64,000 bases of DNA from Arcobacter roscoffensis (GTDB lineage: Bacteria; Campylobacterota; Campylobacteria; Campylobacterales; Arcobacteraceae). Both the position numbers and the translations under genes were made by a program. The notes under the pieces are model-generated. The model made no database searches and had not been told where the DNA came from. It worked only from the letters and a program-made list of their open reading frames with translations. Where the stretch lies: contig NZ_CP100595.1 of NCBI RefSeq assembly GCF_024267655.1, forward strand, positions 1,922,001-1,986,000. The letters are read 5' to 3'. Positions 1 through 64,000 of the stretch are shown here, in pieces (positions within the stretch are counted from its first letter, which is position 1; every line of letters begins with the position of its first letter).

Positions 1-1
1 T

Positions 2-682
2 GAGCATGAAGCAAAACTTGCACTTGAAAGAGCTTTAAAACTTATGAATGAACATAATATAACAAAAGATGAAGTTTATCGTCAAAACTTTGTAAGTAAA
101 GAATTTGATATGAATTATAAAAGACTACCCGATTGGGTGGTAACTCTTTATGATTTAATGACAACTGTTTCAGGTTGTAAATTCACTTGGAAAAGAAATT
201 ATATGAACTCTGATTATGTTCAAAGAGGAAGAATTACAGGAAGAGAAAGGGATGTTGAAAATGCTCAATATTTAATTAGTTTTTTATTGAGAGAAATTGA
301 TAAGAAATCAGCTGTTTATAAAAAAGAAATTCAGGAAGTTTACACAACTAAATATTTAAGAATTTTGATGAAGTCTTATAAAAAAGGAATTGTTGAAAGT
401 GTCTTTGCTAGGCTTATGGAACAACACAAAGTCTTTTTTAACGAACAAGCAAAAGGAACTGATTTAGTTTGTGTTGATTTAGAAACTAAACTTAAAGATG
501 CAAAAGCATTTCTTGAAGAACTACTTGATAATAAGCCTAAAACGCATACTTCAAAAGCTCAATACGAAAAAAGAGGCATTAAAGATGGAATGAATGATGG
601 TGAAAAAATTGAACTTAATCAAGCAGTTTCAAAGCAAGATGAAGTTAGACAAATTGGGGTTAAAAATGAAAGACATATATAA
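2..682 (+). CDS. DUF2786 domain protein, 5' partial (accessory element)
   Basis: The reading frame is open from base 2, and the first residues (EHEAKLALERALKLM) match the start of a DUF2786 domain, whose usual form is a short helical motif with HEA..AL..A..LM. The true start therefore lies left of the window and the ATG at 44 is internal. About 227 residues are visible. The middle (residues around 30-150) is probably the domain that normally follows DUF2786. The C-terminus is charged and lacks recognisable motifs. DUF2786 proteins are common in phages and integrative elements, and their biochemical role is not known. It is the first of four closely spaced rightward genes that converge on an integrase, so it is most likely cargo or maintenance functions of that element. 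Identification of the domain is fairly sure; function is not. Confidence 0.75.
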   Translation, partial: EHEAKLALERALKLMNEHNITKDEVYRQNFVSKEFDMNYKRLPDWVVTLYDLMTTVSGCKFTWKRNYMNSDYVQRGRITGRERDVENAQYLISFLLREIDKKSAVYKKEIQEVYTTKYLRILMKSYKKGIVESVFARLMEQHKVFFNEQAKGTDLVCVDLETKLKDAKAFLEELLDNKPKTHTSKAQYEKRGIKDGMNDGEKIELNQAVSKQDEVRQIGVKNERHI

Positions 683-1004
683 GGACACATTTATATTTAA
701 AGTATGTAATGAACTTGGAATTGATATTAAAGAACTTGCTTTAATTTTAAATAAAACTAATAAATGTATAGAAAATTGGAGAAAAGATGAAAGCAACATT
801 CCTGCAAGAGAAAAACAATATTTAAAACTATTACTTGAAAACAATTCTTTAAAAAATGAAATTAGAAGAATGGAGAAGCATAAAGTTCTATTAAGTGAGA
901 ATATTGATTCAAATGAATTTGGGGCAAGCAAAATAGATATAGCAGTCAAAAATGGTGTTCTAAAAAGACTTTGTAAGTACAAGATAATACTAGAAGAGGT
1001 ATAA
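666..1004 (+). CDS. Small putative HTH protein of the integrated element
   Basis: This encodes a 112-residue protein if started at the ATG at 666. That ATG has a GGGG Shine-Dalgarno-like run about 8 bases upstream and gives a 17-base overlap with the preceding gene. The ATG at 594 would add 24 residues and a much larger overlap, so I reject it. Residues about 10-55 (ELGIDIKELALILNKTNKCIENWR, then IPAREKQYLKLLLENNSL) resemble a Cro/CI-like or phage-type helix-turn-helix followed by a short helix. The rest is basic and unfeatured. It probably binds DNA, but no family can be named. It sits in the element's rightward operon, 4 bases before the next gene. Confidence 0.6.
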   Translation: MKDIYKDTFIFKVCNELGIDIKELALILNKTNKCIENWRKDESNIPAREKQYLKLLLENNSLKNEIRRMEKHKVLLSENIDSNEFGASKIDIAVKNGVLKRLCKYKIILEEV

Positions 1005-1008
1005 CAAA

Positions 1009-1599
1009 ATGAAAACTCATAAAAAAGGTTTAGATTGTGGCACTTGTCACAGATTAGAAACTGAAAACAACAATGAAGTTACTTGTAAAAAATGTCTTAG
1101 ACTTATTGCAGATGATAAGCCAAGCAAGTTATATGAAGTTAGTTTTAATGTTATAGAGAATCTTTTTATTGAAGCTCCTACAGCTTCAAAAGCAATATAT
1201 AAAGCTTTTAAAATGTTTTACTATGATGGTGAAGCTTGTGAAAGCATTGGTGAACAGTTTAGAGTTTTTAGAGCATATGACAAACCAAAAGCTTCTTTAT
1301 GTAAAGACTCTAATCAGAAAAGAACTCTAACATATGAAGAAGAGCATGAGTTGATTAAAAAAGAAACTCTGAAAAAAGCAGATAAATTTAACGCTAAATA
1401 TCCAGTTGGTACAGATGTTTTGTTTCAAGGTGATGGCAAAGATAGCGTAGTAGTTACACAAACTAGAAGCAAAGCAACAGCTTATGATTCGTACATGACT
1501 ATATTCCTTGAGGGGGTAAGTGGTAGCTATAAATTAGATGATAGGTTTGTTAGAGTTTTAACAGATGAAAATATGAATTTAGAAAGATTGAGGGATTAA
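1009..1599 (+). CDS. Hypothetical protein with N-terminal four-cysteine zinc-ribbon-like motif
   Basis: This is a 196-residue protein that I do not recognise. Residues 9-33 carry CGTCHRLE...VTCKKCLRL, a CxxC-x14-CxxC arrangement that looks like a small zinc ribbon. Residues 40-90 (KLYEVSFNVIENLF...TASKAIYKAFKMFYYDG) resemble the short alpha/beta domain found in phage proteins that follow a zinc knuckle. The C-terminal part (about 135-190) is beta-rich. It lies 4 bases after its upstream neighbour and 3 bases before the next gene, so it is co-transcribed with the element genes. The function is unknown, and nucleic-acid binding is only an inference from the cysteine motif. Confidence 0.6.
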   Translation: MKTHKKGLDCGTCHRLETENNNEVTCKKCLRLIADDKPSKLYEVSFNVIENLFIEAPTASKAIYKAFKMFYYDGEACESIGEQFRVFRAYDKPKASLCKDSNQKRTLTYEEEHELIKKETLKKADKFNAKYPVGTDVLFQGDGKDSVVVTQTRSKATAYDSYMTIFLEGVSGSYKLDDRFVRVLTDENMNLERLRD

Positions 1600-1602
1600 A
1601 TC

Positions 1603-1872
1603 ATGAGTGCAGCAATCGCAACAAAAGAAGATTTTGATAAGTTCCAAAGAACTATAGTTAAAATGTTAAAAGAAGTAAATAATTCTACTCAAAAAGAATG
1701 GCTAACAAAAGAAGAGTGTTTATCTTTATATGGTATCAAAGATAGAACACTCACAGAATTAAGACAAACTAGGAAAGTTGTATTTAGTAAAGTTGGTAAT
1801 ACATGTATCTATAAACATGATAGTATTATTGAACTAATTGAAGAAAACAAAATTGAGGCTATGAGTCACTAG
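1603..1872 (+). CDS. Excisionase-like helix-turn-helix protein
   Basis: This 89-residue protein has residues about 30-82 (EWLTKEECLSLYGIKDRTLTEL, then VGNTCIYKHDSIIELIEEN) that fit the HTH_17/MerR-like winged helix of excisionases and DNA-binding accessory factors. It begins 3 bases after the previous gene. Its 3' end overlaps the 3' end of the convergent integrase gene by 14 bases. Excisionases usually bind next to arm-type integrase sites and direct excision, and proximity to the integrase fits that role. A simple transcriptional regulator is the alternative. The start ATG at 1603 is the only sensible one. Confidence 0.65.
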   Translation: MSAAIATKEDFDKFQRTIVKMLKEVNNSTQKEWLTKEECLSLYGIKDRTLTELRQTRKVVFSKVGNTCIYKHDSIIELIEENKIEAMSH

Positions 1873-2944
1873 GCTTATATGCCTCAAATAAACTATCTAC
1901 AACATTTTTCACACTATCTCTATGAACTTTTGAATATCTTTGAGTCATATTTGCAGTCGTATGACCAAGAGTCTTTCCTACAACTTCTAAAGTAAATCCA
2001 TTATTTACTCCATATCCCCCTACTACATGTCTTAAATCATGCATATTAAGATTTGCAAGACCTGTAGCAATCCTGATTTTATTCCAATGATAATCCATAC
2101 CACATTTACCTATTGTTTGCCCAGGTTTAACACTTGATTCAAATACAAGACCACTTTCTTTTATTCCATACTCTTTTAAAGCTTCTATTAATGTATCAGT
2201 TAAACTATATTGAAATGTTTTATTAATTTTAGAGATTTTACTATCAATAGTATATATATTGTTATGAAAATCAATATCTTCCCATCTTATGTTTAAAACC
2301 TCACCTTTTCTTCTACCATGCAACAACCAAATAAATATTGTTCTGATTTTTATATCTTTATATTTAAAAATTGCTTCAAACAGCTTTTTATTTTCATCTT
2401 CTGTTAATTCAATAACTCTTGTATTATCAAATTTAGGAATTTTTATTGCTCTTCCAATATTTTCTATATTCTTTATGCCCAGTTCAGGAAGAAATTTATA
2501 AATAGCTACAATTATCTCTTTTATAGATTTTGCAGTTTGAGGAGCTCTTCCTGAATCTAAAATATCATTTATAATCTTTTGGCACATGGCAGTTGTAATA
2601 TCTTTTGGTTGTTTACTTCCTATTACATCTTTTAAATACTTATGATAATTCTTTTCACTTGCATATAAATATGTATCAGTAACAGTATTTTTTCTTAATT
2701 CTAAATATTCTTTAAATAGATCATTTAAATTTTTTTTGATATTTTTCAAAGAATGGCCACTTTCTAACTCTTCTAAAATATCAAGTCTTAATTTATTTGC
2801 TGTCTTTAAATTTAAATTTGGTTCTTTTCCTAATGTTTTAGTTGTATCTCTACCATTTTTATATATTCTTGCAACATAAACTTTTTTACCATTTTTATCT
2901 ATTCTATAATATAAACCATCATATTTTGTCTTAGTTAAAGCCAT
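1859..2944 (-). CDS. Tyrosine-type site-specific recombinase (integrase)
   Basis: This 361-residue phage-type integrase catalyses strand exchange between attachment sites. An N-terminal arm-binding region (about 1-65, with YYRIDKNGKKVYVARIYKNG) is followed by a core-binding SAM-like domain (about 70-170) and a catalytic domain. The catalytic set is visible: Arg212 (GRRKGEVLNIRW), His302 and Arg305 (HDLRH), His328 (LGHTTANMTQRYSK) and the nucleophile Tyr337. The protein looks intact. The start at 2944 is preceded on the coding strand by GAAGGA. It faces the excisionase-like gene, which it overlaps by 14 bases. A nested inverted repeat begins 12 bases upstream of its start codon, and beyond that lies rnpB. 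It is the hallmark gene of an integrative element whose other end is outside the window. Confidence 0.93.
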   Translation of the reverse strand: MALTKTKYDGLYYRIDKNGKKVYVARIYKNGRDTTKTLGKEPNLNLKTANKLRLDILEELESGHSLKNIKKNLNDLFKEYLELRKNTVTDTYLYASEKNYHKYLKDVIGSKQPKDITTAMCQKIINDILDSGRAPQTAKSIKEIIVAIYKFLPELGIKNIENIGRAIKIPKFDNTRVIELTEDENKKLFEAIFKYKDIKIRTIFIWLLHGRRKGEVLNIRWEDIDFHNNIYTIDSKISKINKTFQYSLTDTLIEALKEYGIKESGLVFESSVKPGQTIGKCGMDYHWNKIRIATGLANLNMHDLRHVVGGYGVNNGFTLEVVGKTLGHTTANMTQRYSKVHRDSVKNVVDSLFEAYKPSDS

Positions 2945-2955
2945 ATTTTTCCTTC

Positions 2956-3007
2956 ACCGTGTTAAAAATGAACCGTGTCAAGTTTTTGACACGGAGTTTA
3001 ACACGGT
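2956..3007. repeat. Nested inverted repeat built on four CCGTGTyAA copies
   Basis: Two perfect inverted repeats are nested. The outer arms are ACCGTGTTAAA (2956-2966) and TTTAACACGGT (2997-3007). The inner arms are CCGTGTCAA (2973-2981) and TTGACACGG (2986-2994), separated by GTTT. All four half-sites share the core CCGTGTyAA. The structure lies immediately upstream of the integrase start. It could be an operator for integrase autoregulation, a set of accessory-factor sites at the element end, or an RNA hairpin in the integrase leader. Which protein binds it is unknown. Confidence 0.85.
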
Positions 3008-3013
3008 TATAGT

Positions 3014-3100
3014 TGTAATTGTATGTAATTCAATGTAATATTATAATGGTATATTTTTTAATAAAGGCTTATTTTGTAAGTGTTTGTAAGTCATTGTAAA
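3014..3100. repeat. Two triplets of 10-bp-phased TGTAA direct repeats
   Basis: TGTAA occurs at 3014, 3024 and 3034 (followed by TT, TT, TA) and again at 3075, 3085 and 3095, where the context is TTGTAAG, TTGTAAG, TTGTAAA. Spacing is exactly 10 bases within each triplet, and the triplets are 61 bases apart. One-helical-turn direct repeats at the edge of an integrated element are the usual form of arm-type integrase sites or excisionase sites. The array fills the gap between the integrase leader and the 3' end of rnpB. Confidence 0.75.
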
Positions 3101-3105
3101 GTTAT

Positions 3106-3429
3106 AAGGTAAACCAATAAGCCGAGTTCTGTTTTTAAGACAATAATTTATCTAGTTAGCAAATTACTTAGCTAATCTTGCGAAGACCAAAAATGTGAAG
3201 TAAATACCGGGTCTTCTTGCTGCTGGTTGGGTTTACAAAGCACTTAAGATTACTCAAAAGTCTGGTGAGCTCTTACCTCACCGTTTCACCATCACCGATA
3301 AATCGGCTGTCTACTCTCTGTTGCACTATCCCTTAGGTTACCCTAGCCATTCTCTAAATGGAACCATACCTCACTGCAGCCCGGACTTTCCTCTTGAACT
3401 TATGTTCAAGCTATTGTCTGGTTTACCTT
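3106..3429 (-). ncRNA. rnpB: RNase P catalytic RNA
   Basis: The minus strand carries the conserved bacterial RNase P RNA signatures. GAGGAAAGTCCGGGCT lies near the 5' end (around 3378-3393), and there is a conserved ending with ...ACAGAACUCGGCUUAU... near the 3' end. The limits are set by a perfect 11-bp P1 helix: AAGGTAAACCA at the 5' end (plus-strand 3419-3429) pairs with TGGTTTACCTT at the 3' end (plus-strand 3106-3116). It processes tRNA 5' ends together with RnpA. A TATAAT box lies just upstream. No U-run terminator follows the 3' end, where the integrative element's repeats begin instead. Confidence 0.95.
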
Positions 3430-3440
3430 AAAGAGGCGAA

Positions 3441-3446
3441 ATTATA
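3441..3446 (-). promoter_or_regulatory. -10 box of rnpB
   Basis: On the minus strand this is TATAAT, ending 11 bases before the P1 helix of rnpB, so transcription would start around 3434. No convincing -35 is visible. The promoter sits between the end of lolA and rnpB. Confidence 0.6.
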
Positions 3447-3464
3447 TCCAATTTTTCTTAAACT

Positions 3465-3998
3465 TTATTTTCTTATGATGTCATAATAATCAGGAGCTGT
3501 AAATTTAAAAATATTATCTTCTATTTTATCATTTATTATAGAGTCACTAAATTTGATAGTTACACTATTTTCTAGTCTATCTTTATATGAAATAGTATCT
3601 ATTTTATTCTCTTCATTTGAAGTTCTTATAAGATAGTCTACATTTTGATAGTTTGCTAAAAAGCTGTTTTTTTCTACTTCTTTTGCACCTTGTAAAAGTC
3701 TGATGATATTTACTTCTGTTTCTAAAGTAGTATAAATAGCTTGTTCTAGCTCTGGTTCGTCAATAATTGCGAAGTTATTTAAAACATAAACATTTTTTAT
3801 GATTGGTGTTTTGTATCTCCATAAAATCTTTCCATCTTTTTTTATAAAAACGGCACCTTTATACTCTATAGTTTTTCCTGTTGTTGATTTAATACTTTGA
3901 GTAAAATCTGATTTGAATGTATCTAATTTTTCTATATTAATCGAAGCATTTGAAACTAATGTGAAACCAATTAGAAACAATCCTATTTTATAAAACAT
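3465..3998 (-). CDS. lolA: Periplasmic outer-membrane lipoprotein carrier LolA
   Basis: This 177-residue protein has an N-terminal signal peptide (MFYKIGLFLIGFTLVSNASI). The body matches LolA: residues about 28-60 (FKSDFTQSIKSTTGKTIEYKG, then ILWRYKTPIIKNVYV) are the characteristic beta strands. IIDEPELEQAIY follows the family pattern of an aspartate and a glutamate-leucine-glutamate before the helical lid. LolA shuttles lipoproteins from the LolCDE transporter across the periplasm. It is divergent from secA across a 57-base region with face-to-face promoters. A LolC-type permease gene lies just beyond secA, so parts of the same pathway flank it. The length is normal. Confidence 0.88.
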   Translation of the reverse strand: MFYKIGLFLIGFTLVSNASINIEKLDTFKSDFTQSIKSTTGKTIEYKGAVFIKKDGKILWRYKTPIIKNVYVLNNFAIIDEPELEQAIYTTLETEVNIIRLLQGAKEVEKNSFLANYQNVDYLIRTSNEENKIDTISYKDRLENSVTIKFSDSIINDKIEDNIFKFTAPDYYDIIRK

Positions 3999-4017
3999 AC
4001 TTTAACCTTTTTTTCTA

Positions 4018-4036
4018 TATAATCTTAGGGATTATA
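4018..4036. promoter_or_regulatory. Divergent lolA/secA promoters with face-to-face -10 boxes
   Basis: TATAAT on the plus strand (4018-4023) would serve secA, and TATAAT on the minus strand (plus-strand ATTATA, 4031-4036) would serve lolA. They lie 7 bases apart, so RNA polymerase cannot occupy both at once. AAGGA at about 4041-4045 is the secA ribosome-binding site. Confidence 0.5.
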
Positions 4037-4055
4037 ACAAAAAGGAATTAATTTT

Positions 4056-6674
4056 ATGTTTAATGTTTTTTCAAAGATTTTTGGTACTCGAAATGATAGA
4101 GAAGTAAAACAATATAGAAAAAGAGCTGAAGCTATTAATGCCTTAGAAAGTAAATACGAAAGCTTAAGCGATGAAGAATTACAAGACAATTTCAACGAGT
4201 TAAAAAAACAAGTACAAGAAGAGAATAGATCACTAGATGAAGTACTAAACGATGCCTTTGCCATGACAAGAGAGGCTAGTAAAAGAGTTCTTAATATGAG
4301 ACCTTACGATGTACAGTTAGTAGGTGCTATGGTACTTCATGAAGGTAGAATTGCAGAGATGAAAACAGGTGAAGGTAAAACTTTAGTTGGTTCACTTGTA
4401 GTTTCATTAAATGCCTTAAGTGGTAAAGGTGTGCACGTAGTTACTGTAAATGACTACCTTGCATCAAGAGATGCAGCAGAACTAGAACCATTATACAACT
4501 TCCTAGGATATAGCGTTGGAGCTATTACTGGTGATATTAGAGATGATGGACTAAGAAGAGAACAATATATTTCTGATATTACTTACGGTACAAACAATGA
4601 ATTTGGTTTTGACTACCTAAGAGATAACATGGTTTTAGACATCAATGAAAAAGTTCAAAGAGAACATAACTTCGTAATCGTAGATGAAGTTGACTCGATT
4701 TTAATTGATGAAGCTAGAACTCCTTTGATTATTAGTGGACCTACAAATCACAAAAACTCTAACTATTTAAAAGCAAATGAAATTGCTTTAGGATTAGAAA
4801 GAGGTGAAGTTATTGAGTCAAAAGATCCAACAGAAAAAGTTAAAACTACTGGTGACTATACAGTAGATGAAAAAAACAAATCTGTTTCATTAACAGAGCA
4901 AGGTATAGAAAAAGCAGAAGAACTTTTTGAAGTTGAGAATCTATACTCTTTAGAAAATGCTATGTTATCACATAGTTTAGACCAAGCTTTAAAAGCAAAC
5001 TATATTTTTGAAAAAGATGTAGATTATGTTGTAAAAGACAATCAAGTTATAATCGTAGATGAATTTACTGGAAGATTAAGTGAAGGTAGAAGATTTAGTG
5101 AAGGTTTACACCAAGCTTTAGAAGCTAAAGAAAATGTATCTATTCAAGAAGAATCTCAAACTTTAGCAGATATTACATTCCAAAATTACTTTAGAATGTA
5201 TGATAAATTAGCAGGTATGACAGGTACAGCTCAAACAGAAGCAACTGAATTCGCAGAAATTTATAGCTTAGATGTTGTATCAATTCCTACAAATGTTGAA
5301 ATTCAAAGAATAGATAAAAATGACTTAATCTATAAAAGTGAAAGAGAAAAATTTGAAGCAGTATGTAACAGAATTAAAGAGTTACATGAAAAAGGACAAC
5401 CAGTTCTTGTTGGTACTGCATCAATTGAAAAATCAGAAGCATTACATAAAATTTTAAAAGACAAAAAAATTCCTCATACAATCTTAAATGCAAAACAGCA
5501 TGAAAAAGAAGGTAAGATTATTGCAGATGCAGGACAAAGAGGTGCTGTAACTATTGCTACAAACATGGCAGGTAGAGGAGTTGATATTAAATTAACTCAA
5601 GAGATTTTAGACCTTGGTGGTTTAGTTATCTTAGGTACAGAAAGACATGAGTCAAGAAGAATTGATAATCAGTTAAGAGGTAGAGCAGGACGTCAAGGTG
5701 ATGTTGGTGAATCACAATTCTTCTTATCACTTGAAGATAACTTACTTAGAATCTTTGGTTCAGATAAAATCGCTGGTATCATGGAAAGAGTTGGTATTGA
5801 AGAAGGTGAGCATATCGAATCAAGAATGGTTACAAGAGCCGTTGAAAATGCACAGAAAAAAGTAGAATCAATGCACTTTGAAAGTAGAAAACATCTACTT
5901 GAATATGATGATGTAGCAAATGAGCAAAGAAAAGTAATCTACTCGTTTAGAAATGACCTTTTAAAACCTGATTATGATATTGATTCAAAACTTGAAGAAA
6001 ATAGAGCTGAATATATTGCAAATATTTTAGCTGGTGCTGAAATTATAGATGGTATGCCATCAGAAGATTACAACTATGATTATATTCTTGCGAAATTCAA
6101 AGAAGAGTTACACTTAGTAGTGAAACTAGAAGATATTCAATCAGATTCTTATGAAGAATTAGAACAAAATTTAATCTCTATCATCAAAGAAGTTTATGAG
6201 AAAAAAATGTCAATAGCAGCTCCTGAACAAAAGTCAGAGATTGAAAGAGTACTTTACTTACAAATCTTAGATAATGCATGGAGAGAGCATTTATACTCTA
6301 TGGATACTTTAAAAACAGGTATTGGGCTTAGAGGTTATAACCAAAAAGACCCTCTTGTTGAATATAAAAAAGAATCATATAATATGTTTATTGAATTAAT
6401 CTCAAATATCAAAAATGAGATTATCAAGATTCTATTTACAGTACAACTTCAATCAAATGAAGATACACAAAAAGAACAAGAAGCTCTAAATAAAATGAAA
6501 GAGCAAATGGAAGAGGTAAATGAAGGTGCTATTACAAACGTAGAAGAAGAAAAAATCTTCGCAAATGACAAAAAAATAGCAAGAAATGACCCTTGTCCTT
6601 GTGGTTCAGGTAAAAAGTATAAACAATGTCATGGAAAAAGCGGACCTAAAAGAGGTTTAGCAGCAGGTAATTAA
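4056..6674 (+). CDS. secA: Preprotein translocase ATPase SecA
   Basis: This 872-residue SecA is the motor that drives unfolded proteins through SecYEG. The Walker A motif MKTGEGKT is at about 102-109, and [19 protein letters not shown] marks the DEAD-box region. GTASIEKSE and GRAGRQGD belong to the second nucleotide-binding fold. The C-terminal zinc-binding tail [14 protein letters not shown] (about 849-862) is the SecB/ribosome-interacting element and is complete. The length is normal for the family. It is followed after one base by a LolC-type permease gene, so the two are translationally coupled. Confidence 0.98.
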
Positions 6675-6675
6675 T

Positions 6676-7881
6676 TTGAATAAAAAGTTAATTAACTTTA
6701 TTGTAAAGAAATACCTAAGATTTGATAAGAAAAACCCTTTTATTTCTATAAGTGCCATTTTGGCATTTATAGGGGTTTCTATTGGTGTTATGGTTCTTAT
6801 TTTATCTATGGCTATTATGAATGGAACAGCAAAAGAGTTTGAAAAAAAACTTTTTACTATGAATTATCCTCTTACTATTTATTCTAAATTCCAAAATGGT
6901 TTAGATGAAAGTATCTTAAATCAACTTCAAGAAAAACATCCAAACTTAATGTTTTCACCATATATTTCATCACAAGCTATTATTCAAAGTGGTGATACTA
7001 TGAGTGGTGGTATGATTTTTGGTGTAGTACCACAAAAAGAAGCCAAGATAAACTCTATTTATAAAGATGCCTTAGGTGATTTAGAACTTAGAAAGTACGA
7101 TATTATAACAGGTCAAGGAATTAGTGATAAGTTATATCTAAATAAAGGCTCTAAAGCTACTTTATATTTTACAGATTTAAATCCAACTGGTTTTTCAATG
7201 ATTCCAAAAATGAAAAGATTTACTTTTCAAGAGTCATTTAGATCAGGTTTAAATGCCTACGATAAAGCATATATGTATACATCTATTGAAGCTTTAAGAA
7301 CTCTTCTTAAAAGAGAAGAAGGAAGCTATGATGGTATTCATGTATATTCAAAAGATGCCTTTAAAGATATAAAACTAATTGAAAAAGATTTAGAAGGTAC
7401 AGGTGCAGGTGTTATTGGATGGTGGCAACAAAATGGAAACTTTTTTGCAGCTATGAAGATGGAAAAAACAGCTTTATTTATAGTTTTAATGCTTATTATT
7501 TTAGTAGCTTCATTAAATATCATTTCTTCCCTTCTTATGACTGTAATGAGTAGAAGAAAAGAAATAGCCCTACTTTTATCAATGGGAGCAAGTGAAAAAG
7601 AGATAAAATCAATCTTTTTAAGACTTGGTACTATCATTGGTTTTTCAGGTATTTTATGTGGTGTTGCTTTAGGTTTTATAGGTTATTGGGTTTTAGATAC
7701 CTTTGATATTGTATCACTTCCTGCTGATGTTTATGGATCAGCAAAACTTCCACTTGATTTAGCTACAAGTGATTTTGTATCTATTCTTGTTGGTGCTGTA
7801 GTTATTGTACTTATTTCATCATATTACCCTGCTTCAAAAGCAACAAAAATTGATGTAATTGATGTACTTAGAAACGAATAG
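6676..7881 (+). CDS. LolC/LolE-type lipoprotein-releasing ABC permease
   Basis: This 401-residue MacB/FtsX-type permease starts with TTG one base after the secA stop codon. TM1 (about 25-48, AILAFIGVSIGVMVLILSMAIMNG) precedes a large periplasmic domain. Three TM segments (about 263-288, 316-338 and 365-385) form the FtsX domain, with RRKEIALLLSMGASEKEI between TM2 and TM3 as expected for the coupling region that contacts the ATPase. The SxxILAFIGVSIGV segment and domain layout match LolC/E, which extracts lipoproteins from the inner membrane and hands them to LolA. No LolD ATPase is present here, so it must be elsewhere. LolC versus LolE cannot be decided. Confidence 0.85.
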   Translation: MNKKLINFIVKKYLRFDKKNPFISISAILAFIGVSIGVMVLILSMAIMNGTAKEFEKKLFTMNYPLTIYSKFQNGLDESILNQLQEKHPNLMFSPYISSQAIIQSGDTMSGGMIFGVVPQKEAKINSIYKDALGDLELRKYDIITGQGISDKLYLNKGSKATLYFTDLNPTGFSMIPKMKRFTFQESFRSGLNAYDKAYMYTSIEALRTLLKREEGSYDGIHVYSKDAFKDIKLIEKDLEGTGAGVIGWWQQNGNFFAAMKMEKTALFIVLMLIILVASLNIISSLLMTVMSRRKEIALLLSMGASEKEIKSIFLRLGTIIGFSGILCGVALGFIGYWVLDTFDIVSLPADVYGSAKLPLDLATSDFVSILVGAVVIVLISSYYPASKATKIDVIDVLRNE

Positions 7882-7905
7882 AAGTAACAAATACTTCATT
7901 CGTTT
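7872..7905. terminator. Bidirectional terminator between permease and symporter-kinase genes
   Basis: AAACGAATAGAAGTA (7872-7886) pairs with TACTTCATTCGTTT (7892-7905) with a single bulged A. T-rich sequence follows in both directions. The hairpin includes the stop codon of the permease gene and touches that of the convergent kinase gene. Confidence 0.65.
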
Positions 7906-10817
7906 TATTTTGGAATTATTAAGTTAAAAGTGGTTCCTACTTTTTCTTTACTCTCACAAGTAATTGTTCCCTCTAGTTTTGTAGTAACTAAGTTATACAC
8001 TATACTAAGCCCTAATCCACTTCCTCCACTATCTCTGCTCGTAGTATAAAAAGGATTAAAGATTTTAGATAAATTCTCTTTTTTTATTCCTTTTCCATAA
8101 TCTTTAAAAGCTATCATAATACTATCTTGATTTTGATCAACTATTATATCAATACTATTTTCCTCATCTCTTTCATAAGCATGTTTTAAACTATTCATGA
8201 TTAGATTTGTAAAAATTTGAGAATATACACCAGCATAACTATTAATAGAAATATCTTTTTTACAGTCAATATTTATTTTAACTTTGGTTTTTTTTGTGAT
8301 ATTATTTAAACTTATAAGTATCTCTTCTAAATACTCGCAAAGATTAAACTCTCTTTTTTCATCACTTGATTGATCAACTGCAACTTGTTTGAAACTTCTA
8401 ACTAACTGGGCTGTTTTTTCAAGATTAAGATTTATTGTTTTTGATAATTCATTTGATGTTTGAATAAATTCTTCAAACTCTTCTTCACTTAAGTTTCCAT
8501 CCTTATAATCTTTTTCAAGCTTACTTGCCATTGACATAAAGTGTGTGATACCTGTAAGAGATAAACCTACAGGAGTATTTATCTCATGTGCAACTCCAGC
8601 AACTAATTCCCCTAAACTAGCCATTTTTTCTGATTCTATTAAGTTTTCTTGTGTTCTTTTTAACTCATCCATTGAATCTTTTAACTCTTTTGTTCTTAGC
8701 TCAACTTTTTGTTCTAATGTTTCATTTAAAACTTTTATCTCTTCTTGAGCTTTTTTTCTAGCTTCAATTTCTTCATCTCTTTGATTTACTTTCTCTTCAA
8801 GTTGTGAATAATGCTCTGTTAAAAGCTTCTCTTTTTCTTTGAAATAGTTAATTTTTTCACTAAACTGTTCAGGTGTAATTTTCATATCTTTTAAAATTTT
8901 TGCATATACATTTGAAAGACTTATACTTTCTTCTTCTGTAAAAATTTCACTGTTTTTTAATACACTATAAGCCCCAGCAGTTCCAAGGGTTCCTGCTAAA
9001 ATCTTTTCAATATGAGCATAAGTTTTTGATAACTGTAAAATATTCATTTTTTCTTTTTTATATAATTTAAACTCTTTTTTTAACTTTAATAAAATCATAC
9101 TTGTTTTACGAGAGCTAAAATAGTCTGATAAAATAGCCTCATATATTTTCATCTTTTCTTTAACTATAATACTATCTTCTAATTGACCTTTATAATGATT
9201 TTGCTCTTTATTTTCTAAAATATTTATAAAGTCAATTGCTACTTTTGTTTCAATTTGTGTTGATTTATTAAGTAATGAAAAGATTATGTATGCACTAATA
9301 TTAAATATCATACTAAATAAAACAGCGTGGGGAATAGAACTAAAACTATCTAATCCAAATAAAGCAGTAGGCTTTAAACTTTCAATTCCAAATAATCCTT
9401 TATCTATAATATACGATGAAATCCATTGACTTTTTTCAAATTGAGGAATAATTAATGTATAAAACCACACAGTAAAACCTGTAATCAAAGCAGCTAAGGC
9501 ACCTTTTTTATTTGCTCTTTCCCAAAATAGACCTCCTAAAATAATAGGAGCAAACTGTAAAATTGCAGTAAAAGAAATAAGCCCAATATTAACTATTAAA
9601 TTTGTTTTTGAAACAAAAAGATAAAACAAGTAACTCAAATATATAATTAAAGTTACTATAATCCATCTAATAAAAAGTAGCCTTTTCTTTAAAAAGCCTA
9701 GTCTTCTACTTGATTGAATTAATGGTAAGACAAAATAGTTGCTAACCATAATAGCCATTGCCATAGAAGTAATCATTATCATACTAGTTGATGCTGAAAA
9801 GCCACCAATAAATGCAATTAACGCCAGTATTGGTTTATTCATATCTAAAGGAATAGTAAGAACATAAAAATCACTTAATGTATGATCTGTGGATATAAGC
9901 TCCCCTGCTAAAGCAATTGGTATTGTAAAAAAAGTAATTAATAAAAGGTATAAAGGAAACACCCACATTGCTGTTTTAATATGGCTTATATCAGAGTTCT
10001 CAACAACACTAATATGAAATTGTCTTGGTAGAAACATTACAGCAAACATTGATAGTATTAAAATACTTATCCAAGAAGAGTAGTCAACTCCAACACTTGA
10101 ATTAATTTGTTTAAATAATCCATTAGATGAAGCCTCATCTAATATGCTAGAAATATCTGGAAATAAAAAAAATGATACAAAAATACCAATAATTAAAATA
10201 GCAATCAATTTTACTATTGATTCAATGGCAACAATAAAAACCATACCAAAGTGCCGTTCTGAGGGGTCAAGTTTTCTTAGTCCAAATATTATTGTAAAAA
10301 ATGTCATTAAAAAAACTATAAGTAAACCAATACTATCAGTACTAGTATTTTCATTTACAAAATTTGAATGATGATTGATAGTTAAAATATCAATAGATTG
10401 TATTATAGCTTTTAGCTGAATAGAGATATAAGGGATTATTCCCACAAGTGTACCAAAACTAACTATTGCACCAATTAGCATAGATTTATCATATCTTACT
10501 GAAATCAAATCTGCTAAACTTGTCACTTTATATCTGTTTTTAATTTTAATCAATCTTTGAAGAATTATAGGCCATAAAAATATAATAAGTGTAGGTCCTA
10601 AATATACAGCTAAAAATATAATACCACTACTTGTAACCTTCCCAACACTACCATAATATGTCCAAGCAGTACAGTAAATAGCTAAAGATAATGAGTATAA
10701 ATATGCTCTTGTTTGAGATGAGAAATTAAATCTTTTATTTTCAAGAAAATAAGCAAAAATAAAAAGAATTAACATATAACTAGAAAATATAGTTATTACT
10801 TCATATAATTCAAACAT
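7905..10817 (-). CDS. Sodium/solute symporter-histidine kinase fusion (CbrA/CrbS-like)
   Basis: This 970-residue protein fuses a transporter to a sensor kinase. Residues about 5-500 are a multi-pass SLC5/PutP-type domain (AIYCTAWTYYGSVGKVTSSG, GFSASTSMIMITSMAMAIMVSN). About 540-640 resembles the STAC linker domain. A coiled coil spans about 660-730. The kinase core follows: His744 in GVAHEINTPVG, the N-box NLIMNSLKHAY, the G1 box DYGKGI and the G2 box GGSGLGLSIV. No receiver domain is attached. Known relatives (CbrA, CrbS) sense nutrients such as histidine or acetate. Substrate cannot be read here. A small two-TM protein is encoded just upstream, and a REC/HD-GYP regulator is divergent, making it the probable partner. 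Confidence 0.88.
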   Translation of the reverse strand: MFELYEVITIFSSYMLILFIFAYFLENKRFNFSSQTRAYLYSLSLAIYCTAWTYYGSVGKVTSSGIIFLAVYLGPTLIIFLWPIILQRLIKIKNRYKVTSLADLISVRYDKSMLIGAIVSFGTLVGIIPYISIQLKAIIQSIDILTINHHSNFVNENTSTDSIGLLIVFLMTFFTIIFGLRKLDPSERHFGMVFIVAIESIVKLIAILIIGIFVSFFLFPDISSILDEASSNGLFKQINSSVGVDYSSWISILILSMFAVMFLPRQFHISVVENSDISHIKTAMWVFPLYLLLITFFTIPIALAGELISTDHTLSDFYVLTIPLDMNKPILALIAFIGGFSASTSMIMITSMAMAIMVSNYFVLPLIQSSRRLGFLKKRLLFIRWIIVTLIIYLSYLFYLFVSKTNLIVNIGLISFTAILQFAPIILGGLFWERANKKGALAALITGFTVWFYTLIIPQFEKSQWISSYIIDKGLFGIESLKPTALFGLDSFSSIPHAVLFSMIFNISAYIIFSLLNKSTQIETKVAIDFINILENKEQNHYKGQLEDSIIVKEKMKIYEAILSDYFSSRKTSMILLKLKKEFKLYKKEKMNILQLSKTYAHIEKILAGTLGTAGAYSVLKNSEIFTEEESISLSNVYAKILKDMKITPEQFSEKINYFKEKEKLLTEHYSQLEEKVNQRDEEIEARKKAQEEIKVLNETLEQKVELRTKELKDSMDELKRTQENLIESEKMASLGELVAGVAHEINTPVGLSLTGITHFMSMASKLEKDYKDGNLSEEEFEEFIQTSNELSKTINLNLEKTAQLVRSFKQVAVDQSSDEKREFNLCEYLEEILISLNNITKKTKVKINIDCKKDISINSYAGVYSQIFTNLIMNSLKHAYERDEENSIDIIVDQNQDSIMIAFKDYGKGIKKENLSKIFNPFYTTSRDSGGSGLGLSIVYNLVTTKLEGTITCESKEKVGTTFNLIIPK

Positions 10818-10821
10818 AATA

Positions 10822-11016
10822 TTACTCTTTTATTTTAACTGAAGTGGATATAAATTTTAAAAGTATAATTATCATAAACCAAGATACATAGACCATAAGA
10901 AAACTTTGAAATAAATCATCTTTATCAAAAGTAAATATTACATAAATATTTATAAAGATAAATATTAAAACAAAGGCTAAAACTTGAAACACTTTTGATT
11001 GAAATAATTTTTTCAT
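10822..11016 (-). CDS. Small two-TM membrane protein preceding the symporter-kinase
   Basis: This 64-residue protein starts at the ATG at 11016, which has GGTGGA about 7 bases upstream. A longer reading from 11058 would add 14 residues without a ribosome-binding site. It has two predicted membrane helices (about 8-30 and 38-60) joined by an acidic loop (FDKDD). The stop lies 4 bases before the symporter-kinase start, so the two are one transcription unit. The layout recalls the short accessory subunits (DUF4212- or DUF485-like) that accompany some SLC5 symporters. Sequence similarity to those families is not obvious by eye, so this is inference. Confidence 0.7.
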   Translation of the reverse strand: MKKLFQSKVFQVLAFVLIFIFINIYVIFTFDKDDLFQSFLMVYVSWFMIIILLKFISTSVKIKE

Positions 11017-11124
11017 AAATAATCCACCAATTATTTTATATTTAATAACATAATACACTATTTAAAGAAACAATGTCAAAAATATGTTATCATGTATGAA
11101 TAAAATATGAAAAAAGGCTAATTT

Positions 11125-12639
11125 ATGGCTAACTTAAAATTTGCAAAAAAAAGAAAAGATGAAAATCCCTTAAGTGAAGAAAAATGGAAAATATTAATAT
11201 GTGATGATGAAATATCAGTACACTCAATTACAAAAACTGTATTAAATGATTTTACTTTTAAACATAAAAAATTAGAGTTTTTAAGTGCATATAGTGCAAA
11301 AGAAGCTTTAGAGATATTAAAAAATGAAGATGATATAGCTGTTGTTTTACTTGATGTTGTTATGGAAACAGATCATGCTGGTCTTGATTTAGTAAAGATT
11401 ATTAGAGAAGAGTTAAATAATAAATTAATTAGAATAGTTTTAAGAACAGGTCAGCCAGGTTCTGCACCTGAAAAAGAAGTGATTCAAAAATATGATATAA
11501 ACGATTATAAAGAAAAGACTGAGTTAACAGATATAAAACTTTTTACTACTATGATAAGTGCTATTAGATCATACAAAGATTTAAGTGCTATTCATAAAAG
11601 TAAAAAAGGCTTAGAAAAAATTATTGATGCAACAAAAAATATCTATGAAACAAACTCATTAAAGCTTTTTGCTAGTGGTGTTTTAAGTCAAATAATTTCT
11701 ATATTAAAACTTAATGGTCACTCTTTTTTAATAAATGCTGATGGATTTTCTCTAGAAAAAGAAGATAAAGATATTAATCTCTTAGCAACAACAGGAAGTT
11801 TTAGTAACAAAAATATAGAAGAGATATTAACTCCCCAAATAAAAGAGTTAATAAATGAAGCTATAGAAAAAAAAGAGTCTATTTTTTTAGAAGACAAATA
11901 TATAGGTTATATACAAACAGAGAATAACAAACAAAATATTATCTATATAAATGGCTTTAATAAACTAAATAAATTGGATAAAAACTTAATAAATATCTTT
12001 TCAAATAATGTGTCTAGTGCTTTTAATAATTTATATTTAAATAAAGAGATAATTGATACACAAAAAGAATTAATTGAAACATTAGGTGAAACAGTTGAGA
12101 GACGTTCAAAAGAGGCTTCTCATCATGTAAGAAGAGTTGCTAATATCTCTTATGAACTGGCTATTAAATATGGGCTTAATGAAGAAGAAGCAATTTTAAT
12201 TAGAAATGCCTCACCTATGCATGATGTTGGTAAAATAGGAATACCTGATTCTATTTTATTAAAACCTGAAAAGCTAACTGAAGATGAGATGAAAATCATG
12301 AAAACCCATGCCCAAATAGGAAGAGATATTCTAGCTCACTCAAAAAAAGATGTTTTACAAGCTGCCTCTATTATTGCCTATGAGCACCATGAAAAGTGGG
12401 ATGGGTCAGGTTATCCAAATAGCTTAAAGGGTGAAGAGATTCATATTTATGGAAGAATTACAGCTTTAGCAGATGTATTTGATGCACTACTTCATAAAAG
12501 ATGCTACAAAGAGCCATGGAGCTTAGAAAATACGATTAACTTAATCAATGAACAAAAAGGTAAACACTTTGACCCAAAACTAGTGGAAATACTTTTTGAA
12601 AATATAGAAGTTTTTAAGAAAATAGAAGGTTTAGAATAA
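11125..12639 (+). CDS. Response regulator with DUF3369 and HD-GYP domains
   Basis: This 504-residue protein begins with a receiver domain (about 20-150). It has acidic residues ICDDE at 25-29, the phosphoacceptor Asp77 in VVLLDVVMETD, and a conserved Thr/Lys region. A DUF3369 sensory region (about 165-310) is followed by an HD-GYP domain (about 320-500), with HHVRRVAN, the HD pair in MHDVGKIGIPD, HAQIGRDIL, HHEKWDGSGYP and DVFDALLHKRCYKEPW. HD-GYP proteins hydrolyse cyclic di-GMP, and the metal ligands and the GYP motif (GSGYP) are present, so it should be active. It is divergent from the symporter-kinase operon, with about 108 bases between, which suggests a cognate kinase-regulator pair. 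Confidence 0.92.
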   Translation: MANLKFAKKRKDENPLSEEKWKILICDDEISVHSITKTVLNDFTFKHKKLEFLSAYSAKEALEILKNEDDIAVVLLDVVMETDHAGLDLVKIIREELNNKLIRIVLRTGQPGSAPEKEVIQKYDINDYKEKTELTDIKLFTTMISAIRSYKDLSAIHKSKKGLEKIIDATKNIYETNSLKLFASGVLSQIISILKLNGHSFLINADGFSLEKEDKDINLLATTGSFSNKNIEEILTPQIKELINEAIEKKESIFLEDKYIGYIQTENNKQNIIYINGFNKLNKLDKNLINIFSNNVSSAFNNLYLNKEIIDTQKELIETLGETVERRSKEASHHVRRVANISYELAIKYGLNEEEAILIRNASPMHDVGKIGIPDSILLKPEKLTEDEMKIMKTHAQIGRDILAHSKKDVLQAASIIAYEHHEKWDGSGYPNSLKGEEIHIYGRITALADVFDALLHKRCYKEPWSLENTINLINEQKGKHFDPKLVEILFENIEVFKKIEGLE

Positions 12640-12649
12640 ACTAAACTCT

Positions 12650-15550
12650 CTATTTATCACCTAAATCTTTAATAAACTCAAAAAGTTTAATAGGAGATTC
12701 AAGTACCCTTTTTCCTATATTCACAGGAACAGAAAAAGCATCTTTTGTAAGGTTTGTAGAGATTTTTGGATTCTTTAAATCTCCAAAAATATTAACTTGT
12801 GTAGCTACTCTTTTATTCTCTCCAAGTAATACATAATTTACAACAGGTATACTTCCAACTATAGAAGAGTAATCTTTAAAAAATATCAATTTTATCTTTG
12901 AATCAAGGGTCATATTATTTAAATCTACTTTTCCTTTACCATCAAAATCAATTCCATTTCCAACAGTCACAAGCTTATTTACATCAAGGTTTTTCTTTTT
13001 ATTATCATACACAAATTCTAAAACCCCATCTATAATCTTGTAACCTGTAAGATTGAAACCTTTATTAGATGCCATTGAAACAACTGAGGGTACTGCTAAT
13101 AAAGGATTTATTAATGCAGGTGAACTATGAATAAATATCAAAAGATTATTTATAATTGCTAAATCTTTAATCTTTACATTTGTGAAAATAGTTTTTCCCT
13201 TTAAATTATGTTCAAAGCCATTTGCAATAAACATTAACTTCCCACCCTCAACAATTTGTTTTTTAAAAATAGTATTTACAAATTCATCACTTATATCATT
13301 TGCATAAATATCTATTTTCCCCTCTTTTGATTGTTTATAGGTTACATCTGTTTTTTTATGCATTAAATGAAGATATTTACTAGTATCTTCTTTTAATCTG
13401 AATTCGTAAGAATTAGCTAAAAACTTAAAATCTTTATTGATAATAAGATTTGAATTTTTAGCTTTCAAATTTATAATATCAAATTCACTTTCTTCTTCAC
13501 TTTTTAAGTCTACTAAAACATCATAAGAATTAATATCTAAATCAATTCTGTTTTCACCAATAATTTCTAATCTTAAACTATCATCAAGTGTTTTTATTTT
13601 AATTCTTTCTTTTGATAAGGAACCTTCTAAATTTAAAGAAGTTACCTTTTTATCATTTTTTGATAAAGGAATATCAAGATTTTTTACAAAAGCATTAAAA
13701 GAAATATTTTCATCATTTATATGGGCATTAAAAGTATTTAAATAATACTCTGCATCTTTATTTTTTAAGCGAATATCTTCACCTTTTACTAATAATTTTA
13801 ATTTTTCATTAGTATTATTTTCATTACTTATATCAAGTAGATAATCTTTTAGAAAAAGCTCTACTCTTTCTCCATCTATAAATAATTTAACTTTTTCATT
13901 TACTGAATTAATATATGTTTTAGAATCTTGCACTTTTCCTTTAATCTCTAAACTATCAAGCTTTGTACTATTTTCAAATAAAGGAAAATTGAGTTTTGAA
14001 ACAATACCATTAAAGGTTAAATTTTTTTCATCTTTTATTTTTAGCTTTAAATTACCTTCTTTAATAGAGTTTTCTTTAAGAACTTGTGAATATTCATAAA
14101 TTTTAGATAAGTCTTTAATATTTACATTTATTAATTCATCAATATAGATGTCTAAAGCTAAATCTTCAAGGGAAATACCAACAGCCTTTGAAAAATCAAG
14201 ATTGATTTTACTTTTTTTATCTTTTACATTTAATATCTTTTGAGTTTTTGTTTCTACATCAAAACTATTTATTAATACCTCACCTTTTGCTTTTAAAGTA
14301 TTTGTATCTAATTCAAGATTATTAATTGTTGCTTTGAGCATATCCTTGTCACTAAAGTCTGACTTTTTTATTCTAATTATTGAACCATCTAAAATCACAT
14401 TTGCTTTTTTCGTATAAAACTCAAAGTTATTTGCTTTTATTTTTGCATCTTTTACAATAAATTGACCTTGGGTACTCATCTTTTTACTTAGTAAATAAGG
14501 TACCTTTAAAACTAAAGCAGTACTTGTAATACCTGTTTGCTGTATTAATGGAATATTTATATTATAAGTTTTCAATAAGTCCAAAATTGTTTGGTTTAAT
14601 TTTGATTTTGATTTTATATTTACTTCAACTACTCCATTTTTCTCACTAGCTAAATTTCTAATTACTACAAAACTTCCATTAATATCTACATCTTTGTATT
14701 TTGGCTTTAAAAGATTAATATAAAGGTTTCCTTTTTTAAACTCTAAATCAATTTGTTTACTGACAACTGGACTTGCACCTTTTTGAAAGTTTACTTTTGC
14801 ATCATAAAGTTTTGCAGTACCTTTTAAAGACTTTTCAATAACTCTTTTTCTTTCTAAGTCAACTGTTCCATAAAAGTCTTCAAGTTGTATATCTGCACTT
14901 ACATTTTCATACATCCAGTCTTCAGCATCAACAGAAAGCCTAAAAAACTCTTTTAAAAATGATAAACTTTTAAATTTATTTGAGTTTATATAAAACTGAG
15001 CAATTTTATCTGTCATTTCTAACTTTAGCTCACCATTTACATCTTGATAGTAGTATTTTCCAAAATAGTCTAATTTTTCATTAAAATAATCGATTTTTAC
15101 TTTTCCATCAAGCAATAAATCAAGATCTTTTAAATGTAGTGAATACATATCAAAGACTACCTGATGGGCTATAAAGTTAAACTTTGAAGAAAAGTTCACA
15201 TATTTATTATCTAAATATATTGCTTCTTCATTTATTGAAACTGTAAACTCATTTCCATCAATTTTTAGTCTTTCAATATGTACTTTTTTAAAAATTTTTA
15301 AGATATTTGGTAAAAGCTCAATATTCTTTTTTAGGTCTTCAAAGGAGCTGGTAACTTGAGATTTTTTTGATTTATATTCGATATTTTCTATATCTACAAT
15401 AAGTTTTTTATCTAGTTTTATATAAAATTGCGAGACATTTATATTATTAAAAGAGAAAGAGTCTATTTTTATGCCTGATAATAACAGCGAAAACACCGAA
15501 ACTATAGTCAAAAAAAGAAAAACTAATAAAAGTTTAATTATCTTTAACAT
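12650..15550 (-). CDS. AsmA/YhdP-like envelope protein (DUF3971/AsmA-like C-terminal)
   Basis: This 966-residue protein has an N-terminal membrane anchor (about 5-27) and a long beta-rich repetitive body. The C-terminal part (about 770-960) has the AsmA/YhdP signature: a segment with NGIDFDGKGKVDLNNMTLDSKI, then SIVGSIPVVNYVLLG, then GDLKNPKISTN and a closing NIGKRVLESPIKLFEF. AsmA-like proteins span the periplasm and are implicated in lipid transport between membranes. The ATG at 15550 gives the anchor helix directly, with no room for a better start. Its first 80 bases overlap the 5' end of the divergent mltG gene. The length is shorter than E. coli YhdP but typical for this phylum. Confidence 0.8.
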   Translation of the reverse strand: MLKIIKLLLVFLFLTIVSVFSLLLSGIKIDSFSFNNINVSQFYIKLDKKLIVDIENIEYKSKKSQVTSSFEDLKKNIELLPNILKIFKKVHIERLKIDGNEFTVSINEEAIYLDNKYVNFSSKFNFIAHQVVFDMYSLHLKDLDLLLDGKVKIDYFNEKLDYFGKYYYQDVNGELKLEMTDKIAQFYINSNKFKSLSFLKEFFRLSVDAEDWMYENVSADIQLEDFYGTVDLERKRVIEKSLKGTAKLYDAKVNFQKGASPVVSKQIDLEFKKGNLYINLLKPKYKDVDINGSFVVIRNLASEKNGVVEVNIKSKSKLNQTILDLLKTYNINIPLIQQTGITSTALVLKVPYLLSKKMSTQGQFIVKDAKIKANNFEFYTKKANVILDGSIIRIKKSDFSDKDMLKATINNLELDTNTLKAKGEVLINSFDVETKTQKILNVKDKKSKINLDFSKAVGISLEDLALDIYIDELINVNIKDLSKIYEYSQVLKENSIKEGNLKLKIKDEKNLTFNGIVSKLNFPLFENSTKLDSLEIKGKVQDSKTYINSVNEKVKLFIDGERVELFLKDYLLDISNENNTNEKLKLLVKGEDIRLKNKDAEYYLNTFNAHINDENISFNAFVKNLDIPLSKNDKKVTSLNLEGSLSKERIKIKTLDDSLRLEIIGENRIDLDINSYDVLVDLKSEEESEFDIINLKAKNSNLIINKDFKFLANSYEFRLKEDTSKYLHLMHKKTDVTYKQSKEGKIDIYANDISDEFVNTIFKKQIVEGGKLMFIANGFEHNLKGKTIFTNVKIKDLAIINNLLIFIHSSPALINPLLAVPSVVSMASNKGFNLTGYKIIDGVLEFVYDNKKKNLDVNKLVTVGNGIDFDGKGKVDLNNMTLDSKIKLIFFKDYSSIVGSIPVVNYVLLGENKRVATQVNIFGDLKNPKISTNLTKDAFSVPVNIGKRVLESPIKLFEFIKDLGDK

Positions 15551-16592
15551 TATTGAATTATTCCTTGTAAGTTTAATAGTAGTTTTATTTTATGTAACAA
15601 TTCCGATGAATTCCACAAAAGTTTTGTTTATACCAAAAGGTAGTACTAATTTTATTATATCTTACCTAAATAAAAGTGGCTTTGAGCTTAATATAATGGA
15701 TAAAGTTATCCTAAGAGGAATGGGTTTTATTCAAAGTGGATGGATAGACATAAATCAAAATGAACTTACAAAAATGGATTTTTTATATAAGCTTACTACT
15801 TCAAAAGCAGCTTTAAAAACAATCACTTTAGTTCCAGGTGAGACAAACTATATTTTAATAAAAAAACTAGCTGAGAAATTTAACTTATCAGAAAAAAAAC
15901 TTTGGGAAGTATATAATAAACATGCCTACAAAGCTGATGGAAATATTTTAGCTGATACCTATTCTTTACCTTATGGAATGAAAGAAGATCATTTAATGCT
16001 TTATCTTTTATCACAAACAAGTAAAAAGTACGAAGCATTTTCCAAAAAAATATTTGGTATTTATGATAAAAAGAAATGGTATTACTACATAAGTCTTGCT
16101 TCTATTATTCAAAAAGAATCAGCAACAATAGATGAAATGCCAATAGTATCAAGTGTTATTCACAATAGATTAAAAAAAGGTATGAAGCTTCAAATGGATG
16201 GAACTTTAAACTATGGTAGATATGCTCATATTAAAGTAACAGCGAAAAGAATTAGAGAAGATGACAGTTCATATAATACCTACAAATACAGAGGATTACC
16301 GAAAAATCCAGTTTCAGCAGTAGGATTAAATGCTATTAAAGCTGCAATCTTCCCAGTAAAAAGTAGGTATTTATACTTTGTAAGAAATAACAAAACAGGT
16401 TTACATAAGTTTGCGAAAAGTTACAAAGAACACGTAAATAACATTAATGCAAATAGAGGTGTTAAAAAAAGTTACACTAAAATTAAAGCTGTTGAAACAA
16501 AGATTGATAAAGAAGCTAAAACAATCATGAATACCGATGTAAGCAAGCAGAAGCCTACATCTATTAAAGATTTATGGATGAATGTAAAATAA
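15471..16592 (+). CDS. mltG: Endolytic murein transglycosylase MltG
   Basis: This 373-residue MltG (YceG) cuts nascent glycan strands and helps set their length. It has a cytosolic N-terminus (1-20), a TM helix (about 21-44), a LysM-like region and the catalytic domain. The catalytic glutamate is Glu216 in SLASIIQKESA, and VSSVIHNRLKKGMKLQMD and the Y...GLPKNPVSAVGLNAIKAA segment are diagnostic. The start at 15471 (GAGAAAGAG upstream) is needed to keep residues before the membrane helix, and it makes an 80-base head-to-head overlap with the AsmA-like gene. The C-terminal 40 residues are an extra lysine-rich tail. Confidence 0.93.
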   Translation: MPDNNSENTETIVKKRKTNKSLIIFNIIELFLVSLIVVLFYVTIPMNSTKVLFIPKGSTNFIISYLNKSGFELNIMDKVILRGMGFIQSGWIDINQNELTKMDFLYKLTTSKAALKTITLVPGETNYILIKKLAEKFNLSEKKLWEVYNKHAYKADGNILADTYSLPYGMKEDHLMLYLLSQTSKKYEAFSKKIFGIYDKKKWYYYISLASIIQKESATIDEMPIVSSVIHNRLKKGMKLQMDGTLNYGRYAHIKVTAKRIREDDSSYNTYKYRGLPKNPVSAVGLNAIKAAIFPVKSRYLYFVRNNKTGLHKFAKSYKEHVNNINANRGVKKSYTKIKAVETKIDKEAKTIMNTDVSKQKPTSIKDLWMNVK

Positions 16593-16698
16593 TAATTGTG
16601 CAAAATTGAAACAAACATATTTTTGACATATTTTTAATTATAAATTTCATTTATGATGAATTTAATAAGTGATATGATATTGAATCATAAAAATTTAA

Positions 16699-18906
<2,208 letters not shown>

Positions 18907-18925
18907 TAATTAAACCACTACTTTA

Positions 18926-18950
18926 AAAAGAGAAGTTTAACTTCTCTTTT
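18926..18950 (+). terminator. Rho-independent terminator after icd
   Basis: AAAAGAGAAG (18926-18935), loop TTTAA and CTTCTCTTTT (18941-18950) form a 10-bp perfect stem ending in a T run, 20 bases after the icd stop codon. Confidence 0.85.
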
Positions 18951-18998
18951 TATCATAAAACAAGCCTAACTTAATCCTTCAAATAAGTCCCAATTCGA

Positions 18999-19004
18999 TA
19001 TAAT
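18999..19004 (+). promoter_or_regulatory. -10 box of mdh
   Basis: TATAAT lies 32 bases before the TTG start of mdh. It is consistent with a separate promoter for mdh after the icd terminator. No clear -35 is visible. Confidence 0.45.
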
Positions 19005-19036
19005 TATTTAAAATATTTTTACTAAAGGTTTCTATT

Positions 19037-19981
19037 TTGAATAATAAAAAAGTCGGTATTATTGGTGTAGGAAATGTTGGTTCTACTTTAGCTTTCACAC
19101 TTGCTTCAAAAAATAAATGTTCTCAAATTTTATTAAAAGATATAAGAGAAAATATTGTTCAAGCTATGGCTTTAGATATTTCACAAAGTGCAAATGCTGC
19201 CAAATCAAACACAATTGTAAAAGCATGTATTAAAGATGAAGAGTTCAAAGATTGTGATGTTGTTGTAATTACAGCAGGAATTGCTAGACGTCCAGGAATG
19301 AGTAGAGATGACTTACTTCTAACAAATGCAAAAATAATGACACAAGTAATTCAAAGTGCAATTACGTTTAATCCAAATGCAATAATTATAGTTGTTTCGA
19401 ACCCCCTTGATGCTATGGTTTACACAGCATTAAAAGCTGCAAACTATCCAAGAAATAAAATCATAGGTATGGCAGGTATTTTAGATAGTGCTAGAATGTC
19501 ACACTTTATTTTAGAAAAATTAGGATATGATGCTGGGCAAATTGAAGCTTCTGTAATGGGAGGACATGGTGATGACATGGTTCCACTTCCTAATTTCTCA
19601 ACTGTCGCAGGTGTTCCACTATCAGAAGTATTAGAGACTGATGATATAAATGATATAGTTGAAAAAACAAAAAATGGTGGAGCTCAAATAGTAAAACTTT
19701 TAGAAACTGGTTCTGCTTATTATGCTCCTGCTTATGCTACTTCACTTATGGTTGAAGCAATTCTTGAAGATAAAAAAGAAGTATATCCATGTGCTGTAAG
19801 ATTAGAGGGTGAATATGGATATGAAGATATTGTCTCAGGAGTTCCAGTAATGCTTGGAAAAGATGGAGTTGAGAAAGTAATTGAACTACATTTAAATGAT
19901 TCACAAAAAGAAGAATTTAGTAAATCAATAGCTTCAGTTAAAGAATTAGTTGATACTTTAGAAAATAAGTTTTTCAAATAA
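19037..19981 (+). CDS. mdh: Malate dehydrogenase (LDH/MDH superfamily)
   Basis: This 314-residue NAD-dependent dehydrogenase starts with TTG. The dinucleotide motif is VGIIGVGNVGSTLAF at 6-20. The substrate arginines are in AGIARRPGMSRDDLL, which has the arginine expected for malate rather than the glutamine of lactate dehydrogenases. VVSNPLDAMVY and the catalytic histidine in GGHGDDMVP follow. It interconverts malate and oxaloacetate. It sits directly after icd, so two TCA enzymes are adjacent. No other in-frame start gives a complete Rossmann fold. Confidence 0.93.
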   Translation: MNNKKVGIIGVGNVGSTLAFTLASKNKCSQILLKDIRENIVQAMALDISQSANAAKSNTIVKACIKDEEFKDCDVVVITAGIARRPGMSRDDLLLTNAKIMTQVIQSAITFNPNAIIIVVSNPLDAMVYTALKAANYPRNKIIGMAGILDSARMSHFILEKLGYDAGQIEASVMGGHGDDMVPLPNFSTVAGVPLSEVLETDDINDIVEKTKNGGAQIVKLLETGSAYYAPAYATSLMVEAILEDKKEVYPCAVRLEGEYGYEDIVSGVPVMLGKDGVEKVIELHLNDSQKEEFSKSIASVKELVDTLENKFFK

Positions 19982-20033
19982 TACACACAATCTCAACACA
20001 AAAAATATATAATTAAATAAAAAGGTGCAAATT

Positions 20034-20324
20034 ATGAAACAAACATTTGAAGTTTATAATGTAAAATGTGGAGGTTGTGCAAATACTTTAATTAACTCTT
20101 TAAAAGATGAATTTGGAGAAGTTGAAGTAGATCTAGAAGTAAACCCAAGAAAAATAACACTTCATATAGAAGATGAAAAAAAAGAAGAATTAAAATTAAA
20201 ACTAAGAGCACTTGGTTATCCACTAACTTCTGATGAATTATCAGGTTTTGACAAGGCAGCTACAACAGCAAAAAGTTTTGTTTCTTGTGCTGTTGGTAAG
20301 TTCAATGTAGCCACAGGGAAATAA
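20034..20324 (+). CDS. Heavy-metal-associated (HMA)-like domain protein
   Basis: This 96-residue protein starts at the ATG at 20034, which has AAGGTG at the right distance. The ATG at 20025 has no such site. Residues 1-70 (KQTFEVYNVKCGGCANTLINSLKDEF..VEVDLEVNPRKITLHIED) have the beta-alpha-beta pattern of HMA metal-binding domains, with the metal loop as CGGC. The C-terminal 25 residues are extra and contain one more cysteine. It probably binds Cu(I) or a similar soft metal, as a chaperone or sensor. Location right after mdh does not suggest a function, but metal-exporter genes follow 600 bases later. Confidence 0.75.
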   Translation: MKQTFEVYNVKCGGCANTLINSLKDEFGEVEVDLEVNPRKITLHIEDEKKEELKLKLRALGYPLTSDELSGFDKAATTAKSFVSCAVGKFNVATGK

Positions 20325-20332
20325 ATTTTCTT

Positions 20333-20349
20333 AGAGGATAAACTCCTCT
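20333..20349 (+). terminator. Hairpin after the HMA-like gene
   Basis: AGAGGA (20333-20338), loop TAAAC and TCCTCT (20344-20349) are followed by TTCTTT. The stem is short and begins 8 bases after the stop codon. Confidence 0.5.
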
Positions 20350-20380
20350 TTCTTTAAAATAAAAATACATTATTTTAACA

Positions 20381-20437
20381 ATTGTCATATAGTTGTCGTA
20401 ACCGACAAAACCTAAAAAATGGTAATATTGTCATATA
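20381..20437. promoter_or_regulatory. Putative operator upstream of the membrane-bound XRE regulator
   Basis: ATTGTCATATA is repeated directly at 20381-20391 and 20427-20437. Between them lies an inverted repeat TTGTCG-TAAC-CGACAA (20393-20408). All copies share TTGTC. The cluster lies 20-76 bases before the start of an XRE-family gene, and autoregulation is the simplest explanation. Confidence 0.5.
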
Positions 20438-20456
20438 TTTAATTTAGGAAATAAAA

Positions 20457-20855
20457 ATGAGTATAAAAGATTTAAGAATTAAAAATGGCTGGTCACAGGA
20501 ATATTTAGCACAATTAACTAATTTAAGCTCTAGAACTATACAAAGAATAGAAAAAGATAATAAAGCTAGTTTAGAATCAGTAAATGCTTTAGCAAAAGCT
20601 TTTCAACTTGAAGTATCAGAACTAAAAGAATTAATAGAAAAAAATAAAAATCAAGAAGAACTTAATTCTATATCAACTAATAATTTTATTAACTTTTTAA
20701 AACATGATAAAGGTCTTGTAATTTTTTTATTTGTAAATACTTTTCTTATTATAATAAATCTAATCACAAATCCAGAAGTTTTATGGTTTATTTACCCATT
20801 GCTTGGATGGGGTATACCTCTTTTTTATAAACGATATAAAAAATACTACATATAG
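20457..20855 (+). CDS. XRE-family regulator with C-terminal two-TM domain
   Basis: This 132-residue protein has an N-terminal helix-turn-helix of the Cro/CI class (residues 2-60: LRIKNGWSQEYLAQLTNLSSRTIQRIEKD). It is linked by a charged segment to two hydrophobic helices (about 88-105 and 110-124), with the WFIYPLLGWGIPLFYKR motif typical of the 2TM domain fused to XRE proteins. It is probably a membrane-tethered transcription factor. The start has GGAAATAAAA upstream, and a TTGTC-rich repeat cluster is found in front. A CDF exporter gene follows 83 bases later and could be a target, though it has its own ribosome-binding site. Confidence 0.8.
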   Translation: MSIKDLRIKNGWSQEYLAQLTNLSSRTIQRIEKDNKASLESVNALAKAFQLEVSELKELIEKNKNQEELNSISTNNFINFLKHDKGLVIFLFVNTFLIIINLITNPEVLWFIYPLLGWGIPLFYKRYKKYYI

Positions 20856-20938
20856 AAGCACTAATTTTTTAGTACTTCTTGCAAAATTTATTTTTTTCCT
20901 ATATACTATACCCCACTATATTATATTAAAGGTTTTAT

Positions 20939-21880
20939 ATGTCAAGAGAAAAGAAAATTCTGCTTATTATAATTGTAAATATCATCATAATTATCTCTGA
21001 AATTGTATTTGGTATCTTATCAAACTCATTTGCCTTAATTGCAGATGCCCTACATAATACAGGAGATGTATTAGCTGTTGTAGTTACTTATCTAGCTTTA
21101 GTCTTAGGAGCTAAAACTACAACTTTTAAACAAACATTTGGCTATTTAAGGGCTGAAATGATGGCTGCATTTGTTAATACTTTATTTTTATATATAACAA
21201 TGATATATATGATTTATGAAGCAATAAATAGATTTTTGAACCCTGAGATTATTAATCCAATATATATGATTATTGTAGGTTTTATTGCTGTTATTGCAAA
21301 TGGTATTAGTGCTTATATTTTAAATAACATTGGTGTTAGTTCTTGTGCTCATGAGCACGATCATAATCATTCACACTCGCATAATCATTCGCATAATCAA
21401 AATGAAGATGCAAATATAAAATCAGCCTACTTACATATGCTAAGTGATGCTTTAATCTCTGTTGCTGTTGTAGTTGCTGGTATTTTTATTTACTTTTTTG
21501 AAGTCTATTTTATTGATTCTATTTTAACAGTAATATTTAGTATTTATATACTTTTTCATTCATACCCATTACTTAAAAAAAGTTTTTTATCTTTAATGGA
21601 TATGAATATCATAGATATTTCACAAGAAAAACTTGAGTTAATAATAAAAGAAAATACTAATGTGATAGAATATCATGACTTACACATTCATAAGCCTAGT
21701 TCAAAGCATAATTTCATATCATTTCATTTAGTATTAAAAGATATTGAGATGAATTTAGAAGAGATTGAAAAGATTACAAGTAATATTGAGCATAAACTAA
21801 ATCATTTAGGATTTAATCATGTTCTAATACAAGTAGACACATCAAAAAAAATAAAAAGACATACTAATTGTATTTTATAA
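20939..21880 (+). CDS. Cation diffusion facilitator, zinc type
   Basis: This 313-residue CDF transporter is a proton-coupled exporter of Zn(II) or similar. It has six predicted TM helices in residues 8-215. The binding-site residues H39xxxD43 (ADALHNTGD) and H166xxxD170 (LHMLSDALIS) form the HD-HD set typical of zinc CDFs. A histidine-rich cytosolic loop (about 138-153, HEHDHNHSHSHNHSHN) lies between TM4 and TM5. The C-terminal cytoplasmic domain (about 220-313) is present. It is followed after 9 bases by a CsoR/RcnR-type repressor gene, so exporter and sensor are co-transcribed. Confidence 0.92.
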   Translation: MSREKKILLIIIVNIIIIISEIVFGILSNSFALIADALHNTGDVLAVVVTYLALVLGAKTTTFKQTFGYLRAEMMAAFVNTLFLYITMIYMIYEAINRFLNPEIINPIYMIIVGFIAVIANGISAYILNNIGVSSCAHEHDHNHSHSHNHSHNQNEDANIKSAYLHMLSDALISVAVVVAGIFIYFFEVYFIDSILTVIFSIYILFHSYPLLKKSFLSLMDMNIIDISQEKLELIIKENTNVIEYHDLHIHKPSSKHNFISFHLVLKDIEMNLEEIEKITSNIEHKLNHLGFNHVLIQVDTSKKIKRHTNCIL

Positions 21881-21889
21881 AGGATTAAA

Positions 21890-22195
21890 ATGTACCAATG
21901 CGATATAGAAAATAAAAAATTAATTAACAGAATAAACAGAATTCAAGGACAAGTAAACTCCGTGAAAAAAAAGCTTGAAGATGATATTGATTGTAAAGAT
22001 GAACATTTAGATCCATATGAAGTAATAAGACAGCTTACAGCAATCAAAGGAGCTGTAAATGGTATGATAAACTCTTATGTTGAACATTTTGCTAAAGGTC
22101 ATTTAGTAAAAGAGATACAAGAAGCAAAAACTCAAGCTGATGCTATGGCAAAGATGGATGAACTTGTAAATATCATGAAAAGTTATAGTAAATAA
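21890..22195 (+). CDS. DUF156 metal- or formaldehyde-sensing repressor (CsoR/RcnR/FrmR family)
   Basis: This 101-residue all-helical protein contains the family signature INRIQGQVNSVKKKLEDDIDC near the N-terminus and QLTAIKGAVNGMINSYVEHF...GHL in helix 2. The conserved cysteine (C35-like, in DDIDCKDE) and downstream histidines are present, but I cannot assign the metal from these alone. Members are tetrameric repressors that release DNA on binding Cu(I), Ni/Co or formaldehyde. Being 9 bases behind a zinc-type CDF exporter suggests it controls that operon. It lies convergent to the next gene across a perfect palindrome. Confidence 0.85.
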   Translation: MYQCDIENKKLINRINRIQGQVNSVKKKLEDDIDCKDEHLDPYEVIRQLTAIKGAVNGMINSYVEHFAKGHLVKEIQEAKTQADAMAKMDELVNIMKSYSK

Positions 22196-22210
22196 ATTTA
22201 CTATAACTTT
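22179..22210. terminator. Perfect 15-bp inverted repeat spanning two convergent stop codons
   Basis: AAAGTTATAGTAAAT (22179-22193) and ATTTACTATAACTTT (22196-22210) are perfect arms separated by AA. The structure includes both stop codons of the convergent genes and probably ends transcription in both directions. The AT-rich stem and minimal loop also allow a cruciform. Confidence 0.6.
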
Positions 22211-22782
22211 GAAATAAGTGAATTTAAAATTGAAGCTTTTTCTTCACTTGAAATACCTTTTTGCATAGCATCAAGCTTTACAGTACCATCAAAAACTTCT
22301 TTTATACTTCCATCTTTTTGAACCTTATATACATAATATTTATTTGGAATAACACTATTTAAACTAAGAACTCTTATAACTGCTCCATTTGAATCATTTA
22401 TAAGCTTATTATTAGTACCTTTATATAGCTCTTCAAGTTTTCCATCTACAGCTAGTTTTTTTATTAGCCAAGGTGTTTGAGATACATTTGCCACAAGTAC
22501 AATATCTTTTTTTATATATTTATCAAGCTCATTAAAAACAGCTAAAGAGTCATGATTTAAAACTATAATAGTTTTTTCTTCACCTTTTGGAAATACAACT
22601 TCTTTTCTAAAGTAATTACCCTCGCCTATTAACTCAAAGTGACTTGGGAAATAAGCCACATTTTTTTGAACTTTCATTTCTTGCTTTTTAGGAGCAAGTC
22701 TATCTTCAGGAGCTGTTAAATAAACTAAGCCAGCAAACCCTACAATACCTAAAAATACAATCTTTAAAACATTTTTAATCAT
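22201..22782 (-). CDS. Hypothetical membrane-anchored protein
   Basis: This is a 193-residue protein that I do not recognise. An N-terminal hydrophobic helix (about 4-23, IVFLGIVGFAGLVYLTA) is either an anchor or a signal. The body (about 40-190) alternates strands and helices (EKTIIVLNHDSLAVFNEL, DIVLVANVSQTPWLIKKL, GAVIRVLSLNSVIPNKYYVYKV) in a way that recalls a thioredoxin-like fold. It has no cysteine pair. It follows the FAD oxidase gene at a distance of 8 bases and is probably in one operon with it and the rhodanese gene. Confidence 0.6.
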   Translation of the reverse strand: MIKNVLKIVFLGIVGFAGLVYLTAPEDRLAPKKQEMKVQKNVAYFPSHFELIGEGNYFRKEVVFPKGEEKTIIVLNHDSLAVFNELDKYIKKDIVLVANVSQTPWLIKKLAVDGKLEELYKGTNNKLINDSNGAVIRVLSLNSVIPNKYYVYKVQKDGSIKEVFDGTVKLDAMQKGISSEEKASILNSLISKL

Positions 22783-22790
22783 ACACTTTC

Positions 22791-23972
22791 CTATTTCTTT
22801 TTATTTTTTAATCTCTTAGCCCATCTTGTAAATAGTCTATAAGTTTCTATATCTTCACTTATCTCTTTTTTATTTATAATATGTTCAACTAACTGTCTTG
22901 CTAAATAAGGTGATAACACAAAACCTCTTCCACCTACCCCATTTAAAACATAAAGATTATCAATCATTTCTAAATTTTCTTTTTTGATAAAACTTCCATT
23001 TAAGATATGAGGAAACTTCTCAATACTTTTTTTAGAATCAACTAGTTTTCCAAGCATTGGAAAATAATCAACACTAGAAGCTCTTGCTCCTATTTTTACA
23101 TCTAAAAGCTCAACATCATTAAGTTTTTTTATATCATTTGCTAAATTTAAAAGTTTTGAGGTATCTTCATTCATAAGTTTTAAACTTTTTTCATCTGGCT
23201 CTATATGATTAAAATCTGCTGTTTTTAAATCATAACATGTTCCACTCATATCATCTTCAAATCTATTGTGTGTTGCGCCAATACTAATCAAATTCTTAGA
23301 TGTATTATCAAAAGGTTTTGACTTAGATAAAGAACATTCTTTATGATAATTTATATCTACTTTTGTAGATGACAAAATATTAATTCTTTGACCCCACACA
23401 GCTCTTATATTAAAATACTCTTCATCTATTAAATCTATATTAGCACCAGTAGTTAATATCAAATTTTTTGTTTTGATTTCATCATTTATAAGCCATAAAC
23501 CATCAACTTTTTCTATCTTTGTAACTTCATAAGATAAAAGCTTTTTTATGTCTTTAGTTAAAGATTTACATACTTCATAAGAATCAACCTGAGAACCAAT
23601 AGGGAAAAAATATCCATCTTCAAGCTCTTCATAGTCAAAATCCATAAAAGGTTTGTAGCTCTCAAACTTTTGTCTATCTTCATCATTTTTAGGAATTCTA
23701 CATGTACCACAGTGTGAAATCAGGGAAGGTAAGTTTTCCTTATAAAAGTTTGTTGAGTATTTTAAAGCCTTTGTAATAAGAGATTTAAATTTATTATCCT
23801 TACCCAATAAAGGAGATAAAAAAGCACCAGCAGCACCACTAGCACCAAAACCTACATCACTATTTCTATCTATTAAAAGTAAATTTTTTGTATGCTTTTT
23901 TAATTCATTAGATACAAAAGAACCAGCAACTCCTGCACCTAATACCACATAATCGTATATTTTTTCAGACAT
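22791..23972 (-). CDS. FAD-dependent oxidase, MnmC C-terminal-like (DAO family)
   Basis: This 393-residue flavoprotein has the Rossmann motif VVLGAGVAGSFVSNEL at 9-24. It also has GASGAAGAFLSPLLGKDNK, VWGQRINIL, ISIGATHNRF, IGARASSVDYFPMLG and GGRGFVLSPYLARQL. These match the DAO superfamily, and the order GASG-AAGAFLSP, WGQ, GAT resembles the oxidase half of MnmC, which converts cmnm5U to nm5U in tRNA wobble uridines. The methyltransferase half is absent. A rhodanese gene overlaps its start by 8 bases, which fits tRNA thio-modification chemistry by inference. A generic amino-acid oxidase remains possible. Confidence 0.68.
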   Translation of the reverse strand: MSEKIYDYVVLGAGVAGSFVSNELKKHTKNLLLIDRNSDVGFGASGAAGAFLSPLLGKDNKFKSLITKALKYSTNFYKENLPSLISHCGTCRIPKNDEDRQKFESYKPFMDFDYEELEDGYFFPIGSQVDSYEVCKSLTKDIKKLLSYEVTKIEKVDGLWLINDEIKTKNLILTTGANIDLIDEEYFNIRAVWGQRINILSSTKVDINYHKECSLSKSKPFDNTSKNLISIGATHNRFEDDMSGTCYDLKTADFNHIEPDEKSLKLMNEDTSKLLNLANDIKKLNDVELLDVKIGARASSVDYFPMLGKLVDSKKSIEKFPHILNGSFIKKENLEMIDNLYVLNGVGGRGFVLSPYLARQLVEHIINKKEISEDIETYRLFTRWAKRLKNKKK

Positions 23973-24303
23973 TTTTATCTAACTCTTCCATTAATTGATA
24001 ATTTGGTCTCCAATAACCTCTTCCACCTCTTAAACTAATACATTTATAATCTGGAAATTTTGACTTATAAAATTTTAATCTCTCTTTTGTAGATTTTCCA
24101 GTATCACAATAAAATACAAAAACTGTTCCTTTTGGATATTCTTTCATTTCAAAAGGATTATAAGTAATTGTTTCTATATTATCAATTGGCTTTAAAACTG
24201 TATCAACCAATACAACTTGAAGCCCTTGCTTTTCTAAATCTTTAGTGTATTTATATAGTTCTTGTTGTGTCCACTCATCTTTTTCAAACATTTTATATTC
24301 CAT
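23965..24303 (-). CDS. Rhodanese-like sulfurtransferase
   Basis: This 112-residue single-domain protein has Cys66 in FVFYCDTGKSTKERLKFYK as the persulfide-carrying residue. SLRGGRGYW near the C-terminus matches the SLKGGI..W element of rhodaneses. There is no signal peptide, so it is cytosolic. It overlaps the start of the MnmC2-like oxidase by 8 bases (tight translational coupling). It could supply sulfur in tRNA thiolation or serve in general sulfur relay. The start is ATG at 24303; an internal ATG at 24291 (MFEKDEW) is an alternative. Confidence 0.78.
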   Translation of the reverse strand: MEYKMFEKDEWTQQELYKYTKDLEKQGLQVVLVDTVLKPIDNIETITYNPFEMKEYPKGTVFVFYCDTGKSTKERLKFYKSKFPDYKCISLRGGRGYWRPNYQLMEELDKNV

Positions 24304-24383
24304 TCAAATTTATTAATACTATAGTTAAATAGACTCAATATAATATCATATTTAAGGTTAATAGTGCTAGATAATGTTTTAAA

Positions 24384-24417
24384 CTTGATTGACTTAGACT
24401 CAACTTTTTGCTATAAT
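24384..24417 (+). promoter_or_regulatory. HAIR-like HspR operator and sigma-70 promoter of cbpA-hspR
   Basis: CTTGATT-N7-ACTCAAC (24384-24404) closely resembles the HAIR element CTTGAGT-N7-ACTCAAG bound by HspR. The -35 TTGACT (24389-24394) lies inside it. The -10 TATAAT (24412-24417) follows at the ideal 17-base spacing. HspR binding would thus block the promoter of its own operon. Confidence 0.75.
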
Positions 24418-24460
24418 ATAAATCTTAAAAATATCTTAACAATTATATATAGGAATGAAA

Positions 24461-25333
24461 ATGGCAAAAAGTTTATATGAAACACTTGAAGTTAGTGAAA
24501 ATGCTAGCGTTAGTGATATAAAAAAAGCATATAGAAAGCTAGCAAGAAAATATCATCCAGATGTAAATAAAGACCCAGCTGCAGAAGAAAAGTTTAAAGA
24601 AATTAATGCAGCTTACGAGGTTCTAAGTGATTCAGAAAAGAAACAACAATATGATCAATATGGTGATTCTATGTTTGGTGGTCAAAACTTCCATGATTTT
24701 GCAAGAGGTCAAGGAGGAAACGTAGACTTAGATGAAATTCTAAGACAAATGTTTGGTGGAGGACAAGGTTTTGGTTCTTCGGGATTCTCGCAAGGAGGAT
24801 TTTCACAAGGAGGGTTTGGTGGTTTTGATGAACCAGATTTAGATACTAGTGCCCAAATAACAATACCTTTTACAACTGCAATTTTAGGTGGTAAACAACA
24901 TATTGCTTTAAACAATGACTCTTTTGATGTTAAAATTCCAGAAGGAATTAAAGATGGTCAAAAGATTAGAGCAAAAGGTAAAGGAAAGTCATATCATGGA
25001 CAAAGAGGTGACTTAATTCTTAAAATAAATGTAGCACCTTCAGATGAGTATGAAAGAGATGAATCAACACTTATTAAAACTTTTGATGTACCACTTAAAA
25101 CAGCATTATTTGGTGGAAAAATTGAAATTGAAACAATTCATAAAACTATCACTTTAAAAGTTCCGCAAAACACAAAACAAAATCAAAAATTTAGAGTTAA
25201 AGAGCTTGGAGTACTAGATAGAAAATCAAATACAAAAGGTGACTTACATCTAAAAGCTAATATTGTTTTACCAAAAGTTGAAGATTTAGATGAAAGTTTA
25301 GTAGAATTACTAAAAGAGAAGCTTCCTGAATAA
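24461..25333 (+). CDS. cbpA: DnaJ-family co-chaperone CbpA
   Basis: This 290-residue type II J-protein starts at the ATG at 24461, which has AGGA 7 bases upstream. The ATG at 24455 overlaps that site. The J domain (about 1-68) has the HPD motif in [10 protein letters not shown] Gly/Phe-rich linker (about 72-122) and two C-terminal substrate-binding domains (about 130-285) follow. There is no zinc finger, which separates it from DnaJ. It stimulates DnaK and may bind curved DNA. It is co-transcribed with hspR, 11 bases downstream, under a HAIR-like operator, so it is likely heat-shock controlled. Confidence 0.93.
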
Positions 25334-25344
25334 AAGGATTTTTT

Positions 25345-25731
25345 ATGGAAACAAATAGCTATATTGAACCTGTATATCTAATCTCAGCAGTTGCTGAAAT
25401 CCTAAATATACACCCTCAAACATTAAGACAATACGAAAGAGAAGGTCTTATAAAACCTTCAAGAACAAATGGAAAAATAAGACTTTATTCACAAAAAGAT
25501 ATAGATCATATTAAATACGTATTAACACTTACAAGAGAGCTTGGAGTTAACCTAGCGGGTGTTGATATAGTACTTCAATTAAATAAAAAAATAGAAAAAC
25601 TTGAAAGTGAAGTTCAAGAGTATAAGACTAAAATAAAAAGTATAAATAATTTAGCTGTAGTTCCAGATACAAAAGCTTTAGTTGTTCAAAAAACATCTTT
25701 TGATATAGTTATTATAGAAAAAGAGGATTAA
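25345..25731 (+). CDS. hspR: Heat-shock repressor HspR (MerR family)
   Basis: This 128-residue MerR-type regulator has a winged helix at about 8-75 (YLISAVAEILNIHPQTLRQYEREGLIKPSRTNGK in the family pattern, then RLYSQKDIDHIKYV). A coiled-coil dimerisation helix (about 88-112) follows. HspR represses chaperone genes until DnaK is titrated by unfolded protein. It lies behind cbpA with an upstream HAIR-like site, giving negative feedback. The start ATG at 25345 has AAGGA upstream. Confidence 0.93.
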   Translation: METNSYIEPVYLISAVAEILNIHPQTLRQYEREGLIKPSRTNGKIRLYSQKDIDHIKYVLTLTRELGVNLAGVDIVLQLNKKIEKLESEVQEYKTKIKSINNLAVVPDTKALVVQKTSFDIVIIEKED

Positions 25732-25743
25732 AATCCTCTTTTT
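25718..25743. terminator. Bidirectional terminator between hspR and ftsZ
   Basis: AAAAAGAGGAT (25718-25728), loop TAAA and ATCCTCTTTTT (25733-25743) form an 11-bp perfect stem with T runs on both strands, between convergent genes. Confidence 0.85.
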
Positions 25744-26873
25744 TAAAACTGGTATTTAACTACGTAATCTCTCATAAGTGGTGGTATATCTAAAAAGTTC
25801 TCATCATCAGATGATAAGTTTTTGTTAGCATCATCTTCATGCGAGTCTTCTTTTTCATTTTCTAAATCTTCTTTTGATTCAAAACCTGTAGCAACAATAG
25901 TAATTTTTACTTCATCTTTTTCAAGAGTTCTATCTGATGTTGTACCAAATATAATTTCAGCATTATGATCCATTCTATCATTGATACTTCCCATTACATT
26001 ATTAATAGCAAATAATGATACTTGAGGATGAATATTAAAGTGAATTAAAATACCTTTTGCACCATTTAATGACATTTTATCTAATAAAGGTGATTCAATT
26101 GCATCTTCTAAAGCTCTTTGAGCAGCATCTTCGCCTTTGGCTTTACCAATACCCATAAGTGCCATACCTCTATGCTGCATGATTGTTTTTACATCAGCAA
26201 AGTCTGTATTAATATCTGAGTTACCTGGATTTAAAATAACCTCAGACATACCATTTACAGCTTGATAAAGAATATTATCAATAATTTTAAAGGCATCTTT
26301 CATACCAACATTTTCATCAATAATTTCTAACAATCTATCATTTGGTACAACAATAATTGAATCACTTACTTTTTTAAGCTCTTCTAAACCAAGACTAGCA
26401 AGCCCTGCTCTTTTTTTACCTTCCCAAGTAAATGGTTTTGTTACAACTGAAACAGTTAATGCACCTGCTTCTTTTGCAGCTTTAGCAACAATAGCAGCAG
26501 CACCAGTTCCTGTACCTCCACCAAGTCCAGCGGCAATAAATACAATATCAGCACCTTTTAGTGCAGATTTAATCTCTTCATAACTCTCAACAGCAGAATC
26601 TCTACCAATCTCAGGTTTCATTCCAGCTCCAAGACCTTTAGTTAGTTTAACACCTAACTGAATCTTTTTAGGGGCTTGTGAAATATGTAATACTTGTAAG
26701 TCAGTATTAGCAGCAATTAAATCAACTTTTTTGCAACCTTCTTTTATCATGTGGTTAATCATATTACAACCACCACCACCAATTCCAATAACTGAAATTT
26801 TTGCTACATTATCTGACAATACTTTGTTTGGCATTTCTTCTTTGATATCATCCACCTTAAATAAATTATCCAT
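25743..26873 (-). CDS. ftsZ: Cell-division GTPase FtsZ
   Basis: This is the tubulin-like GTPase that forms the Z ring. The best start is the ATG at 26873 (MDNLFKVDD), with GGAGTGG upstream and only one base after the ftsA stop codon. A longer reading from 26915 would overlap ftsA. The product is 376 residues. The tubulin signature GGGTGTGAAA (about 104-113) and NLRSD-like loops (AANTDLQVL) are present, as is the T7 synergy loop NTDFADV. The C-terminal peptide FLDIPPLMRDYV binds FtsA and other partners. The linker is acidic and short. The ppiD-like/ftsA/ftsZ order is common in this phylum. Confidence 0.97.
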   Translation of the reverse strand: MDNLFKVDDIKEEMPNKVLSDNVAKISVIGIGGGGCNMINHMIKEGCKKVDLIAANTDLQVLHISQAPKKIQLGVKLTKGLGAGMKPEIGRDSAVESYEEIKSALKGADIVFIAAGLGGGTGTGAAAIVAKAAKEAGALTVSVVTKPFTWEGKKRAGLASLGLEELKKVSDSIIVVPNDRLLEIIDENVGMKDAFKIIDNILYQAVNGMSEVILNPGNSDINTDFADVKTIMQHRGMALMGIGKAKGEDAAQRALEDAIESPLLDKMSLNGAKGILIHFNIHPQVSLFAINNVMGSINDRMDHNAEIIFGTTSDRTLEKDEVKITIVATGFESKEDLENEKEDSHEDDANKNLSSDDENFLDIPPLMRDYVVKYQF

Positions 26874-26874
26874 T

Positions 26875-28272
26875 TTAGAACCACTCCGATATTTTACTCC
26901 AGAACTTAGAAACACCTTTTTTCTTATCTTTTTCTAAAGGTGTTAACACAGCTGAAGTATCTCTATTTTCTTCATTTGGCGTACTTAAATCTCTATTAAG
27001 TTCAGCTCTCATTTGATCAGCTGAAACCTGCGAATTTTCAATTACTTTATTCTCAATTCTAGGCTCTTTCTTAATTGGTTTTACAAGTTGTTTACTTGAA
27101 TCTAATTCATAGTTTCTTGTAGCTCCTAAAGAGTATTCTAATAAACCAACTATAGTAGACATACTTGGATCATCAAAATTTAAATATCCATTTTTAATAT
27201 TTTTAGGGTTTGATACAGAAATTGGAATACCTTGATATATCTTTTCAGCTAAAGGTTTGATACCTTCTAAACTAGACATTCCACCTGTAATAACAATTCC
27301 AGAACCTATATTGTCTAAAATTCCACTTTTTTTAAGTTGATTTTTTACAAGTACTAATACTTCTTCAACTCTAGCATGAATAATAGTTTGAATATAATCA
27401 AGAGCAACTTCTGAATTTGTATCCTCATCACCAATTCTTGGTATCTTAACTTTTGTTACACCAAGTTCATTATTTGGTGTATAATCTTTTGTAAGAGAGC
27501 CATACTCAGTTTTGATTCTCTCTGCTGCCATTGGAGGAGTATGAAGCATAACTGATAAATCATTTGTTATATGGTTTGATCCAACAGGAATAAAACCATT
27601 ATAAATCATTGAGTTACCTTTATAACAAACAAACTCCGTTGTAGTAGCTCCTAAGTTTATAACCGTAGTTCCAAATCTTTTTTGTTGATTATCTAAAATA
27701 GATATAGCAGATGCATAACCATCAAGTACAAATGTAGTCATATCTACACCTGAAACTTTTAAAGCTGATTTAATATTTGTAAGTGCAGTTCTTTTTGCAG
27801 TTACAATATACACAGATACTTCAAGTCTTGATCCATTCATATTAAGAGGATTGTCTACATCAACAGAATCGTCAACTTTGAAGAATATTGGTATTACATG
27901 CACTACTTCATACTCTGGAACTATTGTCGCATTATATAAAGCCATTTGCATTACTTGATTAATCTCAGTTTCAGTAATCAGTCCATTTGGTACATTTACA
28001 GAGCCTGAACTTCTTATACTTTTAGTATAACTTCCAGAAACAGAAACAATTGATGTTTCAATTGTTTCTGTTGTATTTCTTTTTGCTAATGTAACAGCAT
28101 TTTTTATAGCTTTAGATGCCTCTTCAATATTAATTATTAAGCCTTTATTAACACCTTCGCTATTTTGGATACCAGTACCTAAAATATTAATATTATATTC
28201 TAAATCATGTTTTGCAATAACTGCTGTTATACTAGATGAACCAATATCAATTGCTAAGATAGTATTACTCAA
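26875..28272 (-). CDS. ftsA: Cell-division actin-like protein FtsA
   Basis: This 465-residue protein has the actin-family phosphate motifs AIDIGSSSITAVIAKHD at 6-22 and TVINLGATTTEFVCYKG at about 207-223. The adenosine motif VITGGMSSLEGI is near 330. The SHS2 1C subdomain lies between. The C-terminal amphipathic membrane-targeting helix is clear (KFWSKISEWF at the very end). It tethers FtsZ filaments to the membrane. It sits 3 bases after the ppiD-like gene and 1 base before ftsZ. The linker before the amphipathic helix is long and charged. Confidence 0.96.
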   Translation of the reverse strand: MSNTILAIDIGSSSITAVIAKHDLEYNINILGTGIQNSEGVNKGLIINIEEASKAIKNAVTLAKRNTTETIETSIVSVSGSYTKSIRSSGSVNVPNGLITETEINQVMQMALYNATIVPEYEVVHVIPIFFKVDDSVDVDNPLNMNGSRLEVSVYIVTAKRTALTNIKSALKVSGVDMTTFVLDGYASAISILDNQQKRFGTTVINLGATTTEFVCYKGNSMIYNGFIPVGSNHITNDLSVMLHTPPMAAERIKTEYGSLTKDYTPNNELGVTKVKIPRIGDEDTNSEVALDYIQTIIHARVEEVLVLVKNQLKKSGILDNIGSGIVITGGMSSLEGIKPLAEKIYQGIPISVSNPKNIKNGYLNFDDPSMSTIVGLLEYSLGATRNYELDSSKQLVKPIKKEPRIENKVIENSQVSADQMRAELNRDLSTPNEENRDTSAVLTPLEKDKKKGVSKFWSKISEWF

Positions 28273-28275
28273 TTA

Positions 28276-29739
28276 TTATTCCTTTGTTTCTATAGAAGAT
28301 TGGATTTCGTAGCTATTCTCTAGTCTTTTAATTAAATTTGTCATTAATTCTTGTGATTGTAATTGAGTAAGTGTTGACTCAACTGCACTATTTCTAGTCT
28401 TATCATATGAACCAAATTTAGAATTATTTATTTTATATAAAACTACTTTGTCATTTAATTTAATAAATCCTTCTTTTTGAGTCGCTGAGAAAAGTTGATT
28501 TAAAAATTGAGCTGCTTCTTGTGCTTCTAATAAAGTAATTTTATCAATTGACTCTCTTGTAACACCTTTAATACTTACACCATTGAATGAAGAAACTTGT
28601 TCTTGTGCTGTTTGCTCTAATTTCTTTTGTTTTGTAACATAAATATAATCTTTTTTAGCCATCTCTTTTGCATCTTCATATGCTAAAGGTTTAGCTTTTT
28701 CAACTTTTACTAATTGAGTTATTACAAAAGTGTTATTTTCTAAAAATGGTTTATTTAAAGATCCTACTTTTGAATTGATAATAAGTTCATTGTTTTGCAC
28801 AGAATAAGGCATTGTTGAAGCTGTAAAAGTAGCTACATCTTTTAACTGTTCGTCACCTTTTTTAATTTTTAGGTATTTTTTAAGTGCTTCTTTTTTAGTA
28901 TGTTTTTCATCTAATTTTTCAATTATGTCAGTTTTTGCTTCTTCAAAAGATTTAATTTTCCCATCTTCTTTTTTGAAGTCTAATCTAAACTTATCATAAT
29001 AACTTTTGATTTCTTCTTCATTGGCGTTTGAAGATAATAAAGGCATATCTAAAGACATCAGTTGATATTTTACTTCAGACATGTAAGCATTCTTATTTGC
29101 TTCCCAATATTTTTTAATCTCATCTTCTTTAGCTTCGACACTAATATCATTTAAAGTTAAAATCTTCATAGAAATATCATCTTCCAAGAAAAGTAATTTA
29201 CTTAAATTTTCAATCTCTTTTTCATTTGCTTTTACATCAAAAAGTTTTTGAATTTTAGTTAATAAAATTCCTCTTTGTAAAGACTCTTCAAATTTTGCAG
29301 GTGTTGTTCTATTTTGAGATAAAACTTTTATGTAAGTTTCTTTATCAAATTTCCCATCTGTTAAAAATGCTTGATATTTAACTAATTCCTTAGCTATATC
29401 CTCATTTGTAACTTTTAAACCTAATGAGTCACCATATGATAAGATTAAGTTTTTTTGTAAAACTTGCTTATAAGCAACGTCTTTTAAGTTTAACTTATCA
29501 GCTGTTTCTTGGTTAAAACTGTCACCAAATAATCTTGCATATTGTTCATATAAACTTGAGTACTCTTCTTGATACTCTTCAACAGATACTTCTCTGTCAC
29601 CTACTACTGCTACTACTCCACCTTGTTTGCCATACTCATATGAACCCCAACCAACAAAGCCAGCTCCAACAAATGCTATTGTACTTATCCAGATAGTAAT
29701 AACTAGCCATTTTTTGTGTCTTTGCATCCAACTTATCAT
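28276..29739 (-). CDS. PpiD/SurA-N-like periplasmic chaperone
   Basis: This 487-residue protein has a short cytosolic N-terminus, one TM helix (about 12-30) and a SurA_N/PpiD chaperone domain (about 40-180, VVAVVGDREVSVEEYQEEYSS). The region where PpiD carries its parvulin domain (about 220-330) lacks the usual ARHIL and GD motifs, so peptidyl-prolyl isomerase activity is doubtful. A C-terminal helical region follows (about 350-480). It probably assists folding of secreted proteins at the Sec exit. It is first in the operon with ftsA and ftsZ, 3 bases before ftsA. Confidence 0.83.
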   Translation of the reverse strand: MISWMQRHKKWLVITIWISTIAFVGAGFVGWGSYEYGKQGGVVAVVGDREVSVEEYQEEYSSLYEQYARLFGDSFNQETADKLNLKDVAYKQVLQKNLILSYGDSLGLKVTNEDIAKELVKYQAFLTDGKFDKETYIKVLSQNRTTPAKFEESLQRGILLTKIQKLFDVKANEKEIENLSKLLFLEDDISMKILTLNDISVEAKEDEIKKYWEANKNAYMSEVKYQLMSLDMPLLSSNANEEEIKSYYDKFRLDFKKEDGKIKSFEEAKTDIIEKLDEKHTKKEALKKYLKIKKGDEQLKDVATFTASTMPYSVQNNELIINSKVGSLNKPFLENNTFVITQLVKVEKAKPLAYEDAKEMAKKDYIYVTKQKKLEQTAQEQVSSFNGVSIKGVTRESIDKITLLEAQEAAQFLNQLFSATQKEGFIKLNDKVVLYKINNSKFGSYDKTRNSAVESTLTQLQSQELMTNLIKRLENSYEIQSSIETKE

Positions 29740-29824
29740 AAAACATAATCCTCTTAAAAATTTTAGATATATTACACTAAATTTTCTTTTAAGTTAGTTA
29801 AAGTTTATTTATGTATTGCTGAAT

Positions 29825-32152
29825 TTATAATTGAGGTAATATTTCGTTTTTTATTAAGTCTTGTTTACTTAATAAGTCGTTTATTACAGACTCTCTAATA
29901 GTTATTTCTAATTTCTTACAAGCACTTTTAAAGGCTTCTTCTTCTCCCACAATAAAACACATTTTCTTAGCTCTTGTTATTGCTGTGTAAAGAAGCTTAG
30001 TATTATGCATTATGTAGTGAGAAAAACTCATAGGAATTAGAGCATTATCATACTCCATTCCTTGTGTTTTATGAATAGTCAAACAATAAGCTAAAGATAA
30101 TAATGATGCAATATTATCAAAATCATAGAATACTACCATATCATCATTTGGATATAAAACTATACATTTTTCTTCATCAAAATCAAGCTTGATTATAAGA
30201 CCTAACTGCCCATTAAATACACGCTTCTCCAAAAAGTCTGTTGAGCCACTTTTATACATCTGCATTGTTTGAGCTCTCATGTTTTCATTTTTTACATGTA
30301 TTACTTTATCAGTAATTTTATACTCATAAAGTTTTGTCTGAAAAGCCTTGCCTTTAGTATGATTAAAAAGCTTCTGAAGTTGCATATTTAGATTCTCAAC
30401 TCCTAAAATTCCATTCTTCATAGGTGTAATTACTTGAAATAAAATCAAAGCTTTGCTTATGTCTTTTTGTTTTATCAAATCATAATACTTTTGAATATAT
30501 GAAGCTGAAATATTCAAAATATTATTTAGAATAAGTGTTGAGTTTTCACCTCTTATATTTGAAAATTCATTGGAAGAAACAGAGTTTTTTTGAGCATAAT
30601 AGTTAGAAATCGAAACATTTTGAAAGCTGAAGTCTTCATATTTTTCATTATATTTAGGAATTTCACCTTTTCTAATATCATTTGCAATAACTGCTATTGC
30701 TTGGTTTTCATTTTGTCTGTAGATTTTTGTAAGCTTACAAATGGGAGCCAATTTATATTTTATTGCATCTGCTAAAATATTTCCAGCACCAATTGCTGGT
30801 AATTGTCCATCATCTCCAACAATTATAAAAATAGTGTCATCCGAAATCTTTGATATTATTTGATAAAAGGTAACAGAGTTCACCATAGATGCTTCATCTA
30901 AAAGTATAACTTTATGGGGGAAAAAATCTTTTTCCTTATGTTTTACTAATAAAGATTGAATAGTAGAAGAACTATATCCTGTAGTATCAGAGATTCTTTG
31001 ACTTGCAATACCACTTAATGCAATAGTTATAATATCATCATAAGATACAACTTCTTCAAGAAGTTCTAAAATAGCCCTACTTGATGTGGACTTACCAGTT
31101 CCTGCGTAACCTATTAGAAAAAGTGTTTTATGACCATCATTTATAAGTTCAACTGCTTTTTTCTGCTCAGTACTTAACTCAAAACCTAAAGTCTTCTGTT
31201 TTTTTTCTAAATAAGCATCAAAATCTGCAATTATCTTTTTATTTTTTTCGTCTTCTCTTCTTTGAAAGAAATCTAAGATATTTTTTTCTGCATTAAAAAG
31301 CATTGACAAAGCATATCTATTCTCTTTTGTTACATAAATCTCTTCATCCACAAGCATTTTGGATAAGGCTTCTTCATATAAAGCATCTTCATTTGAAAAG
31401 TTCAAGGACTCATCAAGAAGTTTATATAAATGGAATTTATCAATTGAAGAGTTTCCATTATTGTCACAATATTCTCTTAAAGTATAATTTAAACAAGCCA
31501 TTATCCTAAACTCACTTCTAGGGTCAATTCCTATAGCTTTTGCTATTTCATCAGCTCTTTTAAAACCAATACCTCTAATATTTATAAGCATATATGGATT
31601 TTTTTTGATTTTTTCAATTAAGTCATCAATTTCTCCAAAAGCTGAGTATATTTTAGTTATGAGATTTGAAGTTACTCCAAACTTAGCTAAAAAAGACCCT
31701 AGCTCTCTAAGATGTTTAAACTTTTGCCAAGAAGAGACTATTTTTTCAAGCTTTTTTTCTCTTATGCCTTTAAACTTTAAAAGTTCATCTGGATTATTGT
31801 TTAATATTTCAACTAATTCTTCTTCTGTATATTTTTCTAAAAGTTCATGGGCAAACTTATTTCCAATACCTTTTACAATTTTCGTTAAAAAAAAGAAAAT
31901 TTCTGCTTCTTTTAATTCTAAAGTATCAAATTCAAACTGTACTCCATACTTTTTATGAGTAGTCCAGTTTCCAATAAGTATTATTTCTTCCCCTACTATC
32001 TTTTCAATATCAGTATCAAAATAAGTACCACAAATTTTTTGATTGTTTTCTAAAACAGCTATTATATATTTTGTTTCATCATTTTTATATAATACTTTTT
32101 TCAAAACCCCTGATAACTTAAAGGTTTTATACTCTTCTTGATTATCTGCCAT
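29825..32152 (-). CDS. RecD2-type ATP-dependent DNA helicase
   Basis: This 775-residue SF1B helicase has an N-terminal OB-like domain (about 10-80) and helix-hairpin-helix repeats (about 90-205, VKGIGNKFAHELLEKY, FKGIREKKLEKI, IRGIGFKRADEIAKAIG). Walker A is GYAGTGKSTSS (about 348-358), Walker B LLDEASMVN (about 417-425), and the C-terminal UvrD_C_2 motif is AYCLTIHKTQGMEYD. This architecture is RecD2 (stand-alone 5'-3' helicase), not the RecBCD subunit. It acts in replication-fork repair. It is preceded by a small unknown gene whose stop overlaps its start by one base. Confidence 0.88.
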   Translation of the reverse strand: MADNQEEYKTFKLSGVLKKVLYKNDETKYIIAVLENNQKICGTYFDTDIEKIVGEEIILIGNWTTHKKYGVQFEFDTLELKEAEIFFFLTKIVKGIGNKFAHELLEKYTEEELVEILNNNPDELLKFKGIREKKLEKIVSSWQKFKHLRELGSFLAKFGVTSNLITKIYSAFGEIDDLIEKIKKNPYMLINIRGIGFKRADEIAKAIGIDPRSEFRIMACLNYTLREYCDNNGNSSIDKFHLYKLLDESLNFSNEDALYEEALSKMLVDEEIYVTKENRYALSMLFNAEKNILDFFQRREDEKNKKIIADFDAYLEKKQKTLGFELSTEQKKAVELINDGHKTLFLIGYAGTGKSTSSRAILELLEEVVSYDDIITIALSGIASQRISDTTGYSSSTIQSLLVKHKEKDFFPHKVILLDEASMVNSVTFYQIISKISDDTIFIIVGDDGQLPAIGAGNILADAIKYKLAPICKLTKIYRQNENQAIAVIANDIRKGEIPKYNEKYEDFSFQNVSISNYYAQKNSVSSNEFSNIRGENSTLILNNILNISASYIQKYYDLIKQKDISKALILFQVITPMKNGILGVENLNMQLQKLFNHTKGKAFQTKLYEYKITDKVIHVKNENMRAQTMQMYKSGSTDFLEKRVFNGQLGLIIKLDFDEEKCIVLYPNDDMVVFYDFDNIASLLSLAYCLTIHKTQGMEYDNALIPMSFSHYIMHNTKLLYTAITRAKKMCFIVGEEEAFKSACKKLEITIRESVINDLLSKQDLIKNEILPQL

Positions 32153-32505
32153 TAGTACCCATCGTTAAATTTATGTTTTCTATGTTTATCTTTTGTATAT
32201 GTTTTTTTCTTTTTTTCTTTTTGAATTAGGTTTGCTTGTTTTAATAAAGTAGACTTTTCATCATCAAAGTCTTCTGTATGATTTTCTATATACTGTAAAG
32301 TTGTATTTAAAAATTCTGTCAAAGAAGTAAGATAAGACGAGTGTAAAGGAACAGCTTCAACCTTTTTTAAATCTTCATAATTCTTTTTTGTTCTTTGTTT
32401 AAATAACTCAACATCAAAGTTTTCAAGCTTAAGTAAAGAAACTGTTCGTGTGAAAAACTTCTCTAAAACTCTAATATATCTTATTCTTTGTTGTTTTTCA
32501 TGCAT
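32152..32505 (-). CDS. Hypothetical protein, basic C-terminal tail
   Basis: This is a 117-residue protein that I do not recognise. It is predicted to be mostly helical (1-90), with a short lysine/histidine-rich tail (KKKKTYTKDKHRKHK) that could bind nucleic acid. It shares single-base overlaps with arsC-like (upstream) and recD2 (downstream), so it is translated as part of that unit. Placement before recD2 hints at DNA metabolism but is no proof. Confidence 0.6.
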   Translation of the reverse strand: MHEKQQRIRYIRVLEKFFTRTVSLLKLENFDVELFKQRTKKNYEDLKKVEAVPLHSSYLTSLTEFLNTTLQYIENHTEDFDDEKSTLLKQANLIQKEKKKKTYTKDKHRKHKFNDGY

Positions 32506-32855
32506 TATTTAAGTAGCTCTTCTAACTTTTCAATAGGTCTTGCAACAACAGCTTTTTCACCTCTTATTATCACAGGTCTCTCTATTAATTTTGGGTTTTC
32601 TATCATTGCATCTAGTAGTTTTTCTTCATTAGTTTCACTTTTTAAATCTAACTCTTTATAAACAGCTTCCCCTTTTCTCATAAGCTCTTGTACTGTCATA
32701 TTAAGTTTGTTTAAAATCTCTTTTAGTTCATCTTTTGAAGGTGTATCATCTAAATATTTAACAACATTTGCATTAATATTTTTTTCTTCTAGTAAGTTAA
32801 GTGCATTTCTTGATTTTGAACATCTTGGATTATGCCAAATTGTAATATCTTCCAT
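32505..32855 (-). CDS. arsC: ArsC-family (glutaredoxin-like) arsenate reductase
   Basis: This 116-residue ArsC-fold protein has the catalytic cysteine Cys12 in IWHNPRCSKSRNAL. The arsenate-binding arginines lie in RPVIIRGEKAVVARP (about 93-107), the diagnostic element of the glutathione/glutaredoxin-linked ArsC class, as opposed to Spx/YffB. It reduces arsenate to arsenite. No arsB or arsR is adjacent, and it is grouped with recD2 instead, so its physiological role may differ. Confidence 0.83.
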   Translation of the reverse strand: MEDITIWHNPRCSKSRNALNLLEEKNINANVVKYLDDTPSKDELKEILNKLNMTVQELMRKGEAVYKELDLKSETNEEKLLDAMIENPKLIERPVIIRGEKAVVARPIEKLEELLK

Positions 32856-32946
32856 ACTTTGTGTACCTTGTTTATAATTTTTATAAATTATATCTAAAAA
32901 TATTTTACAAAGCTTGAAATATTACAATTTGTAAGAAAAGTAGTCA

Positions 32947-33774
32947 TTAAAACAGAGTTTTAACTCCAATAAAAGGTCCTTTATAAGATAAGTCAACACC
33001 ATCTGACTCAAACTCTTTTCCTTTATATCCAAGGATATATGATGACTCTTTAAATTCATCGTTTTGATAACCTAAGGTAAATTTATATTCTAAAGCATCT
33101 ATATTATCACCTTTTCCAAGAGAACCTTCAACATCAAACCATAAGTTATTTATGTTTGATATATTTGAAGTATAGTTCCCTTGAATACTTAGATAATTTT
33201 CTCTTGCCTTTAAAGAGTTTGCGCTGATTTCATATCTGTTTAAACCTGCACCAATTTTAAATTTATCAAAAATTCTTTTATAATTTAATTTATAAACTTT
33301 TGTTTCAAACTTTTTATCTGTCATAAAAAACTCAAAGCTAAACTTATCATTATTGTTTTGTACTGATATTATAGGAGAAAAAGCGTTTGCACTTTCAGAT
33401 AAACTTCCAGCACTCGATGAAATGTCTATGTCTGTAGGAGAGTATTCAAACTTAACTTCTATAATATTATTATCAATTGAAAAGCTACTTTTATTTTCTA
33501 AAACATCTTCTTGTTTTACCTCATCATTTAAAATACTCTTTCGCACTTCTATAACTTCAACTTCTTGCTTTACAGGTGTTTGTACAATTTCTTCTTTATA
33601 CTCTGACACAGGTTCTACAACTGTTTTTTTCTTTTTTAGTTCTTGCTTTTTTTGTTTCTCTGTAAAATTATACTCAATCTTTTTATCATCAGAAAACTCA
33701 CTTAAAGGAAGATAATCATCCATTTGAGCAAAACATATAAACGGTGTAATAGCAACTAAAATTAACTTTTTCAT
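32947..33774 (-). CDS. Putative outer-membrane beta-barrel protein
   Basis: This 275-residue protein has a signal peptide (MKKLILVAITPFICFAQ). A charged Lys/Glu-rich linker (about 28-95) is followed by a domain of alternating amphipathic strands (about 105-275, KFSFEFFMTDKKFETKVYKLNYKR type). It ends in phenylalanine (VKTLF), the usual last residue of Bam-assembled barrels. I cannot name a family. The extended periplasmic linker before a short barrel is unusual. It lies 18 bases after the GMC dehydrogenase gene and could be co-transcribed. Confidence 0.6.
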   Translation of the reverse strand: MKKLILVAITPFICFAQMDDYLPLSEFSDDKKIEYNFTEKQKKQELKKKKTVVEPVSEYKEEIVQTPVKQEVEVIEVRKSILNDEVKQEDVLENKSSFSIDNNIIEVKFEYSPTDIDISSSAGSLSESANAFSPIISVQNNNDKFSFEFFMTDKKFETKVYKLNYKRIFDKFKIGAGLNRYEISANSLKARENYLSIQGNYTSNISNINNLWFDVEGSLGKGDNIDALEYKFTLGYQNDEFKESSYILGYKGKEFESDGVDLSYKGPFIGVKTLF

Positions 33775-33792
33775 TAAAACTCCAAAACAAAT

Positions 33793-35448
33793 TTATGATA
33801 TTATTTTATCATAATGTTTTTTAATATATTCTGCGACCCTGAAAGAGTTTGCATATATAGTAAAAGTATAAGGTACACTTCCACCTGTGGGCATAAAACT
33901 AGCATCACTTACAAAAAGATTTTTTACTTCATGGGCTTGGCAATGCTTATTTAAGACAGATGTTTTTGGATTATCTCCAAATCTACAACCTCCAGCCAAT
34001 AGATTTTGTGCAGGGAGTTCTGAGATATTTGAGTTTATGTCTTTTGCATTCATTTGTTTAAATAAAGCTATGGCTTTTTTCTCTAAAAATTTTGATACTT
34101 TTATATCCTCTTTAAATGCACCTATTCTAATATTTGCAACAGGAACTCCATATTTATCTTTATATTTTTCATCAACACTTATAAAACTATTGTCATTTGC
34201 TGTCCAGTCTACAAATATCTCCATATTTAATGTTCTAGTTTTAGTAAACTTTTCATAGATTTTATTTTGTAAAGCCTCACCTATTAAAAGTTTTGAGCCA
34301 TCCCACTTTAAACTATTTGCTCTTTTTATAGGATTTGCATGATCAAATACTAACTCAATCATTCCACCTTTAAACTCATCTGTAAAGTAAAAATCTTTTA
34401 TAGCTCTATTTACAAAAAGTCCTGGTTTTAAGAGTTCTTTTAAGTTCATATTTGTTTCATCAAAAGTTCCACTTACAATTCCACCTGCTGTGGATAAAAA
34501 GTTTTTACCTACATTTGAACTATTATTTGCTACTCCGTTTGGAAACTCTTTTGTCTTTGAGTTTAATAAAAGTCTTGAAGTCTCAACAGCTTGAGCAGCA
34601 ACTACAAAAAGTTTTGCTTTTATTTCTTTGCTTTTCTTATCTTTAGTGTAGTAATTTACTGATACTATTTTTTTATCTTCATTTGTATTTAGTTTATATA
34701 CAAAAGCATTTGCTATTATCTTTACATTGTTTGTTTTTAAAGCAGGAAGTATTAAAGATTCTCTACTACTTCCCTTTGCTCCACTAGAACAAGCATATGA
34801 ACCACAATAATTAGAGTAATAACAGCTTTTTCTATGTTTATTATCCTTACTAAGTATTGCTCTTGGAGTTTTTACAATTGAAAAACCCAATTGTTTTGAA
34901 GCTTTATCTATATGCTTTACAATAGGATGTTCAAGTAGAGGCTTAAAAGGAAACTCTTTTGAACTTCTAGGCTCTTGATGTTCATAGTCACTAACCTCAC
35001 CTGAAACTCCTACTATTTTCTCAACCTTATCATAAAAAGGTTCAAGTTCCTCATATGGAATAGGCCAATCTTCTATGTTTGAACCTTTTTGCCTTCCATA
35101 AACAGTTTTTAATTTAAAATCATTGGGTTTAAGTCTATAGAAAAAACCACTCATAAAGTTTGATGATCCCCCTAAAATATTTCCATTCCAAAAACTCCAA
35201 CCTGATTCATAGGTAGGAAATTTAGTCCATTTTCCATCTATATTCTCTTCTATAGTATGGTATTCTTCATTTAAACTTGGTGTATAAATATCTCTTCTTA
35301 CAGTTGCTATTTCATCTTTTGAAAAATCTTTTCTTTTGTAAATATCACCTTTTTCTAAAACACATACTTTAAAACCTGCTTTACTTAACTCATAAATTAT
35401 AGGTCCAGCACCTGCGCCACTTCCTATAACACATACATCATAAATCAT
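33793..35448 (-). CDS. GMC-family dehydrogenase large subunit (gluconate dehydrogenase-like)
   Basis: This 551-residue flavoprotein has an FAD-binding Rossmann motif at 4-30 (CVIGSGAGAGPIIYELSKAGF). The second GMC signature is GWSFWNGNILGGSSNFMSG, and the C-terminal element is NLFVSDASFMPTGG. It resembles the large subunit of membrane-linked sugar-acid dehydrogenases, and in Campylobacter a two-gene GMC plus subunit-3 system is reported as gluconate dehydrogenase. The usual His before the (G)GxxRxG segment is not seen (AQNLLAGGCRFG), nor the Asn in the N-P-T stretch (SVPYTFTIYA). The small subunit gene overlaps its start by 4 bases. There is no cytochrome c subunit nearby. The exact substrate is unknown. 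Confidence 0.8.
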   Translation of the reverse strand: MIYDVCVIGSGAGAGPIIYELSKAGFKVCVLEKGDIYKRKDFSKDEIATVRRDIYTPSLNEEYHTIEENIDGKWTKFPTYESGWSFWNGNILGGSSNFMSGFFYRLKPNDFKLKTVYGRQKGSNIEDWPIPYEELEPFYDKVEKIVGVSGEVSDYEHQEPRSSKEFPFKPLLEHPIVKHIDKASKQLGFSIVKTPRAILSKDNKHRKSCYYSNYCGSYACSSGAKGSSRESLILPALKTNNVKIIANAFVYKLNTNEDKKIVSVNYYTKDKKSKEIKAKLFVVAAQAVETSRLLLNSKTKEFPNGVANNSSNVGKNFLSTAGGIVSGTFDETNMNLKELLKPGLFVNRAIKDFYFTDEFKGGMIELVFDHANPIKRANSLKWDGSKLLIGEALQNKIYEKFTKTRTLNMEIFVDWTANDNSFISVDEKYKDKYGVPVANIRIGAFKEDIKVSKFLEKKAIALFKQMNAKDINSNISELPAQNLLAGGCRFGDNPKTSVLNKHCQAHEVKNLFVSDASFMPTGGSVPYTFTIYANSFRVAEYIKKHYDKIIS

Positions 35449-35939
35449 ATTTTTTGTCCATATTTTAGCTTTGGTCTTGGGTACCCTGCTTTATGTTTTA
35501 CACTATTCCAGCCTATTTGTTTTTTATTTCCACCATACATAGGATCCCCTAGCATTGCTTCTATGCCGTAATATACAAGTTTTGAAAGCCATGATTGAGC
35601 ATAATCATTTGTATTTGACATTTCTTGGATTAAGATTTTTTTCTCATTTTTACCTAGATACATAAAATTAGGAAAACTACTACTAAAATCCTTTAAACCT
35701 TGTATAATAAAAGTTTTATCACTATTATCAAAACTTTTATGGGCTATGTTTTTTACTAAAAAATTTAAAGCTCCAAACTCTTTAGAACTTGGCATTTTTA
35801 AAGTTTTAGGAAACAAAACTTCATAAACTTCATCTAAAATTACTAAAGACTCTTTTGTAAAAACTTTTGCAAAAACTGTGGAACTATTTAGAGCAATAAT
35901 TCCAATACTTGTAAATTTTATAAACTCTCTTCTTTTCAT
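35445..35939 (-). CDS. Tat-exported dehydrogenase small subunit (gluconate 2-dehydrogenase subunit 3-like)
   Basis: This 164-residue protein has a twin-arginine signal (MKRREFIKFTSIGIIALNSSTVFA). The body (about 30-164) fits the gluconate 2-dehydrogenase subunit 3 family, including the late GDPMYGGNKKQIGWNSVKH and GYPRPKLKYG. In this family the small subunit carries the Tat signal and the large GMC subunit is co-exported with it. It overlaps the GMC gene by 4 bases, which fits equimolar assembly. The protein would sit at the periplasmic face of the inner membrane. Confidence 0.83.
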   Translation of the reverse strand: MKRREFIKFTSIGIIALNSSTVFAKVFTKESLVILDEVYEVLFPKTLKMPSSKEFGALNFLVKNIAHKSFDNSDKTFIIQGLKDFSSSFPNFMYLGKNEKKILIQEMSNTNDYAQSWLSKLVYYGIEAMLGDPMYGGNKKQIGWNSVKHKAGYPRPKLKYGQKI

Positions 35940-35990
35940 AGTAGTACTTTAGCAAAATAGTAGTAAAAGTTAATATATTTTAAATTATGC

Positions 35991-35996
35991 TATACT
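35991..35996 (+). promoter_or_regulatory. -10 box directly before the FliK-like gene
   Basis: TATACT ends 6 bases before the ATG at 36003, so transcription would begin at or next to the start codon. No Shine-Dalgarno sequence is present, which suggests a leaderless mRNA. Confidence 0.4.
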
Positions 35997-36002
35997 TTTA
36001 AG

Positions 36003-38198
36003 ATGTTAGTATCAAATAATTCACTTTTAAATGTACTATTACCAAATGATAATAAAGCCTTAAAAGAGGTTTTAAAAGAGGCAGATTCAAAGACTCTTCA
36101 AGATATGATAAAAAACAAATCCGTATCTGTAAATGATGTTTTGAAAAACCTTTTTGATGATATTAAAAATGGTACTAAAACAAATGCCAATATAGAGAAC
36201 ATACTAAAAAACACTAATGCTTTTAAGGACTTAGGCTCTTTTTCTAAATCACTTAGTTCGGTTTTAGCACAAATTGATTCAAATTCAAATTTAAATAAAT
36301 TCAAAGCAAATCTAGAATCATTTTTAAAAAACATCGCAAATATAGATGAAAATACTCTAAAAGAACAAATAAGTAAATCAGGAGTATTCCTAGAGTCAAA
36401 AATAGCTCAAAATACACAAAATAAGGGCACACTTCCTGCAAATGTAGAAAAGCTTTTAACACAAATACAAAACCTAGTAAAAGATATAAATTCACCTATT
36501 GCAAAGCAAGTAAGTGAGCTTATAACAAAAACTTTACAACAAGCCCCTACTTCAACAAATACAAAAAGTACTGAAAACCTAAAAGCCTTAGTTCCCTTAC
36601 TTCAAAACCTAGTAAGTACACTACAAGGCAGCAGTACAAAAGATTTGTCAAATCTTACAAATCAACTAAAAAATATGGTATCACAAGGCTCACTTCTTGA
36701 GTCAAAACTTGATAATCTAAAAACAATAAGTTCAAACAATTCTGCAAATATAACTGCACCTACAAGTAAAAATGAGCAAACAGGAATTAACCAAGGGGTT
36801 TTAAATGCTCAAACACCCAAAACAAAAGAAGTAGTTCATTCATCTCAAACTCCTACAAATCAAGTAAGTGTACTTCAAAATACAAAAGAGCAAGTAAATA
36901 CTCAAACCAAACAGTTATTAAATGAGATTAAAACTCAATTTAATATTAATAATGCAAGCAATCCAAGTGCGACAAAAGTTGTAAATGAACAAATTGATAA
37001 TCTTTTAAAGTCAAATGACTTATTTGCAAAAAATGACAAACTTATAGAACCAAAAGCTTTATTAAATAATCTTCTTAATTCAAGTGAAATAAAACAAGCC
37101 TCAAATCAAAACCAAAATATCTCAAATCTAGTTTTAAACCTCAAAAATATATCTGAAAATATTTCTAACCTTGAAACAAAAGTGCAAAATTTTATAAATG
37201 TAACTAGTGAAAAAAACGCAACTTTATCAAACCTAAAAGAGAATCTAGCCTCATTAAAAACAGAGTTAGTAAATATTAAAAATGTAGATTTAAGTGTATC
37301 AAATAAAATAGTTTCAAAACTAGAAAACTTAGATAATTTATTTGCAAAAATAGAAAATCCAAATGCAAATACAGAAGTTATTAAAACAAGCTCTTTACAA
37401 ACTTCTAATATGCCAAGTAATCAAAGTAATATATCAAGTAGCTTCCCAAATAACTTTGCAAATAATCTAAATAGTTTGATTTTACTTCTAAAAGAGAGTA
37501 TTACAAACCTAACAAGTAATCAAAATAACCCAAATGCTCCTGCAGTTCAAAATCAAATACTTGAAGTAGTTGATAAAATTGAGTCAACTATAAAAGAGAG
37601 TATTCAAAACTCAAATATAAATCAAGCTATGAATTTAAATCAAACTAAAGAAAGTAGTAATCCTTTATCAAATGATATGAAATCAATACTCCTACAAATG
37701 CAAGATGAATTAGCTTCAAAAACAGACCAAAAATCTCAAGAGATATTTAAACAAGTGGATAAAATGCTTATGCAAATAGACTATCACCAACTTCTATCTA
37801 TGAGTTCAAACTCCAATTATGTTTATGTTCCTTTTTTATGGGATATGCTAGAAGAAGGAAGTATTGGAATAAAAAAATCTAAAGATGAAGAAAAGTTTTA
37901 TTGTCAAATTCACTTAACACTAAAGGATTTTGGTAAAGTTGATTTAATGATGGGACTTTATGATAAAAATAAAATTGATATAACAATATATGCTCAAAGA
38001 GAGCATTTCAAAGAAAAAGTTAGAGATAATCTACAAACATTAAAAAAATCTTTAAATAAAGTAGATTTAATTCCTGTAAATATAAAACTTCTTGATTTAA
38101 AAGAAGAGAATAAAACAGAAGATAAACCAACACAAACATACAATAAAAATGCATATGACAACTCAAGCTTTAGTTCTGGTATTGATATAAGAGTTTAA
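36003..38198 (+). CDS. FliK-like flagellar hook-length control domain protein
   Basis: This 731-residue protein has a long Asn/Ser/Gln-rich, helical, low-complexity N-terminal region (about 1-590) and a compact C-terminal domain (about 610-700: FYCQIHLTLKDFGKVDLMMGLY, then DITIYAQREHFKEKVRDNLQTLK). The C-terminal domain matches the Flg_hook domain of FliK, which senses hook length and switches the export gate by touching FlhB. It is followed by a gene for the FlhB C-terminal homologue FlhX, so the pair is functionally consistent. Long repeats with no other domain are normal for the family. It may be a paralogue of the main FliK. The start lacks a clear ribosome-binding site. Confidence 0.72.
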   Translation: MLVSNNSLLNVLLPNDNKALKEVLKEADSKTLQDMIKNKSVSVNDVLKNLFDDIKNGTKTNANIENILKNTNAFKDLGSFSKSLSSVLAQIDSNSNLNKFKANLESFLKNIANIDENTLKEQISKSGVFLESKIAQNTQNKGTLPANVEKLLTQIQNLVKDINSPIAKQVSELITKTLQQAPTSTNTKSTENLKALVPLLQNLVSTLQGSSTKDLSNLTNQLKNMVSQGSLLESKLDNLKTISSNNSANITAPTSKNEQTGINQGVLNAQTPKTKEVVHSSQTPTNQVSVLQNTKEQVNTQTKQLLNEIKTQFNINNASNPSATKVVNEQIDNLLKSNDLFAKNDKLIEPKALLNNLLNSSEIKQASNQNQNISNLVLNLKNISENISNLETKVQNFINVTSEKNATLSNLKENLASLKTELVNIKNVDLSVSNKIVSKLENLDNLFAKIENPNANTEVIKTSSLQTSNMPSNQSNISSSFPNNFANNLNSLILLLKESITNLTSNQNNPNAPAVQNQILEVVDKIESTIKESIQNSNINQAMNLNQTKESSNPLSNDMKSILLQMQDELASKTDQKSQEIFKQVDKMLMQIDYHQLLSMSSNSNYVYVPFLWDMLEEGSIGIKKSKDEEKFYCQIHLTLKDFGKVDLMMGLYDKNKIDITIYAQREHFKEKVRDNLQTLKKSLNKVDLIPVNIKLLDLKEENKTEDKPTQTYNKNAYDNSSFSSGIDIRV

Positions 38199-38199
38199 A

Positions 38200-38526
38200 A
38201 TGCAAAAAGATATAAAACAAGAGAACTATACACCAAAAGCAGCAGCACTTAAATACGATATAGATAATGATAGTGCTCCTAAAATAACTGCTAAAGGAAA
38301 AGGTGAAACAGCAAATAACATCATAAAAATTGCTAGAGAAAATGATATACCTATCAAAAAAGATGAAGACTTAATTGAACTTTTATCTCAACTTGATTTA
38401 GATAAAGAGATTCCTGCAAGTATGTACAAAGCTGTTGCTGAAATTTTCTCTTTTATTTATGATATGACCAACCAAGGCAAAAAAATAGATGAAAAATTAG
38501 AAGAAAGATTACAAGATAAAGATTGA
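38200..38526 (+). CDS. FlhX: stand-alone FlhB C-terminal domain homologue
   Basis: This 108-residue protein matches the cytoplasmic FlhB/EscU C-terminal domain (AAALKYDIDNDSAPKITAKGKGETA, then DNDIPIKKDEDLIELLSQLD and IPASMYKAVAEIFSFIYD). It has no membrane part and no NPTH autocleavage site. FlhX proteins can replace the processed FlhB fragment in the flagellar export gate. The gene starts one base after the FliK-like gene stops, so both are translated together. The length is normal for FlhX. Confidence 0.85.
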   Translation: MQKDIKQENYTPKAAALKYDIDNDSAPKITAKGKGETANNIIKIARENDIPIKKDEDLIELLSQLDLDKEIPASMYKAVAEIFSFIYDMTNQGKKIDEKLEERLQDKD

Positions 38527-38593
38527 TAAGCATATAAGAGAGTTTATAATATAATCCCCACTTTAAAATCAAATACAAAGTAATACAAATCAA

Positions 38594-39034
38594 ATGAAAT
38601 ATAATAACTTAGACAGCCCAATTTTTTTATTTACACTAATTATTGTTGCAGTTGTTTTAAACCTTATTTCTTCAATCTATTTTTTAATTATTATGTTAAG
38701 TGGTGTTTTATTTATGGCTTTTTTTGTAAGCCTTAAAAATAGAAGAATGTATTCACTTTTTTTTATAGTTATTGCATTTTTATTTATTGAAATAAACTCA
38801 GGGTTAAAGCCTTTATCCCTTACTTTACTATCACTATTTTTATATATTTTTGTAACTCCACATATTAAAAGAACCCTTTCTTTTAGCTCTATTAATAGCT
38901 ATATTTATGTAATTTTATTTTATCTTGGAGTGCTTTTACTTTGGTCTTTATCTACTCCTTTAGATGAAACTATTCTAAAAGCTGTAATTGCTAATATTTT
39001 TATTGATTTATTATTTATTGGAGCATTTATATGA
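38594..39034 (+). CDS. Multi-pass membrane protein, MreD-like position
   Basis: This 146-residue protein has about five hydrophobic helices (about 10-48, 55-70, 77-92, 103-122 and 128-145). No sequence signature is decisive. Its stop overlaps the start of mrdA in an ATGA arrangement, and in many bacteria mreD directly precedes the PBP2 gene. The position plus the size and number of helices suggest MreD, a partner of the cell-elongation machinery. Identification rests mainly on context. Confidence 0.6.
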   Translation: MKYNNLDSPIFLFTLIIVAVVLNLISSIYFLIIMLSGVLFMAFFVSLKNRRMYSLFFIVIAFLFIEINSGLKPLSLTLLSLFLYIFVTPHIKRTLSFSSINSYIYVILFYLGVLLLWSLSTPLDETILKAVIANIFIDLLFIGAFI

Positions 39035-40806
39035 ATATGCGTTTAAATTTAATCTTTATTCTTATTTTTGTAATTATGACTACATTACTAGTTAGAGTAT
39101 ATTTTTTAAGTATTAAGTCAAATACATATTATGAAGAATTATCAAAAAGAAACTATATCAATAGAATAAATAAAGTTCCTGTAAGAGGTGTTATTGAAGA
39201 TAGAAATGGCAAGAAACTAGCTATTAACCAAATGGGCTTTTCTATTTTAATTAAACCACATTTAAGATCATCAAAAAATAAAGAGAAATTAAATAATGCT
39301 GTGGAGTTTATTGAAAAGCATTTTCCAAAATATGAGAAGAAAAAGCTTCTAAAAAACTATAAAAGAAAAGACTCAGCCTACAATCATGACTTTGTAAAAG
39401 TAGTTGATTACATACCCTATGAAGATTTTTTTCCTAAATATACACTATTTGCTTCAAAAGAGAATATAAAAGTTGAATCAGCAGTAAAGAGATATTACCC
39501 ATATAAAAATGTAGCTTCACATATTATAGGATATGTTGGTAAAGCATCTAGATTAGATATTGTAAAAAATGAACTTTCAGCTTATAGTGGGATAATTGGG
39601 AAAAGTGGTTTAGAAAAATACTACAATGACATTTTACAAGGTGAGATGGGATATAAAGATATAAAAGTAAATGCCTTAAATGAAGAAATTGAAGTTTTAG
39701 AAGAGAAAAAACCCTCATCTAACAACAATATAAAAATCTCTTTAGATATTGAACTTCAAAAATATATTCAAGATATCTTTAACTATAAAGGTGGAGCTGT
39801 TATTGTAATGGATTCTTCAAATGGTGAGTTATTAGCAGCTGCATCATTTCCAGAGTTTGACAATAATATTTTTGCTAGAGGTATTTCCGTAAAAGAGTGG
39901 AATAAAATGAGAAATGATTTTAATCACCCTTTTACAAATAAGCTTATTAATGGACTATATCCTCCTGGGTCTATTATAAAAATGGGTGTTGCCTTATCTT
40001 TTTTAGAAAATGGTGTAGAAGAAAACTATAAAGTAAATGATACAGGTTTTATTAAAATCGGTAATAGAAACTTTAGAGGATGGAAAAGAGGCGGTCACGG
40101 TATTGTTGACTTTAATAAAGCTATTAGGGAAAGTAGTGATGACTTCTTTTATAAAGGAAGTCTAAGAATTGGTATAAACAAAATATCAAAAACACTGGAT
40201 AAACTTGGTATTGGAAGACAAACGGGAGTTGATCAAGTAAATGAGTTTTATGGAATAAATCCAAATAAAGATTGGAAGCAAAAAAAATACAATAAGCCTT
40301 GGTATGTAGGTGAAACTGTTATTACATCTATTGGTCAAGGAAATATGCTTACTACTCCTATGCAAATGGCTAGATATACAGCTTATATAGCAAATGGAAA
40401 GCTTCCAACTCCTCACTTTTATAAAAAAAATTATAAAGAACCTGTTGCTTTAGACTTTAAAGAACGACATTTAGAAATGATGAGAAAAGGAATGTATGAA
40501 GTTATGTATCATAGAAAAGGTACTGCTTCTAGACATATTAGATCAAAAGTGAAACTTGCAGGTAAAACAGGAACAGCTCAAGTAGTTTCAATACCTCAAT
40601 CTGAAAAAATAAGAATGAAAGAGAGTGATTTAGACTATTATCAAAGATCTCATGCTTGGCTTACAACTTATGGACCATATAAAAATCCTAAATATGTAGT
40701 AACAGTTTTAGTTGAACATGGCGGGCATGGTGGAAGTGCAGCAGGAGGAATGGTAAGTAAAATATTTAATAAACTTCTTGAACTTGGATATATAAAAGAA
40801 AAGTAA
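39031..40806 (+). CDS. mrdA: Penicillin-binding protein 2 (elongasome transpeptidase)
   Basis: This 591-residue class B PBP has an N-terminal TM (about 5-26) and a pedestal region (about 45-220, PVRGVIEDRNGKKLA). The transpeptidase domain has Ser314-Ile-Ile-Lys317 (PPGSIIK), the second motif SSD (368-370) and Lys512-Thr-Gly514 (AGKTGTAQ). It crosslinks peptidoglycan during cell elongation with RodA. The S-x-N motif is SSD here, as in PBP2 proteins. The start overlaps the upstream MreD-like gene by 4 bases. Confidence 0.95.
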   Translation: MNMRLNLIFILIFVIMTTLLVRVYFLSIKSNTYYEELSKRNYINRINKVPVRGVIEDRNGKKLAINQMGFSILIKPHLRSSKNKEKLNNAVEFIEKHFPKYEKKKLLKNYKRKDSAYNHDFVKVVDYIPYEDFFPKYTLFASKENIKVESAVKRYYPYKNVASHIIGYVGKASRLDIVKNELSAYSGIIGKSGLEKYYNDILQGEMGYKDIKVNALNEEIEVLEEKKPSSNNNIKISLDIELQKYIQDIFNYKGGAVIVMDSSNGELLAAASFPEFDNNIFARGISVKEWNKMRNDFNHPFTNKLINGLYPPGSIIKMGVALSFLENGVEENYKVNDTGFIKIGNRNFRGWKRGGHGIVDFNKAIRESSDDFFYKGSLRIGINKISKTLDKLGIGRQTGVDQVNEFYGINPNKDWKQKKYNKPWYVGETVITSIGQGNMLTTPMQMARYTAYIANGKLPTPHFYKKNYKEPVALDFKERHLEMMRKGMYEVMYHRKGTASRHIRSKVKLAGKTGTAQVVSIPQSEKIRMKESDLDYYQRSHAWLTTYGPYKNPKYVVTVLVEHGGHGGSAAGGMVSKIFNKLLELGYIKEK

Positions 40807-40837
40807 AAAGAGAAGCTTTAATCTAACTTCTCTTTTT
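40805..40837. terminator. Bidirectional terminator between mrdA and Gate-domain gene
   Basis: AAAAAGAGAAG (40805-40815) and CTTCTCTTTTT (40827-40837) form a perfect 11-bp stem. The right half lies inside the 3' end of the convergent gene. Confidence 0.75.
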
Positions 40838-41702
40838 GTGCCATATCATATGCTTTTAGTAAAATATATGAGAAAATAATAGCAAAAACAACTCTTGCAA
40901 CTACAATTATAGTAAGGTTTGCATCAAATATTACAAATAATAAAGTATCTTCTATAATAGCATGACATATCATCAAAAAAGTTCCCACATAAAATATATC
41001 TCTTTTACTTAAAGAAGAATTTTGAGCTTCTTTTATCAAAAGCCCTGCCCCATAAGTAATACCTAAAAAAACTCCTACCATTAATGAAAAGTTTTTTGAT
41101 ATATTCTTTTTAGATTCAACTATAAACTTTCTAGTTTTAATAAAATCCATTATAAATATAATAATTGAAATAAGAATTATAATTTTTATAGTTAAATCAA
41201 TAGAGTTCATAAAAGATGTTGTTAAAACATCCATTAGGTTTTCATAGACTCTTGGTTCAACTGTTGCCTTTGAAATTACATCTGAAAAAACTTCTTTTGG
41301 CAAAAGAGTTACTAAGAAAGCTACAATAAAACCACCAATAACTCTCAATGAAATAGAGTATATATTTGAAATCCCAAGCTTTTTCATAACAGCTGTCTCA
41401 ACTATAAGTGCATGACATATACCTAAAAATACTGCTAAAATAGTCCATTGTCTAGCTGTTAAATCTAAAGGTGCAGCAAATGCAATAGCTGCATAAAGAT
41501 TTAGAAACATACCACTTATTATACTTAAAGCAGCCTCTTTTGGTAAATCAAGAAGAGTTGTTAAAGGCTCTACTAAAAAAGATACATAAGATAAAAGATT
41601 GTAAAAGTATAAAACTTCAGCAAGAATATATATAGGAATTATTAGTTTTATAATAATCCATGCACTTTTAAGTGCAGAAAGTAAAGTTTGTTTATAATTC
41701 AA
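40818..41702 (-). CDS. Nucleoside-recognition (Gate) domain membrane protein
   Basis: This 294-residue integral membrane protein has about eight hydrophobic segments in two similar halves. Each contains the Gate-type pattern with a buried polar pair: GICHALIVETAVMKKLG near 95-112 and MICHAIIEDTLLFVIFD near 242-258. The duplicated H-x-I-x-E-x-T motif is characteristic of the nucleoside_recog/YjiH-SpmA type. The transported or sensed molecule is unknown. It is monocistronic, convergent with mrdA and divergent from fliP. Confidence 0.75.
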   Translation of the reverse strand: MNYKQTLLSALKSAWIIIKLIIPIYILAEVLYFYNLLSYVSFLVEPLTTLLDLPKEAALSIISGMFLNLYAAIAFAAPLDLTARQWTILAVFLGICHALIVETAVMKKLGISNIYSISLRVIGGFIVAFLVTLLPKEVFSDVISKATVEPRVYENLMDVLTTSFMNSIDLTIKIIILISIIIFIMDFIKTRKFIVESKKNISKNFSLMVGVFLGITYGAGLLIKEAQNSSLSKRDIFYVGTFLMICHAIIEDTLLFVIFDANLTIIVVARVVFAIIFSYILLKAYDMAQKEKLD

Positions 41703-41829
41703 GATTGTCTCCTAAATTAAAACAAAATAGCATAAAAATTATTACAATTTACTTATAATTTTTAAAACATTTTTTTATTACTTTTATCTGATTTTATATT
41801 TAGTCAGTTTTTAATCATTCTTTGGATAT

Positions 41830-41835
41830 TATAAT
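41830..41835 (+). promoter_or_regulatory. -10 box of fliP
   Basis: TATAAT lies 26 bases before the preferred TTG start of fliP. AGGA at about 41849-41852 is the likely ribosome-binding site. This looks like a housekeeping promoter rather than a sigma-54 or sigma-28 one. Confidence 0.4.
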
Positions 41836-41860
41836 TTTTATTTTTCATAGGATTATATAT

Positions 41861-42589
41861 TTGAAGGCACTTCTAACTTTACTAATTTTTAGCATTTCAC
41901 TTTTTGGGGCAGATGACCTACCTATTGTTAATCTATCTGTAGCAGCACTTGAAGAACCTGCTCAATTTGTAAAGACTATTAATATTGCAATTATATTAGC
42001 TCTTCTTGTATTAGCACCTTCACTTTTATTGATGGTTACATCTTTCACTAGAATTATTATTGTATTCTCATTTCTAAGACAGGCTATGGGTTTACAGCAA
42101 ACTCCACCTACGCAGATTGTTATTTCACTTGCTTTAGTAATGACTATATTTATTATGGAACCTTACGCCAAAAAATCTTGGGAAGAAGGTGTAAAGCCCT
42201 ATATGGAGGAAACTATAGGTTATGAAGAAGCTTTTGAAAAAGGTGTTCAACCTTTTAAAGAGTTTATGATAAAAAACACAAGAGAGTCTGATTTAGCTTT
42301 ATTTTATAGAATAAAAAAAGAACCAAACCCTAAAAATATAGATGATGTTCCTTTAACACTTTTAATGCCTGCATTTATTGTAAGTGAACTTAGAACCGCC
42401 TTTGAAATAGGCTTTTTAATATTCCTACCCTTCTTAGTAATCGATATTATTGTTGCCTCAATTCTAATGAGTCTTGGTATGATGATGTTACCACCTGTAA
42501 TGATTTCACTTCCAATCAAGATAATATTTTTCATCGTCATTGATGGATGGCAGTTGATTATTGGAAACCTTGCCCAGTCCTTTAAATAA
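41861..42589 (+). CDS. fliP: Flagellar export apparatus protein FliP
   Basis: This 242-residue protein starts at the TTG at 41861, preceded by AGGA. It yields a proper signal sequence (MKALLTLLIFSISLFGADD). The TTG at 41822 would add 13 hydrophobic residues and precede the promoter. TM segments lie at about 35-60 (ALLVLAPSLLLMVTSFTRII), 75-95, 175-200 and 205-230. The family signatures TSFTRIIIVFSFLRQAMGLQQTPP and LLMPAFIVSELRTAFEIGFLIFLPFLVIDI are intact. It forms the core of the export gate with FliQ and FliR. It is isolated from other flagellar genes except the FliK/FlhX pair 3 kb upstream. Confidence 0.95.
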   Translation: MKALLTLLIFSISLFGADDLPIVNLSVAALEEPAQFVKTINIAIILALLVLAPSLLLMVTSFTRIIIVFSFLRQAMGLQQTPPTQIVISLALVMTIFIMEPYAKKSWEEGVKPYMEETIGYEEAFEKGVQPFKEFMIKNTRESDLALFYRIKKEPNPKNIDDVPLTLLMPAFIVSELRTAFEIGFLIFLPFLVIDIIVASILMSLGMMMLPPVMISLPIKIIFFIVIDGWQLIIGNLAQSFK

Positions 42590-42593
42590 AGGT

Positions 42594-44516
42594 CTACAGA
42601 GGCAATTCTATAATAAACTTTGCCCCTTTACTAGTATTTTCTACTCTTAATTTACCATTTAAACTTTCAGTAACTATTTTATGACTCATATATAGACCTA
42701 ATCCTGTTCCTTGAGATTGATGTTTTGTTGTAAAATATGGTTCAAATATATGATTTATTACTTTATTGGGAACTCCTCCTGCATTGTCTTCAATAGTAAT
42801 ATATACCCTACTTTTATTCTTTTCTAAATTGAATATAATTGTTGGATTTTCAATATCTCTTTCTTTGAAAACATCTTTAGCATTATTGATAATATTTACA
42901 ATTACCTGTGATAGCTCTCCTGCTACAATTTTAATTTCAAAGGATTCAACTTCTTCTATATTAGTTATTAGCTCTATATGATTGTTTTTTAATGTTGCGG
43001 CTAAAAGATTAAAAATCTCTTTTATTCTGTCTTGAATAATTACAGTTTTATACTCTTTTTCTTCTTTTATAAAGTTTCTAAAAGTCTCTATTGTTTCACT
43101 AAGATATTTAGTACTAACATTAATACTATTTAGTTCATCAATTAATAATTCATCAGTTAATATACCCATTTCTTTTTGAAGTTTTATCCCCGTAGATGCT
43201 GTACTAATTATACTTAAAGGCTGTCTCCATTGATGTGCAATATTTCCTATCATCTCACCAAGAGAAGCCATTTTTGCTTGCTCTAGAAGTTGTATTTGCT
43301 GTTTTTCATACTCTTTTAGGTTTGTTATATCATAGTTTGCGCCTATTACATATAAAGGTTTATCAAATTCATCATATATAGTCTTACCAGAAGCTTTTAT
43401 ATATTTAAGTCCTTTTTTTGTTTTAATTCTAAAAGTAGTTTGAAATTTTGTTTTATTGTTTATAGAGTTATGAAGTTTTTCTTGTGCTTCTTGCATATCA
43501 TCTTCATACAAAGCTTTTACCCAAAGTTGAAAATCTGATTGACTAGTGTTTCTATCAACTTCATATAAATTATACATTTCATCATCCCAGTCTAAATCAT
43601 CTTTTACAATATCCCATTTCCATATTCCTATTTGTGCTGTTTTAGTTGCTTCTGATAATTTTAACGTCGTCTCTTTTAAATTGTTATATGACTTTTCTAA
43701 ACTTTTAAATAAATATCTTCTTGTATTGTTTTTTAAAAAATATACAACAACTAAAACAATTAATAAAAGTAATACTTTTATAGATATTGTAGTATAAAAA
43801 TAATTTTCATACTCTTCCAATAGTTTACTATTTAAGTTTTCAATCTTCGCATCTAAAATATTTAAAGGTATACCTGTTGCAATAATCCAGTTATATTTTT
43901 TATAGAGTTTTGCATAAGATATTTTTTTAGTAATCTTTAAAGAGTTTATCTCTTTAAAATAATAAGAGTAAAATACTTCTTTGTTTTTTAAGATACCTTC
44001 TAATTCTTTTTTATACGGAAGTTTTCCTTTTATATCTTTTGTATTTAAAGATAAATAACTACCCTCAGTTTCTTTTAAATTTGGATGAATCAATCTTTTT
44101 GCATATTTTTGTTTAATATCAATATTTTCAATCTTATTAATCCATGTGTACCTTTGCTTATCAAAAATACTGTTATATAAATAAGAACGAACCTCTTCTT
44201 CAAAAAGTATATAATTTAAGTCGTTTAAATAAGAAGAAGTGTTTCCATCTAACTTTTGTTCTTTAATATAAAAATCATGAAGATTATCAATAAAATATAT
44301 TGTAGTATGAATTGATTCTTTTAATCTTTGCTTATATTCCTCAATAACATTTTCTTGAGTTATTTTTAATTGTTTTTCAATATTAACTTTTTTTGATTTT
44401 AAATCAATATATGTAGAAATAAAAACTAACATAAGTATAAGTAAAAAAACAGAATATAGATATTTATTATACTTATTTGCTTTTTTATTTAAACTTATGT
44501 CTATATTATCATTCAT
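42594..44516 (-). CDS. Cache-PAS sensor histidine kinase
   Basis: This 640-residue membrane kinase has TM1 (about 20-38), a periplasmic Cache-like domain (about 45-240, with GSYLSLNTKDIKGK and YNWIIATGIPL) and TM2 (about 241-262). A PAS domain lies at about 290-400 (IGIWKWDIVKDDLDWDD...GANYDITN). The kinase core has His428 in GEMIGNIAHQWRQPLS, the N-box VIVNIINNAKDVF, the G1 DNAGG and the G2 GTGLGLYMS. The HQWRQP H-box is typical of kinases in this phylum. There is no response regulator gene nearby (orphan). It senses an unknown small molecule in the periplasm. Confidence 0.9.
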   Translation of the reverse strand: MNDNIDISLNKKANKYNKYLYSVFLLILMLVFISTYIDLKSKKVNIEKQLKITQENVIEEYKQRLKESIHTTIYFIDNLHDFYIKEQKLDGNTSSYLNDLNYILFEEEVRSYLYNSIFDKQRYTWINKIENIDIKQKYAKRLIHPNLKETEGSYLSLNTKDIKGKLPYKKELEGILKNKEVFYSYYFKEINSLKITKKISYAKLYKKYNWIIATGIPLNILDAKIENLNSKLLEEYENYFYTTISIKVLLLLIVLVVVYFLKNNTRRYLFKSLEKSYNNLKETTLKLSEATKTAQIGIWKWDIVKDDLDWDDEMYNLYEVDRNTSQSDFQLWVKALYEDDMQEAQEKLHNSINNKTKFQTTFRIKTKKGLKYIKASGKTIYDEFDKPLYVIGANYDITNLKEYEKQQIQLLEQAKMASLGEMIGNIAHQWRQPLSIISTASTGIKLQKEMGILTDELLIDELNSINVSTKYLSETIETFRNFIKEEKEYKTVIIQDRIKEIFNLLAATLKNNHIELITNIEEVESFEIKIVAGELSQVIVNIINNAKDVFKERDIENPTIIFNLEKNKSRVYITIEDNAGGVPNKVINHIFEPYFTTKHQSQGTGLGLYMSHKIVTESLNGKLRVENTSKGAKFIIELPL

Positions 44517-44625
44517 TATATAACCTTTTTATGCATAAATAAATTATTATCTAATATTTAAATAGTATAACATATTTTATATCTAATAAAAAAATATTAA
44601 ATCTCATAATTTAGTCTAAATAAAG

Positions 44626-44631
44626 TATAAT
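44626..44631 (+). promoter_or_regulatory. -10 box of the SlyD-like gene
   Basis: TATAAT lies 37 bases before the ATG at 44669. GCAAGGA at about 44652-44658 is the ribosome-binding site. Confidence 0.45.
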
Positions 44632-44668
44632 TCAAAAATTTTATTAAAAAAAGCAAGGATTTTAATAT

Positions 44669-45091
44669 ATGGCAATTGAAGTTAATCAAAATGTAAAAAT
44701 ATTTTTTGAAGTAAAAGTAGATGGTAAAGTAGTAGATGGAACAACTTCAAACAAAGCTTTTGAATTCACATTTGGTGTTGGACAAGTAATAGCAGGACTT
44801 GAAGAAAGAATCAAAGATATGCAAGCTGGTGATAGTGCAAGTTTTATAGTTCCAGCAGCAGAAGCCTATGGAGAGTATAATCCTCAGGCTAAACAAGTTT
44901 TACCAATAGAAGAAGTTGCAGGAATTCCTGATTTAAAAGTAGGTATGCAATTACAAGGTGAAGATGAAGAAGGTCAGCCTATTCAAGTTTTAGTAGAAGA
45001 AATTACTGATACAGAAGTTACACTTGATTATAATCATCCTCTAGCAGGAAAAGATATGGAATATACTGTAAAAATTGATTCATTATTGTAA
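44669..45091 (+). CDS. SlyD-like FKBP-type peptidyl-prolyl isomerase
   Basis: This 140-residue protein has an FKBP domain interrupted by an insert-in-flap (IF) chaperone domain (about 70-120). FTFGVGQVIAGLEERIKDMQAGDSA matches the FKBP active-site region, and LDYNHPLAGKDM the SlyD signature near the C-terminus. The histidine-rich metal-binding tail of E. coli SlyD is missing, as in many relatives. It probably assists folding of Tat or metalloprotein substrates. It ends 13 bases before a strong terminator. Confidence 0.88.
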   Translation: MAIEVNQNVKIFFEVKVDGKVVDGTTSNKAFEFTFGVGQVIAGLEERIKDMQAGDSASFIVPAAEAYGEYNPQAKQVLPIEEVAGIPDLKVGMQLQGEDEEGQPIQVLVEEITDTEVTLDYNHPLAGKDMEYTVKIDSLL

Positions 45092-45098
45092 AACTATA

Positions 45099-45124
45099 AA
45101 AAAAGCAGGTTTCCCTGCTTTTTT
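45099..45124 (+). terminator. Rho-independent terminator after the SlyD-like gene
   Basis: A GC-rich stem GCAGG (45105-45109) / CCTGC (45114-45118) extends through flanking A and T runs (45099-45124) and ends in six T. Confidence 0.9.
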
Positions 45125-45133
45125 ACTTACATT

Positions 45134-45279
45134 TTAAAGCATCTTCTTTAGAGTATAGATTTTGTATTTACACTCAAACCAAAGTTTCTCAGCTGCTACT
45201 TTCCAAGTCCAGTCTAGTCCACAATGTAAGCAAGCATTTTTTCTCTTTCACCTTTATACTGAGCATTTTTCATTTTCAT
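45134..45279 (-). pseudogene. Frameshifted remnant of a DUF2256 gene
   Basis: The minus strand starts with MKMKNAQYKGEREK (from 45279) and then hits a stop after a frame change. In the +2 frame it continues ACLHCGLDWTWKVAAEKLWFE, then CKYKIYTLKKML and a stop at 45134. The pattern C-x-x-C-G-x-x-[FW]-T-W-K...W-x-E-x-K-Y aligns without gaps to DUF2256 (CxVCGRPFTWRKKW..VWDEVKYC). The second cysteine pair is lost and the frame is broken in the A-rich stretch near 45235-45245. It is probably a decaying gene, and no promoter or ribosome-binding site is obvious. Confidence 0.55.
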
Positions 45280-45473
45280 AATGTTTACTTATATTAAATT
45301 AATATTAAACATATAAGTTTTTCAAATAATAATAGAGTTAATATAATAGTAGTTTATCCTTATTATAAGGCTTTTATATATAACTTTTATTTATGTTATT
45401 TCTTTTGATTTTTAACATTTCTTTTTATATAAATTCTGTACAATAGACTATAAAACAATATATGGAGAACTAA
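45280..45473 (+). promoter_or_regulatory. Upstream region of the efflux operon
   Basis: This is an intergenic stretch of about 194 bases that, with the terminator and pseudogene, makes up the longest gap in the right half of the window. It contains TATAAT at 45342-45347 and a 13-bp palindrome CCTTAT-T-ATAAGG at 45358-45370. A second -10-like TATAAA lies near 45451, and GGAGA precedes the tolC-like ATG. The palindrome could be an operator. No binding protein is encoded nearby. Confidence 0.4.
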
Positions 45474-46844
45474 ATGAATAAACTTTATTTATGTTTATTA
45501 ATTGGATCTTTAAGCTTTGCAAAAAGTGTCGATTTTCAAGAAGTGTTAGATTTAACACTAACTAATAATAAAGACTTACAAAACTCAAAATTAGATATAG
45601 AACTATCTAAACTAGATAGTCAAAGAATAGATGCTATAAACCTAGGTAAACTATCTTTAAAAAATGAAACAAGTAGAACAAATCATTCAGGATATGTTTT
45701 CAACTCAAAACTATCTTCAAGAGAAGCTAGTTTTAATGACTTTGGAGCAGATGATTTTATAAATAATAATATGGATTCAAGTATTGAACCAAATAATCTA
45801 AACTACCCAAAAGCAAGAACAAATATCACAAATAAACTTACTTATGATTTACCTTTGTTTGCAGGTTTTAAACTTCAAAACCAAAAAGAGATTTTAAAGC
45901 TACAGCAAAAAGCAAATGAAGTAAAATATAATCTTGATAAAAAAGAGTTAGCTTTTGAAGTTCTAAAAGCTTACAACAACGCAGTAGTTGCAAAAGAATT
46001 TATACAAGCAGCCAAAAAAGCAAAAGAAGCAATTTCTTATGTGGTTAAATCAGCAAATGCATTTCATGAAGAAGGACTTGTAACAAAAATAGATGTAAAA
46101 CAAGCAAAGGTTTATGAGCTTAATACAAATAGTAAACTAATAGATGCTAAAAACAATTTTGATTTATCACTAGCATATCTTAGATTTTTAACTTCAAATG
46201 ACTCTATATCAGATGTAAAAGATTTAAAACATATCTACTGTGATATTTCAACTATGAATGAGCTTTATAAAAAAGCTTTATTAAATAGAGATGAATTAAA
46301 AATGCAAAACATCCAAAAACAAGCTATGAAAAAAAATATCAATATTGCAAAAAGTTCATATTACCCTACTATATACTCTCATCTAGAATATGGTTTTAAT
46401 GATAATAAGTTAACACTTGATGAAGACAAAGACTACTATACAGCAATGGTGGGTTTAAATTATGATTTATTTGATGGTACTAGAAGTATTGAGAAACAAA
46501 AAAGTAAGATTGCTTATCAGAAAGCTGCGCTTAATTATGAAAAACTAAAAGATGCGGTGAAACTACAACTAGAAAAAGCCTTACTTGATTTAAGCTCAAA
46601 AGAGAAAATTCTAAAAGAAAAGCAAGAAGCAAAAAAGCTAGCCCAAGAAGTTTTTGATCAATCAGCTCTTATGTATAAAAACCAATTAATAGCTATGACA
46701 AATCTATTAGAACAAGAAGCAAACTTACGAAAAAATGAGGCTGATTTAATAGTAGCAAAATACAAAAGAAGTTTAGCCTTAGCAAAAGTTGCTACTGTTT
46801 TAGGTATTGATTTTTCAAATACTAAATATAATAAAGGAAAGTAA
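45474..46844 (+). CDS. TolC-family outer-membrane efflux protein
   Basis: This 456-residue protein has a signal peptide (MNKLYLCLLIGSLSFAKS). It has the duplicated helix-rich architecture of TolC, with internal repeats around 20-225 and 245-450 and long coiled-coil helices (KDAVKLQLEKALLDLSSKEKILKEKQEAKK). It would form the outer-membrane channel of the tripartite pump with the next three genes. The length is typical. The gene ends one base before the adaptor ATG. Confidence 0.87.
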   Translation: MNKLYLCLLIGSLSFAKSVDFQEVLDLTLTNNKDLQNSKLDIELSKLDSQRIDAINLGKLSLKNETSRTNHSGYVFNSKLSSREASFNDFGADDFINNNMDSSIEPNNLNYPKARTNITNKLTYDLPLFAGFKLQNQKEILKLQQKANEVKYNLDKKELAFEVLKAYNNAVVAKEFIQAAKKAKEAISYVVKSANAFHEEGLVTKIDVKQAKVYELNTNSKLIDAKNNFDLSLAYLRFLTSNDSISDVKDLKHIYCDISTMNELYKKALLNRDELKMQNIQKQAMKKNINIAKSSYYPTIYSHLEYGFNDNKLTLDEDKDYYTAMVGLNYDLFDGTRSIEKQKSKIAYQKAALNYEKLKDAVKLQLEKALLDLSSKEKILKEKQEAKKLAQEVFDQSALMYKNQLIAMTNLLEQEANLRKNEADLIVAKYKRSLALAKVATVLGIDFSNTKYNKGK

Positions 46845-46845
46845 A

Positions 46846-47604
46846 ATGATAAAAAAACTATTACTTATAATCTCAATATTTTTATATGTACAAGCAAATG
46901 ATATAGAACTAACAGGAACAGTTATATCTGATAATGAAAAAGTAATCACAAGTAGAAATATAGGCTTTATAAAAGAGGTTTATGTAGTTGAAGGGTCATC
47001 TGTAAAAAAAGGTGATTTACTTTATGAGATTGACTCATCAAGTATTGATTCAAAAAAGCAAGAAGCTTTGCTTAATTTAAAAATTCAAGAAAATACTTAC
47101 AATAATATCAAAACAAACTATGAAAGATACAAAAGATTATATGCAAAAGATTTAGTTGCTAAATATGATGTGGAAAAGTTAGAATTAAATCTTTTAAATG
47201 TACAAAATATGATTTCTATTGCAAAAGCACAATTAAAAGAAGTAAATGCTCAATATGATTACCTTAAAATCAAAGCTCCAAATGATGGGCTTATTATAAA
47301 AAAATCAATCAAAGCAGGAGAAATGGCAACACCAAGTATTCCTGCACTAATTTTATCAGATTTAAGTAGTCTAAAAATCAAAGCAGAAGTTAGTGAAAGC
47401 AACTTAAATAGTATAAAACTTGGACAAGAAGTAAGTATCTCAATTCCATCTATAAACTTTGAAGGAATAGGAAAAATCTCTGCCATTATTCCAAGTGTAA
47501 ATGCAATGACTCACTCTTTTACTTTGAAAATTGCCTTTGATACAAAAGATAAAACAATATATCCAGGTATGTATACTAAGCTTTTAATTAAGTCATCAAA
47601 TTAG
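46846..47604 (+). CDS. RND periplasmic adaptor (membrane fusion protein)
   Basis: This 252-residue adaptor starts at the ATG at 46846, with AAGGA upstream; an earlier reading from 46807 overlaps the tolC-like gene. The signal peptide is about residues 1-17 (MIKKLLLIISIFLYVQA). The barrel-sandwich (lipoyl) halves are IGFIKEVYVVEGSSVKKGDLLYEID and LKIKAPNDGLIIKKSIKAGEM. A short hairpin (about 60-115) lies between them. A beta-barrel domain (about 165-250) follows, and the C-terminal membrane-proximal domain seems reduced. It bridges the inner-membrane pump to TolC. Confidence 0.87.
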   Translation: MIKKLLLIISIFLYVQANDIELTGTVISDNEKVITSRNIGFIKEVYVVEGSSVKKGDLLYEIDSSSIDSKKQEALLNLKIQENTYNNIKTNYERYKRLYAKDLVAKYDVEKLELNLLNVQNMISIAKAQLKEVNAQYDYLKIKAPNDGLIIKKSIKAGEMATPSIPALILSDLSSLKIKAEVSESNLNSIKLGQEVSISIPSINFEGIGKISAIIPSVNAMTHSFTLKIAFDTKDKTIYPGMYTKLLIKSSN

Positions 47605-47612
47605 GAAAAAAT

Positions 47613-49187
47613 ATGAATGAAGAAAACTTTTCAAAACATATAAATAGCAATCTAAACATAGCAGGAAGATTATCTTTAGGTTTCATAAACCACCCTTTGA
47701 CTTCTGTTGCTATATTTTTTATTTTAGCCTTGGGTTATATCTCATTGATAGTGATGCCAAGGGAAGAAAATCCACAAATTAAAGTAAGTGGAGGTGCTGT
47801 AATAGTTGCAATGCCTGGAGCAAAACCAAGTGAGATACAAAAAGTAATCATTGAGCCTTTAGAGAAAAAAATACGAGAGATTAAAGGTGTTGAGCATATT
47901 TACTCTTTTGCAAAAGACTCTGTTGGAATTGTACAAGTTCAATACTATATTGGGGAAGATAAGGAAGAGTCAAATCTAAAACTATACGACCAAGTGATGA
48001 GAAATATGGACTTAATGCCCAAAGGTGCTATGCAACCTATTATCAAAACTATGGATATTGATACAGACATACCAATAGCTACTATTGCTTTTTATGCAAA
48101 AAAGATAGATGGAAAAGACGCCATCTCTCAAACACAACTTTTTCAAGAAGTAAACAAAATCACAAAAGAGATAAATAAAATAGAAAATGTAGCTTTGATT
48201 GATTTAAAAGGTGAAAAAAAAGAGCAATACAATATCTTGGTTGATTCTAAAAAACTTGGATCTTACAATCTATCACTTGTACAAATCATGAAGCAAGTTC
48301 AAGGCTTATCTTATAAAACACCAAATATTGAAGGAAGTACGACAAGTGGAAATCTAGTACTTTTCTCAATCAAACAAGCAATTGAATCAAAAGAAGATAT
48401 TGAAAATATCATAGTTTCATATGTAAATGGTATTGCTATTTATCTAAATGATGTAGCAAAAGTTGAAAGAACTTTTGATATTCAAAACAAAAAAGAAGCC
48501 CTACTTTATCAAAAAAATAGCAATGGTGAAATTGAAGAATTACAGCAGCTAACTATGATGGTTTCAAAACTAAAAGGTACAAACTCAGTAATTATAAATG
48601 AAAAAGTATTTGAATATATGGACAGTATCAAAGATGACTTAGAACAAAAACATATAGCATACACTATTACAAGAGATGATGGATATACTGCAAATAATGC
48701 CGTAAATTCACTTGTTCAAAACTTACTTATTTCAATTGTAATTATTGCAATACTTCTTATTTTTACACTTGGATTTAAAGAAGCAATGATTGTATCTTTA
48801 ACTGTACCTATGATTTTATCTCTTACGCTTTTTGTGGGATTTTTGCTTGATGAAACTATAAATAGAATTACACTATTTGCACTTATTGTAAGTCTTGGTA
48901 TGTTAGTTGATGCAGCTATTATTGTAATTGAAAACATACATAGACATAGAAAACACAATCCAAATGGTGATATTACAGTAGTTTCAATCAATGCTACAAA
49001 TGAAATAGGAAATGCTACAAATATAGCCACAATTGCAATAATCCTTACATTTTTACCTATGTTCTTTGTAGGCGGAATGATGGGACAGTTTATGCACCCT
49101 CTTCCTGTGTTTGTGCCTATTGCTTTAGTTTTTTCTTTAGTAATTGCATATGCTTTTACTCCATATTTAATAAAAAAATTCTTATAG
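47613..49187 (+). CDS. RND pump, N-terminal half (TM1-TM6)
   Basis: This 524-residue protein corresponds to the first half of an AcrB-like permease. TM1 is about 25-47, the porter domain about 50-330, and TM2-TM6 about 365-520. The signatures are GGAVIVAMPGAKPSEIQKVIIEPLEKKI near 65-95 and TM4 LGMLVDAAIIVIENIHRH. Of the two TM4 aspartates used for proton relay in AcrB only the first is present (VDA). The open reading frame ends naturally after TM6 with YLIKKFL. Its partner half begins 8 bases later in a different frame with its own ribosome-binding site, so this is gene fission, not a frameshift. Confidence 0.88.
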   Translation: MNEENFSKHINSNLNIAGRLSLGFINHPLTSVAIFFILALGYISLIVMPREENPQIKVSGGAVIVAMPGAKPSEIQKVIIEPLEKKIREIKGVEHIYSFAKDSVGIVQVQYYIGEDKEESNLKLYDQVMRNMDLMPKGAMQPIIKTMDIDTDIPIATIAFYAKKIDGKDAISQTQLFQEVNKITKEINKIENVALIDLKGEKKEQYNILVDSKKLGSYNLSLVQIMKQVQGLSYKTPNIEGSTTSGNLVLFSIKQAIESKEDIENIIVSYVNGIAIYLNDVAKVERTFDIQNKKEALLYQKNSNGEIEELQQLTMMVSKLKGTNSVIINEKVFEYMDSIKDDLEQKHIAYTITRDDGYTANNAVNSLVQNLLISIVIIAILLIFTLGFKEAMIVSLTVPMILSLTLFVGFLLDETINRITLFALIVSLGMLVDAAIIVIENIHRHRKHNPNGDITVVSINATNEIGNATNIATIAIILTFLPMFFVGGMMGQFMHPLPVFVPIALVFSLVIAYAFTPYLIKKFL

Positions 49188-49195
49188 GAACTTAG

Positions 49196-50857
49196 ATGAT
49201 AAAATTAGAAAACTTTATACACAGTATACTTGAATCAAAGTCTAAATCAATCCTAGTTTACGTAATAACACTTATACTTTTTATCTTAAGTGTAGCTACT
49301 TTTCCTACAGAAATCACAAAAGCAAAAATGCTTCCAAGTAAGGACTCAGATAGCTTTTCTGTATATGTAAACCTAAAAGATGGGTATAGTATAAATCACA
49401 CAAAAGAAGTTACAAGATGTATCTCACAAGAACTTCAAAAAAATGAGAATATTACAAATATCTCAGTATTTGTAAGTGAAGGACAGCCCTTAGACTTTGC
49501 AGCACTAGTAAAACAAAGTGCACTAAAAGACAAACAATGGCAAGCTGAGATGATGGTAAACATCAAAAAAGCAGATAATAGAAACATCACAAGCTACAAC
49601 CTTGTATCAAATCTAAGAGAAGAAGTAAAAACAAAATGTTCTTTGTATGAAGCAAATATCAAATTTATAGAACTTCCAGCAGGACCTCCTGTATTGGCTT
49701 CTATTGTTGCTGAGATATATGGAGGAGCGAGCTTTGAAAACAGAAGAGATTTTTCTATAAAAATTGCAAAGATTCTAAAAGAGCAAGCAACTTTAGTTGA
49801 TATTGATATTATGGCAAGTCATGACTTTATAAAATACGAACTTGAACTAGACAACAACAAAATCATAAAAAGTGGTGTAAACCTAGAGCAAATAAAAAAT
49901 GTACTTTATATAGCTTACGAAGGTATGCCAATATCAGTTGTAAATGAAAACAAAGCAGAAAATCAAATACCGATATTTTTAAGACTTGATGATTCAAGGC
50001 TACTTGATAGAAAAAGTAAAGAGTCTCTAAATAGCAAACTTCAAAACCTAAAAGTTATGAATCAAAATGGTTTTATGATAAGCCTATCAGAGTTTGTAAC
50101 AATAAAAGAAGTGATAAAAGAACCTGAACTTACATCAAAAAATCTAAATCAAATGATAAATGTAATAGCAGAGACAAATAAAGATAGCCAAATCTATCCA
50201 CTTTTAGATGCAAGAACACAAATGCTTGAAGAGTTAAGTAGTGATTATGAAGTAATCAAAACAGATATGCTAAATCTTGCTTTCGTAGATAAAAAAACAA
50301 ATGAAAGATTTGACTTAGTATTTGATGGAGAGCTAAAAGTAACCCTTGATACCTTTAAAGACTTAGGAGGTGCGTTTATAATAGCTCTTGTTTTAATCTT
50401 CTTTTTGATGGTTATGTATTATAAAAGTTTTGCCCTATCAGGAGGAATAGTACTTGCTAGTTTTGTATCAATTGTGGGTGTTATCTTTGCACATATAATA
50501 ATGGATGCTTTTACAGCTGATACTTTCTATTTAACAGCTACATCTTTGATAGGATTTATTGGTCTTATTGGTATTAACTCTAGAAACTCTACACTTATCA
50601 TAGATTTCTCAAAACAGTTAGTAATAGAAGAAAATATGGAAATAAACAAAGCCATAGCAAAAGCAACTGCAACAAGGTCAAAACCTATCATCCTTACAGT
50701 TTTAACAATGGTATTTGCTTCATCTTTACTTGCAACTGATGCTGTGTTTGGTGGTCTTGGTATTGCACTTATTGGTGGTACACTTATATCTTATGTTGTA
50801 TCTATGTTTTTTGTACCTGTTATTATCAAAAACCACTTACATAAAATCATCAAATAA
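49196..50857 (+). CDS. RND pump, C-terminal half (TM7-TM12)
   Basis: This 553-residue protein is the second half of the same pump. TM7 is about 20-38 (LVYVITLILFILSVATFP), the second porter domain about 45-380, and TM8-TM12 about 390-545. The TM10 region GLIGINSRNSTLIIDFSKQL has arginine where AcrB has the relay lysine. AGGA overlaps the stop codon of the first half and serves as its ribosome-binding site, so the two are translationally coupled. Together they total 1077 residues, the size of a normal single-chain RND permease. The drug or metal specificity cannot be read. Confidence 0.88.
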   Translation: MIKLENFIHSILESKSKSILVYVITLILFILSVATFPTEITKAKMLPSKDSDSFSVYVNLKDGYSINHTKEVTRCISQELQKNENITNISVFVSEGQPLDFAALVKQSALKDKQWQAEMMVNIKKADNRNITSYNLVSNLREEVKTKCSLYEANIKFIELPAGPPVLASIVAEIYGGASFENRRDFSIKIAKILKEQATLVDIDIMASHDFIKYELELDNNKIIKSGVNLEQIKNVLYIAYEGMPISVVNENKAENQIPIFLRLDDSRLLDRKSKESLNSKLQNLKVMNQNGFMISLSEFVTIKEVIKEPELTSKNLNQMINVIAETNKDSQIYPLLDARTQMLEELSSDYEVIKTDMLNLAFVDKKTNERFDLVFDGELKVTLDTFKDLGGAFIIALVLIFFLMVMYYKSFALSGGIVLASFVSIVGVIFAHIIMDAFTADTFYLTATSLIGFIGLIGINSRNSTLIIDFSKQLVIEENMEINKAIAKATATRSKPIILTVLTMVFASSLLATDAVFGGLGIALIGGTLISYVVSMFFVPVIIKNHLHKIIK

Positions 50858-50886
50858 ACAATTCATTTACAAATAAAAGCTAAAAT

Positions 50887-50913
50887 CATATCAAAGTTTC
50901 AAACTTTGATATG
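50887..50913. repeat. 27-base palindrome before the thioredoxin-like gene
   Basis: CATATCAAAGTTT (50887-50899), a central C and AAACTTTGATATG (50901-50913) form a perfect inverted repeat. It lies 30 bases after the RND gene and 24 before the next start. No T run follows, so it is more likely an operator or an mRNA-stabilising hairpin than a terminator. Confidence 0.65.
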
Positions 50914-50936
50914 AAAGCAAATAAACAAGGTAATAA

Positions 50937-51431
50937 ATGAATCCCAAAATAAAAAAATATCTAAAAGAATCAATAAAGTTTATAATAATTCTAGCAATAG
51001 CACTAAATGTAATAAGCTACTTCAAATCTCAAGATTTAAACAAAGATGATTTAATCTACACAAGTTACAAACTACTTGATAACAGTGAATACAATATGCC
51101 AAAAGATAAACCCGTACTAGTACACTTCTGGGCTACATGGTGTCCTACTTGTGAAGTAGAAGCAAGTAATATAGAAAAAATCTCAAAAGATTATGAAGTA
51201 ATCACAATAGCAACACAATCAGGCTCAACAAAAGAGATACAAAACTATCTAAAAAAACATAATCTAAGTTTCAAAGTAGTAAATGATGAAGACGGTTTTT
51301 ACTCAAGAACTTTCAATATCAAAGCCTTTCCTACAACACTAATCTATGATGAAAATAGAACCCTAAAATTTAGCGAAGTTGGATACACTTCAACACTTGG
51401 ACTTTATGCAAGAATGTGGTGGGTTGATTAA
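50937..51431 (+). CDS. TlpA/ResA-like membrane-anchored thioredoxin
   Basis: This 164-residue protein has one N-terminal TM helix (about 13-29) and a thioredoxin fold in the periplasm. The redox motif is C69-P-T-C72 in FWATWCPTCEVEA, with the cis-proline region IKAFPTTLIYDENR. It resembles the ScsD/TlpA class that reduces periplasmic disulfides. It follows the RND efflux operon at 79 bases and could be co-regulated, but the palindrome in between suggests its own control. Confidence 0.85.
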   Translation: MNPKIKKYLKESIKFIIILAIALNVISYFKSQDLNKDDLIYTSYKLLDNSEYNMPKDKPVLVHFWATWCPTCEVEASNIEKISKDYEVITIATQSGSTKEIQNYLKKHNLSFKVVNDEDGFYSRTFNIKAFPTTLIYDENRTLKFSEVGYTSTLGLYARMWWVD

Positions 51432-51536
51432 ATTAATCTTATAAATATAATTTTAAAAGAGCAAATAATACAAACATTATATACTTTTTACTATAATCTA
51501 CTTGATTACTTAAAATAAACAGTAGAAAGGCATACC

Positions 51537-51815
51537 ATGAGTTTTGAAGAACAAGGTTATTTTGACAAGGTTTACCATAGAAATGGAAGACTTTATAAAA
51601 AGGTTACTAAAGAGAGTATTCAAGAGATGATTGATGTTGTTAATAGTGACTCTTTTTCAAGTAAGGATTTACTTATTGTAGATATTACTGATGAAAAAAT
51701 TAGAGACTATAAAAAAATGTTAATTAAACTTGAAGCTAGCGATATTGAAGAGTTGTCAATTAAGCTTGATAAACTTAAATACAAAGTATATCTAAGACTA
51801 AAAATAAAAAACTAA
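51537..51815 (+). CDS. Hypothetical small protein
   Basis: This is a 92-residue protein that I do not recognise. It is mostly charged and helical with a few strands (ELSIKLDKLKYKVYLRLKIKN at the end) and has no membrane helix or signal. It starts at the ATG at 51537, with GAAAGG upstream. It stands alone, 106 bases after the thioredoxin-like gene and followed by two hairpins. Confidence 0.55.
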   Translation: MSFEEQGYFDKVYHRNGRLYKKVTKESIQEMIDVVNSDSFSSKDLLIVDITDEKIRDYKKMLIKLEASDIEELSIKLDKLKYKVYLRLKIKN

Positions 51816-51877
51816 GGATTAAGGTAAAAACCTAAAACCTTAATCCTACGTATAAAATAAACCAAAAGGTTTATTTT
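51815..51877. terminator. Two consecutive hairpins between convergent genes
   Basis: AGGATTAAGGT (51815-51825) pairs with ACCTTAATCCT (51837-51847). AAAATAAACC (51854-51863) pairs perfectly with GGTTTATTTT (51868-51877) and is T-rich on both sides. The second is a classic bidirectional terminator. The first begins in the stop codon of the upstream gene. Confidence 0.75.
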
Positions 51878-51888
51878 AGTTAGAGATC

Positions 51889-53049
51889 TTATATTCTTAA
51901 AAGTATTCTTCCATATCTCAAAGTCCACAATACAAACAATACTATCCAAGCAATAAAGCTTATGTAAAGTAAATTCATAGAAAAACTTGAAGAAGCCATA
52001 AAACTAAGTGAAGATAATACTCTTAAAAGTAGAACTATTTGAGTAAAAACAAAAAGTGCAACAGTTATCTTATCAGCTTGAATAGGCTGTGTAGGTACAG
52101 CATGACCTAATGTAACTCTACTTCCAAAGCCAATAAGCATTGTAGTTATAAAACCTAAAGCAAAAATATGAAAAGAGAGTTTTAAAGTTTCTAATTCAAA
52201 AAGAGTCTCTGTAAATAATACAAAGAAACCTAAAGGTATATATATAAAAGCAAAAGATAATATACTCATAATAGCTGGCGTTTTTTTATAGATATTTAAC
52301 TTTAAAACAATATAAGTAAAAAATATAAATCCAATAAAACTACTTAAAATAGAGACTACAACTAAATCAAATTGTAAACTTACACCTAAGATAAAAAGTA
52401 AAGCCACAACAGACTCTCTTGTATATTTAGGTTTAATCCAAGGCTTGATACCTGTTACATTAAAATAAAACATTGGTACCATTCTTAAAGCAACAATAAA
52501 TACCATTGCTAATAGATAACTATAAAATACCATATACGATAAGTTTATATTAAACAAAGCCTCAAAAATTAAAAGTAATGCTCCAAATATAAAAATCATA
52601 TTAATTAATATAGAATCTTTTTTATCATGAGCCTTTGAATTTCTTATTATTTTATAAAAAATATACGAAAAGTAAAACATACTAAATGCAACTAATATTT
52701 TTCCTATAAATGGATTTAAAAATAAAGTTAATAAAATAGATATTTCAAACAATACCCAAGGCATTAAATATTCACTCTTTTTTACTTCAGGATGAGCGTT
52801 ATATTTGGGAATAACTGTGATTAAGAAACCTAAAAAAGCATTTGTAAAAACTGCATAATTTAAACCAAAACCATGAATAAGTGAAAATTCTAGTGAAAGT
52901 TGTCCTTTTAAAATAAGAAAACTAAGAAACATAAGAAATATTGAGAAAACAATAGCCATAGAAAAGAATAGTTGATGAGACTGAGAAGTATATCTTTGCC
53001 ACCAAGACACTTCTTTTATAAAACTATTAGGTGTTTGTGAGAACTGCAT
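51889..53049 (-). CDS. nnrS: NnrS family haem/copper membrane protein
   Basis: This 386-residue protein has about twelve TM helices. It has the family pattern of conserved histidines and the short motifs LIHGFGLNYAVFTNAFLGFLITVIPKY, MVPMFYF, HIFALGFITTMLIGFGSRVTLGHAV. NnrS proteins are linked to nitric oxide stress and denitrification regulons. The start ATG at 53049 is preceded by AAGGATTATT. A perfect FNR/CRP-type box lies about 55 bases upstream, so it is likely controlled by an FNR-family regulator responding to oxygen or NO. It is monocistronic. Confidence 0.88.
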   Translation of the reverse strand: MQFSQTPNSFIKEVSWWQRYTSQSHQLFFSMAIVFSIFLMFLSFLILKGQLSLEFSLIHGFGLNYAVFTNAFLGFLITVIPKYNAHPEVKKSEYLMPWVLFEISILLTLFLNPFIGKILVAFSMFYFSYIFYKIIRNSKAHDKKDSILINMIFIFGALLLIFEALFNINLSYMVFYSYLLAMVFIVALRMVPMFYFNVTGIKPWIKPKYTRESVVALLFILGVSLQFDLVVVSILSSFIGFIFFTYIVLKLNIYKKTPAIMSILSFAFIYIPLGFFVLFTETLFELETLKLSFHIFALGFITTMLIGFGSRVTLGHAVPTQPIQADKITVALFVFTQIVLLLRVLSSLSFMASSSFSMNLLYISFIAWIVLFVLWTLRYGRILLRI

Positions 53050-53071
53050 AATAATCCTTTTTTTCAGGAAT

Positions 53072-53077
53072 ATTATA
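53072..53077 (-). promoter_or_regulatory. -10 box of nnrS
   Basis: On the minus strand this is TATAAT, placed so that transcription starts around 53065, 15 bases before the nnrS start codon. The FNR-type box centre lies near -40. Confidence 0.55.
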
Positions 53078-53097
53078 ATAATTGAGAATTAGTATCA

Positions 53098-53111
53098 TTG
53101 ATATGTATCAA
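53098..53111. promoter_or_regulatory. FNR/CRP-family box TTGAT-ATGT-ATCAA
   Basis: This is a perfect match to the FNR consensus TTGAT-N4-ATCAA. It is extended by one base to ATTGATA-TG-TATCAAT on each side. Centred near 53104.5, it lies about 40 bases upstream of the inferred nnrS start site, close to the class II activator position. Confidence 0.75.
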
Positions 53112-53123
53112 TAATAAAAAAAA

Positions 53124-53894
53124 TTAATATATTTCTTTATAAATAGAATTCCAAAGTTTAATTCTTAATTCTAAAGCTTTTATAGAAGTTTGTTTTACCT
53201 CTTCCCATTTATTTTCATCTGTTCCACACAGTTCATTCATCATAGTAAGAGACATAGGTCCATGTTCATGACCATCTACATCTATATGTCTATTTAAATA
53301 GTACTCAAACTTACTGATTTTCTCTTTATCATTACAATCAAAATTATCTACAAAAGTGATGAACATATCAGGTATTAAGTTTTCTCTTCCAAAAGTTAGA
53401 AGTGCTGAGATATTGTGAATTTCTTTTGACTCTATAATCTCAAAAGTAAAAGTTAAAAACTCTTTTAACTCATTAGACAACTCTAAACTTTTAATAATAT
53501 CAAAAATATTTTCTTGTTTTTCAAGTTTAGAAATAAGTGTTTCTATATCTTTAGTACAAGCTTCTGATTGTTGCATACATTCTATATAAAACTCAAAATG
53601 ACTTTTTATAATACCTTTATCATCATAATCACTCTCTTCTGATAAAACTATATCATTTATTAGTCTTCTTGAAACTATAGTTTTAGTATTTGGAGTCCAA
53701 GGATAAGTCATTGAAGTTAGTTCAAGTTGTAATGTCTTCACAATAGACATAAAATCCCAAACTACAAAAACATGACTTTGCATAAAAGTTTGCAGTGAAT
53801 CTAAAGAGTTGATACTCTCATAAAGTTTATGATTTTTCAACTCTTCTTGTAAAGGAATTAAACTATTTTGAATTTCTTCTATATTTTGATTCAT
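53124..53894 (-). CDS. DUF3050 family protein
   Basis: This 256-residue protein has the DUF3050 pattern: LQTFMQSHVFVVWDFMSIVKTLQ near 35-57, WTPNTKTIVSRRLINDIVLSEESD near 65-90, SHFEFYIECM and the late HIDVDGHEHGP. The conserved histidines recall haem-oxygenase-like folds. The start at 53894 lies one base after the stop codon of the upstream GNAT gene. The longer reading from 53927 overlaps it more and has no better ribosome-binding site. The function of DUF3050 is unknown. Confidence 0.72.
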   Translation of the reverse strand: MNQNIEEIQNSLIPLQEELKNHKLYESINSLDSLQTFMQSHVFVVWDFMSIVKTLQLELTSMTYPWTPNTKTIVSRRLINDIVLSEESDYDDKGIIKSHFEFYIECMQQSEACTKDIETLISKLEKQENIFDIIKSLELSNELKEFLTFTFEIIESKEIHNISALLTFGRENLIPDMFITFVDNFDCNDKEKISKFEYYLNRHIDVDGHEHGPMSLTMMNELCGTDENKWEEVKQTSIKALELRIKLWNSIYKEIY

Positions 53895-53895
53895 T

Positions 53896-54357
53896 TTATA
53901 AATCGTATACCATCGCAATTTCATCACAAATAGGAAAGTGCTTACATCTAATACAATCTGCCCATATTTTATGCTCAGGAATGTCTTCTTTTTCTATTTT
54001 TCTAAAGCCAACACTTTCAAAGAAACCTTGTTCATATGTAAGTGATAGTATTTGTACTAGTTTATACTCTTTTCCCTCTTTTATACAAGCATCAACTAAT
54101 TTTTGTCCTAATTTAAGACCTCTAAAGTTTTTAGAAACTACTAAGCTTCTAACTTCTGCTAGTCTTGCTGAGTGTATATGTAAGGCTGTAAATCCAGCCA
54201 TTACTCCATCCACTTCTACAACTGTGTATGATCTAATAGTATTAGCCATTTCATCTTCTGTTCGTAAAAGAATATTTCCATTATCAACCTCTTCTTTTAC
54301 TAACTCTTGCATTATTGCAATATGAGTTACGTCAGGTTTAAAAAATTTGATTTCCAA
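53896..54357 (-). CDS. argA: GNAT N-acetyltransferase, short ArgA-like
   Basis: This 153-residue acetyltransferase has the GNAT motif A region LAEVRSLVVSKNFRGLKLGQKLVDACI, with Arg-x2-Gly-x-Gly for acetyl-CoA binding. The late motif EHKIWADCIRCKHFPICDE matches the short N-acetylglutamate synthases. It would make N-acetylglutamate for arginine biosynthesis. The start is TTG at 54357 and overlaps ysxC by 20 bases. Substrate assignment is inferred from similarity to the C-x2-C-x3-P-x-C type C-terminus. Confidence 0.75.
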   Translation of the reverse strand: MEIKFFKPDVTHIAIMQELVKEEVDNGNILLRTEDEMANTIRSYTVVEVDGVMAGFTALHIHSARLAEVRSLVVSKNFRGLKLGQKLVDACIKEGKEYKLVQILSLTYEQGFFESVGFRKIEKEDIPEHKIWADCIRCKHFPICDEIAMVYDL

Positions 54358-54949
54358 ATAAATGATCCGTTATTGCTTTTTGAAGGTCTAACATCCCTCT
54401 TTTCTTTAAATTAGATACAAATATTCCATCAGGATATGCTCTTTTTAATTTTTGTAAATCATTTTGTTTTAATTTATCTGTTTTAGTAAAAGCATTGATG
54501 ATGATTTGATCACCTCTTTTGTGAGTTCTTAAAAACTCATCCACGTTTTTATCAATTTCTAAATTAGGATGCCTTGAATCTATTAAGTGTACAAACACTT
54601 GAAGATTTGGTCTCTCTTCTAAATATCCTGTTAGGTTTTTATTCCATGCTGCTTTTAAAGTTTTTGATACCCTTGCATATCCAAATCCTGGTAAATCCAC
54701 AAACCTAGCAAAAAGATGTGGTATTTCTTCATTTTCTGTTTTAAACTTGATAGCAAAATAGTTAATCAACTGTGTCTTACCAGGTGTTGATGAAGATTTT
54801 GCTAAACCTTTTCTATTTGTTAAAGTATTTAACAAAGATGATTTTCCAACATTACTTCTTCCTAAAAAGGCAACTTCTGCCATATCAGGACTTGGTGAAT
54901 CATCTATACTTTGTGCTGATTTCATAAATGAAGCTTCAACTATTCTCAT
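54338..54949 (-). CDS. ysxC: Ribosome-biogenesis GTPase YsxC/EngB
   Basis: This 203-residue GTPase has the G1 motif GRSNVGKSSLLNTL (about 30-43), the G2/G3 TPGKTQLINYFAIKF and VDLPGFGYARV, the G4 TKTDKL and SNLKKRG near the end. The EngB family is essential for 50S assembly. It is in one operon with lptA, whose stop codon shares a base with its start. Confidence 0.93.
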   Translation of the reverse strand: MRIVEASFMKSAQSIDDSPSPDMAEVAFLGRSNVGKSSLLNTLTNRKGLAKSSSTPGKTQLINYFAIKFKTENEEIPHLFARFVDLPGFGYARVSKTLKAAWNKNLTGYLEERPNLQVFVHLIDSRHPNLEIDKNVDEFLRTHKRGDQIIINAFTKTDKLKQNDLQKLKRAYPDGIFVSNLKKRGMLDLQKAITDHLFGNQIF

Positions 54950-55437
54950 TATTTATTTTCCCCGCCTTGTTCTATGTTTATGATGAATCTTACAGGTTTA
55001 TTCTCACTACCGCTTACTTTTGCTTCTCCTGATAGTTGATTTACATAGATTTTATCTCCATAAATTTTTCTATCATCATTTTTCTCTTGTAAAAAGCCAT
55101 TACCAAGTACTGTATACTCTTGCTTTGAAGGAGAATAAATTATCTTATTTCCTGTTCCAAGATAGTGTTTCTTTGAAGTTACTAACTCAAAGTTTACATT
55201 TCCTGTTGCTATATATTTTGAAGGAGTTTTTGTATTTGTTCCTTTATTTGATACAAAATATATTTCAACTTTATTTGCTTCTAACCTATCTTTTCCCATC
55301 TGGATTTTTACATCCCCTGTAAATGTAGAAATTCCTTTTGCATCACTTGCTTCAAATTTCTGAGCGTCAATAACAAGTTTTTGTGTTTGTCCCAAAAGAA
55401 GTGTTGAACAAACTAATAAACCAGCTAAATATTTCAT
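54949..55437 (-). CDS. lptA: LPS transport periplasmic protein LptA
   Basis: This OstA-like periplasmic bridge protein has a signal peptide (MKYLAGLLVCSTLLLGQ) and a beta-jellyroll repeat region with ISTFTGDVKIQMGKDRLEANKVEIYF, then KYIATGNVNFEL. The start is the second of two adjacent ATGs, which gives better spacing to AAAGG (the first is at 55440). The length is typical. With lptC and kdsC upstream it forms an LPS export module. Confidence 0.88.
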   Translation of the reverse strand: MKYLAGLLVCSTLLLGQTQKLVIDAQKFEASDAKGISTFTGDVKIQMGKDRLEANKVEIYFVSNKGTNTKTPSKYIATGNVNFELVTSKKHYLGTGNKIIYSPSKQEYTVLGNGFLQEKNDDRKIYGDKIYVNQLSGEAKVSGSENKPVRFIINIEQGGENK

Positions 55438-55451
55438 CATAAACCTTTAAT

Positions 55452-55979
55452 TTAATTTTTCATATCTATTTCAAAATGTACATTCTTTGACTTCATCGAA
55501 CTATTAACTGAGTCCAAATATAAATCAGTTCCATCTACAGTACTTTTGTAATAATTTCCCTTATAAGCTACATCATTATAAGCTATTTTGTCTTTTGTAT
55601 TGTAATATAATTTACTTGTATCAAGATTTATAAAATAATCTCTTTGATAATTAACATTACCTTTAAATGTTAAAATATCACCATGACTTATAATTAAATC
55701 TGATTTGATTTTATCTACTAAAAAATCTTTTTTTACTTTTTCATTTTTGATGATAATATTAGCATTAAACATCTCATCTCTATTTTGATATTTTACTGCA
55801 TGACTTGCATTTACAACTCTACTTAATGTATTTTCTGAAAGAGTATACATTTTTGGATTTTCAAAAACTACTAAAGGAATATCTTTTATATCCTCTCTTG
55901 TTTTTTTATTCTCTACTGGAATAAAATATACTCCAATAGCTAAAACCAATAAAGCATTTACAAATATCTTTACACCCAT
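55452..55979 (-). CDS. lptC: LPS export protein LptC
   Basis: This 175-residue protein has a single N-terminal TM (about 3-20) and a periplasmic jellyroll with short strand repeats (SHAVKYQNRDEMFNANIIIKN, GDILTFKGNVNYQRD). It links LptBFG to LptA. Its start overlaps the kdsC stop by 10 bases, and lptA follows 12 bases after it. Sequence is divergent from E. coli LptC but the position and fold pattern agree. Confidence 0.82.
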   Translation of the reverse strand: MGVKIFVNALLVLAIGVYFIPVENKKTREDIKDIPLVVFENPKMYTLSENTLSRVVNASHAVKYQNRDEMFNANIIIKNEKVKKDFLVDKIKSDLIISHGDILTFKGNVNYQRDYFINLDTSKLYYNTKDKIAYNDVAYKGNYYKSTVDGTDLYLDSVNSSMKSKNVHFEIDMKN

Positions 55980-56467
55980 GCAGCTAGGTATTCCTCTTCT
56001 AATCCATCTTGCTTAATAATATACTCAAGCATTTCTCTTACAGCACCCTCTCCACCTTTGTTCTCACAAACAAAGTCAACAAAACCTTTTAAATAGTGAG
56101 TTCCATTTGCAGGAGTTGCCGAGAAGCCTACTTTTTTAAGCATCTTGTAGTCATTTAAATCATCACCGATTGCTGCTACTTGATCCCAAGTTAGGTTTTC
56201 TTCTTTTAGTATGTTTGCTAATACTTCATCTTTATTATGAACTTTTTGATGTAAGTGAGTGATTTGTAAATCTTTTGCTCTTCTCTCAACTAATAAAGAA
56301 GTTCTACCTGTAATAATTGCAGCTTTTTTCCCAAGCTTTTTTGTCCAAGTTGCAATTGCTAAACCATCAGCTACATCAAAAGATTTTATTTCATCACCAT
56401 TATTTGTATAAGTAATCTTTCCATCTGTTAAAGTACCATCAACATCTAATACTATAAGTTCAATCAT
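55970..56467 (-). CDS. kdsC: KDO-8-phosphate phosphatase KdsC
   Basis: This 165-residue HAD-family enzyme has catalytic Asp8 and Asp10 in LDVDGTLTDG, ITGRTS for motif II, and GDDLNDYKML for motif IV. It removes phosphate from Kdo-8-P for LPS synthesis. The start overlaps hisB by 4 bases, and the next gene is lptC, the standard order. Confidence 0.92.
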   Translation of the reverse strand: MIELIVLDVDGTLTDGKITYTNNGDEIKSFDVADGLAIATWTKKLGKKAAIITGRTSLLVERRAKDLQITHLHQKVHNKDEVLANILKEENLTWDQVAAIGDDLNDYKMLKKVGFSATPANGTHYLKGFVDFVCENKGGEGAVREMLEYIIKQDGLEEEYLAAWV

Positions 56468-57036
56468 AAAACACCTTTCGTACTAGGAATTCCCAGTCTT
56501 TCATTTTTAACTAAAGCACGTCTAAGAGCAACAGCAAAAGCTTTAAAAGCTGCTTCTAAAATATGGTGTTTATTTCTTCCCCTATCTTGTATAATATGCA
56601 CTGTTAAACCTGCGTTTTTTGAAACGGCATGGAAAAACTCTTCTGCAAGTTCTACATCAAATGCCCCAACTTTACCATCAACATTTACTTCATAAACTAA
56701 ATAAGGTCTATTTGATAAATCTAAAGCACATGTAACTGCCGCTTCATCCATAACAACAGTTGCATTTCCATATCTTTCAACTGCTTCAATAGGGAAAATC
56801 TCTTTTTTTAAAGCTTGTCCTATTACAATTCCACAATCTTCAACTGTATGGTGAGCATCAACATGTAAATCCCCATCACATGAAAGCTCTAAATTAATTC
56901 CACTATGTTTTGAAAAAGCTTCTAACATATGATCAAAAAAACCAACTCCTGTTTTAATAGTTGATTTTCCCTCACCATTTACTTCTATTTTACATTTAAT
57001 ATTTGTTTCTCTAGTTTCTCTATTTATTTCTATCAT
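56464..57036 (-). CDS. hisB: Imidazoleglycerol-phosphate dehydratase HisB
   Basis: This 190-residue monofunctional enzyme has metal-binding motifs HMLEAFSKHSG, HVDAHHTVEDCGI, FFHAVSKNAGLTVHI and GRNKHHILEAAFKAFAVALR. It catalyses the sixth step of histidine biosynthesis. It lacks the phosphatase half found in E. coli. It overlaps kdsC by 4 bases, a cross-pathway operon. Confidence 0.96.
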   Translation of the reverse strand: MIEINRETRETNIKCKIEVNGEGKSTIKTGVGFFDHMLEAFSKHSGINLELSCDGDLHVDAHHTVEDCGIVIGQALKKEIFPIEAVERYGNATVVMDEAAVTCALDLSNRPYLVYEVNVDGKVGAFDVELAEEFFHAVSKNAGLTVHIIQDRGRNKHHILEAAFKAFAVALRRALVKNERLGIPSTKGVL

Positions 57037-57046
57037 CTTCTTAACC

Positions 57047-57979
57047 TTACTTTTCTAATATCATACCGTTTAGACCATTTGAGTCTTTGAATAACTGCGC
57101 ATGATTATATGAGTCAAAACCTGTAATAAAAACTTTATGCAAGTATCTTCCACCAGAAAGTATTTTTTCTACTTTTACATTATAGTTTCCATTAGTTAAT
57201 GCTTCGTATTTAGCTTTAGTTTGCATTGCACCCTCAAGTCTTCCAAAAGCTCCAACTTGAATATTATATTTCCCACCGCTAACAATAGTTTTTTCTTCTA
57301 TTTTCATAGGTTCTAGTTTTTCTACAACTGGCTTAGGCTGAATAACAGGTGTTCCTATATTTGTTTCTTGTTTTTTAGCTATATTTGTAAATACAGGTTC
57401 AGCAGTAGGAGCATCATGATTTTCAAGTTCTCCATTGTAACCAAGCACTGTAACTTTTACTTGTACTGTACCTTTTCTAACCATGTCAATAGCATGGGCT
57501 GCTTTATTTGATAAATCAATAATTCTTCCAGCTACAAAAGGTCCTCTATCATTGATTCTTACAATTGCACTTTTACCATTTTCAAGGTTATCAACTCTAA
57601 CCATAGTATTCATAGGTAATGTCTTATGTGCAGCTGTCATTGCGTACATATTATAAATTTCACCATTTGATGTTTTTTTAGCATGAAACTTAGGTCCATA
57701 CCAAGAAGCAATACCTCTTAACTCTTGCCCTACATTTTCTACCTTCGGGTAATACCTTACACCAAAGACACTATAAGGTTTAAGTGTCGCTCTATGCATT
57801 GCTTTAGAGTTTCTAATCTTAGTGTTGCTTGTTTGCTTGTAAACTTTACTAATATCAGCAGGAGTATATGAACCACCTGAATATGAGCTTTGTTTAGAAG
57901 AACAACCTGTAAAAATTATTGCACCTATTACAATACTACTATTTAAGCCATATTTTATTGTTTTATTAAGAAAACTCAA
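57047..57979 (-). CDS. rlpA: Septal-ring lytic transglycosylase RlpA with SPOR domain
   Basis: This 310-residue lipoprotein has its lipobox ending in Cys26 (IIFTGC). The 3D/DPBB domain (about 88-178) has GIASWYGPKFHAKKTSNGE, HKTLPMNTMVRV and INDRGPFVAGRIIDLS, including the catalytic aspartate. A linker and a SPOR domain (about 235-308, KYNIQVGAFGRLEGA) follow, which target septal glycans. It cleaves denuded glycan strands during division. It lies 10 bases upstream of hisB. Confidence 0.92.
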   Translation of the reverse strand: MSFLNKTIKYGLNSSIVIGAIIFTGCSSKQSSYSGGSYTPADISKVYKQTSNTKIRNSKAMHRATLKPYSVFGVRYYPKVENVGQELRGIASWYGPKFHAKKTSNGEIYNMYAMTAAHKTLPMNTMVRVDNLENGKSAIVRINDRGPFVAGRIIDLSNKAAHAIDMVRKGTVQVKVTVLGYNGELENHDAPTAEPVFTNIAKKQETNIGTPVIQPKPVVEKLEPMKIEEKTIVSGGKYNIQVGAFGRLEGAMQTKAKYEALTNGNYNVKVEKILSGGRYLHKVFITGFDSYNHAQLFKDSNGLNGMILEK

Positions 57980-58062
57980 GTCTTCTCCTATGTTTTATTA
58001 AGACTCTTTGATAAAATTTCTATTGAAGTTTTTATAAGATAAGTGAATATCTTATTTAAAGA

Positions 58063-58087
58063 GTTTACTATTGTTCAAATAGTAAAC
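58063..58087. terminator. Hairpin after tatD
   Basis: GTTTACTATT (58063-58072), a 5-base loop and AATAGTAAAC (58078-58087) form a perfect stem 7 bases below the tatD stop codon. It lacks a strong T run. A second stem ATAAGATA/TATCTTAT lies at about 58034-58055. Confidence 0.5.
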
Positions 58088-58094
58088 ATTATAT

Positions 58095-58883
58095 CTAAGA
58101 TATACTAGAAAACTCTTTAAATAATTTCTTAGCATTAGTAGTTGTAAGCTCTTCTATTTCATCCCTTGAAATATCTAGAAGTTCAGCTATTTTATCAGCT
58201 ACAAATACTGTGTAGTAAGGTTCATTTCTTTTACCTCTATGAGGATGAGGAGTTAAGTATGGTGCATCAGTTTCAATTAAAAGTTTTTGCTTTGGTATTT
58301 TAGGAAGTACTTCAACTAACTTTTTAGCATTTTTAAAAGTTAAAACCCCACCAATTCCAAAATAAAAACCATGATTCGCTAAAGGAAGAAGATGTTCACT
58401 TGCATTATAACAATGCAATACTCCTCCAACTTCTTTAGCATTATATTGTTCTAAAATCTGCCGTGAGTCATTAGAGGCTTCTCTTATATGAACAATTAAA
58501 GGTTTTTTTACTTTTTTTGCAAACTCAATTTGCGAAATAAAAACCTCTTTTTGTTTTTCTTTGTAAGCTTTTTTCTCTTCTTCATCTTCTGGGAGTCTAA
58601 AATAGTCTAATCCACACTCTCCAACAGCAATACATTTAGGATGATTTATATACTCTTCAAGTACTTTTACATCATATTCTTCTGCATCATAAGGATGAGT
58701 TCCAACAGAAAAGTATACCTCATCATATTGTTCAGCAAGTTTTACAGCCTGTGGTAAATCTTTAAAATCAGCACCTGGAATTAAAAACCCTTTAACTCCA
58801 TGTGAGATGGCATTTTGTATTACTTCATGAACATCTTCATAAAACTTTTCATTGTCTAGGTGACAGTGTGTATCAAGTATAAT
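58095..58883 (-). CDS. tatD: TatD-family metal-dependent hydrolase with ATT start
   Basis: The full-length enzyme (262 residues) reads without interruption from an ATT codon at 58883 to 58095. The order of motifs is ILDTHCHLDNE near the N-terminus, SVGTHPYDAEEYD, AVGECGLDYFR, IVHIREASNDS, LHCYNASEHL, ETDAPYLTPHPHRGKRNEP. The metal-binding His, Glu and Asp residues of the TatD TIM barrel are complete. From the preceding stop codon at 58896 to codon 58416 the frame has no ATG, GTG or TTG, and a naive start at 58418 (TTG) would remove the first metal ligands. AAGGA lies 6 bases before the ATT. The 5' neighbour is in the same frame, one stop codon away. Confidence 0.9.
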   Translation of the reverse strand: MILDTHCHLDNEKFYEDVHEVIQNAISHGVKGFLIPGADFKDLPQAVKLAEQYDEVYFSVGTHPYDAEEYDVKVLEEYINHPKCIAVGECGLDYFRLPEDEEEKKAYKEKQKEVFISQIEFAKKVKKPLIVHIREASNDSRQILEQYNAKEVGGVLHCYNASEHLLPLANHGFYFGIGGVLTFKNAKKLVEVLPKIPKQKLLIETDAPYLTPHPHRGKRNEPYYTVFVADKIAELLDISRDEIEELTTTNAKKLFKEFSSIS

Positions 58884-58895
58884 TTCTAATCCTTT

Positions 58896-59201
58896 TTATG
58901 ATAAAAATCTCTTTTGTACTAAGTTAACTAAATTTTTGATTTGTGAGATATCTTCAGCTTTAATCCATGCATCAATACCAAAGTTTTTAAATGCATCATA
59001 ATCTCCATCGTCTTCAACAATAGCTATAGATACAAACTTATCTGCACAAACTGAACCTTTGTTCTCTTCAAATTCAAAAATAGTATTAATATCTAATACA
59101 ACAACCTGAGCATCACCAGATGTTCCACTTTGAAAGTGTTCTACTGTATGCTCAGAACCTAATAAAGACTCATCTATTTCACAAAATGTAACTATTTTCA
59201 T
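58896..59201 (-). CDS. Hypothetical protein upstream of tatD
   Basis: This is a 101-residue protein that I do not recognise. Alternating hydrophobic strands and helices (VVVLDINTIFEFEE, KFVSIAIVEDDGDYDAFKNFGIDAWIKAEDISQIKNLVNL) recall a small receiver-like or flavodoxin-like fold, but the phosphoacceptor set is not clear. The stop codon lies 12 bases before the tatD ATT start and in the same frame, so reinitiation is likely to link the two. Confidence 0.6.
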   Translation of the reverse strand: MKIVTFCEIDESLLGSEHTVEHFQSGTSGDAQVVVLDINTIFEFEENKGSVCADKFVSIAIVEDDGDYDAFKNFGIDAWIKAEDISQIKNLVNLVQKRFLS

Positions 59202-59265
59202 ATTATTTCTCCCAAAAAATCAATTATTCTTTATTCTAACTAAAAAATTATTAATTTTTTAAATA

Positions 59266-60594
59266 TTAAAGAATATATCTTGCAATATCTTCATCATCTA
59301 CGATTTTATCAAGTTTTTCCTCAACTAAATCTTTTGTTACAATTACTTTCTCACCTTGTTTCTCATCAGCATCAAAAGAAATATCTTCAATAACTTTTTC
59401 AATTACAGTGTGTAGTCTTCTTGCCCCAATGTCTTCTGTTTTTTCATTTGCAGTTTCTGAATACTTAGCAAATGCTCTAATTGATTCATCGTCAAACTCT
59501 AACTCAACACCCTCAACTTCTAATAGTGCTTTGTACTGTCTAAGAAGTGAGTTTTTAGTATTTATAAGAATTTTATAAAGAGCTTCCTCATCAAGTGACT
59601 CTAACTCAACTCTTAAAGGAAATCTTCCTTGTAACTCTGGTAATAAATCACTAGGTTTTGAAACATGGAATGCCCCAGCAGCAATAAATAAAATATGATC
59701 AGTTTTAACTTGACCAAATTTAGTTTGTACACTACTTCCTTCAACAATTGGTAATAAATCTCTTTGAACACCCTCTTTTGATGGGTCTTGATTTTGATTA
59801 GTTTTACCAGAAGCAATTTTATCAATCTCATCTAAGAAAATAATTCCACCAGATTCTGCTCTTTTAATAGCCTCAATCTTTATAGCTTCTTGATCAAGTA
59901 GTGAATCACTCGCTTCACCTTTTAAAAGAATTTTTGCATCTTTTATTGTAACTTCTTTTTTGATTTTCTCTTTGTTTAGTCCACCTAACATTTTGTTAAG
60001 GCTTTCTTGCATAGAGCTCATATCCATAGGCATACCAGAATCTATAATCTCTACATGACTTTTTTTAGGAACTTCTATCTCAATTTTTTTCTCATCAAGA
60101 TCACCTTTTAAAAGTTTTGACTCCATAAGATTGTAAGTTTTGATAAAAGACTCTTTTGCACTCTCTGTTGCACTTTCAGGAAGTGGTGGTACAAGTTTTT
60201 CAATGATTTTTTTGTTTACTTCATCTTCAATTTTATCTTTGATTTTTTCTTCAAACTCTTTTGTTACAATATTGATTGATTCATAAACTAAGTCTCTAAC
60301 CATAGATTCAACATCTCGTCCTACAAAACCAACTTCTGTGTATTTAGAGGCCTCAACCTTTACAAAAGGTAATCCCATCATCTTTGCAAGTCTTCTTGCA
60401 ATTTCAGTTTTACCAACACCAGTACTACCTATCATAAGAATATTTTTAGGCATTATCTCTTCTTGTAAAGTTGGTTCTACTTTCATTCTTCTATATCTAT
60501 TTCTTAGGGCTAAAGCAATAGTTTTTTTAGCATCTTTTTGACCAATTACATAATCATCTAAATATGCAACAATCTGCTTTGGTGTTAAATCCAT
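59266..60594 (-). CDS. hslU: ATP-dependent protease ATPase HslU
   Basis: This 442-residue AAA+ unfoldase has Walker A in IGSTGVGKTEIARRLAKM (about 56-73), Walker B in GGIIFLDEIDKIA (about 250-262) and sensor residues near LPELQGRFPLRVEL. The I domain lies at about 110-240. The C-terminal tail EDIARYIL inserts into HslV. Its gene follows hslV by 6 bases. Confidence 0.97.
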   Translation of the reverse strand: MDLTPKQIVAYLDDYVIGQKDAKKTIALALRNRYRRMKVEPTLQEEIMPKNILMIGSTGVGKTEIARRLAKMMGLPFVKVEASKYTEVGFVGRDVESMVRDLVYESINIVTKEFEEKIKDKIEDEVNKKIIEKLVPPLPESATESAKESFIKTYNLMESKLLKGDLDEKKIEIEVPKKSHVEIIDSGMPMDMSSMQESLNKMLGGLNKEKIKKEVTIKDAKILLKGEASDSLLDQEAIKIEAIKRAESGGIIFLDEIDKIASGKTNQNQDPSKEGVQRDLLPIVEGSSVQTKFGQVKTDHILFIAAGAFHVSKPSDLLPELQGRFPLRVELESLDEEALYKILINTKNSLLRQYKALLEVEGVELEFDDESIRAFAKYSETANEKTEDIGARRLHTVIEKVIEDISFDADEKQGEKVIVTKDLVEEKLDKIVDDEDIARYIL

Positions 60595-60600
60595 ATTCTA

Positions 60601-61137
60601 TTAATCCTCTATTTTTAATAATTTAATATTTTGATTTGTGTAAATACATAATTCACCTGCAATCATTAAAGATTCTTTTACAACATCTTCTTCATCCATA
60701 TCTGCATGTTTAGCAAGGGCTCGTGCAGCTGAAATTGCAAAGTTTCCTCCTGAACCAATAGAAGCAATTGCACCATCTTCTGGCTCAACAACATCACCAT
60801 TTCCAGAAAGAATAAAAATATGCTCTTTATTTAATACAATCATCATAGCTTCTAGTCTTCTTAGAACCTTATCTTTTCTCCACTCTTTAGAAAAAGCAAT
60901 TACAGCTTTTAGTAAATCACCTTTAGTGTTTTCTAAATGAGCTTCAAACATATCATAAAGATTAAAAGCATCAGCAGTACTTCCAGCAAAACCTGAAAGA
61001 ATCTTGCCATCATATAGTTTTCTAATTTTTGTAGCATTACCTTTTAAAACAGCATTTCCGAAAGTAACTTGACCGTCACCTCCAATTACTGCTTTATTTT
61101 TTCCCTTGTATGCAAGTATCGTAGTAGCGTCAAACAT
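60601..61137 (-). CDS. hslV: ATP-dependent protease peptidase HslV
   Basis: This 178-residue proteasome-like peptidase starts [27 protein letters not shown]. The active-site threonine follows a four-residue propeptide (Thr5), slightly longer than in E. coli, where Thr follows Met directly. [14 protein letters not shown] and GSTADAF are characteristic. It forms the proteolytic core for HslU. The start is one base from the end of rplI. Confidence 0.97.
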
Positions 61138-61587
61138 CTATTCAACTCCAATAACATCTACTTTTAAAGTTGCATGAATTCCGTGACCTAATTTACAATC
61201 TGCTTCAAAAATTCCTGCAGCTTTTATTTTAGTTTTTAATGAGATATTTTTCTTATCAATTTCAATACCAAACTCAGCTTTTAAAGATTCACTAATCTCT
61301 TTATTAGTTACAGAACCAATTAAGTGACCGTTTGCACCCATTTTGTGTTTAATGCTTAATTTTGTAGAGTTTAATTTTTCAGCTAATTCATTTGCAGCTT
61401 TAATCTCTGCTGCTTCAATCTCTGCTTTTTTTCTTTGCTCTGCTTTATATCTGTTTAGAACCTCAGGTGTTGCATGTTTTGCTAAACCTTTACCAACTAG
61501 AAAGTTTTTACCATAACCATCTTTTACTTCTTTTACTTCACCAGTTTTTCCTAAACCTTTTACATCTTTAATTAATAAAACTTTCAT
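61138..61587 (-). CDS. rplI: 50S ribosomal protein L9
   Basis: This 149-residue protein has the conserved N-terminal domain [30 protein letters not shown], the long connecting helix (about 45-75) and the C-terminal domain ([17 protein letters not shown]). It binds domain V of 23S rRNA and limits frameshifting. It is first in the rplI-hslV-hslU operon. Confidence 0.98.
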
Positions 61588-61661
61588 ATTATCTCCATAT
61601 TAATAAATAGCGATTATTCTACAATAACTTATATGAAGTAAATATGAAAGATAGTTTAAAT

Positions 61662-62858
61662 TTAATTGAAAGTTATCTCAAATACATTTTTATTATTATC
61701 AAATTTATGAGAAATGCTCATTTTATGCAAATCGAGAATTGATTTTACAATATACAATCCAAGTCCCATACCATGATTTTTATTTTCAGTGCTATTGTGA
61801 AAAGGTTTAAAATACTCTTCAAGATTTTTTTCTAACCTATTCCCATTAGATATAAAAAGAATTGATTTTTCTTTTATATGAATCTGTACTTTTTTGTCAC
61901 TTGAATATTTCAAAGCATTATCACAAAGATTTTTTAAAACCATAGCCATTAAATCTAAATCAACTTTTAATCTAATATTTCTATCTATATTTAGTAGAAT
62001 TCTTTCATCATTTTCATCAATCATCATGAAATTAAAAGCTTTATCCAAAACTTTTTTCAGCTCATAGGTATTTGTATTTAATTTATAATTTTGAGAAACA
62101 ACTTTTTCAATTCTTGAAAAATCATTTACTAATGAATCTAAATTCTCAAAAATATTTACCATTCTATTTTTTTGTTTTTCATCATCAATTAATTCACTTA
62201 CAATTCTTCCTTTTGCAATAGGTGTTTTTAATTCATGCATAATTGTTCTTAAAAAAAGTTGTCTTGAATTCAAAAGTAGTGATGTTTTTTTTGCCATATT
62301 ATTAAACTCATTTACTACTTGAGCTATTTCATCTTTTCCATCACTTTTAGAAGAAGTCTCATATTCCCCATTTGCAAATTGTTTTATTTCTTTTTTCAAA
62401 ATTGATAAGGGTTTTAAGGCTTTTAAAATCCAAAGATAAATAAACATAAGTAAAAAGAAAACCATGATAAACATAACATAAGGATAAATATTTTTTTCAT
62501 ATTTATTTGAGTCTTCAAACAATATTCTAAAATGAGGTGTTCTTATATGAAAATATAGTTTATCTTCAAATCTAAAACTTTCATAGCCAGCTGTAGAAAA
62601 TGCTGTTTTCTTACCATCTAAGACTCTTCTTACATCCTCAACCTTTTTAAAATTCAATGACAAAATATACTCTTCTAATTCATAAGGATTCAATCTGTAA
62701 AAATGTGCATAATCAGAAATAGCTTTATGTTTACTTTGAATCTCTTTTGAGATTGAGTCTTCTTCAAATTTTAGAAAAGGTATAAATGCAGCCAAGAAAA
62801 GTATAAAAGCTATAAAAAATCCTATAGATATATTCGTTTTTAAAGAGCTAAAAATCAT
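61662..62858 (-). CDS. ArsS-like sensor histidine kinase
   Basis: This 398-residue kinase has TM1 (about 10-30) and TM2 (about 125-148), with a periplasmic region between. A HAMP-like linker follows. The core has His208 in LFLRTIMHELKTPIAKGR, the N-box LKNLCDNALKYS, the F-box EYFKPFHN and the G2 GMGLGLYIV. The H-box MHELKTPIAKGR is typical of the ArsS (acid-response) family of this phylum. Overlap of 4 bases with the regulator gene means they are a two-component pair. The stimulus, such as low pH in Helicobacter, is not shown here. Confidence 0.88.
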   Translation of the reverse strand: MIFSSLKTNISIGFFIAFILFLAAFIPFLKFEEDSISKEIQSKHKAISDYAHFYRLNPYELEEYILSLNFKKVEDVRRVLDGKKTAFSTAGYESFRFEDKLYFHIRTPHFRILFEDSNKYEKNIYPYVMFIMVFFLLMFIYLWILKALKPLSILKKEIKQFANGEYETSSKSDGKDEIAQVVNEFNNMAKKTSLLLNSRQLFLRTIMHELKTPIAKGRIVSELIDDEKQKNRMVNIFENLDSLVNDFSRIEKVVSQNYKLNTNTYELKKVLDKAFNFMMIDENDERILLNIDRNIRLKVDLDLMAMVLKNLCDNALKYSSDKKVQIHIKEKSILFISNGNRLEKNLEEYFKPFHNSTENKNHGMGLGLYIVKSILDLHKMSISHKFDNNKNVFEITFN

Positions 62859-63526
62859 TGAGACAGCTTATAACCAAGGCCACGTATTGAGTGTATATAT
62901 TTTGTATTTTTAGAATTATCACCTAACTTAATTCTTAACCTGCTTATAATCACATCTAAGCTTTTACTATAACTGTCACTTAGACTTATAGAACTATTAA
63001 CTATTTGTTCCCTAGAAATAATTGAATTTTTGTTTTCTAGAAGAATTAATAAAACTTCATATTCAGCTTGAGTTAATACTAGCTCTCTACCTTTAAAAAC
63101 TATCTTTTGTTTGCTTTTATCCCAGTTAAAATCACTACAAGACTCAAAAGTATTTTCAGTGTTGTTTTTATTCTTTCGTCTAAGTAAACTTAGAATAACG
63201 GCATACATTTCTTTTGGATCATAAGGCTTAGGTAAGTAATAGTCAGCCCCTATCTGTAAACCAAGGACTTTATCTGTAATATCAGATCTTGCACTTGAAA
63301 TTATAATTGGTATATCATAATTGGCAGATATTTGTTTACAGACATCAAGTCCATCAATTCCCGGCAAAGTTAAATCTAAAATTAATATATCATATGAACT
63401 AATATTTGAAGAAAGACCTAAATAAGGATCCTCAAAGTTTGTAATTTTCATATTATATTTTGATAAAAACTCTCCTAAAAAAATAGAAAAATCAGGATCA
63501 TCTTCTATCATAAGAATATCAATCAT
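62855..63526 (-). CDS. OmpR-family response regulator (ArsR-like)
   Basis: This 223-residue protein has a receiver domain (about 1-120) with phosphoacceptor Asp51 in YDILILDLTLPG, acidic pair EDD at 8-10 and Lys in LPKPYDPKE. A winged-helix DNA-binding domain (about 130-222) has LTQAEYEVLLILLENKNSIISREQ and the closing KYIHSIRGLGYKLS. It pairs with the kinase downstream. Confidence 0.92.
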   Translation of the reverse strand: MIDILMIEDDPDFSIFLGEFLSKYNMKITNFEDPYLGLSSNISSYDILILDLTLPGIDGLDVCKQISANYDIPIIISSARSDITDKVLGLQIGADYYLPKPYDPKEMYAVILSLLRRKNKNNTENTFESCSDFNWDKSKQKIVFKGRELVLTQAEYEVLLILLENKNSIISREQIVNSSISLSDSYSKSLDVIISRLRIKLGDNSKNTKYIHSIRGLGYKLSQ

Positions 63527-63539
63527 TTATATTCCATTT

Positions 63540-64000
63540 TTAAGCATAAAAGGATGTTGAATTATAGTTGTTCTCATTACTTAAAATATCTTGCAAAGAG
63601 TTTTTTATGATATTACTTACATCGCTTGATGATAATTGAGTACTATCTGGTTTATAATTTTCAAATAAATCCATTACTTGGTTTTTTGCATCATCATTTA
63701 AACTCAATATTCTACTTGTATAATCTAAAACACTATCAAATGTAGTACTATTACTATTATAAGCATTTGAATTGGATGTATTCGTGTTATCATCATCTTC
63801 ATCATCCCCATATAAAAGCTCAGATAAAATATCACTAATCTCATCTTCACTCTCTTTTGGTGGTGGAGGGGGAGGCATACCACCTTGTCCTTGGGGACCA
63901 ACACCAGCTAAATCACCAATTTCTTTAGCATCAAAGCCTAAACTACTTAATGCATTTTCAAAACTTCTTGAAGGTTCTATATTTGCATTTTGAAATGCAC
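63540..64000 (-). CDS. Hypothetical protein with poly-proline and acidic low-complexity tract, 5' partial
   Basis: The frame is open to the right edge, so the start is outside the window. The ATG at 63878 is internal. The visible residues include AFQNANIEPSRSFENALSSLGF, then a DAKEIGDLAGVGPQGQGG segment, a run of six prolines, an acidic stretch (ESEDEISDILSELLYGDDEDDD), an Asn/Ser-rich tract and a helical end. It shows no recognisable domain. It lies 13 bases before the response regulator gene and may belong to that operon. The mix of GxxP, P6 and acidic repeats suggests a flexible secreted or surface protein, which is inference only. Confidence 0.6.
   Translation of the reverse strand, partial: AFQNANIEPSRSFENALSSLGFDAKEIGDLAGVGPQGQGGMPPPPPPKESEDEISDILSELLYGDDEDDDNTNTSNSNAYNSNSTTFDSVLDYTSRILSLNDDAKNQVMDLFENYKPDSTQLSSSDVSNIIKNSLQDILSNENNYNSTSFYA

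Follow-up and report, generated by a model that had tools for sequence, protein, structure and literature searches.

The genes for tRNA and tmRNA are the textbook 3′-end targets of integrases. At a tRNA target the recombination of attP with attB takes place in the core, the copy brought by the element completes the gene and the host copy shifts to the far end. The islands and prophages found at tRNA and tmRNA genes (Islander/TIGER, PMC4383910, PMC12424338) carry a tyrosine integrase at one end and a direct repeat of the gene's 3′ end, the gene being restored by the element copy and the displaced fragment lying at the far end; the Islander/TIGER announcement gives tRNA/tmRNA, coding and intergenic as the only target classes (PMC4383910, PMC12424338). 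The locus described here shares these features, but its target is rnpB, the gene for RNase P RNA, and the part restored is one strand of the long-range helix P1, whose partner strand is found at the opposite end of an RNA of roughly 330 nt. It also resembles the dusA-targeting integrase clade (PMC4482086), in which one lineage brings different elements to one conserved host gene, although dusA is a protein-coding gene that is entered near its 5′ end, whereas here an RNA gene is entered at its 3′ end.

Two further systems bear comparison. Inoviruses are reported to exchange their integration genes often (PMC6813254), and their Zot-type pI ATPase, secretin and rolling-circle protein recur in G030, G451 and related elements of the present set; in contrast to the described inoviruses (PMC6813254), the inoviruses here share one rnpB-specific integrase lineage, and its position in the chromosome, with tailed dsDNA phages. 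Lambda-like integrases (PF13356, PF00589) have the same arm-binding, core-binding and catalytic domains, and a lambda-like attP likewise has a motif repeated on both sides of the core and a small HTH protein beside int. The arm motif here is different (TTAACACGGTT), inverted copies of it make a terminator-like hairpin, and its copies are candidate sites.

RESULTS

rnpB and the attachment sites

The window, meaning the whole stretch of 64,000 nucleotides that was analysed (G000:C1:1922001-1986000), is part of the closed 3.15 Mb chromosome of Arcobacter roscoffensis (genome G000), a member of Arcobacteraceae in Campylobacterales. The target gene and the repeats at the two ends of the element are as follows.

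Window 3102..3429, minus strand: rnpB, class A RNase P RNA (Rfam RF00010), the target gene, 3′ end at 3102
Window 3104..3121, minus strand: att core, exact 18-bp repeat ATAAGGTAAACCAATAAG, far copy at about genome 1890032-1890049
Window 3084..3143: rnpB-side attachment site (attR-like), 60 bp, 83% identical to the far copy
Genome 1890012-1890071: far copy, 35,072 bp from the rnpB-side copy

The rnpB gene is flanked by lolA and secA on its promoter side and by the integrase on its 3′ side. It is complete (RF00010, 257.2 bits, E 1.2e-82, 367/367 model positions matched), and P1 is fully paired (10/10 pairs), so the target gene is intact after integration. No tRNA or tmRNA gene that could serve as the target was found in the window or the element. 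As a separate observation, two assemblies each hold two full-length rnpB matches, G021 (C8 and C11) and G041 (C1 and C12), probably through assembly redundancy.

The end of rnpB, used as a query against the whole G000 genome, has a single further copy, at genome 1890012. The two 60-bp copies are identical at 50/60 positions, while the best match obtained from 60 Markov sequences of equal length reached 36/60. The exact 18-bp core lies entirely within rnpB and consists of the 3′ strand of P1 and the adjoining CTTAT. A direct repeat of the 3′ end of the target gene at the far end of the element is present not only in G000 but also in G030, G274, G376 and G539, and the far cores read TTGGTTTACC in G000 and G030, TCGTCGCACC in G274 and TGGCGTACC in G376. 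In G030, G274, G376 and G539 the far core repeats the P1 3′ strand of its own host lineage.

In G000 the far copy additionally shares 17 bp past the gene end (TTGTAAGTCATTGTAAA) that are absent from unoccupied relatives, so the pre-integration site may already have borne the scar of an earlier element; in the majority of relatives other DNA follows immediately after the P1 strand. A scan of the far flank for a displaced rnpB terminator called none on its rnpB side. As the whole core is common to both G000 copies, the crossover is not placeable within it.

These repeats bear on the possibility that the element integrated into intergenic DNA just downstream, with rnpB not the target and the shared gene end incidental. 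The G000 repeat does run 17-20 bp past the annotated gene end, and a number of arm-like repeats are located beyond the gene, but we regard this explanation as very unlikely, since the exact 18-bp core (3104-3121) is inside a gene whose model end is 3102, the shared block in G376 and G274 begins at CTTAT inside rnpB and stops within 1-4 bases of the P1 end, and in G539 it is a base of P1 that differs between the copies, the host version being the displaced one (see below).

Integrase, candidate arm sites and prophage

The element side of the junction holds the following features.

Window 3009..3092: TTGTAAT/ATGTAAT/TTTGTAAG repeats, element-side arm beside the core
Window 2998..3008, plus strand: candidate integrase arm site, exact TTAACACGGTT
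Window 2994-2973, minus strand: terminator-like hairpin between rnpB and the integrase, formed by inverted arm-motif copies
Window 2971..2981, minus strand: candidate arm site, one mismatch
Window 2955..2965, minus strand: candidate arm site, one mismatch
Window 1859..2944, minus strand: tyrosine integrase, 361 aa, co-directional with rnpB (PF00589, 80.3 bits)
Window 1603..1872, plus strand: small HTH protein, excisionase-like, whose gene overlaps the 3′ end of the convergent integrase gene
Window 1..1599, plus strand: the portion of the prophage nearest rnpB that the window covers, the element running on to genome 1890012

The integrase starts 158 bp past the rnpB 3′ end and combines the catalytic domain (PF00589, above its cut-off) with Arm-DNA-bind_3 (PF13356) and SAM-like (PF14659) domains. 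R212, H302, R305, H328 and Y337 are invariant in the alignment of the rnpB clade, which gives the R...HxxR...H...Y signature of tyrosine recombinases, and this protein would perform the attP x attB reaction at rnpB. The small HTH protein has weak matches to HTH_17 and phrog_66 as well as a 39% homologue in G030 that is arranged alike, and is presumably the excisionase. The initial annotation, made from the letters and their reading frames, had described a complete tyrosine integrase and an excisionase-like gene beyond the rnpB 3′ end, 98 bases of repeats between a nested repeat and the P1 helix, and a complete P1; the integrase and the P1 helix are as it described them, the excisionase similarity is weak, and about 90 bp of short repeats occupy roughly 3010-3101.

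G024 and G023 also have the sequence that begins at 3010, and G030 has it from 3014. The 11-mer TTAACACGGTT has three exact copies in the 3.15 Mb genome, all of which flank the two att cores, two of them just inside the far core and one between the near core and the integrase. With up to one mismatch allowed, 5/13 genomic copies flank the att cores, and two one-mismatch copies stand inverted beside the exact copy at the near core. These copies are likely arm-type integrase sites, a role that we infer from their placement. The initial annotation had also stated that there is no intrinsic terminator after rnpB. This remark needs correction, because the inverted pair of arm-motif copies forms the terminator-like hairpin at 2994-2973 (9 bp stem, 5 GC, T-rich tail), 108 nt downstream of rnpB on the phage side. 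Elsewhere, a TTGTAAG-like arm box lies beside rnpB at G090:C1:326493-326841 (L019), with no integrase of the clade in the 12 kb examined.

Between the two att copies we found an HK97-type capsid, a portal, both terminase subunits, a tape measure, a DnaB-like helicase, an S24 repressor and an endolysin. With PF05065, PF04860, PF03354/PF20441, the tape measure and the S24 repressor all present, the element is, by its gene content, a complete HK97-type temperate siphovirus prophage of about 35 kb. Within it, at L003:7009-9684, a small lipoprotein and its neighbours occur twice in near-identical form, flanking a MazF-like gene (L003:8231-8839).

An rnpB integrase clade in two families

Among 104 Arcobacteraceae genomes the nearest integrases are all at rnpB, namely those of G030 (73% identity, intact), G024 (75%, broken) and G023 (79%, a 47-residue fragment), and the next, at 35%, are elsewhere. 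Outside these genomes, genome_contigs, viral_contigs and phage records gave no close relative except an Aliarcobacter MAG equal to G023. In 399 genomes of Campylobacterales the next closest integrases (38-42%) include those of G376, G274, G451 and G446, which belong to a second family and all lie beside rnpB, and searching 175 genomes of this second family brought in G539 and the broken G531, both again at rnpB. The six rnpB integrases tested in a tree of 46 integrases group together on one side of a branch supported at 96/88. The integrase of G251 is a sister, on a contig that ends short of its site.

It could be argued that rnpB is a general hotspot for many unrelated integrases, so that the clade adds nothing, and the elements at rnpB sites are indeed very different from each other. 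This is unlikely, however, as among Arcobacteraceae integrases found at E<=1e-8 only the rnpB clade is at rnpB, the clade is monophyletic in our sample, and at 18 order-wide loci scanned for RNA genes rnpB was found at clade members only, two others being at tRNA genes.

The elements themselves differ in kind. That of G030 (~15 kb; far core of its own at 1520175-1520227) has the Zot-type/pI ATPase (PF05707), secretin (PF00263) and rolling-circle protein (PF05840) of an inovirus; inovirus genes are likewise present in G451, and in G446 a matching rolling-circle protein is seen before the contig runs out. The G274 element resembles that of G000 in terminase and portal, and in the G376 element the head module is of another kind (phrog_21 portal, phrog_29 head). 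On these gene assignments, the rnpB clade is carried by HK97-type siphoviruses, by a further type of tailed phage and by inoviruses, three kinds of virus in all. At its far end the G030 element also has, as cargo, an Mrr-type nuclease and HNH/type IV restriction-like genes (L067:5822-8030 = G030:C1:1517822-1520030).

The broken integrases at this same site in G024, G023 and G531, and the arm sequence that stands alone in G026, might suggest that the G000 element is a dead remnant or a phage placed near rnpB by chance, its repeat the product of rearrangement rather than of an integrase. We consider this extremely improbable, given that the structural, replication, repressor and integrase genes of G000 are open, that repeats mark both ends, and that other species have independent elements, each with a core specific to its host, inserted at the identical base position.

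Empty and occupied sites

In G091 the gene order is MCP-ABC transporter-AI-2E transporter-flaL-rnpB-lolA-secA, with no phage genes beside rnpB. The G000 genome has the same host order, split at rnpB by the prophage and an external pair of genes. This pair, at L003:4152-5955 (genome 1888152-1889955) just outside the far att, consists of a DUF262 gene (GmrSD_N; PADLOC matches NsnA / PD-T4-2_A) and a HEPN-like partner, and is missing from the corresponding place in G091; it could be a defence pair or what is left of an earlier element. Because it stands between flaL and the far att and is absent in G091, the far flank has no clean match to G091. No core-like sequence that could be an att scar was found between flaL and the DUF262 gene.

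The empty site for G000 is thus given at the level of synteny, and that for the G376 element at the level of bases: the DNA outward of the G376 far core aligns, from within the core, to the DNA that follows rnpB in the empty G504 (75% over 560 bp). Separately, G026 has a phage-type att arm after rnpB (L070:3274-3988) with no integrase and ~700 bp before the host genes begin, likely the scar of a lost element.

The restored strand of P1

In G539 a single base of P1 distinguishes the two copies. The host P1 5′ strand AGGTGCAAC forms every pair with the displaced copy, GTTGCACCT, but has a U-U mismatch with GTTGCTCCT, the copy that now stands at rnpB, and this argues that the restored end was donated by the element. 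The simplest reading, limited to a single base, is a crossover 5′ of the differing position with the P1 strand provided by the phage. The same U-U mismatch is seen in P1 of G436 (L184, G436:C27:3234-3258), with no visible element, and could be an excision scar or a plain mutation. This case weighs against the argument from G539, as does the presence of the matching AGGAG/GCTCC pair in genomes free of the element.

We also considered phages as the cause of the AGGAG/GCTCC type of P1 in the second family. This type occurs in element-free genomes too, for which reason we rejected that explanation; it may be a host variant.

DISCUSSION

Our preferred reading, to which we give a probability of roughly 0.93, is that a ~35 kb siphovirus prophage sits in the 3′ end of rnpB, that its integrase recombines in a core made up of CTTAT and the P1 3′ strand and flanked by arm sites, that the element copy completes the gene, and that the integrase of the rnpB clade has been moved as a module. 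By analogy with tRNA targets, the phage tyrosine integrase would recombine attP with attB in the core, and attP would bring its own copy of the P1 3′ strand, so that the chromosomal rnpB would be complete after integration while the 3′ end that the host had before would now mark the far end of the prophage. TTAACACGGTT arm-type sites on either side of the core would hold the integrase, as in a lambda-like attP, and its module would have moved among HK97-type siphoviruses, inoviruses and another type of tailed phage, within two or more Campylobacterales families. The repeats, prophage content, occupied and empty sites, clade and P1 match are read from sequence and give the product of the reaction; the reaction itself, the exact crossover point, the arm-site role and the identity of the excisionase are what we infer from them.

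The initial annotation had proposed rnpB as an attachment site whose gene the element restores, and had pointed to a far-side repeat of the rnpB end and to element-free relatives as the places to look. The proposal is supported, as the repeat is found 35,072 bp away (50/60 plus the exact 18-mer), rnpB is element-free in G091 with host genes adjoining and in G504 at base level, and restoration agrees with a core that is the P1 3′ strand and with a displaced strand that alone pairs with the host in G539. Neither of the outcomes that the annotation had named as contrary to its proposal was observed.

A tyrosine integrase that restores the 3′ end of an RNA gene is of a known kind; what appears new, within the open literature searched, is rnpB as the target. 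Neither rnpB nor RNase P RNA is named there as an integration site, and in the likeliest papers rnpB serves only as a phylogenetic marker, as a promoter or as an entry in gene counts. There may be rnpB cases in databases such as TIGER that are listed without discussion.

The finding adds rnpB to the target classes, as one that will escape island finders based on tRNA genes, and suggests that such integrases make use of a conserved RNA end rather than of tRNA identity. It also raises the question of how an integrase module passes between dsDNA tailed and ssDNA filamentous phages with its site kept, and that of whether RNase P is changed by phages that supply part of P1. On the latter we propose, tentatively and with rather less than even confidence, that a dedicated rnpB clade shared by unrelated phage kinds overwrites the P1 3′ strand of this essential ribozyme at each integration, and that a cross-species mismatch such as that in G539 may select for compensation; if true, this would be a phage-imposed change in RNase P RNA.

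Follow-up and report, generated by a model that had tools for sequence, protein, structure and literature searches.

One-turn TGTAA repeats beside the integrase gene of an rnpB-inserted prophage in Arcobacter roscoffensis as probable excisionase sites

The window analysed here is a stretch of 64 kb (G000:C1:1922001-1986000) of the 3.15-Mb genome of Arcobacter roscoffensis (G000), and all plain positions given below are coordinates within it. The gene of a 361-aa tyrosine integrase (int; 1859..2944, minus strand) faces the 3' end of rnpB, which encodes RNase P RNA class A (3102..3429, minus strand; RF00010, 257 bits), and two clusters of TGTAA repeats lie between them, at the site where a prophage of about 35 kb is inserted. 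The integrase belongs to phrog_1 and carries PF13356 (arm-DNA-bind_3), PF14659 and PF00589, with the catalytic domain (PF00589, E = 2e-22) and the arm-DNA-binding domain (PF13356, E = 5e-8) scoring above the cut-off. Searched against the genome as DNA, the end region gave one further match (53 bp, 87%; G000:C1:1890012-1890064), and alignment of both ends delimited an 18-bp core, identical at attL and attR, which lies within the rnpB 3' end at 3104..3121 (attR) and in which crossover would take place. Such a direct-repeat core at both ends, located at a conserved gene, is characteristic of elements mobilised by arm-binding tyrosine integrases. The segment from core to core, about 35.1 kb long, encodes a portal, a major head protein, a tape measure protein, a DnaB-like helicase and a CI-like repressor, and is therefore regarded as the prophage of a temperate phage. 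The prophage ends and the arm-DNA-binding domain bear out the earlier proposal, made from the letters of the stretch alone, which placed the repeats in a phage attachment region beside an integrase.

The TGTAA copies start at 3014, 3024 and 3034 (cluster B, 3014..3038) and at 3075, 3085 and 3095 (cluster A, 3075..3099), in exact 10-bp steps and with the two triplets 61 bp apart from start to start; on the int (minus) strand they read TTACA. Cluster B, proposed as sites of an excisionase (recombination directionality factor, RDF), closely follows a TATAAT-like -10 of int in the direction of that gene, and cluster A adjoins the crossover core. None of 5000 dinucleotide-preserving shuffles of 2945-3110 gave even one TGTAA triplet; single triplets of 5-mers containing three or more different letters arose in 2 of 5000, and pairs of such triplets in none. 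Across the window, two such triplets within 166 bp occurred in just 4 of 3192 overlapping stretches, all of them covering the 3014-3099 site. Positions and shuffles thus confirm that there are two TGTAA triplets, phased at exactly 10 bases and 61 bases apart, as first noticed. The pattern TGTAA-N5-TGTAA-N5-TGTAA has four matches in the whole 3.15-Mb genome, corresponding to three arrays, every one within the same prophage. Scanning 104 genomes of the family for the pattern yielded 12 matches in 6 genomes: four in G000, one in G024 (at the homologous att region), four in G045, and single ones in G027, G054 and G088. The G045 matches constitute a single 10-bp tandem repeat (TGTAATGTAT) at G045:C27:12495-12549, and no integrase relative was found in the loci of about 3 kb around the matches in G027, G054 and G088.

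According to the sequence-only reading, the two groups flank the recombination region and might be bound by two different proteins, as their flanks differ. The former is incorrect, since both clusters lie to one side of the core, towards int. The difference in flanks (TGTAATT versus TTGTAAG) stands for two copies per triplet and breaks down at the third copies, which read TGTAATA and TTGTAAAG. The assignment to two proteins finds no support, because the flanks vary inside one triplet, a further array within the prophage mixes both flank types, and the halves of the same element share more words than random pairings (139 of 20000 permutations reached the observed value, in the 20 of 28 related elements with a confidently assigned arm pair). 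It is more likely that both clusters are bound by a single protein.

A second kind of repeat, spaced at 12 bp, lies closer to int. Two units, TTGACACGG and TTAACACGG, 12 bp apart at 2986..3006 (plus strand), are proposed as integrase arm-type sites of the P arm, and two more, CCGTGTTAA and CCGTGTCAA as read on the plus strand, were read directly in the opposite orientation at 2957..2981 (minus strand). The unit recurs on the P' arm of the prophage, where TTTAACACGG is found twice, 12 bp apart (L003:4110-4131), and a 12-bp-spaced AACACGG unit can thus be recognised on both arms of attP, the distribution predicted for arm-type sites; the P' arm holds no TGTAA triplet. The inverted arm-type units also form a terminator-like hairpin with a T-rich tail in the int leader (2973-2994, minus strand), which may act as a new 3' terminator of rnpB after integration.

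Relatives of the integrase were identified in 16 of the 104 family genomes (E ≤ 1e-30) and in 47 of 398 genomes of the order (E ≤ 1e-38). Upstream of int, rnpB occurs at six loci (G000, G030, G024, L028, G375 and G273, the last two assigned by eye from upstream sequence ending in an rnpB-like 3' end), and many other relatives are placed at tRNA genes (tRNA-Glu and tRNA-Leu, by eye). Genome G010 harbours three elements with nearly identical int upstream regions (L016, L023 and L026), and the L023 element lacks the tRNA sequence beside its core. Periodicity was assessed by counting, at each lag, recurrences of the same C- or G-containing 5-mer in the stretch from core to int (P region) and comparing the counts with shuffles, in 28 non-redundant elements remaining after 4 of 32 upstream regions had been left out as near-duplicates. 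At lag 10, 65 pairs were observed against 4.5 ± 2.6 in shuffles (z = 23), contributed by 21 of the 28 elements, a lag-10 word being missing in the other 7; lag 20 was also raised, and lags 8, 9, 11, 12 and 13 were not. The excess persisted when the six rnpB-targeting elements were removed (41 versus 3.0 ± 2.2, z = 17; 15 of 22 elements). The phasing is therefore kept in homologous elements, a point on which the excisionase-site proposal could have failed. In relatives, the phased repeats occupy the same place as cluster B and the core-proximal place of cluster A, and their letters vary from element to element while the 10-bp spacing remains constant. Random 135-bp pieces of the same loci displayed no excess at lag 10 and a mild one at lags 9 and 12, of the kind that coding DNA produces. 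The arm-pair finder clearly missed the pair in ten loci (L007, L074, L088, L096, L098, L087, L097, L010, L011 and L013), so that their P region is shifted.

Both ends were located in 17 of the 23 elements tried, and 14 P' arms were used for the same test after exclusion of the near-duplicates G290, G359 and G079. On these arms lag 10 was not raised (2 versus 2.6), and lag 12 was strongly so (59 versus 2.4, z = 28; 10 of 14 arms). A C/G-containing pair at 12-bp spacing was present on the P' arm in 14 of the 17 elements; G375 has a pair spaced 11 bp, and G027 and G010c have single or degenerate copies. The unit word of the P arm is common to the P' arm in 10 elements, and also in G231, G290 and G359, for which the sharing comes from a separate comparison of both ends, the P windows cut for them having missed the arm pair; by eye, sharing was apparent in G015, G010c and G030, and none was seen in G383. 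As the 12-bp repeat is found on both arms and the 10-bp repeat on the int arm alone, the former would serve the integrase and the latter a factor acting on one arm; direct repeats one helix turn apart on a single arm are what would be predicted for RDF sites. On this sequence comparison, the 12-bp repeat appears to be the stronger candidate for the arm-type sites of the integrase, and the suggestion that TGTAA copies are arm-type sites is probably wrong.

The candidate for the one-arm factor is a small winged-HTH protein of 89 aa, encoded at 1603..1872 on the plus strand; its gene runs towards int and shares 14 bp with the 3' end of int. The protein matches phrog_66 (excisionase and transcriptional regulator) at E = 5e-5. 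HTH_17 was matched by 10 of 10 aligned members (E ≤ 0.01; best E = 2e-9), the 89-aa protein itself being under the Pfam gathering score for this family (19.9 versus 27 bits); alignment A2 is A1 minus one row (L101:11921-12265), judged to be an unrelated HTH protein. A model based on the alignment (pLDDT 78; 55 for the single-sequence structure) adopts a winged-HTH fold, and Foldseek matched it weakly to RdfS, BldC on DNA and Pukovnik Xis (probability 0.92-0.99, every E at least 0.05), while searches of PDB sequences with the protein and its alignment gave nothing convincing. The closest match in the 104 family genomes is in G030, where it adjoins the related integrase gene at its 3' end and is convergent with it. 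HTH_17 genes are convergent with int and overlap or abut its end in G000, G030, G273 and G375, immediately precede int in G450 and G445, and lie about 1 to 25 kb from int in G010, G079, G082, G033 and G016.

The pair G000 and G030 offers one comparison that bears on which protein reads TGTAA. Their integrases are 73% identical (68% over the first 65 aa) and their small HTH proteins 37.5%; by eye, G030 keeps the CGTGT-type arm unit and not the TGTAA motif. This contrast agrees with the small protein, rather than the integrase, reading TGTAA. In three genomes with the motif at rnpB (G024, G023 and G017) no match to the 89-aa protein was found, so the co-variation of motif and protein is drawn from G000 versus G030. 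The opposite assignment, with TGTAA as the arm-type sites and the 12-bp repeats as operators of another regulator, can appeal to the arm-DNA-binding domain of the integrase and to lambda, in which arm sites spaced at 10 bp exist, but it is unlikely given that TGTAA is confined to one arm and the 12-bp repeat occurs on both, and that in G030 the phased motif has changed together with the small HTH protein.

Excisionase sites are also the favoured reading of cluster A, for which the other prophage end supplies a competing one. Next to the core, a 17-bp block (3084..3100) is identical at attL and attR and contains the TGTAA copies at 3085 and 3095, which, on inspection of that end, recur on the chromosome side of attL. 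Cluster A could accordingly be an extended core or an attB recognition sequence, leaving cluster B alone to the RDF: attL and attR share TTGTAAGTCATTGTAAA beyond the 18-bp core, the attL of G030 also shares the CTTACAAA flank, and the presence of two of the six copies in the chromosomal flank of attL, not called for by plain RDF sites, counts against the excisionase reading. Among 29 other rnpB loci, however, phased TTACA was seen only in G017, whose contig ends there, and among a further 20 in G023 (apparently the same contig as L028), with a partial occurrence in G026. A fixed attB component was thus rejected on 49 other rnpB loci; the motif tracks what are apparently elements or their remnants, and the attL pair is most plausibly a relic left by an earlier integration into the rnpB site. 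Such a relic would account for the attL copies, and we regard the extended-core alternative as quite improbable. The G026 locus (L217) bears a decayed G030-like cluster downstream of rnpB, with no integrase relative at E ≤ 1e-30, and is an apparent element relic.

Binding of the phased repeats by a nucleoid or regulatory protein of the host, in place of a phage excisionase, would fit the bending favoured by phased A+T-rich repeats and the participation of host factors, e.g. IHF, in such recombination (described for phage 186, PMC7498355). It is disfavoured because a host protein should have a single motif at many sites, whereas the motif varies by element at constant 10-bp spacing and the exact triplets of the genome are confined to one prophage; we consider this very improbable. 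Chance or a simple-repeat artefact, which might be invoked because the region is A+T-rich and the G045 tandem repeat matches the pattern too, is rejected by the shuffles, the conservation and the uniqueness of the arrays in the genome.

Excisionase binding within the prophage may extend beyond the attachment region. A third array, of four TGTAA copies phased at 10, lies at L005:8817-8851 (G000:C1:1918817-1918851), with the flanks TTGTAAC (three copies) and ATGTAAT (one copy). It begins 22 bp after a promoter-like TTGTCA-18-TATAAT and precedes a series of rightward reading frames (9870-13872 in the same L005 numbering), the last gene of which is the small HTH gene; the array may control this run. 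Similar repeats arrayed once more at a promoter-like sequence of the phage would be in keeping with a dual regulator of the Apl/Cox type. Other scanned elements yielded no internal array by motif or lag-10 scan; a 16-bp internal match in G085a was rejected as a two-copy fragment. At the attachment region, a TATAAT read directly on the int strand (3040..3045, minus) is the putative -10 of int; it has no good -35, and the promoter scan did not list the int-strand TATAAT at 3045-3040. Cluster B directly follows it, which suggests that its occupation represses int. Together, the one-turn repeats on one arm, the winged-HTH gene beside int and the second array within the prophage lend support to the excisionase part of the original proposal.

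The repeats, their phasing, conservation and uniqueness in the genome, the arm asymmetry and the gene linkage are direct observations. We consider it likely that both clusters are cooperative sites for one phage winged-HTH RDF, probably the 89-aa protein, in the attachment region of the rnpB-inserted prophage. Reading along the int strand, the order would be the core in rnpB, cluster A, the putative int -10, cluster B, the 12-bp arm-type sites and int. From this arrangement we infer the identity of the binder and the following course of events: the RDF would bind head-to-tail at both TGTAA clusters, in a row on one helix face, and bend the int-side arm, and the bent arm would favour the excisive direction of recombination by an integrase bridging the 12-bp arm sites of both arms. 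At cluster B, at the int start site, the RDF would also turn int down, and the same protein would act at the internal four-copy array, which precedes the gene run of which its own gene is the last member. More tentatively, a single one-turn TGTAA code read by one phage winged-HTH protein at three prophage arrays might couple excision, int expression and the protein's own gene run in a feedback circuit, in a family of Campylobacterota elements that keeps the layout (10-bp repeats on the int arm, 12-bp repeats on both) and changes the letters.

The proposed layout has counterparts in well-studied systems. The lambda Int/Xis attachment region likewise has separate core, arm-type and Xis sites, with the Xis sites on one arm; motifs, spacing (a 12-bp arm repeat here), target gene and gene order differ. 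Known RDFs recognise direct repeats with one-turn spacing, and Apl of phage 186 binds both att and pR-pL (PMC7498355). Direct repeats about one turn apart at att and a second array at a phage promoter region, here a promoter-like sequence, are shared with 186. The att repeats of 186 number five, and the second Apl site lies at the pR-pL switch (PMC7498355); the present prophage has two att triplets and a second array located some 3 kb away from the CI-like repressor gene, before another gene run. In the KplE1 prophage of E. coli, the intS promoter carries two blocks of TorI sites, and TorI represses intS (PMC2951348). Common to KplE1 and the arrangement proposed for the present prophage are an attachment region overlapping the int promoter, RDF sites in two blocks, and an integrase and RDF that are not under one shared promoter; the KplE1 target is a tRNA gene instead of rnpB, and the TorI sites have another sequence (PMC2951348). 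RdfS of ICEMlSymR7A and Pukovnik Xis, as described in PMC11963761, form head-to-tail oligomers along DNA and share the winged-HTH fold, which the modelled 89-aa protein would also adopt judging from its fold matches; RdfS has no apparent consensus site, in contrast to the strict TGTAA core of the G000 array.

The layout itself is ordinary in kind, and it recurs across a family of such elements. A raw repeat pattern is thereby turned into a testable attachment-region map of core, integrase sites and excisionase sites, in which two periods, 10 bp on one arm and 12 bp on both, separate excisionase from integrase sites by sequence; as this rule held for most relatives tested, it could serve for annotating int/RDF modules across Campylobacterales. 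Among the open-licence papers listed, judged by titles and abstract starts, no description of an excisionase site in Campylobacterales was found, nor of rnpB or RNase P RNA as a phage site (the rnpB passage of one paper concerns a promoter construct), and the family-wide two-period layout was not found described in the open-licence literature searched.

Two other features of the prophage were recorded. It contains a 5S rRNA gene (L005:8404-8519, minus strand; G000:C1:1918404-1918519; RF00001, 72 bits), which is 86% identical to eight further copies in the genome and for which blastn retrieved no similar sequence among 50,697 phage records. Adjoining the repressor gene, a gene at L005:6184-7248 (plus strand) encodes a type I restriction HSDR_N domain and is possible defence cargo.
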